Shown: piece after piece, positions 1 through 36,576 of the stretch
Layout of the letters: each line of letters begins with the position of its first letter
How positions within the stretch are numbered: position 1 is the stretch's first letter
Source: Oscillospiraceae bacterium
GTDB lineage: Bacteria > Bacillota > Clostridia > Oscillospirales > Oscillospiraceae
Direction of reading: 5' to 3'
DNA length: 36,576 nt
Assembly: GCA_031281255.1 (NCBI GenBank)
Contig: JAITFR010000198.1
Span: forward strand, 1 to 36,576
Translations under genes and position numbers: made by a program
Notes under the pieces: generated by a model
Told to the model about the DNA's origin: nothing
Database searches by the model: none
What the model saw: only the letters and a program-made list of their open reading frames with translations

Positions 1-308
1 TATCAATTATTATGTCCTACATAGAAACCGGACTGCGAAAACGTAAAAATGTTTATATAATTAGCAACAAAAGTCAAGAAATTACTGATGATATTATGAA
101 TAAAATTGGCAGGGGAGTCACATTGATACCGGTGCTTGGCGGATATCAGCGAGAAGCGCGCGAGATGATAATGGTAACACTCGACACAAAAAATTATCGC
201 GACCTACTCACAGTAGTAGACAATCACGATAAAAAAGCATTTATGATAACAGACACAGTTGCAGATGTTCACGGACAAGGCTTCACCTACGACAGCGGCA
301 GTGTATAG
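1..308 (+). CDS. YitT-family membrane protein, C-terminal DUF2179-like domain (5'-truncated by window)
   Basis: Frame is open to the window start (..SIIMSYIETGLRKRKNVYIISNKSQEI..); GLRKRKxVYIISxKxxEI and RGVTLIPVLGGY pattern typical of YitT C-terminal domains; stop at 306-308. Confidence 0.75.
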   Translation, partial: SIIMSYIETGLRKRKNVYIISNKSQEITDDIMNKIGRGVTLIPVLGGYQREAREMIMVTLDTKNYRDLLTVVDNHDKKAFMITDTVADVHGQGFTYDSGSV

Positions 309-309
309 G

Positions 310-330
310 GACTAGGGACTAGGGGCTAGG
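310..330 (+). repeat. Heptanucleotide tandem repeat, 3 units (GACTAGG x2, GGCTAGG)
   Basis: Read directly: gactagg gactagg ggctagg. Confidence 0.8.
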
Positions 331-395
331 ACTCCATGCCCTCTTTAGTAAATGAGGATAAAGTCAACAAAGTTGACTTAGGGTGATTTGTTAAT
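331..395 (+). repeat. Mosaic palindromic intergenic element, copy A
   Basis: actccatgccctctttagtaaatgagg, then hairpin aagtcaac-aaa-gttgactt (361-379), then gggtgatttgttaa; end modules shared with the copies at 5680-5757 and 8671-8731. Confidence 0.7.
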
Positions 396-398
396 CAG

Positions 399-626
399 TT
401 ACTCATTCTCAAGTTTATTTATAAGATTTACCATTGATGTGAAAGAGTTGAAGTTTTCCGGAACAAGTTCCTCAGGAGGAATTGTTACACCAATTCTATC
501 ATCAATCTCTGCAATAAGAGTGATAATATCAAAAGAATCGATGACTTTATCATCAATAAGCGAAACATGAATAGAAAAATCTATATCATCATGCATCTCT
601 TGTAAAATCTCTAAAAGCTTTTCCAT
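399..626 (-). CDS. Acyl/peptidyl carrier protein (DltC-like)
   Basis: 75 aa; DSFDIITLIAEI motif containing a candidate phosphopantetheine Ser; directly downstream of an adenylating ligase. Confidence 0.8.
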   Translation of the reverse strand: MEKLLEILQEMHDDIDFSIHVSLIDDKVIDSFDIITLIAEIDDRIGVTIPPEELVPENFNSFTSMVNLINKLENE

Positions 627-633
627 AATAATT

Positions 634-654
634 TCTATTCCCTACTCCCTAGTT
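634..654 (-). repeat. Heptanucleotide repeat, 3 units, overlapping the 3' end of the ligase gene
   Basis: + strand tctattc cctactc cctagtt; same YCTANTC family as 5763-5839. Confidence 0.65.
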
Positions 655-2213
655 CTGCGCTCCAACAGCTTCACTCTATCAATTTTCCCCCCTGCGGTTT
701 TAGGAATATCATCACAACTGATAATAGCATATGGCAACATATAACGTGGAAGATTAGCTTTTAGAAAAGCCTTAACGGTAGCCACATCTGCACCCTCACC
801 CATGTAATAAAGAATTATTCTGCTATTCTCACTGTCGAACACAGCACAAGCAAGCCCCACACCATCAATACTTGCAGCCATAAGCTCAATCTCAGTAAGC
901 TCAATTCTATAACCCATGTGTTTAATTTGATAGTCCCTGCGACCCTTGTAGAAAAGAACTCTCTTTTCGTTACCGGAATAATTGCTATTAAAATCTATAT
1001 AACCATAATAACCCATATCACCGGTTCTATAAATAATGTCAGGAAAAATAGAAAGTGGATTTTGAACAAACACAGAGTTTGTTTTTTCTTTATCATTAAA
1101 ATAACCAAGACTAAGCCCGGCACCACGTATGCAGATTTCACCAAGCTCACCATCTGAGGGTATACAATCTTTATCATCAAGAAGAATTATCTCAGTGTTG
1201 GGAAAAGGCTTACCAATAGGAATTGATCCGGTATAATCATAAGAACTTGTGATTTCGTAATAACACGACATACCGGTTGCTTCAGTAGGCCCATAAAGAT
1301 GAATAAAACGAGCATTTGGCAAAGCATTCTTCCAGATGTTTAGATGTTTTGTTGGAAAAATCTCACTGCCAAACGCAATAGTGTGCAAAGATGTTGGTGT
1401 AGCAATACCAAAAGCTCCAAGACCTGCAACCATACTTAGAGCTGAAGCTACCCAGCAAATAGTGTTGATTTTATTATCATTTATATACTCAATAAGCTTT
1501 ACAGGAAACATAAAAAGTGATGTTGGAATCAAATAAGTAGTAGCACCGTATTTTAATGTCGGGAAAACCTCTTTCAGACAAGCATCAAGATAAAGAGGTG
1601 ATTGATTACCAAAAATAGTATCACTACTAACACCAATTACTGAGGATAAGTTTTCAATATAATCAATGACTGAGCGATGTTTTACAATCACACCTTTTGG
1701 AGTTCCGGTTGAACCTGAAGTAAAAACAACATATAAAGGATCAACATCAATAGCATTTTTACGAATAGTAGAAAGAACTAAATCATTTGCTTCATAGTCG
1801 CAAATATCGCTAAAAAGTATTGTACTGTAATCATAATTCCAGTCTAAATCACGTTCAGATCTCCATTTATCAAGTAGTTTTGATGTGACACCATCGCAGA
1901 TTATAAGCGGTGATTTTACCTCTTCAAGAATCATGCGGATGCGAAGTGTGGGAATCTCTGAATCGAGCGGCACATAATAATTACCACTATAAACAACACC
2001 AAGAAAAGCAGCAATCATATCAGGTGCTTTTTTCATAAATACGATAATAGGCTGTTTATTTAGTTTTTTTGACGCAATAAAACTGCCGCATGAACGACTT
2101 TTTGCATATAATTCTGAAAAAGTAAGTGACGAATTATCACCAATAAAAGCTAATTTACTGGTGTCGTCCATTTTTGTTATAGTGTTTTCCAAATAACTAA
2201 GAATATTTATCAT
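642..2213 (-). CDS. Amino-acid adenylation enzyme (DltA/NRPS A-domain-like AMP-binding ligase)
   Basis: FTSGSTGTPKGVIVKH (A3), LYGPTEATG (A5), YRTGDMG (A7), PKTAGGKIDR (A10). Confidence 0.88.
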   Translation of the reverse strand: MINILSYLENTITKMDDTSKLAFIGDNSSLTFSELYAKSRSCGSFIASKKLNKQPIIVFMKKAPDMIAAFLGVVYSGNYYVPLDSEIPTLRIRMILEEVKSPLIICDGVTSKLLDKWRSERDLDWNYDYSTILFSDICDYEANDLVLSTIRKNAIDVDPLYVVFTSGSTGTPKGVIVKHRSVIDYIENLSSVIGVSSDTIFGNQSPLYLDACLKEVFPTLKYGATTYLIPTSLFMFPVKLIEYINDNKINTICWVASALSMVAGLGAFGIATPTSLHTIAFGSEIFPTKHLNIWKNALPNARFIHLYGPTEATGMSCYYEITSSYDYTGSIPIGKPFPNTEIILLDDKDCIPSDGELGEICIRGAGLSLGYFNDKEKTNSVFVQNPLSIFPDIIYRTGDMGYYGYIDFNSNYSGNEKRVLFYKGRRDYQIKHMGYRIELTEIELMAASIDGVGLACAVFDSENSRIILYYMGEGADVATVKAFLKANLPRYMLPYAIISCDDIPKTAGGKIDRVKLLERRTRE

Positions 2214-2240
2214 GTCAGAAGTTAATTCCTTTGCTAATTA

Positions 2241-2981
2241 TTATGAGTTGACACATGCCCTCGCTAAAATATCCAGTGTGTTAATCAAATCCGGGTTTTC
2301 ATTACCGATAACACAAAGCTCTGTACAACCTAAGATTATAGCATCTACTCCATTATCGTCAAGCTCTGCAATCATAGGAGTTAAAGCACAAGGCATTATA
2401 TCTACGCCGAGTTTTATATCATAAATTAATGACATAAGATTTTCTTGCAAATCAGGTGATAAAGTAAGGACATCTACACCGAAACTTTTAAAAGCAGTAT
2501 GAAAAAACTTACCATCAATAGTTCCATTTGTTGCAAGCAAACCAACCTTGTTATATCTACACTCTGCTGTGTAACGAGCAATCTCATCAGGCATATTAAA
2601 AAAAGGAATATTCACTGCTTCTGCCATTTTATCGTAAAAGTAATGTGAAGTAATACACAGCATAGCAAGCTTTGTTGCACCTGCTATTTCAAGAGTTTTT
2701 GCAGCATCAAGAAGTTTTGGTAAAGGGCTTTTTGTGCTTTTACCGGTTATATAATCAGTTCGATCAGGTGTTGTTGGTACACTATATATAAGGACATCCG
2801 TGAAATCCTGTTCTTTAGAAACCTCTTGTAAGCTATGTAACTTATCATGAAAATATGTAGTTGCTCTTGTCCCCATACCACCAATTACACCAAGTAAAGA
2901 ATTGGAATAACCATCTTCCTGACGAACTAAAGTGAGAAACGCAGGTTCATTATTAAGAACATCTTTCATAAAACACCTCAC
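2241..2981 (-). CDS. Aspartate/glutamate racemase family protein
   Basis: LGVIGGMGTRATTYF N-terminus, LCITSH and ILGCTEL motifs carrying the two candidate catalytic Cys. The start may be internal (MKDVLNNEP). Confidence 0.85.
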   Translation of the reverse strand: MRCFMKDVLNNEPAFLTLVRQEDGYSNSLLGVIGGMGTRATTYFHDKLHSLQEVSKEQDFTDVLIYSVPTTPDRTDYITGKSTKSPLPKLLDAAKTLEIAGATKLAMLCITSHYFYDKMAEAVNIPFFNMPDEIARYTAECRYNKVGLLATNGTIDGKFFHTAFKSFGVDVLTLSPDLQENLMSLIYDIKLGVDIMPCALTPMIAELDDNGVDAIILGCTELCVIGNENPDLINTLDILARACVNS

Positions 2982-2985
2982 TAAA

Positions 2986-5046
2986 TTATGGCACTATATC
3001 CGGGTATAGCGATGGGTCAAATGCGTAGAATAAACCGGCGTGATTTTCAAAAATAACCGGAGCATTTTCAATTAATAATGTCTGTGACTGTGTCATCATA
3101 TGCATAATTGTATTTAAATCAAGATATCTTGTAGGAACTGAGTCGAAGTGATGCCACCCTGCTCCGTCCGGATTTATTAAACTCCATCTATGATTGGTGC
3201 CATGATGTATATCTCTTCTTCGTTCAATCATCATATTTGGAATACCGGCTCTTGTCAACATAAGCTCACCTACAGCGTAGTAGTTAAAGCAATTTCCAAG
3301 ACGTTCACGTAACCCGGTGTATGCCGCTTCATATATAGATTGCGGACCGCCACGAGTATCAGCATATCTCATACTGCGTCTGATTTCAAGAATTATTGCT
3401 CGAGCTTGTTCAGCTTGAGTCATTTTTGAAACCGCTTCATTAAAATCTTCTTGTGACATACCTCTACCACCGCGTAAAAACTCTCTATAAGCGTTTTCTA
3501 GTGCTGCGTCAATAAGTTCATAAACCTCTTCCGGATCGACTTCTATAATACGAATAGTAGTTTCCAAGTTAGTTGTATTACCGGTCAAATCAACAACTGA
3601 GAAAATTATACTGTACTCACCAATAACATCCTGGTCAAAACCGGTCAAATCAACAGAGGGTTCCAGCTCTCTACCAAAGCTGTCAAACGCTGTCACTCCT
3701 TGCATAAACATAATTGGATTTCCTACTTTGCTTTCAATAATGCTTGGACCTTCAAGAGTAGGAGGTGCATCATTAATTAAAACCGTTAAATCGGAATGAA
3801 AAATCTCACTGTTACCCCATGTGTCAGTTACAATTATTTCAACAATTTGATTACGTCCTTCTCTTTCAAAAACATCCGGCTCATCTAAAAACTCAATAGA
3901 AGCTATACCTGACGGGTCATAAACACCGACCAAAAAGACATCAGGAGTAATCGGTTCACCTATAATGTGGTTGTGTACACTTACAGGTGTTGCTGTTGGT
4001 GGAGTTGTATCTTCAACATATAGAGTAACACTAAATGAAGCTCCGTTTAATGCTAAATGTAATTTATGCTCACCAACTTCATATTCTGAAGGTGATGAAG
4101 GTTCAGTTGTAAAATGTATATCAAACTCCACACCTCGTGCAATACTTGAATTCGCTAAAAAATCAGATGCTACAAAGCTTGAGCGATCTTCTCTAAACTC
4201 AATTGTTACACTTTCGATTGGTTTTAAAACATAAATTATTCCCCATGTTTCTACAGAACGTAAACCTATGGATAATATTATGGGTACTTCATGCCGCCCT
4301 TCAACCGGAAAATAATCAGGGTCAAAAAATCTAACTGATGTTGCTGATAGGTCTTCAGAATCTAATAAAAAATCATCTGCTTTAATAGTTTCACCGTTTA
4401 AAATAACAATAGGTTGCAGTGTATAATCAAAATCTGCATGACTTATCCACCAGTAATACAAACCGCCGGCCGCGATAGCACCAAGAGCGATTAAACACAA
4501 GAGTACAATTCCTGCAATCTTTATGAAAGATTTTTTGGGTGGAGCAAGATGGTTAAAATTACTTTCAAGTACGATTTCCTGTGTTAAGTAGAGACTATCA
4601 TCAGACGAGTTTTCTTTATTTATCACCGTTTCTATAGCTCTTTTTGATGTTTCAGACAGCTCAACATCAGGATAATTAATTATATATTTACTTTGAGTTT
4701 CAGGCACGACAGCTACAGGTTCAGTAATAACAGCAACTGGTTCAGTAACGACAGCTACAGGCTCGGCAACAACAGCCACAGGTTCAATAACAACAGGTAT
4801 AGATTCGGCAACAACAGCCACAGGTTCAACAGACACAGGATCAACAGCCACAGGATTAGTAACTGTTGAAACAACAACTTCCGGAATTATTACTTCCGGT
4901 TGTGGCGTTTCCATAGGAGACAATGGAACCTCACGAACAGTTGGTTCTATTTGTGGAGATTGCGGATTAGAATCCACAATGATACGTTTTTTTTGTGGCT
5001 TAGTTGAGGATATGGTACGTTTGCCTTGTGCACTAAAAAGCTTCAC
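2986..5046 (-). CDS. Membrane-anchored transglutaminase-like protein with Ig-like repeats
   Basis: TM segment IAGIVLLCLIALGAIAAGGLYYWWI; DUF5011/Ig-like DTTPPTA.. and DTWGN.. segments; C-terminal LGNCFNYY...HRWSLIN...HHFDSVPT, a Cys-His-Asp transglutaminase-like triad. Confidence 0.8.
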   Translation of the reverse strand: MKLFSAQGKRTISSTKPQKKRIIVDSNPQSPQIEPTVREVPLSPMETPQPEVIIPEVVVSTVTNPVAVDPVSVEPVAVVAESIPVVIEPVAVVAEPVAVVTEPVAVITEPVAVVPETQSKYIINYPDVELSETSKRAIETVINKENSSDDSLYLTQEIVLESNFNHLAPPKKSFIKIAGIVLLCLIALGAIAAGGLYYWWISHADFDYTLQPIVILNGETIKADDFLLDSEDLSATSVRFFDPDYFPVEGRHEVPIILSIGLRSVETWGIIYVLKPIESVTIEFREDRSSFVASDFLANSSIARGVEFDIHFTTEPSSPSEYEVGEHKLHLALNGASFSVTLYVEDTTPPTATPVSVHNHIIGEPITPDVFLVGVYDPSGIASIEFLDEPDVFEREGRNQIVEIIVTDTWGNSEIFHSDLTVLINDAPPTLEGPSIIESKVGNPIMFMQGVTAFDSFGRELEPSVDLTGFDQDVIGEYSIIFSVVDLTGNTTNLETTIRIIEVDPEEVYELIDAALENAYREFLRGGRGMSQEDFNEAVSKMTQAEQARAIILEIRRSMRYADTRGGPQSIYEAAYTGLRERLGNCFNYYAVGELMLTRAGIPNMMIERRRDIHHGTNHRWSLINPDGAGWHHFDSVPTRYLDLNTIMHMMTQSQTLLIENAPVIFENHAGLFYAFDPSLYPDIVP
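4705..4854 (-). repeat. 21-bp / 7-aa coding repeats (EPVAVVA/T)
   Basis: EPVAVVA ESIPVVI EPVAVVA EPVAVVT EPVAVIT EPVAVVP in the predicted cytoplasmic N-terminal part. Confidence 0.8.
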
Positions 5047-5068
5047 TAATTACTTCCATTCTTTTTTA

Positions 5069-5671
5069 CTATTGATTGTTAATAGTATACCCATAAATTA
5101 TCTGAACTACAATATCATTCTCAATTAAAAACTCTATAGATGTTCTATCACGTATAAATCTATAAAGTCCTAAATCATACTCATACTCATCACCATATGC
5201 TTGTAACACATCATTAATACTACTACCAATACGAATACCCTCTGTTGTACGAATTAAATCATTACGAAAACTAATCGTATGTATAAAATCATCGTCACCA
5301 ATAGGATAAGTTAAAAGTTGAAAGTTTTGATATTGAAATATTCGGTCAACTCCATCAAAAGCACAACTGGGAGCTTCAAAAACTCCTAAAGGTTCACCTA
5401 AAGCAGCAAGTGCATACTCAACATTCATATTCATTTCAACAACAAAGTCACCAACCGAAAGTGAAAAGAGCGGTGTATCATCAATATTGGGGTCATCGGT
5501 GTTTTTAATATCACCATTGTTAGGATTATCGGTATTTGGATTATCGTTTCCATTAGTACCATCAGTTACCACAGGCGTAGGTGAAACATCAGAAGTTGAA
5601 TCATCAGAGTCATTGCAAGCAACTAGCATAAATAAAGTTAAAATAAATAATAAAACTAAAAATCTTCTCAT
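5069..5671 (-). CDS. Predicted lipoprotein
   Basis: MRRFLVLLFILTLFMLVACNDSDD: signal peptide with lipobox LVAC followed by a low-complexity N/D/P/T linker. Confidence 0.75.
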   Translation of the reverse strand: MRRFLVLLFILTLFMLVACNDSDDSTSDVSPTPVVTDGTNGNDNPNTDNPNNGDIKNTDDPNIDDTPLFSLSVGDFVVEMNMNVEYALAALGEPLGVFEAPSCAFDGVDRIFQYQNFQLLTYPIGDDDFIHTISFRNDLIRTTEGIRIGSSINDVLQAYGDEYEYDLGLYRFIRDRTSIEFLIENDIVVQIIYGYTINNQ

Positions 5672-5679
5672 ATTCCCTC

Positions 5680-5757
5680 AACAAATCACCCGCCCTCTGC
5701 GGACTTCCCGTCGCACGGATTCGGCACTCCTCTTTACTAAAGAGGGCATGGAGTTCT
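5680..5757 (-). repeat. Mosaic palindromic intergenic element, copy B (inverted relative to A and C)
   Basis: aacaaatcacccgccctctgcgg..cctctttactaaagagggcatggagttct; reverse complement of the modules in A and C. Confidence 0.75.
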
Positions 5758-5762
5758 AACTT

Positions 5763-5839
5763 TCTATTCTCTAATCCCTAGTCTCTACTCTCTACTCTCT
5801 ACTCTCTACTCTCTACTCCCTATTCCCTATTCCCTATTC
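5763..5839 (-). repeat. Heptanucleotide tandem repeat, 11 units (consensus YCTANTC on + strand)
   Basis: tctattc tctaatc cctagtc (tctactc)x5 (cctattc)x3, read directly. Confidence 0.9.
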
Positions 5840-5856
5840 CTTAAATCATTATACCA

Positions 5857-6951
5857 TCATTTTATTAAGAAACTATGAATACTGCCTGTTTCTTTAATTT
5901 CTTCTAATTGTTTACTAATCAAATGCTTGTATTGTTTTGTAAGCTCCTCCCAGTATGCAGAGAAACCGGCATCCTCTCTTCTATCCGGCAGAATATAATT
6001 CTCAGAGATTATACCACCAAAGTAGCCGGATAATAACTGTGCTCCAAACACATTTAAGTGTAGCCCTGCATTAAATGTATGCTGTGTAAAGTCAAGCCCA
6101 ACATCATCTAAATGATGCAAAAAGTTTACATATAACAGGTCATTATCATTTGCAAATGCAATTATTTGTTCATCCCACTGCTCAAACCAATAAGGCCATA
6201 AAACGGGTGCTTTTACTAAAACAAGCTCAATATCATGCTCTTTAGTAAGTTCAAGAATCTTATTTAGATAATGTGTAGCCTTATCACCAAACTTGTAGTC
6301 AGGTAACCTTATTGGGTCGGGAATAAACTCCACAGGTACAGTATCACTACGTATCATAAAACCACTTATAGATACCTGTGGATTGCGGAAAAAATATCGA
6401 AAATCTTCAGAGCTTAGACTTTGCCAGTGATCTTTATAGCGGAAAAACGGTAGTATATAAGAAAGATAATCCTCTCCCTCCAAACGTGAGGAACGAATTG
6501 CACGAAGTTTAATTAAAGATAAACGCATACCATCTATTGTTAAACGGTTATATGGTTCGTATTGTGGTTCATCATATTGCATAGCCATAACATTTAACAC
6601 AACCATCTTAGGTTTAACATTTGCAAAATGTAAGGTATCTTCAAGTAAATAATACGAATGCCAGATAAGCTGCTGAGGACTGCCGCGAATATATGAGGTT
6701 ATCCCATAAACCTCCCAAAGAGTGATAGGTGAAAAATTAGCATAAACCTCACAATCTCCAAGAAAAATCACATCATGATTCATTGGACTATTGTAATACT
6801 CACGTATAAGACCACCCTCAATTGCAGTAGAAGCGTACTTAGGCACAAGCAATCGCTGTAATGTGAAAAACACTACAACAAAAGCAATTACTGCAACAGC
6901 AATCTTAAAATATATTGTAAATAAACTGCCGCGCGTCAAACCCATGTCCAT
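5857..6951 (-). CDS. SGNH-hydrolase-like / DltD-like protein paired with MBOAT
   Basis: N-terminal TM helix, VIFLGDCEVYANFSP (GDS-like block I), C-terminal NAGLHLNVFGAQL (D/N-x-x-H-like); start overlaps the MBOAT gene end. Confidence 0.65.
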   Translation of the reverse strand: MDMGLTRGSLFTIYFKIAVAVIAFVVVFFTLQRLLVPKYASTAIEGGLIREYYNSPMNHDVIFLGDCEVYANFSPITLWEVYGITSYIRGSPQQLIWHSYYLLEDTLHFANVKPKMVVLNVMAMQYDEPQYEPYNRLTIDGMRLSLIKLRAIRSSRLEGEDYLSYILPFFRYKDHWQSLSSEDFRYFFRNPQVSISGFMIRSDTVPVEFIPDPIRLPDYKFGDKATHYLNKILELTKEHDIELVLVKAPVLWPYWFEQWDEQIIAFANDNDLLYVNFLHHLDDVGLDFTQHTFNAGLHLNVFGAQLLSGYFGGIISENYILPDRREDAGFSAYWEELTKQYKHLISKQLEEIKETGSIHSFLIK

Positions 6952-8518
6952 AAGCTCCTAATACCAGTGTCATAAACAATACCACACCCGTTAAAGTATA
7001 ACGAAGTGGCCATTTTATTTCACCTAATCTATCTCTAAAATCAATATCTCCACGACCGAGAAAACTTACAAAAAAGACAATTAACAAACCGGCTAAAGCA
7101 CTAATGTACTCCTCAGTGGATAATTTAAGCTCACTTAATCCAAAAGTAAGAAATTCATTAAGACTAAAATTTGCTACAACACTCCACATCATACGGAATG
7201 TATTTTTTACTCCGTCATAAATATCAAAAGAACGTATAAAGTTCATTAGCCAAAAAGTACGGAAAATCTGAATTGAACGATAAAACCATTCATTTGAAAG
7301 CGTAGGGAAATGTTTGTTAAACCGTTCATACAAAGGAGTCAGCTCCAATGAAATCATCAATACAATACCATTTGCCATACCCCACATAATAAAGTTCCAA
7401 GTTGCACCATGCCACAAACCGGTTAAAAACCATACAAAAATGAGAGATATATGCACCGGTAATCTTTTCGCAAAATTATTACCAACTACACGTCGTGAAG
7501 CCTTAGAAAAACGTAACATTCTTTTACTTGCCGCCATCGGATAAAATACATAATCGCGAAACCAGCTATACATCGTCATGTGCCAGCGTTGCCAATACTC
7601 CTGTATCGAGCGTGAATAAAACGGGCGGTTAAAGTTCTCGGGTAAACGAACCCCAAAAAGCTCTGCAGCACCAATAGCAATGTCAATTCCACCGGAAAAA
7701 TCACAATATAAAACAACAGCATATAATGCAATAGCAAAGAGGTAATAGATTCCTTGATATTCCTCCGGATGTGTTGCGAGAAAAGCAAGAGCAGGCCAAA
7801 GTCTATCAGCTATAACAAGCTTTTTGAAGAAACCCCAAAGAATACGTTGTGAACCACGAGCTAAACCATGTCTGTTAATCTGTGTACCACTATACAGAGT
7901 TTTTGAAAGGTTTTCAAAACGGCTTATCGGACCTTGAATAACCTGCGGGAAAAAAGATGTAAACAAGGCTAGTTTTAATGGATTTTTTACAATTTCAGCT
8001 TTCTCTCGATAAACATCAATCACATATCCAACAGTCTGAAAAGTATAAAAAGATATTCCAAGTGGCACAGCTATTCCTATCAAACTAAACTGTTGAGTAT
8101 CGTTAAAAAGCCGTAGAATTGTATTAAAGTTTTCGATTGCAAAATCAGTGTACTTCACCGTAGCGAGAATACCAATAATTAAAACCAAACACAAAGTTGT
8201 CCAACCTTTGGCTTTACGCTTAGTTTTATCTCGTAAGCTCCGCCTTGCTTCTTTAAGATTTTCTTGTGATAATCCTAAATCATTTAATTTTTCTATCTCA
8301 GCATCACGAAGTAATCGAAGATGTTTGATTTTTATTGTACATAGATAAGTAATAACAATCGTTGCATTTATATAAATAAGAAAATGAAGTCCGGCAAAAC
8401 CATAAAAAGTCATTGACCCTACAAGCAAAACAAACCAACGGAATCTCTGTGGTGTAATTGCATATAGAGCAACTAAAACAGCAAGAAAAATTAAAAAGTT
8501 AAATGAAGTAAACAGCAT
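6905..8518 (-). CDS. MBOAT family O-acyltransferase (DltB/AlgI-like)
   Basis: QEYWQRWHMTMYSWFRDYVFYPM, FLTGLWHGATWNFIMWG active-site His region; multiple hydrophobic helices. Confidence 0.9.
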   Translation of the reverse strand: MLFTSFNFLIFLAVLVALYAITPQRFRWFVLLVGSMTFYGFAGLHFLIYINATIVITYLCTIKIKHLRLLRDAEIEKLNDLGLSQENLKEARRSLRDKTKRKAKGWTTLCLVLIIGILATVKYTDFAIENFNTILRLFNDTQQFSLIGIAVPLGISFYTFQTVGYVIDVYREKAEIVKNPLKLALFTSFFPQVIQGPISRFENLSKTLYSGTQINRHGLARGSQRILWGFFKKLVIADRLWPALAFLATHPEEYQGIYYLFAIALYAVVLYCDFSGGIDIAIGAAELFGVRLPENFNRPFYSRSIQEYWQRWHMTMYSWFRDYVFYPMAASKRMLRFSKASRRVVGNNFAKRLPVHISLIFVWFLTGLWHGATWNFIMWGMANGIVLMISLELTPLYERFNKHFPTLSNEWFYRSIQIFRTFWLMNFIRSFDIYDGVKNTFRMMWSVVANFSLNEFLTFGLSELKLSTEEYISALAGLLIVFFVSFLGRGDIDFRDRLGEIKWPLRYTLTGVVLFMTLVLGAYGHGFDARQFIYNIF

Positions 8519-8561
8519 ACTCTATATAATACCATATTCATGTGTTATAATAAATAGCAGG

Positions 8562-8617
8562 GAATAGGGAATAGGGATTAGAGAGTAGAGAGTAGAGAGT
8601 AGAAAGTAGAAAGTAGG
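8562..8617 (+). repeat. Heptanucleotide tandem repeat, 8 units (GANTAGR)
   Basis: gaatagg gaatagg gattaga gagtaga x3 aagtaga aagtagg, read directly. Confidence 0.85.
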
Positions 8618-8621
8618 ATTG

Positions 8622-8652
8622 TTGTAGGGGCGGATGGCAATCTGCCCGTGAA
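8622..8652 (+). repeat. Short palindromic repeat, copy 1 (gggcggat-ggca-atctgccc)
   Basis: ttgtaggggcggatggcaatctgcccgtgaa; 8-bp stem at 8628-8647; second copy at 13755-13785. Confidence 0.7.
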
Positions 8653-8670
8653 TAGGTAGAATGAATCTTT

Positions 8671-8731
8671 AGGACTCTAAGCCCTCTTTAGTAAAGAGGG
8701 TGCCCTCCGCAGAGGGCGGGTGATTTGTTAA
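8671..8731 (+). repeat. Mosaic palindromic intergenic element, copy C
   Basis: ggactctaagccctctttagtaaagagggtgccctccgcagagggcgggtgatttgttaa: two tandem hairpins, ccctcttta-g-taaagaggg and gccctc-cgca-gagggc. Confidence 0.75.
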
Positions 8732-8768
8732 GGGATTCGTATCTACAATCGCTAGCAACAAACATGAG

Positions 8769-10337
8769 GTGAGTGTTATTTTACAGCAGATACTTGATAA
8801 TTATAATGATGTACAAAGTGGCGTTTCTGACAAACGCTGTGTTTGCATACATGGAGAGCGTAACTCCGGCAAAACAGCTTTACTAAAAGAGCTTAAAAAC
8901 AAATTGCAAAACGTTGATGTGTATTATTCAATTAACCAAAAAAACGATGCATTCAGAGAAATATTAGAGCAATTTATTAACACATACAAAGAAAACTTCA
9001 ACCCAAAATTAATCGATTTTATTACAAGATATATAAACAAAAAATTAAACAAAAACGAAGAATATACCAAACAAAACCTTGCAAAAACAGTATATGACTG
9101 TTTACTAAAAAATCCGGCAATTATTATTATTGATGATATAGACCAAGCAGACGATTTTACTATTGGTTTGTTTGAACGTTTGTTAGATGTTGATATTAAT
9201 TTATACTTAATATTTACATGCTGTTACGATAATGAGAATGAAAAACTAACACAAGTAATAAAAAACATAGCGAAGAAAACACTTGGAATTGGTATGGAGA
9301 AAAACAATATACAAAGTAAAAGTAACAAAAATATTAATCTAGCGGATGACTATAAATCACAAAAAACTCACAATATACAAGCATCAAGCATACAGGCATT
9401 AAACGATGAAGCAAAACTTGTTCTAAAAAAACCCGGTAATGAAAAACAACTGATAAAGCACTATATAAACACAGCGAATGAGTTTATACAGCAGATGAAT
9501 TATAAAGAAGCAGCTATAGAGCTTGTTGTTGCATTAGAAGTAGCATGTAACATAAAAGACACAGTTTCGGAGCTTGAAATAATAACCAAACTCGGTGAAA
9601 ACTCAATAAAAGATGACAAACTAACAACAGCTATCGAATACTTTAATACTGCTCACGCACTTGCAATGACAGATGATTTACCCTTAATAAGAGCAGTTAT
9701 TGCATCAGATTTAGCAGATTGTTACTTAAAAATACACGATTATGAAAAAATGCGAGAGTATATCATGCTAACAGAAGGCTTTTTCTGTATTCCTGAAAAT
9801 CGGGAAGAAAACTATGATTTATATAAAACCCATATATTAAGATACTTATTATTATTATCAGAATTAAATGAAATTACGATTTTTAGTGAAAAAATAAAAC
9901 AAGCAAGCGAAATCTGTAAAAAAGATGATGAAAGTTTCAGAGCAAGTTTGATATTTGAAGAGGGATACATGTTTTTGCAAATTGGAAACTTTTTAATAGC
10001 ACATGAAAAACTCCTAACTGCAAGAGATTTAGCAGAAAAGTCGAAAAATAACAAAGTGTGGGACGGTGCAACAAACTCCTTAGCAATATGCAACGAATAC
10101 ATGGACAAACCGGAGGTTAGCAAAAAACTGTGGCTTGAACAAATAGACAAAAGTTATGACCCGGTGAAAATTGCAAGTGCAATGATAAACACTGCAATAA
10201 TGCAATTTGAAAGAACAGGTGATAAAACAAAATTAGAAACAGATGTGACAGCAGGTATTCAGCTTTGTATTGTTATTAATGAAATCACCCTCGCCAACGA
10301 GTACCGCACCATGCTAAAAGAGGTGCTAGAATCATGA
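8769..10337 (+). CDS. P-loop ATPase (AAA/STAND-like) with helical/TPR-like C-terminus
   Basis: GTG start; Walker A GERNSGKT, Walker B AIIIIDDID; long helical C-terminal region resembling TPR; no DNA-binding domain evident. Confidence 0.65.
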   Translation: MSVILQQILDNYNDVQSGVSDKRCVCIHGERNSGKTALLKELKNKLQNVDVYYSINQKNDAFREILEQFINTYKENFNPKLIDFITRYINKKLNKNEEYTKQNLAKTVYDCLLKNPAIIIIDDIDQADDFTIGLFERLLDVDINLYLIFTCCYDNENEKLTQVIKNIAKKTLGIGMEKNNIQSKSNKNINLADDYKSQKTHNIQASSIQALNDEAKLVLKKPGNEKQLIKHYINTANEFIQQMNYKEAAIELVVALEVACNIKDTVSELEIITKLGENSIKDDKLTTAIEYFNTAHALAMTDDLPLIRAVIASDLADCYLKIHDYEKMREYIMLTEGFFCIPENREENYDLYKTHILRYLLLLSELNEITIFSEKIKQASEICKKDDESFRASLIFEEGYMFLQIGNFLIAHEKLLTARDLAEKSKNNKVWDGATNSLAICNEYMDKPEVSKKLWLEQIDKSYDPVKIASAMINTAIMQFERTGDKTKLETDVTAGIQLCIVINEITLANEYRTMLKEVLES

Positions 10338-11572
10338 AATATGTGCTTATTATTGGTGATGGAATGGCAGATGACCCCATTTTGGAGCTTAAAAACAAAA
10401 CGCCATTACAATATGCAAAAACACCTACAATGGACAAACTCGCAAGTTTTGGTGTTTTTGGTAATGTACTCACTGTGCCGGAAGGATTAACAGCAGGGAG
10501 CGACACTGCAATATTATCTATTTTTGGTTATGACCCAAAAGATGGATATGGAGGTCGAGCAGCACTTGAAGCTGCGGCAATGGGAATCAAGATGAACAAA
10601 GACGACATTGCCTATCGTTGTAATATGATAACAATTGAAGATGGTAAGATAATTTCACATTCAGCAGGCTCAATTGAAGGGAATATATCAGATACCTTAA
10701 TTACAGAGCTGTTTGAGAATAATGAAATTAAGGAAATCGCAGACAAAGCATCAATAAAAATATATCCGGGAAACTCATTTAGACATATAGCCATACAGAG
10801 CTTTGATAACTCAAATAATCAAACAAAAAAAGAAAGCTTTAATCTCACAAAACTAATTCCGCCGCATGACCATCTATTCGAGTCGTACGACCAACTACTG
10901 CCGAAAGAAACTACAATTAACGCAAAAACACTCAAAACACTAATGTTAAAGGCACATGAAATACTCGATGTACACCCTATTAACAAAAAACGTAAAGAGG
11001 ACGGGAAATTACCTGCAAACGGAATATGGTTTTGGGCAGAAGGTGAAACTAAAGAATTACCAAAGTTTTATGCAAAATATAACAAAACCGGAGCTGTTAT
11101 ATCTGCTGTACCATTATGTCAAGGTATCGGTGTGCTTATTGGTCTTGAAAAAATCATAGTAAAAGGAGCAACAGGAGAACTAAATACTAACTATGAAGGG
11201 AAAGTAGAAGCGGTTATTGAAGCGTTAAAAACACATGATTTTGTTACAGTTCATGTTGAAGCACCGGACGAATGTACACATAATGGAGATTTAAAAGGAA
11301 AACTGCAAGCTATAGAGTGGATAGACTCACGTATTGTAGCCCCAATATATGAAAAACTTAAAAATAGTAATGATGATTTTAAAATCTTGTTAATGACTGA
11401 CCATAGGACATTAATTTCTACGCGAAGCCATGCAAACGGAGCAGTACCGTATGCGATATATGACAGTCGTAACGAAAATAAAACAAACTTATGCTTTAAT
11501 GAGTTTGATGCTAAAAAAGGTACATATATAAAAGACGGTACAAAGCTACTTGATGTATTATTTAACAATTAA
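10334..11572 (+). CDS. Archaeal-type cofactor-independent phosphoglycerate mutase / proposed homoserine kinase family (alkaline phosphatase superfamily)
   Basis: MKYVLIIGDGMADDPI..TPTMDKLASFG..GLTAGSDTAILSIFGYDP..GRAALEAAAMGI; ATGA overlap with the previous CDS. Confidence 0.85.
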   Translation: MKYVLIIGDGMADDPILELKNKTPLQYAKTPTMDKLASFGVFGNVLTVPEGLTAGSDTAILSIFGYDPKDGYGGRAALEAAAMGIKMNKDDIAYRCNMITIEDGKIISHSAGSIEGNISDTLITELFENNEIKEIADKASIKIYPGNSFRHIAIQSFDNSNNQTKKESFNLTKLIPPHDHLFESYDQLLPKETTINAKTLKTLMLKAHEILDVHPINKKRKEDGKLPANGIWFWAEGETKELPKFYAKYNKTGAVISAVPLCQGIGVLIGLEKIIVKGATGELNTNYEGKVEAVIEALKTHDFVTVHVEAPDECTHNGDLKGKLQAIEWIDSRIVAPIYEKLKNSNDDFKILLMTDHRTLISTRSHANGAVPYAIYDSRNENKTNLCFNEFDAKKGTYIKDGTKLLDVLFNN

Positions 11573-11580
11573 TAATAAAA

Positions 11581-12447
11581 ATGGAGTTTAATGTGCAACT
11601 TACAGACAAGGCTTATGCAAAAATTAATATATCATTAGATATTCTGGCAAAAATGGACAATGGGTATCATAGTTTAAAGACAATTATGCAAACGGTTGCT
11701 CTTTTTGACGATATTACTATAGTAATTACTAGAGGAAATGGATTTAGTATAAACACAGATATTCCTTACATACCTGATGATGATAGAAATATTGCTGTAA
11801 AAACAGCAAAAGCATTTTATAAACACACAGGAATTACAGGATATCATACAAATATAAAAATAAACAAAAGCATCCCGATTTGTGCAGGACTTGGTGGAGG
11901 AAGTGCTGATGCTGCATGTGTTTTGAGGATTCTTAATGTATTACATCAAACAGGATTAGAACGTAAAGAACTCGAAGAAATAAGTGCTACTGTAGGTTCT
12001 GATGTACCATTTTGTATAGATGGAGGTACAAAACTCTCCGAAGGAAGAGGTGAGATTCTCACAGATTTGCCATCAATGCCACATTGTTATGTAGTTATAT
12101 GTAAACCACCATTTTCATTTTCCACACCCGAGCTGTTTTCCTTAGTAGATATAAAGAAAATTCGCATAAAACCAGACACTGATGGTATTATCAATGCGTT
12201 AGCTGTAAGAGATTTAAAGAATATAACCAGACGTATGTACAATGTATTTGAAGATATTGTACCACGTGGAAAAATTGAAATAGAAGCAATTAAGGGAACA
12301 CTTCTAGATAATGGAGCTTTAAGTGCGATAATGACAGGTTCAGGACCCTCTGTATATGGATTATTCGACGAAAAAAGTAAAGCGCAAAACGCATTTGCAC
12401 ATCTAAGAAGTAATTATGAAGAGTGTTTTATAACAGAAACAATTTAA
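11581..12447 (+). CDS. ispE: 4-diphosphocytidyl-2-C-methyl-D-erythritol kinase
   Basis: AYAKINISLDILAKMDNGYHSLKTIMQTV, PICAGLGGGSADAACVLR, GSDVPFCIDGG, MTGSGPSVYGLF: GHMP kinase/IspE motifs. Confidence 0.92.
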   Translation: MEFNVQLTDKAYAKINISLDILAKMDNGYHSLKTIMQTVALFDDITIVITRGNGFSINTDIPYIPDDDRNIAVKTAKAFYKHTGITGYHTNIKINKSIPICAGLGGGSADAACVLRILNVLHQTGLERKELEEISATVGSDVPFCIDGGTKLSEGRGEILTDLPSMPHCYVVICKPPFSFSTPELFSLVDIKKIRIKPDTDGIINALAVRDLKNITRRMYNVFEDIVPRGKIEIEAIKGTLLDNGALSAIMTGSGPSVYGLFDEKSKAQNAFAHLRSNYEECFITETI

Positions 12448-13688
12448 TCATCGTTATAGCTGCTATCACCCCAATCAGTACCATAATCAGTAGGTCGAAC
12501 ATCAATTTCAAAGACATCAGCAGCATCAAAGAATCTCAAGTATCTATCGCGAGAGTTTCTTAGAGTTCTGCCTCCAACTAGCATTCTATCCATTATAACA
12601 GCGGGTATTGATTCTTTTATTTGTGTATAAGGTTCACGTCCAACCGAAGCAAACAAACGGAAACCAAGCTCTTCTGCATAAAACCTTAGTGCAGGACCAG
12701 GAGCGTTTTGATCAGCACCATCAAGTCTTTGACCAAACGGATAAATGAAAATCTTCGTATCACCAACAATTGAACCTACTTCATCAAGCCAACGTTCACC
12801 ATCAGCTTGAACACGTGCAAGCGATGCATTGGCTATACCGATATGCCCATAACTATGAGATGCAAAATACCAGCCGGTAGCTTTTAATCTATCAACAACA
12901 GGTTTAACACGAGCAATTTCCTGCATTCGGTTTAAACGAAAAGATTGTGTTGTATTATTAGGGTCATTTTGTGTGCTATAACCTAAAATACCCTCAAAAC
13001 CTGTAAGAGCAATACACCCCTTCGCACCATTGTGAGAAAATCCGGGGTTTTCTCTAACAAACTTATCAAGTATAGTAATAGCAGCCAAATCTTGAGATGT
13101 AATATAATTACCGGACGGGTCATAACCCTCTGCCCAAATCTGTCCGTCAGTACCGATTATATATGTAGACATCAAACCGTAAGGTATATCAATAGCATAA
13201 AAGTTCATATCATCAAATGAAATGACTAAAGGTTTTTTTCCTTCGGGTATCATTAGAGTATTTCGCGTCATTCGTAGCTGGTTGGTTTCATTTGTATACT
13301 CTGACCACACATCGTTTAGGTCAATTAGAACAAAGTCATTATCATATAAACTTTGCAATATGAGACGAAACTCATTAGCTGTGACAAACTCCGCATCAAA
13401 CCCCGGTTGACGTGTACCACCTCTGAATGTTAGTTCAGGCCATGCAATAATTTCATGAAAGAAAATATGTTCAACCGGACCATTCCAAGGCACCAGTTCT
13501 ACAGGAGTTGGTGTTGGAGTAGGTGTTGATGGAGTAGGAGATGGTGTAGGTGGTTCAACTGAGGGTGATGGGTCAGGTTCAACAGCATTACCGCTACAAG
13601 CTGAAAGTGTTATTACAAGAAAAACACAAACAAGAATTGTAGTTATTATATATACATTTTTACTATATTTCTTTATAATGGTACTCAT
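12444..13688 (-). CDS. Polysaccharide deacetylase-like lipoprotein
   Basis: Probable start MSTIIKKYSK at 13688 (longest ORF 13730); lipobox LSAC; Pro/Thr linker PTPSPTPSTPTPTPTP; NodB-like SFDDMNF and SHSYGH motifs. Confidence 0.8.
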   Translation of the reverse strand: MSTIIKKYSKNVYIITTILVCVFLVITLSACSGNAVEPDPSPSVEPPTPSPTPSTPTPTPTPVELVPWNGPVEHIFFHEIIAWPELTFRGGTRQPGFDAEFVTANEFRLILQSLYDNDFVLIDLNDVWSEYTNETNQLRMTRNTLMIPEGKKPLVISFDDMNFYAIDIPYGLMSTYIIGTDGQIWAEGYDPSGNYITSQDLAAITILDKFVRENPGFSHNGAKGCIALTGFEGILGYSTQNDPNNTTQSFRLNRMQEIARVKPVVDRLKATGWYFASHSYGHIGIANASLARVQADGERWLDEVGSIVGDTKIFIYPFGQRLDGADQNAPGPALRFYAEELGFRLFASVGREPYTQIKESIPAVIMDRMLVGGRTLRNSRDRYLRFFDAADVFEIDVRPTDYGTDWGDSSYNDD

Positions 13689-13754
13689 AACTTGTTTATT
13701 ATACCACATATAGCTAGTAATATCAAGCACTTTTAGAACTTAAATGTATAGTGA

Positions 13755-13785
13755 TTGTAGGGGACGATGGCAATCGTCCCGTGAA
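13755..13785 (+). repeat. Short palindromic repeat, copy 2 (gggacgat-ggca-atcgtccc)
   Basis: ttgtaggggacgatggcaatcgtcccgtgaa; 8-bp perfect stem at 13761-13780. Confidence 0.75.
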
Positions 13786-13818
13786 GTAAATAGGCTTTGT
13801 TACCATAGGAGAAGCATT

Positions 13819-16800
13819 TTGTTAAACATCATCACAGGGCGAGCAGGCAGCGGAAAAACCAAATATATAATGAATGAAATAAAACGCAGAATGGATGTTG
13901 GCGAAACTAACATGCTGCTTATTGTGCCTGAGCAATACTCACACGATGCAGAGCGTACATTGTGTACAGTATGCGGTGATTCACTCTCTTTACACACAGA
14001 AGTTATTAGCTTCACACGTTTATGCGATCATGTTTTTTTAGAAATCGGTGGAGCAACAAAAGGTTTTTTGGAAAAAAGCGGTCAAATATTACTGATATAC
14101 AGAGCAATTGAGTCAGTAGCACATAACTTAAAAGTATTTGGAACAAAAAAAACCAGAACAGAAGTTCTAGAAAACATATTAAAAGCAATTACAGAGTTTG
14201 AAACACTAAAAATCAAACCTGAAGAGTTAATGAGTATGGTTGATATTACAGCAAACCCGTTAAGTGATAAACTTTTTGACATTGCTTTAATTTATGATGC
14301 ATATAAAGCACTGTTACAAACCTATGGCGATAGTTTGTCGTCAAGATTAAACCTTCTTGCAGAAAAAATAAGCGAAAGCTCAGTTGGTGACAAAGGTCAT
14401 ATATACTTCGACGGTTTTAACGACTTTACTGTGCAGGAACTGAGTATAATAGAAAAACTTATTGCAAAAAGCTCTTCAATAACTATTTGTTTAACAAGTG
14501 ATGAAAATGATGAAACTGAAATATTTGAAATACCACAAAGAACAATCAGACAATTAGAGAGTTTAGCAAAAGAAAATAATACTGACATTGTGGTGTTAAA
14601 TATTTCTGACTTGATAATTAAACAAGAAAGTAATACTGAACTGGCACATTTAGAAAAACATCTTTTTGATGACAAAATAATAAAATATAATGATATAGCA
14701 AATGCGATTTCTATCTATGCTGCACCGGGTATCTACACAGAATGTGAGTATGCCGCAGCAAAAATTTGGGAGTTAATACGTGCTGGTTACAGATGGCAAA
14801 ACATAGGAGTAATGGCACGAGACTGGACAGAATATGAATCAATATGTGAGAATGTTTTTGAAAAGTATGACATTCCTTACTTCTCGAGTGGTAAGGTTGA
14901 CATACTTAGCAAGCCACCAATGGCACTAATAGATACAGCTTTAAATATAGCAGCTGCAGGGTTTGATTATAGATCAGTGTTTAGGTATCTAAAGACCGGA
15001 CTAATTCATATCTTAGCAGAAGAAATCGCTGTAATTGAGAACTATGTACTGGTCTGGGATATTAAAGGTACTATGTGGTTAAACGAGTGGAAGATGCCTC
15101 CATCAGGATATAAAGATGCACAAAAAGGCGATACAGAATTGCTGAAAAAGATCAATAATATACGAGTGAAAATCATAACGCCATTACTAAAACTACAAGA
15201 TAGCATAAAAAAAGATTCAACAGCAGAAGTTAAATTACACGCACTCTATGAATTCCTTACTGATGTAAGGATGGCTGAAAGTCTTGTAAAAAAATCAGAA
15301 GGGTTTAGAAATAATGGTGAATTAAGATTAGCAGATGAGTACATACAATTAATAGATATTATATATAGCGCTATGGATCAGATGTACAGCATTATTGGAA
15401 ATAATGAGGTCTCTGCTAAAGAGTTTTATAAGCTGATTATGTTAGTACTCTCTCAAAACGAAGTTGGTGTAATACCAATTTCACTTGATAGAGTAGCTTT
15501 AGGTAGTATGACCATGAGCAGACGAAGAGACTTAAAAGCTTTGATATTGCTTGGAATAACAGATAAAAACATACCTAGTCTCAGTGTGCAAACTGGAATA
15601 CTATCAGATAATGAACGTATGACACTTTCTAAATTAAAGACAAATATTCCGGCTGGACTGGAGGAGCGATTGTATCGTGAAATGAACATGATATACTCAA
15701 CACTTACACTACCTTCTGATAAATTGATACTAATGTATACAACTGACAGTGGAAATCGTCCATCGTTTATAGTAAAAAAGATAGAGATGATGTTTGATAT
15801 AACCCCTATAACACTTGAAACTATTGAATATGTTAGTGCAGCAGAGAAACCATATAACGATTATATGAAACGTTATGATAAAGAATTAATGCAACCGGAG
15901 CGTTTAAAGCTCTCAGAAAAAACAGCTATTAAATTATATGGAAGTGATATGTTACTTTCTGCATCAAGAGTTGACAATTACTACACATGTCCGTTTAAAC
16001 ACTACGTACAGAGTGGTTTGCAACTTAAACAACGGACACCGGCAGTGTTTGATGCATCCTCTTCCGGAAGTTTTATGCACAATATACTTGCGGGAGTATT
16101 CGAAGCAATAAAAAGTGGAGCAGGAATTAGAAATATATCCGAAACTGAGTACGAAAATATCATAAAACAATGTGTTGAAAACTTTAAAAGAACGAAACTT
16201 TTTGATTTCCAGGGGAAAAACTCAAGATTTATTTATCTGTTTAACCGTATGAAAAACGATATTACATATATTGTGCAAGATATTATAGAGGAATTAAAGT
16301 CATCTCAGTTTGAACCCATTGCGTTTGAAATGAATCTTTCTGAAATATCAAGTGATATACGGGGTTTTGTAGACAGAGTTGATGGGTATATTAAGGATAA
16401 TAAGCTTTATACACGTGTTATTGATTATAAAACGTCTAAAACAGCATATACCTTTGATTTATCAGACATTTTGGTTGGTAGAGATATGCAAATGCTCATA
16501 TATTTATTTGCTCTACAAAGGTATGGGAAAGCACAATTTAACATGGGAGTTGAGCCTGCTGCAGTATTATACATGCCTGCAAGAGACAATGTACTAACAA
16601 TTGAACGTAATGCAACAGAAGAAGAAATCGAAAAATTACGTACTAAAAACATGCAACGCAGTGGTTTAGTGCTGGATGATGTGCAGATTATTGATGCAAT
16701 GGAAGACGGAGAAAATAAGAAGTATCTTCCGGTAAAAACTAATAAAGACGGTACATTTGCAGGAAACAGTCTAGTTAGTAAAAACCAGATAAAAGCACTG

Positions 16801-17013
16801 GAATCTTATGTTGATAAGATGTTAAACAACGCAAAAGCTGATATTTTATATGGTAATAATGTTTGCAAACCGTACTATAGAAGTGAAACCAATAATGCTT
16901 GCAGTTATTGCGAATATCACGTTATTTGTGCATTTGACGAAGAATTAGGTGACAGACGTAAGTATGTTAGTAGGAAAAAACCGGATGAAGTGTGGGGTGA
17001 TATAATATTATGA
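13819..17013 (+). CDS. addB: Helicase-exonuclease AddAB, subunit AddB
   Basis: Probable TTG start 13819 with AGGAGA upstream (ORF listed from 13744); LLNIITGRAGSGKT; Fe-S Cys patterns YTCPFKHYV and CSYCEYHVIC; nuclease DGYI..VIDYKTSK. Confidence 0.9.
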   Translation: MLNIITGRAGSGKTKYIMNEIKRRMDVGETNMLLIVPEQYSHDAERTLCTVCGDSLSLHTEVISFTRLCDHVFLEIGGATKGFLEKSGQILLIYRAIESVAHNLKVFGTKKTRTEVLENILKAITEFETLKIKPEELMSMVDITANPLSDKLFDIALIYDAYKALLQTYGDSLSSRLNLLAEKISESSVGDKGHIYFDGFNDFTVQELSIIEKLIAKSSSITICLTSDENDETEIFEIPQRTIRQLESLAKENNTDIVVLNISDLIIKQESNTELAHLEKHLFDDKIIKYNDIANAISIYAAPGIYTECEYAAAKIWELIRAGYRWQNIGVMARDWTEYESICENVFEKYDIPYFSSGKVDILSKPPMALIDTALNIAAAGFDYRSVFRYLKTGLIHILAEEIAVIENYVLVWDIKGTMWLNEWKMPPSGYKDAQKGDTELLKKINNIRVKIITPLLKLQDSIKKDSTAEVKLHALYEFLTDVRMAESLVKKSEGFRNNGELRLADEYIQLIDIIYSAMDQMYSIIGNNEVSAKEFYKLIMLVLSQNEVGVIPISLDRVALGSMTMSRRRDLKALILLGITDKNIPSLSVQTGILSDNERMTLSKLKTNIPAGLEERLYREMNMIYSTLTLPSDKLILMYTTDSGNRPSFIVKKIEMMFDITPITLETIEYVSAAEKPYNDYMKRYDKELMQPERLKLSEKTAIKLYGSDMLLSASRVDNYYTCPFKHYVQSGLQLKQRTPAVFDASSSGSFMHNILAGVFEAIKSGAGIRNISETEYENIIKQCVENFKRTKLFDFQGKNSRFIYLFNRMKNDITYIVQDIIEELKSSQFEPIAFEMNLSEISSDIRGFVDRVDGYIKDNKLYTRVIDYKTSKTAYTFDLSDILVGRDMQMLIYLFALQRYGKAQFNMGVEPAAVLYMPARDNVLTIERNATEEEIEKLRTKNMQRSGLVLDDVQIIDAMEDGENKKYLPVKTNKDGTFAGNSLVSKNQIKALESYVDKMLNNAKADILYGNNVCKPYYRSETNNACSYCEYHVICAFDEELGDRRKYVSRKKPDEVWGDIIL

Positions 17014-20000
17014 AAGAAACAAACTTCACACCTGAACAAGAAGCCGCAATAAGACACAGAGACGGAGCTTTACTTGTTTCTGCTGCAGCAGGGTCAGGAA
17101 AAACTAAAGTGCTTGTGGAACGCTTACTTGCGTATATAGATGAAGGTTACAATATTGATGAGTTTTTAGTAATAACATATACACGAGCTTCTGCTTATGA
17201 GCTGCGTGAACGTATCTATGAAGCATTTCAGGAGCGTCTGGTTGAAAATCCCGGCAATTTACGCATAAGACGACAGTCTATGCTCTGTAGAGGCTCGTAC
17301 ATAGATACAATACACGCATTTTGTACTACTGTACTACGAGAAAATGCCCATTTAGCAGGTTTACCGTCGGATTTTCGTGTTTTAGATGAAAGTGAAAGTA
17401 GTATGCTGAAGACAGAAACTGCTGAAAAAGTTTTAAATGAATTTTATGAAGAAGTAAAGAATGAAAAAGAATTAAGAAAACTCATAGATAATATCATAGA
17501 TGGTCGAGATGACAAAAGACTTTTAGAAATGATTATTACCATTTATGACAAACTACAGAGCGTCAAAGACCCAAAATTATGGATAGTTGACCACATTAAG
17601 AGTTCTGATTTAAAAACAATTGATGACATATCCGAAACAGTGTATGGTAAATACTATATAGAAAGACTAACTGATAGAGTTGTTTGCTGTAAGAACACAT
17701 TGATAAAACTAAGAAAAGTAATGCGAACTTATCCGGAGTTCGAATGCAAGTGGGGGCCTAGTGTAGACACTTCTATAAAAGATATTAAAACTCTGTTAAA
17801 ATCATTAGAAAAAGGTTGGGACTATGCTCACCAACATAGAGAGATTGATTATCCACGTCCGGAAGCAATATCAGGTTATGATGAACTCAAGAGAGTACGA
17901 GAATGGTGCAAGACTGAAACACGAAAAATCGCTGTAGAACTGGAAACAAGTTCGCAAGAACACATAATAGACGCGAAAGAACTATCTTTAACAATCGAAA
18001 CATTGTTACAACTTGTCGTCAAATTCGACAAAGAATACTCAGCTGAAAAGAAAAGTAGGGGAGCTGTCGATTTCTCTGACTTAGAACATTTAACAATACC
18101 TCTGCTTTACATTAATAACACTAGCGAAACGACTGCAATTGCAAGGAATCTTGGTAAAAGATTCAAAGAAATAATGATTGATGAATATCAGGATGTAAAT
18201 GAGGTGCAAGAGAGTATATTTACAGCATTATCCGATAATGGAAATAATATATTTATGGTAGGAGATGTAAAGCAGTCCATATATCGTTTTAGACTTGCCG
18301 ATCCAACTATATTCTTACATAAACATAGTAAATATAAGCTGCATAAGCAATATAATACCAGTAATACCAGTGTTAAAAGGGATAAAGAGCAAAACCATAT
18401 TGCAGAAATCAATAATCAAGCGGCCGGTACAAAAATACACCTTTCTAAGAACTTTCGTTCAAAATCAGGTATATTAGATGCTGTTAATTTTGTGTTTGAG
18501 AATATTATGTCGAAGACTCTTGGTGAGATAGAATACACAGATTCAGAAAAACTTATACCTGGAAGAGTTGAAACACAATGCAAGCAAGGAAAACAAGGAA
18601 AACCTTACAATAATGAAGAAAATGAACAAAGAGCAAAAAGTGCATTAGTCAATTTAAACAAGCCTGTTGAGATAGATTTGATAGATATGGCTACGCTTGA
18701 AGACATTCCTGATGAAGAAAATCCTAAAGCTATAGAGATCGAAGCTAAGCATGTCGCAAATAGAATAAGAGAGCTTCTTGAAACTCCATACATGATTCCT
18801 GATGAAAAACTTGGGGAAAGACCAATAGAGTGCTCAGATATAGCAATTTTGTCAAGATCTATAAAAGGAGTGTCATGGAGATTTGCTCAAGAGCTTAGTA
18901 GTATTGGTATACCTATTGACTATCCGGGTGGAGTTTCGTACTACAATTCAGTAGAAATAGAGTCGATATTGTCTTTACTTCAGGTCATAGATAACCCAAT
19001 TCAAGATATTCCTCTTGTAGCAGTGTTAACAGGACCACTCTATAGATTTAGCCCAGATACATTAGCAGAAATCAGATCAATCTCACCCGATTCTAACTAT
19101 TACGAAGCGATAATACTGTCTATAGAACATGAAAGAGCGTCTGCTGAAACATCAGATAAATGCAAAGCTTTTGTCAATGATATCAAGTCTTATCGCTCGT
19201 TAGTTTCGGATTTGACGTCAGATAGGTTCATTTGGTACATCTACAATAAGACAGGTATTCTGGCAATATACCGGGCAATGAAAAACGGTGAGATTAGACA
19301 AAATAATCTTCTATATCTTGTTGAATATGCTAGAGCATGTGAACAAAACGGTTACAAAGGACTATTTGAGTTCTTAAACTTTGTAAAAGCAGCAAAAGAA
19401 CGTGATGAAGACCCAACTCAAGGCGGAGAAGCAAATATAACTGCTTCAACCAAAGCAGTTAAGATAATGTCTATACATAAGTCAAAAGGACTAGAGTTTC
19501 CGGTAGTGTTTTTAGTAAACACTGCAAAACGGCATAATCTGACAGACTTACGAGAACCATTAGTATTCCACAAAGACTTGGGAATAGGAGCTTTTCTGAT
19601 AGACAGAAAAAGAAGAGTAAAATATTCAACCTTGGCAAGAGAAGCTATAAAGGAGAAATTAAAAACAGAATTACTCTCAGAAGAACTTCGCGTACTCTAT
19701 GTCGCTATGACACGAGCAAAAGAAAAGCTTGTTATTTCCTTTACAAGCAGAGATATCGCAAAAACTGTAGAAAAATTAGCCATATTTGACATCTGTGGCA
19801 CTCAACCGGAACTGCTAAGCAGCTTACAAACACCCGGAGAGTGGGTTTTAGCTGCTATTAGGAATGAATCTAGCGATAAACTACTTGTTAACACATTATC
19901 AGCTCAAAATGTTGAAAATGCAGAGAATAAGGCATTAAAACACCCAGAATGGTTACTAAATAACAAGAATAATAGTGTTAGCAATTTAACAAATACCTCC

Positions 20001-20705
20001 GATATATCGGCAAGCAAAACTCCTGACTTTGATTTTATTTATAAACACAAAAGTTCAATAGATTTGCCATCCAAACTAACTATCACAGCTATAACAAAAT
20101 TAAATGATGATAAAGCAGCAACAGCAGCTTGGGTAAATGATTATATGGCAAATAAAGCACTAAACGAACCACCAAGCTTCATATCAGGTAAAGAAATACT
20201 ATCCGGTGCACAGAAAGGCACACTGTTACATCTAGCGTTACAACATATAGACTACAAAATGTGTTCATCAGACAGTAATACGTGGAAAGAGTTGCAACGA
20301 CTAGCAAGTAAGGGAGTTATTAATGAGTGTGACATCGATGCAATTGACACAAACCAAATAGTTAAATTAGTCAAATCAAATATAGGTGTTCGTATGACTA
20401 TTGCAAATATACTAAAAAGAGAGTTTAAGTTCTCAATTTTAACACCTGCGAATGAAATCTATCAAAATGGTGTTGAGGATAAAATTCTTATACAAGGTAT
20501 AATCGACTGCTTCTTTGAGGAAGACGACAGACTTGTTATAGTTGACTTCAAATCTGATAGAATTAACAACAACATAGACAGTAAAATAAAGCAATACACT
20601 CCACAACTTAAAATGTACGCATCAGCACTGGAGCGTATAACAGGTAAGGAAGTAAAAGAAAAGATTATTTATTTCTTAGATAATGATAAATATGTGACTG
20701 TGTAA
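17010..20705 (+). CDS. addA: Helicase-exonuclease AddAB, subunit AddA
   Basis: FTPEQEAAIRHRDGALLVSAAAGSGKTKVLVERL; IDEYQDVNEVQ; MSIHKSKGLEFPVVFL; RVLYVAMTRAKEKL; C-terminal nuclease GIIDCFFEEDDRLVIVDFKSDR. Confidence 0.95.
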   Translation: MKETNFTPEQEAAIRHRDGALLVSAAAGSGKTKVLVERLLAYIDEGYNIDEFLVITYTRASAYELRERIYEAFQERLVENPGNLRIRRQSMLCRGSYIDTIHAFCTTVLRENAHLAGLPSDFRVLDESESSMLKTETAEKVLNEFYEEVKNEKELRKLIDNIIDGRDDKRLLEMIITIYDKLQSVKDPKLWIVDHIKSSDLKTIDDISETVYGKYYIERLTDRVVCCKNTLIKLRKVMRTYPEFECKWGPSVDTSIKDIKTLLKSLEKGWDYAHQHREIDYPRPEAISGYDELKRVREWCKTETRKIAVELETSSQEHIIDAKELSLTIETLLQLVVKFDKEYSAEKKSRGAVDFSDLEHLTIPLLYINNTSETTAIARNLGKRFKEIMIDEYQDVNEVQESIFTALSDNGNNIFMVGDVKQSIYRFRLADPTIFLHKHSKYKLHKQYNTSNTSVKRDKEQNHIAEINNQAAGTKIHLSKNFRSKSGILDAVNFVFENIMSKTLGEIEYTDSEKLIPGRVETQCKQGKQGKPYNNEENEQRAKSALVNLNKPVEIDLIDMATLEDIPDEENPKAIEIEAKHVANRIRELLETPYMIPDEKLGERPIECSDIAILSRSIKGVSWRFAQELSSIGIPIDYPGGVSYYNSVEIESILSLLQVIDNPIQDIPLVAVLTGPLYRFSPDTLAEIRSISPDSNYYEAIILSIEHERASAETSDKCKAFVNDIKSYRSLVSDLTSDRFIWYIYNKTGILAIYRAMKNGEIRQNNLLYLVEYARACEQNGYKGLFEFLNFVKAAKERDEDPTQGGEANITASTKAVKIMSIHKSKGLEFPVVFLVNTAKRHNLTDLREPLVFHKDLGIGAFLIDRKRRVKYSTLAREAIKEKLKTELLSEELRVLYVAMTRAKEKLVISFTSRDIAKTVEKLAIFDICGTQPELLSSLQTPGEWVLAAIRNESSDKLLVNTLSAQNVENAENKALKHPEWLLNNKNNSVSNLTNTSDISASKTPDFDFIYKHKSSIDLPSKLTITAITKLNDDKAATAAWVNDYMANKALNEPPSFISGKEILSGAQKGTLLHLALQHIDYKMCSSDSNTWKELQRLASKGVINECDIDAIDTNQIVKLVKSNIGVRMTIANILKREFKFSILTPANEIYQNGVEDKILIQGIIDCFFEEDDRLVIVDFKSDRINNNIDSKIKQYTPQLKMYASALERITGKEVKEKIIYFLDNDKYVTV

Positions 20706-20723
20706 ATGATTTACATTATACAA

Positions 20724-20758
20724 CAACCCCCTTGTGATATAAAGTCACAAGGGGGTTG
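20724..20758. terminator. Bidirectional intrinsic-terminator-like hairpin between convergent genes
   Basis: caacccccttgtga-tataaag-tcacaagggggttg: 14-bp perfect stem, 7-nt loop, between addA (+) and the SBP gene (-). Confidence 0.8.
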
Positions 20759-20792
20759 ATTTACACTGGTTATATGTTTTCTGTGTATTCTC

Positions 20793-21869
20793 TTATCCGA
20801 TATCGCTCTCTTTCAAATATCCTGATTCTATGACTAGTTGGCGATAGTTGCTAGCATCAACAGAATATGGCACAAGCAGATATGAGGGTACAAACTTAAT
20901 GTTATTGTGATATGTAGTGGTATCGTTAATATCAACCTCTAACCCTTGAAGTACAGCAACAACCATATTTGCAGCAACTGCAGCAAGATCACGTGTATCT
21001 TTTAAGACTGTTGAATGTTGTTCTCCGGATCTTATGAGTGCAATTGACTCAGACTCGGCATCTTGCCCAGTAACAACAGGCCAATTATCAGAACCGGGCT
21101 CAAAACCGAAGTTTTTAAGAGCAGTGATAATCCCACGTGAAAGACCATCATATGGTGACAATACTCCATGTAATGGTTTGCCATCGTTGTAATGATCTTC
21201 AAGATCTTTTTCCATACGGGCTTTAGCAAGATCACCATCCCAACGAAGTGTACCAATATCGCTTTGTGCTGTTAATCCGGAAGGAATTACAATATCACCT
21301 CTGTCGATATATGGTTGCAGTATGTTCATAGCACCACCAAAGAAATATGCAGAGTTAGTATCATCCGGTGAACCGGCAAATAATTCAATATTCCACGGAG
21401 CTTCACCTCTTTTAGCTTTAAGACCGTCGATGAGAGATTGTGCTTGGAGTTCGCCAACTTTAACATTGTCAAAGGTTGCGTAGTATGAAACCGCTTCTGT
21501 ATCAACAAGTAGACGGTCATAAGAAATGATATACACTCCATCTTTTGCAGCCTGTTCCAAAACACTGGAGAGACGTGAACCGTCAACTGCTGCGACTACG
21601 AGGACTTTAGCACCGTTACTTAACATGTCTGTGATTTGTTGTTGTTGAGTGGAGATACTGTCTCCGGCGAACTGTAGCTCGACCTCAAAACCTTTATCAA
21701 CAAGAATGTCTTTTAGTGTATTACCATCCATAATCCAGCGTTCACTGGTTTGTGTAGGCATTGAGATACCTACAAGCTGATTACCATCGTCTTTGGAATC
21801 GCCGTTGCATGCAGCAAGCAGCAATAACACCATTGTTAGTGTGACTAAAATCGCAAGGGTTTTTTTCAT
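20793..21869 (-). CDS. Sugar ABC transporter substrate-binding lipoprotein (ChvE/XylF-like)
   Basis: Probable start MKKTLAILV at 21869 preceded by aggaggtaac RBS; lipobox LLAAC; VGISMPTQTSERWIMDG, VVAAVDGSRLSSVLEQA, VTGQDAES motifs. Confidence 0.88.
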   Translation of the reverse strand: MKKTLAILVTLTMVLLLLAACNGDSKDDGNQLVGISMPTQTSERWIMDGNTLKDILVDKGFEVELQFAGDSISTQQQQITDMLSNGAKVLVVAAVDGSRLSSVLEQAAKDGVYIISYDRLLVDTEAVSYYATFDNVKVGELQAQSLIDGLKAKRGEAPWNIELFAGSPDDTNSAYFFGGAMNILQPYIDRGDIVIPSGLTAQSDIGTLRWDGDLAKARMEKDLEDHYNDGKPLHGVLSPYDGLSRGIITALKNFGFEPGSDNWPVVTGQDAESESIALIRSGEQHSTVLKDTRDLAAVAANMVVAVLQGLEVDINDTTTYHNNIKFVPSYLLVPYSVDASNYRQLVIESGYLKESDIG

Positions 21870-22116
21870 TTTGTTACCTCCTGGTATACATCCGTTCATT
21901 TTTTTTGACTTCTTTAAATCAGTCTTTTTTCTTAGCCGCAAACGGTAGAATTAGTTATATGACTGATTACAACATTTCATTTATAGCATATTATGAGCAT
22001 ATTGTCAATGATTTTATACAGAAGAATGGTTTTTAAACGAGCAAATAGCTATAATCAAGAGATAACTATAAATCTGTCATTCTTGGAAAACGATGTCATA
22101 TAAGCATAATACTAAA

Positions 22117-22164
22117 AGCGAAGAATCTAAAAAGATAAAAATTTCTCTTAATAGATTCTTCGCT
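22117..22164 (-). terminator. Stem-loop downstream of the histidine kinase gene
   Basis: agcgaagaatcta ... tagattcttcgct: 13-bp perfect stem, 22-nt loop; on the minus strand followed by TTTAGTATT. Confidence 0.55.
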
Positions 22165-22204
22165 AAAGTTCAGAAAAACAATGTATAAAATTGCTATACA
22201 AAAA

Positions 22205-24823
22205 TTAGTTATTTTGTATAAAACTTTCTATTTCGGTTGCAGCTTCTATAAAATCACTATGAAGCAATTTTTTTGATGTTTCATCCAGTAAATCACTTAT
22301 GTGAGCAGGCCATTGCGACTGTCTTAGCTCTTCCAGAATCTCTTCGGCAGCAGATTCATCATACTCCTCACATGCAGTTTTCACAGCAGTAAGTTTTTCT
22401 TTGAGTGATAACATATCTGCATCTGATAAGTCAGCAACTTCAATAACTTCCTCTTCCTCCGGTTTAAGAGTGTCAATAAAAGCACGTAAATCATTGAGGA
22501 AAGAAGGTGTTTCACTTTCGATACGTTCAAGATTATTATCACGGCTTGCTTGCTCTAAGCTGCCTGCGATGCCGGAAAGCTCTTTGTTGCCAAAATTAGC
22601 CAGTGCACTCTTTAGACCGTGTGTATGTATCATGTATGTTTGCATGTCTTCATCATTGCTTGGTACGCCGTCACCTGCTACTTCAATGAGTGCTGCAAGA
22701 GATTTTCCTGCATCTCGTACAAAAATCTCAACGAAACGTGGGTCAACTGCCGGTTTTGCAGCAACATCATCCGGTTGCTCATCATCCCATTCCTCAGCTT
22801 GTTTTCGAGCTTCTTCGAGGACTTCCGGAGGTTGTTTATCACGTACAAGCTTATTTAATACCGTATTAAGACGGCGAATATCAATTGGTTTAGATAAAAA
22901 GTCATCAAAACCATTCTTTAGGAAAACCTCTGCTTGTCCGGCAACAGCGTTTGCAGTCAACGCTACAATAGGTTCATTGTATCCCATCTCACGGAGACGT
23001 TTTGTTGTCTCCATACCATCCATTTTCGGCATCATATGATCCATGAAGATGATGTCGTACACTTTGCCGTTTTCTACTTTTTCTATTGCTAAGAACCCAC
23101 TATCTGCCGAGTCAACATTAAGCTCGTATGGAGCCATAAGACCGGTCGCAACGAAAATATTTGTCTCAACGTCATCCACCACTAAAACATTACCATAAGG
23201 CATGTATTCGTGTTTTATCTGAGTATGCTTCATTAATACCTGATTGTTTGTGCGGAAGTTGTGGAGATTGTCTGCCATTTCTTTACCCAGCAGCTCATCA
23301 CTACCTTTACCTTGCGGTAGACGAACGATAAATGTGGAGCCAACTCCGGGTTCACTCTCTATTTCTATATTTCCGCCTATCAGTTGCACCAGATTGCGTG
23401 TTATACTCATACCAAGACCGGTACCCTCAGTTTCACGATTAGCATCAGTGTTAAACTGCGAGTATTCCTCGAACAATTTATCCACTTGCTCTTTACTCAT
23501 ACCTTGCCCGGTGTCGCTAACACTGAATATAATGTTTACAGTTTCGTCGATGCCATCAATAGGTTCTGATGACACTTTAAATGTTACAGCACCTTCATCT
23601 GTATACTTAAATGCATTGGATAAAACATTGTTAAGAATCTGCTTCACACGAAGCTCATCGCCAATAAGGTTGGTAGGTAGATTCTCATCAACATAAAGTT
23701 CGAACTCGATTGGTTTTTTTCCAATTCGCATAATATTTAGTTGTGCTATGTTACTGATAAGGCTTGCTACTTCGTAATCTTCAATGAACAACTCAAGCTT
23801 ACCTGCTTCAATTTTAGAAAGGTCAAGAATGTCGTTAATTATACCAAGCAACATATCGCCGGATGTGTAGATTTTTTTGAATCCATTTTTAATATCTTCG
23901 TCGAGATCTTTTTTATGGAGTTGCATTTCCGTGATACCTAGTATTGCGTTCATCGGTGTTCGTATCTCGTGACTCATTGTTGCAAGGAAATCACTCTTTG
24001 CCCTGTTGGCAACCTGAGCATCATCAAGCGATTCTTTTATTTTTCGTGCAAGGTCGCCAATTTCATCACTTCTTTCACTTCCATATATATTGTGAACGTC
24101 AATATTAGCTTTTGCTACACTTTCAGTGAGACGACTAATCGGGTTAACAATGAGACGGCGTATGATAACGATGTTGACACCCATTATGAGAGTAAGTATT
24201 GCTACAAGAATTATAATATTGAGAATAGCAGCTTGCTGACTCTCTTGTATGTAACGGTCTTCTATGTCAGTAACGATGATACCAATGACTTGTCCGCCTA
24301 ACATAATTGGTACAGCCCCGGTATTGAAGTAATTTACACCATCTGCAAAGTTCATGATTTCTGCAGAAGCTTTACCACTAAAAGCATCCAGATGGACTTG
24401 TGTTATAAACTCATACTCATCAAAAATTGTATCATCTCTGGTTGGATCATTAGGATGAGGAAATGGATCAGTGTCAAAAATCATGTAGTAATTGCCGTTT
24501 ATATATCTTAGAGCTCGAATATTCGTAGCACCAACCAATCTTTGCAGATTACGCAGTTCACCAAGTGTATTTATATACGCATTAATATCGCCCCGTACAT
24601 CCGCTTCAGTGTTGTAGGTAACAAATCTTTCAATATCAATTACATTTCGTGCAGCTATGGAAATCGATATAAGCTTCGATTCAACGCTTTCTTCAAGTAT
24701 TAACCTGTGGTCACGATTGTTTATTACTGTTAGTATTATGCTAACTGCCAGCACGATAACTAACAAACCTACAACCAAGGAAATAAGAAGCCGTTGCATT
24801 TTTTTATTCACAGTTTTGATCAT
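22205..24823 (-). CDS. Hybrid sensor histidine kinase (sensor-HAMP-HisKA-HATPase-REC-HPt)
   Basis: ATMSHEIRTPMNAILG (H box), DELRVKQILNNVLSNAFKYT (N), SDTGQGMS, GTGLGMSI, receiver VLVVDDVETN..IIFMDHMMPKMDG, HPt-like HTHGLKSALANFG. Confidence 0.93.
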   Translation of the reverse strand: MIKTVNKKMQRLLISLVVGLLVIVLAVSIILTVINNRDHRLILEESVESKLISISIAARNVIDIERFVTYNTEADVRGDINAYINTLGELRNLQRLVGATNIRALRYINGNYYMIFDTDPFPHPNDPTRDDTIFDEYEFITQVHLDAFSGKASAEIMNFADGVNYFNTGAVPIMLGGQVIGIIVTDIEDRYIQESQQAAILNIIILVAILTLIMGVNIVIIRRLIVNPISRLTESVAKANIDVHNIYGSERSDEIGDLARKIKESLDDAQVANRAKSDFLATMSHEIRTPMNAILGITEMQLHKKDLDEDIKNGFKKIYTSGDMLLGIINDILDLSKIEAGKLELFIEDYEVASLISNIAQLNIMRIGKKPIEFELYVDENLPTNLIGDELRVKQILNNVLSNAFKYTDEGAVTFKVSSEPIDGIDETVNIIFSVSDTGQGMSKEQVDKLFEEYSQFNTDANRETEGTGLGMSITRNLVQLIGGNIEIESEPGVGSTFIVRLPQGKGSDELLGKEMADNLHNFRTNNQVLMKHTQIKHEYMPYGNVLVVDDVETNIFVATGLMAPYELNVDSADSGFLAIEKVENGKVYDIIFMDHMMPKMDGMETTKRLREMGYNEPIVALTANAVAGQAEVFLKNGFDDFLSKPIDIRRLNTVLNKLVRDKQPPEVLEEARKQAEEWDDEQPDDVAAKPAVDPRFVEIFVRDAGKSLAALIEVAGDGVPSNDEDMQTYMIHTHGLKSALANFGNKELSGIAGSLEQASRDNNLERIESETPSFLNDLRAFIDTLKPEEEEVIEVADLSDADMLSLKEKLTAVKTACEEYDESAAEEILEELRQSQWPAHISDLLDETSKKLLHSDFIEAATEIESFIQNN

Positions 24824-24991
24824 CCCTTTCTTAAACCACCATATGGTTATCTCAAGGTATACTTGACAACAACGTCATATCTGTGACACTTAAAGAATAT
24901 GTCATTCTCGCACAATTATCACACTTTGTCAACAACAAATACTACAGTTTTTTGTAAGTTTTTGACACTTAAAAAACTATTATTGATACTA

Positions 24992-25020
24992 TTGATATAT
25001 TTCGATAATTATACTATACT
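24992..25020 (+). promoter_or_regulatory. Predicted sigma-A-type promoter for tRNA-Leu
   Basis: TTGATA (24992-24997) - 17 bp - TATACT (25015-25020), 13 bp upstream of the tRNA 5' end. Confidence 0.6.
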
Positions 25021-26048
25021 ACAAAAGGAAAATGCCGGTGTGATGGAATGGTAGACGTGATGGATTCAAAATCCATTGGGAGCAATCCCGTGTCGGTTCG
25101 AGTCCGACCACCGGTACCAAAGTCAGATAATCCGAACCGCATTTCCCTGTGAGAGATGCCTTCGGATTTATCATTAAAATTTGATTTTTTGTACTGATTG
25201 CTGTTAATTAAACTAATTGATTCAGGAAGTTTTAATTTTGGGCTAAAGAAAATATATTCTTGTGCGAGACGTTTTTCCATTAAACTATAATTAATGTCTA
25301 AATAACTCTTTTTGCATTTATTATAAAGTTTACTAACCAACTCACAAACATCATATGTAACAATCCATTTACGTTTACATTGTAATATTTCTTTTGAAAG
25401 CCTGACATGATCTTCTTCGTTAAATGAGTTTTTATAAAGACTTGAACCTTTTTGCACATATGGTGGATCAAAAATTATGAATACCTTTCTGTATTTTACT
25501 AACTCAGTTTTCAAAAAATCGATTGCGTCCATATTATATAAACTAATACTATTACGTTTTTGACCAATCGCTACGATTTTGTTAATTAAATCATCTTTAT
25601 TAAATCGAGCATTTATCTTGTATGTACCATTTTGACTTTTTCCACCAATCATGCCCCCGTTCAACACACCAGAAACATTTGTTCGATTCAAAAAGAACGC
25701 AGAAAAACCATACTCTATCATGCTATATCCTCGAGGATTTAAGAATATCTCTTTTTGGATATTCCATGTGTTTATTGAAATCTCTGTATTTTTTACTAAC
25801 TCAATAAAGTCATCATTATTATTTAAAATTGAATACCAAAAAGAATATATTGCTTTGTCAAAATCATTAATGACAATCCTCTTTACATCGTCATTTAGTA
25901 ACAATTTCAAAGCTAACCCCGAACCGCCCGCAAATGGCTCAATATATGTTTGTCCGATTAAGTCATTATGCTCTATGATTTTTTTAATGTATGTATATGT
26001 TTTTGTTTTTCCACCCGGATATCTCAATGGAGATGGTGTACTTGGCAT
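25014..26048 (-). CDS. D12-class DNA adenine N6-methyltransferase (Dam-like); 3' end of ORF runs antisense through tRNA-Leu
   Basis: SPLRYPGGK, YIEPFAGGSGLAL, FIIFDPPY motifs. The C-terminal peptide GTGGRTRTDTGLLPMDFESITSTIPSHRHF is antisense tRNA-Leu, so the real functional end is uncertain. Confidence 0.88.
   Translation of the reverse strand: MPSTPSPLRYPGGKTKTYTYIKKIIEHNDLIGQTYIEPFAGGSGLALKLLLNDDVKRIVINDFDKAIYSFWYSILNNNDDFIELVKNTEISINTWNIQKEIFLNPRGYSMIEYGFSAFFLNRTNVSGVLNGGMIGGKSQNGTYKINARFNKDDLINKIVAIGQKRNSISLYNMDAIDFLKTELVKYRKVFIIFDPPYVQKGSSLYKNSFNEEDHVRLSKEILQCKRKWIVTYDVCELVSKLYNKCKKSYLDINYSLMEKRLAQEYIFFSPKLKLPESISLINSNQYKKSNFNDKSEGISHREMRFGLSDFGTGGRTRTDTGLLPMDFESITSTIPSHRHFPFVV
25034..25119 (+). 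tRNA. tRNA-Leu (anticodon CAA), 3' CCA encoded
   Basis: gccggtg...caccggt acceptor stem; anticodon arm atgga-TTCAAAA-tccat; variable arm gggagcaatccc; T arm gtcggttcgagtccgac; terminal acca. Confidence 0.92.
25129..25168. other. Stem-loop just 3' of tRNA-Leu (terminator-like)
   Basis: aatccgaa-cc-gcat...atgc-c-ttcggatt near-continuous stem, with a T-rich stretch further downstream on + (gattttttg). Confidence 0.45.
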
Positions 26049-26061
26049 ACTGTCACTCTTT

Positions 26062-27759
26062 CTATTCTGCCCACATCTTTGGGTTTATTTCGTGGAATTC
26101 TGCAACTTTTAAGAATAGTATTCTTAAGTCATTATAGAATTTATCCATACTATCCTTATTTATTGATGATTCTATCCAATTTATCAATACCAATTCAAAA
26201 AATTGTTTATGTTTATCAAATACATTTTTATTTAGCTCCCTTTCGACACCCTTTATAGATTCTCCTACAGCAATCTTTTGATTGAGCGTTTCTGAAATGT
26301 TCAATATATCCGGAAGAATATCGTCTCTGTACTTCGTTTTTATGTAACCTAAATCCATTATATCCTGATGTGTCCAAAAAACATCGTCTGCATAAAACAT
26401 GTTCTTTGAATGTTGCATAGCAAGAACCTCGGGAGAGCATTCACCCGGTAGAGTAATAGTATATCTGGAAAGGTCTCGTTGGCTATGTCTGTCACCGTCC
26501 AGGATACAAATTGACCGCATTGTTGTCCTTAGCAAATTTCTGTCATTAAAAATACCTTTCAAGTTGTCAGCTCCTAGACTAGCCTCAACAAGATGAAAGA
26601 AACTTCTTACTGTGGCAAAAGTTGTTGTATGATTATAAGTAAAATTATCAAAAATTAAATTAAGAAAAATTCTTGCCTCATTATCTTCTGAAAAAACAGG
26701 TATTGACCTATTTATGTATAATTGGTCTCTTATCAACTGATTCAAGTTCATTTTGATTTTATATATATCTGGGTCTTCCATTTTTTTAACTGAATTTATA
26801 TTATCAATAAGATATGCAACATTATATTTCTTTTTTAGTGCGTCTTCTAGTAAAGACAAACTGTGTGAAGTAAAAATAATTTGTATTTTATATTCATTAC
26901 TAAATGTATTAAGAAGCTCCATCAGTTTGATTTGAAATGATGGATGTAATGTAGCATCAAGTTCATCAATTAACAAGACACTTTCGACATCATTATTATG
27001 TGAAATACTCTGATAATAATACTTTAATGAAATTAACGATGTAATAATGATATATAGATTATCTTCACCCGCAGAAATTGTATTAGAATCCACACCTATA
27101 CTATCAGTTTCAAACTCTGAACGAATCTTTATATCTCCCATCTTTTGTGAATGGGAATCAATATATCCAACATTTAGACCTGTAAACTTATGGTATAACT
27201 CGGAGATTTCCTTTTGATACTCATCAGGAAGACGTGTGTTCAGTTTTCTAATTGCATCATCATTATTGTATTCACCATAAGGAAATAATTGCGACAACCC
27301 TAAATAAATAACAGGAGCATATGGAAGAGATTCTTTTTTACCCACTCCATAACTTGGTTTTACTGCATATCGTGTGCCAGTGATAGTTTTTGAAATATGC
27401 CTCCTAAAATTTAACGTATAGCCATCAGTATACTCGACTGTAAACAAATTTCCTTTGATTCCAAAAGCTGGGTCGTTGTATTTCTTATCTCCACGAGTCA
27501 AGGTCTCAACTTTTGGATTTACAACATTATTTACGGCTCTGATTACTTTTAGACATTGGTTATTATTAACCCATGGACATCTATTCGCAGAAGCAGTAAC
27601 GGCTTGAAATGAATTACTAATCAAATGTAATATTGATGACTTACATGTTCCGTTTGTACCGGAAAGTATGTTAACTCCTTTGCAGAAGTTGAAATCCAAA
27701 TCTTTTAGTTTCCTGTATTGTGTAAATTTTATGTTTTTTATCATACGACTGCTCCACAA
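26062..27759 (-). CDS. AAA (AAA_21/OLD-like) ATPase with TOPRIM-like C-terminal region
   Basis: NILSGTNGTCKSSILHLISNSFQ, SAGEDNL, VLLIDELDATLHPSFQ, QIIFTSHS; then VFSEDNEARIFL ... CILDGDRH, consistent with TOPRIM Glu and DxD motifs. Start may be internal (MIKNIKF). Confidence 0.75.
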   Translation of the reverse strand: MWSSRMIKNIKFTQYRKLKDLDFNFCKGVNILSGTNGTCKSSILHLISNSFQAVTASANRCPWVNNNQCLKVIRAVNNVVNPKVETLTRGDKKYNDPAFGIKGNLFTVEYTDGYTLNFRRHISKTITGTRYAVKPSYGVGKKESLPYAPVIYLGLSQLFPYGEYNNDDAIRKLNTRLPDEYQKEISELYHKFTGLNVGYIDSHSQKMGDIKIRSEFETDSIGVDSNTISAGEDNLYIIITSLISLKYYYQSISHNNDVESVLLIDELDATLHPSFQIKLMELLNTFSNEYKIQIIFTSHSLSLLEDALKKKYNVAYLIDNINSVKKMEDPDIYKIKMNLNQLIRDQLYINRSIPVFSEDNEARIFLNLIFDNFTYNHTTTFATVRSFFHLVEASLGADNLKGIFNDRNLLRTTMRSICILDGDRHSQRDLSRYTITLPGECSPEVLAMQHSKNMFYADDVFWTHQDIMDLGYIKTKYRDDILPDILNISETLNQKIAVGESIKGVERELNKNVFDKHKQFFELVLINWIESSINKDSMDKFYNDLRILFLKVAEFHEINPKMWAE

Positions 27760-27904
27760 TTTAATTTCAGACCTTTTTAACGCAAAATATCGATAACAAT
27801 AGTATAAACTATTATGGCTTCATTGCCAATGCCTTTTTATACTTAAATACAACTAAGCCAAGGAAATGGAACACAGATAATCATAATTGTGATAATTATC
27901 TCAT

Positions 27905-30900
27905 TCACCCTGCCCAAGCATAGCCCATAGTTGCTTGGTCTACGATATGCTGGAAAAGTGAATCACTTTTCACTGCGAAGACTTCTCGATTATAACTGTT
28001 AGGTAAAAATAAATTCAAGCAATCAACTATTACTGACCGCACACGTTCTTTAGGCTGTGAGTCATTGTACCAGCCAACAACAAATAGTTCATTTTTTCTG
28101 GAAATTAATGTTGAATATAGTTCCTTTGCTGCTAACTTGACACGCTTTTCTTCATCTTTGGTAAGCTTATCCTTGCGGAGCAAATCATAGATTTCGAGCT
28201 CGGCTTCAGTCAGTTCCTCTTTTATGTGACGTTCTTCTTCCGTACGCAACTCTTCCATAAATTTGATGAGTTTTTCATAAAAATCATCGTTCTGAGAACC
28301 ACCGGCATTATATTCATCAATTATATTACTGAACCGCTGTGCAAAATCTGTACGTGTTACATTTTCTTTTAATAAAAGTTTAAGCTTGTTTTCTATGAAA
28401 CCTCGCAGATTGGATATTTCAAGGTTTCTGTTTTTTAATCGTTTGAACATCTCGCGAATCTCATCAATATCTATTTTTGATATATCGATTTCTTTTCCGC
28501 TGTCTTCGGTGATGTATGCCCGTGACTCCTCAGCTACCAGTATACTTTGATCTAGTAGTAAGTTGATTTGCTCTTTTGCCGCTTCAAGTTTATCCGGTCT
28601 TATTTTCCCATCAACAATTGCACGCAAGTACATTATAGCTTCTTTGAATTTTGCATCGAAATCCATTTTAAAAATTTCGGGACGGAGAGATTCATACAGA
28701 TTATCAACTGTGTTGGAAAGCACCTTAAACTCGTTTTTTACATCATCGTTTCCAACAATAACATTTGCATAATCATAGAATAAGGATTGATTTCGAAATA
28801 CATCGTCCTCCGCAACAACAAGGTTGAGATCGATGTTAAGTTTGTCACAAAAGTTTAGTGTTATTTCGATTGATTCATTAAGCTTTTCAAGAAGATGATC
28901 AATGTTTTTCGCCGGGTCATCATCGTCTTCATTGGCAGCATACTCTGCCAGAGCACGTTTTAAGTATTTAAATATGTCAAGGAAATCAACGATAATACCA
29001 TTTTGCTTGCCGGGGAAAACGCGATTTGCTCGTGCGATTGCTTGCATCAATGTATGACCTTTCATTGGCTTATCTAAATATAGAGTAGATACAGATTCTG
29101 CATCAAATCCGGTCAACCACATAGCACAGACAAAAACAAGTGCAAGCGGATGGTTTGGATCTTTAAAATTGTCTTCAATATCGTGACCATGCTCATCCGA
29201 TGTATTCATACGCTTACGATGCAGAAGTATAGATAATCCCTCTTTCTTGAACTTCTCCTCTTCATCGGAACCTTCGCTAAGAACAACAGCCATCTCAATA
29301 AAGCGCATATAATCTATAATTTCTTTTATATTGAGCTTTTCTTTCTCATCATTTGTCTCTAATATCTCTTTGTTTAGCTTTTTGATTTCCTCTTGCCAAT
29401 AGAAAGATACCTTGTCATATAGCTTCACAGCAGTGAACTTATCCACCGCAATAACCATACCTTTGCCATGAAATCCTCTGCGTGGGAAATGGTAAACAAT
29501 GTGCCGGGCAACAGCATCCAATACATCGTCACGTTTAATTATTTCAAGTTCTTTTGCATAATTATTTTCAAGCCGTTTTTGTTCCGCATCAGTAAGGTCT
29601 TCTCTTTCCAGTATTTCGGTGAAGTCATCGTTAAGAAATTCATTGCCGAGTACAACCTCCGGTACACGTTTTACATAATAAAGAGGCACAGTGGCATTAT
29701 CCTTGATTGATTCTGCAAAGTTATATTCACTCACATAGTCTCCGAACCAAGAATTTGTGAGGCGTTTGCTACCAAGTAACGGCGTACCGGTAAATGCCAT
29801 ATATTGAGCATTTGGCAATCCGGTTCTCATGTTTTCAGCCAGTTCTTTATATTGCGTACGGTGTGCCTCGTCAACAAATACGATAATATCGTCTCGTTCA
29901 GATAGTATAGGGTATTTTTTACCCTTCTCATAACCAAACTTATGTATAAGCGTAAATAAAATACTTTTATTTGTTTTAAGCTCATCACGAAGAGCCTGAC
30001 GGTTTGCGGGTTGCACTTTTTCTTCGTCACTCATAAATCCGGATCTCAGAAATGTCTTATATATTTGTCCATCTAAATCATCCCTGTCTGTCACAATCAA
30101 AAATGTATAATTGCCATAACACTTACGCTTTATTTTCCTCGCAAGCATTACCATTGAATAACTTTTGCCACTTCCTTGCGTGTGCCAAAACACTCCGAGT
30201 TTACCGTGAAGCTCCTCGCGATTATTAAACGCTTGAAAAGCTTTGTTTACTCCATGAAATTGGTGGTTCTTAGCAATTATTTTTTTGCTTACTCCGCTGT
30301 CTCGTTTTTCAAAAAGAATAAAGTTCTCAATATAATCAAGTAATGTTTCAGGTTTGCATAATCCTCGAAGGAAGTATTCAATACTAACGCAATTGTCTCT
30401 TATTGCTTTTCGGTCAGGATTTTCCTTCTCGTCTTCTATCTTTAACCACTCAAAGAAGTGCTCATATCCTGTGGAAGAACTGCCAAGTCGGGTCTCCATT
30501 CCATTTGAAAGCACACAAATTTGATTATAATTAAACAACCATGGAATATCACGGCGGTAATTGATCAAGTTATCATCATAAGCGTTTTTAACATTGTACA
30601 CTGAGTTTTTGAGTTCAATAAAGACAAGTGGCAAGCCATTGACGAAAATGATTATATCCGGTCTGCGATAATTCATTTTTCCTTGAATCCACATCTGCGT
30701 AGCAACAATAAAACTGTTATTCTCAGGTACATCGAAATCGATAAGCCGCAGTAAGCCCGAAGTTTCGCGCCCATCCTTTTGGTATGACACCTTGACTCCA
30801 TTGCGTATTTTATTGTAGCAGTGATAATTATCGCCTAATGGATCGCCGTGGGAGTTGTGGCATAAATCATCTGAGATTCGTTTTATAACATCTATTGGAA

Positions 30901-31102
30901 TATCCGGATTGAGGTCACAAAGTTTTGAGTATAGTATTTCCGGTAATACAACTTGCTTTTTATTTTCACGATCAGTACCATCAGGCAGTGTCTCCGGTTT
31001 TTCGGTAAAACAATCAATGTGCCTGTAAGAAGATGCATACTCAGTCACAAGCAACTCAACAGTTGCTTTTTCAATCATATCTTCTGTTATGGTTTTCGGC
31101 AT
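27905..31102 (-). CDS. hsdR: Type I restriction endonuclease subunit R
   Basis: RRPDIIIFVNGLPLVFIELKN (PD-(D/E)XK), WHTQGSGKSYSMV, IIVFVDEAHRTQY, LTGFDAESVSTLYLDKPMKGHTLMQAIARANR. Confidence 0.95.
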   Translation of the reverse strand: MPKTITEDMIEKATVELLVTEYASSYRHIDCFTEKPETLPDGTDRENKKQVVLPEILYSKLCDLNPDIPIDVIKRISDDLCHNSHGDPLGDNYHCYNKIRNGVKVSYQKDGRETSGLLRLIDFDVPENNSFIVATQMWIQGKMNYRRPDIIIFVNGLPLVFIELKNSVYNVKNAYDDNLINYRRDIPWLFNYNQICVLSNGMETRLGSSSTGYEHFFEWLKIEDEKENPDRKAIRDNCVSIEYFLRGLCKPETLLDYIENFILFEKRDSGVSKKIIAKNHQFHGVNKAFQAFNNREELHGKLGVFWHTQGSGKSYSMVMLARKIKRKCYGNYTFLIVTDRDDLDGQIYKTFLRSGFMSDEEKVQPANRQALRDELKTNKSILFTLIHKFGYEKGKKYPILSERDDIIVFVDEAHRTQYKELAENMRTGLPNAQYMAFTGTPLLGSKRLTNSWFGDYVSEYNFAESIKDNATVPLYYVKRVPEVVLGNEFLNDDFTEILEREDLTDAEQKRLENNYAKELEIIKRDDVLDAVARHIVYHFPRRGFHGKGMVIAVDKFTAVKLYDKVSFYWQEEIKKLNKEILETNDEKEKLNIKEIIDYMRFIEMAVVLSEGSDEEEKFKKEGLSILLHRKRMNTSDEHGHDIEDNFKDPNHPLALVFVCAMWLTGFDAESVSTLYLDKPMKGHTLMQAIARANRVFPGKQNGIIVDFLDIFKYLKRALAEYAANEDDDDPAKNIDHLLEKLNESIEITLNFCDKLNIDLNLVVAEDDVFRNQSLFYDYANVIVGNDDVKNEFKVLSNTVDNLYESLRPEIFKMDFDAKFKEAIMYLRAIVDGKIRPDKLEAAKEQINLLLDQSILVAEESRAYITEDSGKEIDISKIDIDEIREMFKRLKNRNLEISNLRGFIENKLKLLLKENVTRTDFAQRFSNIIDEYNAGGSQNDDFYEKLIKFMEELRTEEERHIKEELTEAELEIYDLLRKDKLTKDEEKRVKLAAKELYSTLISRKNELFVVGWYNDSQPKERVRSVIVDCLNLFLPNSYNREVFAVKSDSLFQHIVDQATMGYAWAG

Positions 31103-31105
31103 GGG

Positions 31106-31579
31106 TTATACCTCATCGTTAAACCTTGATCCTACTCTCAGAGTTGCTTTCGGATAGTTGCTTCTTATTCCTTTTAGAGTTTTCATTTCTTGATTGTATC
31201 TAGTGTTTGGCACATTGCTCTTTATAACAGCTCTCAAATGAGGTGTATACTCATAAATTTCTTTATGCAGTAGTCTGTATGTATTACTAAGCTGATTGAG
31301 AGCTTTCTTCCATCCTTGACTTTTTAGTTCAATATAATATGATTTCATGCAGTCAGGAAACATCATAAGGTAATCGCAGCGAATTTCATCCACTCCGGAT
31401 ATCAAACCATTGTCAACTTTATATTTAAGTACTGTTATTTTGCTTTTATTGCCAATTGTGTAAGATACATTATTTTCTTTAACAGTGGGTCTTGATTCAT
31501 TAGTAACTTTGAGACAGTCGTTGCACCCACTAAGTTTAAGTCTTTTTAAATGACAATCCAGAAACCCATTACAAATCAT
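31106..31579 (-). CDS. Small hypothetical protein with PD-(D/E)XK-like signature, partner of the adjacent ATPase
   Basis: Probable start MICNGFLDCHLKRLKLSG at 31579 (ORF listed from 31654), overlapping the ATPase 3' end; GVDEIRCDYLMMFPDCMKSYYIELKSQGWKKALNQL: D...ELK nuclease-like pattern. Confidence 0.6.
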   Translation of the reverse strand: MICNGFLDCHLKRLKLSGCNDCLKVTNESRPTVKENNVSYTIGNKSKITVLKYKVDNGLISGVDEIRCDYLMMFPDCMKSYYIELKSQGWKKALNQLSNTYRLLHKEIYEYTPHLRAVIKSNVPNTRYNQEMKTLKGIRSNYPKATLRVGSRFNDEV

Positions 31580-32705
31580 GCTTGACCTCCAAATCAATGA
31601 GGTCTGACATGCCTTTATTAATAGTTTCAGATACCGCATCAATTTCTTCAGCATCTATCAAGCCTGTCTCTTCGTCAATAATGCTACGATATGAAAAATC
31701 ACCATTACGCTCTAGCATAAAAGCACAAACATCTTCCGGTTTGAGCCGTTTCATCGGTTCAACAATTACTTTGTTATCTTTTATCTTATTTTCAACCTTT
31801 GCGGAGTGAATCAACAAATTTGCTGATGTTAATATATACGGGCTGTGAGTGGTAATAATGAAACGACAATATGTTTTGTTGATTATGAAAGCAATAAGTT
31901 CCATTAAGAGTTTTTGCGTTGCTGGAAAAAGATGAGCTTCGGGTTCTTCAATAATAATTGTAAATCCTTTTATATCACATAGGACAAATAATAGAGAAAT
32001 GAGGATATAAAGGCTTTCTTGTTGCCCGGAAGATGCTGATGTTATTGGTATTGAAACGCCATCACTATTAACCAGCCGTTCATTTCCGCTTTCGTATCGA
32101 TATTGACCTTTTAGAATGCTTTCCATCAGGTGGATTATAACTTTTTTTACATCTTCAGTGTGTTGAACTGCTGTGAGTTCCATATTCCTTTTTAACACCT
32201 CATTGAATGGTTTTGTAAAATCTTTACGCACAGCATCTAAGAAAAGCAGATAATTTTCAAGAAAAGGATCAACATGGATATTTTTTGCAGCAGCATAACT
32301 TTCAAAAAGCAACGGTATTACACTACGACCTGCAGGGATATACATGGGATATTCACCACCGGTTTTCAAAGGTATATAATCACCGGGGGGAGAAAAAACT
32401 AAATCATTATTTTCTGCATTAAAAGAAAACGAAAATACATTGGTGAAATAGTCAATTGTGCCATATTCATAGTTTTTGCGAAAATACTGATGTACAGCCT
32501 CAGCATGTTGTCTAAGCGAGTTGTTTTTTTCCCCAATTAAATCTAGCTCCACACAACACTCACTAAGCATACTGAAATATATTGCTCTAGCAATCGTACT
32601 TTTTCCTGTTGCTTGCTCTCCTATAAGAATGGTAAGTTTTTTATCTAAACTCATTTCAAATAATCCATCAATAGGACCTAAATTTTCAATTTGAATTTTA
32701 CTCAT
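31569..32705 (-). CDS. AAA/ABC-like ATPase (AAA_21-type) encoded between hsdS and hsdR
   Basis: ILIGEQATGKSTIARAIYF (Walker A), SASSGQQESLYIL (signature-like), TIIIEEPEAHLFPATQKLLMELI (Walker B), FIITTHSPYIL. Confidence 0.88.
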   Translation of the reverse strand: MSKIQIENLGPIDGLFEMSLDKKLTILIGEQATGKSTIARAIYFSMLSECCVELDLIGEKNNSLRQHAEAVHQYFRKNYEYGTIDYFTNVFSFSFNAENNDLVFSPPGDYIPLKTGGEYPMYIPAGRSVIPLLFESYAAAKNIHVDPFLENYLLFLDAVRKDFTKPFNEVLKRNMELTAVQHTEDVKKVIIHLMESILKGQYRYESGNERLVNSDGVSIPITSASSGQQESLYILISLLFVLCDIKGFTIIIEEPEAHLFPATQKLLMELIAFIINKTYCRFIITTHSPYILTSANLLIHSAKVENKIKDNKVIVEPMKRLKPEDVCAFMLERNGDFSYRSIIDEETGLIDAEEIDAVSETINKGMSDLIDLEVKHDL

Positions 32706-32778
32706 TTTGTACCTCCATTGTCACTTAATAATAACAATTGCTTACTGTTAGGTCAAGTTAATACTATTATATTACTAA

Positions 32779-33930
32779 CTACACCTCCAACTTTCCGCTC
32801 ATCAAGCGTGGTAGAAGCAAATCTCGCTGATGTGCGAGGTTTTGGGATTGGGTTTGTAGTTTAATTTTTAAATTGTATATCTCACGGGTAATGTGGCTGT
32901 ATTTTGCTAATAAATCGTATGTTGGCACTACTACTTTACACCGACATAGATTTTCTATTGTTATTTGAGATTGAGCTGCACCAGTATCTAAATATCGCAA
33001 ATTTTGAAGTTGAAACATTTCATACAGATAAAACATATACTCATCATTATATAGTAAAAATGCTATTGATAAATTTGTCAAATAACAAAACGGTGGGGAT
33101 ATTCGCACTTCGCCTGTTCCTCCAACACCTCTTGCGATTAGAACAAGATGTTCTTTTTCAAACATATATTCACTATAACGACCTGTTATTCTATATCCTG
33201 AAAATATAGGATAACCGCTTTCTCTCAACTTATCTACGTTTGGCATAGTGCCATATTTAAAAGCAGAAATATCTTTTAGCCGCTTAACCTCCCACCCTTC
33301 CGGCAATCCATTCACAATCTTCACACCCTCATACCCCGGAAATCGCATCCGCACGAACCATTCATTATATATCTCTCTTGCCGCTTTTTCGAGTAACGCG
33401 ATTCGGCGATTGTTGTTTTCGATTGCATCATCGTAAGCGGAGAGGATGTCAGCAATTCGGGCTTGAGTTTTTAATTGTGGCAAAGCAATCGAAAGCTTTT
33501 TCAACATTTCTGTTGTTATACTTCCGCGTGTACTACTCGCATCCGAAATAACTCTCAGTTCATCATAACGTAAAGTTAAGTTATAGAATAAGTATCTATA
33601 ATCTAATTTTGAATGGTCAACTCTTAAAGCAATCACAGATTGGTTTATAAACATATCTCTAAGAACAATTGACGTTTGTCCTCGTGTATTACCTTGTCCC
33701 GCACACGCCATAACAATATCGTTCTTTTGCGCAAGTCTTGTAGATGAGTTATCGACACCTTCTTGTGTTATAGTTCTATCGGTTGTGAATAAAAAACGCG
33801 ACCGTGTTTCACCAGAAGATAGCCATAATAAATCACCGTTCCAATATGTTGATTCTGAAGTTGCTGGTGTGCCTCCACTGAATATAGCTTCACACAGATA
33901 ACCTAGCTTTGCATTTTCCCACTTGCTCAT
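32779..33930 (-). CDS. hsdS: Type I restriction-modification specificity subunit S
   Basis: Two TRD-like halves with central PQLKTQARIADILSAYDDAIENNNRRIALLEKAAREIYNEWFVRMRFPGY and C-terminal RDLLLPRLMSGKLEV. Confidence 0.93.
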   Translation of the reverse strand: MSKWENAKLGYLCEAIFSGGTPATSESTYWNGDLLWLSSGETRSRFLFTTDRTITQEGVDNSSTRLAQKNDIVMACAGQGNTRGQTSIVLRDMFINQSVIALRVDHSKLDYRYLFYNLTLRYDELRVISDASSTRGSITTEMLKKLSIALPQLKTQARIADILSAYDDAIENNNRRIALLEKAAREIYNEWFVRMRFPGYEGVKIVNGLPEGWEVKRLKDISAFKYGTMPNVDKLRESGYPIFSGYRITGRYSEYMFEKEHLVLIARGVGGTGEVRISPPFCYLTNLSIAFLLYNDEYMFYLYEMFQLQNLRYLDTGAAQSQITIENLCRCKVVVPTYDLLAKYSHITREIYNLKIKLQTQSQNLAHQRDLLLPRLMSGKLEV

Positions 33931-35645
33931 AAATCACCCACCAACGAGCGCAGGTTATCTTCAATCGTCTTTTCCAGCTCATGCGCTTCGGCATTTAGCT
34001 CGGTAAGCTCCGTGTTCAGAGAACGCATCACTGCTTTGAACTCTTCTTCGGTCAAGCCGTCATCTTCTATTACCACACCTACATAACGACCGGGGTTTAG
34101 AGAATAGTCCTGGTCTATTATGCCGTCCTCACCTTCGACTTTTGCCACTTTACATAACCCGACAACATCAACATATTTTCCCTCAGGGAATCGAGAGGTT
34201 AACCAGTCGATTTGCTCTTGCCAGTATGCTTTTGGTAGAATGTCTTCATCGTCTGACATTTCCGGTGCATTGGTAAATGAATTGCGGTATTCGTCGAGCA
34301 GCAAAGCAAACTCGTCTGTTTTACCTTCATAAAGCCGAGTTATTATGGCAAGGTTTTTTATTTGCTCTTCGGTAAACTTACGATGAGCTCTTGTTATTTG
34401 TGTAAAAATATTACGGGCATCAACAAACAAGATTTCATCTTTGTGTGCTTTGGCTTTATCGAAAAACCAAAGAGTTGCAGGTAATGTAACGCTTGTAAAC
34501 ATATTCGTCGGTAACGTCACCATTTGACTGATGACACCGCTTTCTATCAGTCTTTTACGGATTTCTTTTTCACTATGCCCGGCATCAGATGCTGAGTTTG
34601 CCATAACAAGCGCAGCACGACCAATGTCATTGAGAGATGTAGCAAAGAGATTTATCCATAGATAGTTTGCATTTGGCACAGTTTCTTTCGCATCGCCTTT
34701 TGCTTTTTTTGTTTTATTCTGCGGTACACCGAATGTATTGAAACGAGGTTGTGGCTTTACTTGGTCGAGTTCCACTTCATCAACGTTAAACGGCGGATTT
34801 GCCATTACATAGCTAAATTTCTCAAAACAATTATATGGATCCCGATAATATGAATTTGCTTCGGTAATGCTGCCGCGGATGTTGTTTAGAACAAGATTCA
34901 TCTTTGCAAGCTTCACAGTTGCGCCTGTCTTTTCTACACCATAAGCGCGTAAATTGATGTTACTACCCCTTGCGCTGTGATCAGCGATATAATGAGCTGC
35001 TTGTACAAACATGCCACCGCTACCACAAGCAGGATCAAAGATTTCACCTTCTGTCGGAGCTAAAACTTCAACCATATAACGCACAACGGTTGATGGCGTG
35101 AAGAATTCTCCTCCACCTTGACCTTCGGCAAGAGCGAATTCTCCAAGGAAATATTCGTATATCTCTCCGAAAATATCAAGACTTACATCGGTAGGAATAT
35201 CCTTAAACACCTTAAACAATTTTGCTAAAACAAGTGGATCGTCTTCACTGTTAACGCTGTAATAAACATCTTTAGGTAGTGTATCTTCAAGATCAGTATT
35301 GTATTTTTCTATTTCTTCCATAGCAGTCTTAGTTTTTTCTGCAAGGTTTTCAGATTCCGGTAAATTTAAGAGAAAGTCAAACTTAGCCTCCGGTGGTAAA
35401 TAAAAGCCGCATTTCTCAATAGCTATTTCATTTATTGCGCGTTCTGCACGAGAACCTTTTATCTTGTTATGTTCAGCATTGATAGCGGATTCATATTGAC
35501 TATATTTCCCTTCAGCAAAACGGAGGAATATAAGGCCCAATATTGGCGTTGCATACTCTGTGGATTTTAATCCGGAGTTGGCACGAAGTTGATCTGCACC
35601 CTGCCAAAGACGATCCTTTAAGTTTTTAAGCTGTTTATTAGTCAT
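33927..35645 (-). CDS. hsdM: Type I restriction-modification DNA methyltransferase subunit M
   Basis: Probable start MTNKQLKNLKDRLWQGADQLRANSGLKSTEYATPILGLIFLRFAE at 35645 (ORF listed from 35723); FDPACGSGGMFVQAAHYI; VMANPPFN; ATGA overlap with hsdS. Confidence 0.95.
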   Translation of the reverse strand: MTNKQLKNLKDRLWQGADQLRANSGLKSTEYATPILGLIFLRFAEGKYSQYESAINAEHNKIKGSRAERAINEIAIEKCGFYLPPEAKFDFLLNLPESENLAEKTKTAMEEIEKYNTDLEDTLPKDVYYSVNSEDDPLVLAKLFKVFKDIPTDVSLDIFGEIYEYFLGEFALAEGQGGGEFFTPSTVVRYMVEVLAPTEGEIFDPACGSGGMFVQAAHYIADHSARGSNINLRAYGVEKTGATVKLAKMNLVLNNIRGSITEANSYYRDPYNCFEKFSYVMANPPFNVDEVELDQVKPQPRFNTFGVPQNKTKKAKGDAKETVPNANYLWINLFATSLNDIGRAALVMANSASDAGHSEKEIRKRLIESGVISQMVTLPTNMFTSVTLPATLWFFDKAKAHKDEILFVDARNIFTQITRAHRKFTEEQIKNLAIITRLYEGKTDEFALLLDEYRNSFTNAPEMSDDEDILPKAYWQEQIDWLTSRFPEGKYVDVVGLCKVAKVEGEDGIIDQDYSLNPGRYVGVVIEDDGLTEEEFKAVMRSLNTELTELNAEAHELEKTIEDNLRSLVGDL

Positions 35646-35774
35646 TCTCTCTCCTAACGCTCTCCGCTCGTGGATAAACACATAATGATTTCCTCCATCT
35701 TGCATCCTATTATAAACCTGCATAGCTTCTGTTTCAAGATATTTATTCGCAGTCTTGTAATCCTCGAACTCATT

Positions 35775-35990
35775 AATTACTCAGAAAGTGTACTTGAAAT
35801 TTCAATATTACAAGAGCAAATGCAAAAACTATTTTTAACAAAAGTACAACTAACATTCTGGATTCACCGTTTTAGAAAAACAGACATAAAATTACTGGAA
35901 CATCGGCAAAGAGTGATTGACATTTTCGTAAATTCGGTGTATGTTTTTGAAAATCATGTTGTGGTTACGCTTAATAAAAAACAACACTAA
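35775..35990 (+). pseudogene. C-terminal remnant of a large serine recombinase
   Basis: LEISILQEQMQKLFLTKVQLTFWIHRFRKTDIKLLEHRQRVIDIFVNSVYVFENHVVVTLNKKQH* resembles the conserved C-terminal LTKEQI.FWLHRFRK..HRQRLID.FVN.VYLYDDK.V.TFN of serine recombinases; no catalytic or DNA-binding N-terminal part upstream. Confidence 0.7.
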
Positions 35991-36068
35991 AACTGTATCA
36001 CTCCCTGCTTTTTTGTGAGAAGAGATACCATACACTCACATTTTCGATTATCTTGAAAGGATAAAAAA

Positions 36069-36576
36069 ATGCAAATAGTTGACTTTACCACTGCCCATAC
36101 TGAGCAAGCAATGCAAATAGCAATGCAAAATTATAACGAGGAACGAAAATATGTTCCCGATTTACCCATTATGGAAAACACACCGGACTTAACGCCATTT
36201 GCAAAGAACGGTTTAGGTGTAGCAGTAATGGATGGACATAATCTACTAGGATTTTTATGCTGTTACGAGCCATTTGATAATGCTTTCAGCATCCAAGGAT
36301 TACGCGCTGTTTTTTCTCCAATGGGTGCAAATGGTACAGTGAAAGAGAAAAGAGCGGAAATATATGCGCGATTATATCAATATGCGGGCGCAAAGTGGAT
36401 GAAAGCCAGAGTAAAAAGCCATGCAATATGCTTATATGCTCATGATGCAGAAGCTAGAGCACAATTCAACCGTTATGGATTCGGTATACGCACTATTGAC
36501 GCGATACGAGGTATGGATGAAATCGTAATGCCTTCGTGTGATGAGTACATTATCTCTGAAGTAAAACCGGAAGACG
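36069..36576 (+). CDS. GNAT-like N-acetyltransferase (truncated by window end)
   Basis: ATG after aaagga; MQIVDFTTAHTEQAMQIAMQNYNEERKYVPDLP..YARLYQYAGAKWMKARVKSHAICLYAHDAEARAQFNRYGFGIRTID; open to the window end. Confidence 0.65.
   Translation, partial: MQIVDFTTAHTEQAMQIAMQNYNEERKYVPDLPIMENTPDLTPFAKNGLGVAVMDGHNLLGFLCCYEPFDNAFSIQGLRAVFSPMGANGTVKEKRAEIYARLYQYAGAKWMKARVKSHAICLYAHDAEARAQFNRYGFGIRTIDAIRGMDEIVMPSCDEYIISEVKPED

Follow-up and report, generated by a model that had tools for sequence, protein, structure and literature searches.

Among the described anti-phage systems, two groups are relevant to the locus analyzed here. The first is PD-lambda-5, composed of PD-Lambda-5_A and PD-Lambda-5_B (Vassallo et al., 2022), whose anti-phage activity was demonstrated experimentally in E. 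coli, where it affected all but one of ten phages (PMC9519451). The second comprises the OLD nucleases, in which an N-terminal ABC ATPase is followed by a C-terminal TOPRIM domain with an E / DxD / K set of residues. Their classes 1-5 (P2 Old, TsOLD, GajA, retron effectors, AriA/AriB, Cran1) are of the stand-alone, helicase-, retron-, PARIS- and Sulfolobales-type, and none of them is defined by a methylase partner in the literature examined. Proteins with the same domain order, such as HEC-04 and IbfA, function as stand-alone ABC ATPase-TOPRIM proteins that work without a methylase (PMC12111858). In Gabija, GajA is combined with GajB, a UvrD/PcrA/Rep helicase, whereas PARIS consists of AriA and AriB or a fused AriAB protein. 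The gene pair described below appears to link two defence families that are usually kept apart, the PD-lambda-5 methylases and the OLD-type ATPase-TOPRIM nucleases.

The pair is located in a 36,576-nucleotide stretch of DNA from an Oscillospiraceae bacterium (contig JAITFR010000198.1 of assembly GCA_031281255.1), the whole of which is referred to as the window (Table 1). As proposed in the first-pass annotation, the two ORFs share the minus strand and are separated by only 13 bp (26049-26061), which lie between the stop codon of the ATPase gene and the ATG of the methylase gene. The most probable start codon of the ATPase gene is the ATG at 27744 and not the upstream TTG, because a GGAG sequence precedes this ATG and relatives of the protein start at the same point.

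Table 1. Positions of the gene pair, its sequence motifs and its neighbors in the window.
Feature	Position	Strand	Remarks
ATPase-TOPRIM protein gene (TOPRIM-like C-terminus)	26062..27744	-	560 aa, ATG start; ORF extends to TTG at 27759
Walker A GTNGTCKS (residues 29-36)	27637..27660	-	G29, N31, K35 invariant in 48 relatives
Walker B / D-loop LLIDELD (residues 257-263)	26956..26976	-	D260, E261, D263 invariant in 48 relatives
TOPRIM-like alpha/beta core (residues ~340-452)	26389..26727	-	E353-D354 after strand 1, D416xD418 after strand 3
C-terminal helical region	26065..26388	-	Invariant K506 at 26227-26229
D12-class N6-adenine DNA methyltransferase, PD-Lambda-5_B family	25014..26048	-	344-aa ORF; PADLOC, Pfam PF02086
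Methylase catalytic motif IV DPPY	25458..25469	-	Found in 72/73 paired methylases
Methylase run-on tail	25014..25199	-	Antisense to tRNA-Leu and terminator; relatives without tail
tRNA-Leu(CAA)	25034..25119	+	Opposite strand to methylase
Type I R-M operon hsdM-hsdS-AAA-small ORF-hsdR	27905..35723	-	Context, outside the pair

The methylase aligns through residues 1-283 with positions 1-284 of the 291-residue PADLOC model PD-Lambda-5_B (PDLC04018; E 5.9e-112), matches the Pfam family MethyltransfD12 (PF02086; E 1.3e-19) and retains intact RYPGGK, EPFAGG and DPPY motifs. Judged by these matches, it is a full-length member of the already named PD-Lambda-5_B family. Its family sequence comprises residues 1 to ~283, whereas the last ~60 codons of the ORF represent a read-through across the terminator and gene of tRNA-Leu(CAA), giving a total of 344 aa as compared with 265-319 aa in other intact paired methylases. 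This run-on tail might impair the methylase.

Its partner, by contrast, fits as a whole no PADLOC, NCBIfam or Pfam family model and is, by this measure, unnamed. Pfam returns only generic AAA_21/AAA_15 matches, the NCBIfam scores fall far under the cut-offs (PtuA, 49.6 bits versus 500), and the PADLOC matches, to PtuA, HEC-04, NsnB, GajA and ATPase-Toprim_I-B, are partial and roughly equal (50-65 bits). It nevertheless has the N-terminal ABC ATPase with Walker A and Walker B motifs by which OLD-like ATPase-nucleases are broadly recognized. The first-pass annotation had further ascribed a TOPRIM character to its C-terminus, quoting the motifs EDNEARIFL and CILDGD. Both motifs are present and carry residues that are invariant across 48 relatives; in these sequences, E353, D354, D416, D418 and K506 are the only invariant positions of the C-terminal domain. 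An AF2 model of the isolated domain (pLDDT 94.4) shows the canonical TOPRIM order b-a-b-a-b-a-b, with the E after b1 and the DxD after b3. Moreover, a profile of the full-length family aligns with OLD proteins (E 1e-17 overall) such that E353 and D416/D418 are in register with the OLD catalytic E and DxD. In BpOLD, metal is bound by E400/D455/D457 and K562 serves as a catalytic residue (PMC6755086), and K506 may be the counterpart of this lysine. The predicted topology, the invariant catalytic set and the in-register alignment make it likely, if not proven, that the C-terminus is a TOPRIM domain, although a Foldseek search of the PDB with the isolated domain model yielded no significant match. 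The C-terminal profile alone aligns weakly with OLD proteins (E 0.047) and gave only spurious matches in a sequence search of the PDB; the Pfam TOPRIM models did not match the ATPase, and a scan of the window's genome with the Pfam model OLD-like_TOPRIM returned no match. For a model of the full-length protein (pLDDT 89.7), the matches to GajA, the Eco8 effector and TsOLD reach E ~1e-10, but since the TM-scores are low (~0.3), they would mostly reflect the ATPase part.

Although the ATPase shares its domain architecture with several established defence proteins, the pair differs from each of the corresponding systems in its composition. Its similarity to HEC-04 and IbfA is only partial, with a profile match that spans the junction of the ATPase and TOPRIM parts (residues 257-449; E 4e-17, 60 bits), and these proteins have no methylase partner. 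Like Gabija, it is a two-gene unit containing an ATPase-TOPRIM protein, but membership was rejected, with a methylase in place of the helicase, the methylase/tRNA and the type I R-M operon as neighbors of the ATPase gene and GajA matches that are partial (~54 bits); the difference from Gabija anticipated by the first-pass annotation is thus borne out by the lack of a UvrD-type helicase. PARIS likewise unites an ABC ATPase and a TOPRIM domain in one system and occurs near R-M genes. However, the AriAB match covers only residues 184-326 (E 4e-12, 43.7 bits), and a methylase is found instead of an AriB-type gene, which is absent from the neighboring genes, so the pair was not assigned to PARIS, and the suggested kinship reduces to generic ABC-ATPase similarity. 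Retron type I-B (OLD class 3) was dismissed as well, because the domain calls of the neighbors include no reverse transcriptase.

The closest described system is PD-lambda-5, with which the pair shares the methylase but not the partner: the ATPase-TOPRIM protein takes the place of PD-Lambda-5_A. An identity of the two partners was rejected, as the best PADLOC matches of the ATPase are other ATPase models, and the window's genome, which is 74% complete, contains no PD-Lambda-5_A detectable by the model or by an alignment of 11 PD-Lambda-5_A sequences. Because the methylase belongs to the PD-Lambda-5_B family, one half of the pair already has a name, and the pair is best viewed as a partner-swapped relative of PD-lambda-5 and not as an unconnected new pair. 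Our literature searches, which covered few subscription papers, retrieved no description of such a methylase-ATPase pair.

The methylase/ATPase unit is conserved well beyond this locus, as expected for the two-gene module initially proposed. Scans with the ATPase identified 67 loci in genome contigs and 17 in viral contigs, which were clustered at 90% identity. A PD-Lambda-5_B-like methylase gene lies within 600 bp of the ATPase gene in 33 of the 36 close-clade clusters with enough flanking DNA, with the ATPase gene first in 27, the methylase gene first in 3 and the two genes on opposite strands in another 3 cases. In the remaining three clusters (L049, L053, L058), the methylase gene is 1.7-3.9 kb away, and the DNA between it and the ATPase gene contains either PD-Lambda-5_A or a HerA-like gene (Pfam DUF87) together with a second gene whose product is related to a NurA-like protein; none of the 36 is devoid of a methylase. 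In a distant clade, with 24-30% identity, the methylase is adjacent in 23 of the 31 clusters that had sufficient flanking sequence, while six distant relatives lack a D12 methylase; two of these belong to type I R-M operons, and another two have C5 methylases as neighbors (assigned from a sequence motif in L086). Overall, the pair is spread over about ten phyla plus prophages, including Bacillota, Spirochaetota, Fusobacteriota, Pseudomonadota, Deferribacterota, Actinomycetota, Mycoplasmatota, Myxococcota, Fermentibacterota and one archaeal MAG, and it is also present in Citrobacter and Streptococcus phages, with the Streptococcus copy next to an integrase. The distances between ATPases correlate with those between the associated methylases, with r = 0.64 in the close and r = 0.95 in the distant clade, values to which host relatedness contributes and which were reached in none of 2000 permutations. 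The ATPase-methylase pairs are co-inherited. In one case, from Fusobacterium vincentii (L017, 8001-9663), an intact methylase gene is accompanied by an ATPase gene that is divided between two ORFs.

A reverse search with the methylase in 300 genomes of the same phylum (Bacillota) returned 14 matches, including the window's own. Within flanks of ~1.5 kb, these loci contain the ATPase in 7 of 14 cases, PD-Lambda-5_A in at least 4 and both in 2. Given that all 36 close ATPase clusters have a methylase, but the ATPase accompanies only half of these methylases, the dependence seems to be stronger on the side of the ATPase.

Such an imbalance would be expected of a nuclease that relies on a methylase for protection. 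We therefore give an even chance to the idea that the pair constitutes a two-gene, R-M-like anti-phage defence based on a methylation-protected nuclease. In such a system, the D12 methylase would mark its recognition sites in the genome of the host (or of a host prophage) with N6-methyladenine, thereby presumably conferring self-protection, and the OLD-like ABC ATPase would use its C-terminal TOPRIM nuclease to cut or degrade unmarked DNA, with phages as the probable target. ATP would gate the nuclease of the partner ATPase, and sequence specificity could be supplied by the methylase or a methylase-ATPase complex. We infer both the restriction of DNA and a need for the methylase to tolerate the ATPase from the association of the two genes. 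The carriage of the pair by prophages and phages counts in favor of a defence role, which the anti-phage effect of PD-lambda-5 supports by relationship only. On the other hand, the pair shows no obvious component for target recognition apart from the methylase, and abortive infection, in place of restriction, is often the mode of action of known OLD-type effectors, both of which count against an R-M-like mode of action.

Accordingly, the ATPase-TOPRIM protein could instead be a suicidal effector, either a DNase or a tRNase like AriB, that is held in check by the methylase or its methylation, acting as inhibitor or infection sensor, and released once a phage interferes with methylation or with the complex. 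This possibility, which we consider doubtful but worth keeping in mind, agrees with the abortive mode of OLD/TOPRIM effectors in retrons and PARIS (PMC10568477, PMC12409363) and with the description of PD-lambda-5 as a compacted R-M and abortive infection (Abi) system (PMC9519451), and an obligatory methylase association would also fit a toxin and its antidote. However, the relatives without a D12 methylase are found near other DNA methylases or R-M operons, a pattern more readily reconciled with the marking of DNA than with a specific protein antidote.

Apart from its association with the ATPase, the methylase is found in several other settings. In P2-like prophages of E. coli, it is combined with PD-Lambda-5_A and no ATPase, the canonical PD-lambda-5 arrangement. 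Among 97 methylase loci, a set gathered mostly by way of the ATPase that includes near-copies and some short flanks, 65 have the ATPase and the methylase without a detectable PD-Lambda-5_A nearby, and 16 have all three genes together. These 16 loci, along with the convergent orientation of the ATPase gene and PD-Lambda-5 in the Vibrio phage ValB1MD-2, would be expected if the pair were a part or degenerate form of PD-lambda-5, with the ATPase as an accessory and PD-Lambda-5_A lost in the window. Yet, we regard this scenario as unlikely, considering that the 65 loci come from many phyla, that PD-lambda-5 of E. coli manages without the ATPase and that PD-Lambda-5_A was not found in the 74%-complete genome of the window. 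Less probable still, and already largely refuted, is the notion of two independent defence genes merely co-travelling in islands and prophages, because, despite the variation in gene order and strand, the adjoining genes in 33 of 36 close clusters and the matched phylogenetic distances go far beyond loose island linkage, and, PD-Lambda-5_A aside, every other gene family is present in at most 4 of 55 loci. Chance adjacency was rejected on the same two grounds, and a universal third gene because PD-Lambda-5_A, although recurrent, is limited to a minority of loci.

Mapped onto a tree of 78 methylases, the partner switches repeatedly, with 13 changes for the label 'ATPase', at least 7 of which are forced by well-supported branches, implying that partners were swapped. 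As far as these sequence comparisons go, the methylase is the module that stays constant, while its partners are interchangeable: the ATPase, PD-Lambda-5_A, both, or HerA-NurA-like genes. It appears about equally probable, in our estimate, that the pair does or does not represent a distinct, widespread and unnamed defence system, a class of methylase-dependent OLD-type nucleases built around a D12 methylase of the PD-Lambda-5_B type, with exchangeable effectors (OLD-like ATPase-TOPRIM, PD-Lambda-5_A with an apparent ParB-like motif, HerA-NurA-like genes). If so, the pair would define a methylase-partnered OLD class and offer a simple two-gene setting for the standing question of how OLD nucleases distinguish self from foreign DNA. 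The exchange of partners also suggests that there is a larger modular family to which PD-lambda-5 belongs.

Several arrangements of these genes deserve separate mention. The operons in L049, L053 and L092 contain, in a row, genes for a D12 methylase, a HerA-like ATPase, a NurA-like protein and an ATPase-TOPRIM protein, and thus resemble a larger relative of the pair. In ValB1MD-2 (L022), PD-Lambda-5_A is split into two ORFs, followed by PD-Lambda-5_B. An alignment of PD-Lambda-5_A proteins revealed N-terminal NPR and V-x-GNRR motifs that are common to the family and reminiscent of ParB-like domains; no Pfam match supports a ParB-like domain in PD-Lambda-5_A.

The module was probably inserted at tRNA-Leu(CAA). 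Synteny with a congener (L130), including an identical tRNA-Leu, ends at position 25122 of the window, at the 3' end of the tRNA gene, and the congener continues beyond this boundary with an unrelated peptidase gene. From the methylase onward, the DNA is thus specific to the lineage, and one of its boundaries coincides with the tRNA-Leu 3' end; a second module boundary and an integrase were not found. Other congeners hold partial copies of the tRNA end (e.g. G006:C91), which suggests that it serves as an insertion hotspot.

On the other side of the pair, ~160 bp separate the hsdR stop codon from the ATG of the ATPase gene. The first-pass annotation had likened this proximity to a type I R-M operon to the typical setting of PARIS. 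The adjacency itself holds and recurs in several unrelated loci (the window, L062, L065, L067, L070 and L082), with the ATPase gene of L070 even placed between hsdM and hsdS, but it is not a general property of the pair. Within the operon of the window, the AAA ATPase gene between hsdS and hsdR (31569-32705, minus strand) has its best PADLOC matches to AriA (3e-31) and PDC-M29A (2.5e-27), and the small ORF overlapping it (31106-31654) resembles PDC-M29B (E 2.7e-6). The region 31106-32705 on the minus strand is thus a candidate for a second defence pair, embedded in the type I R-M operon.
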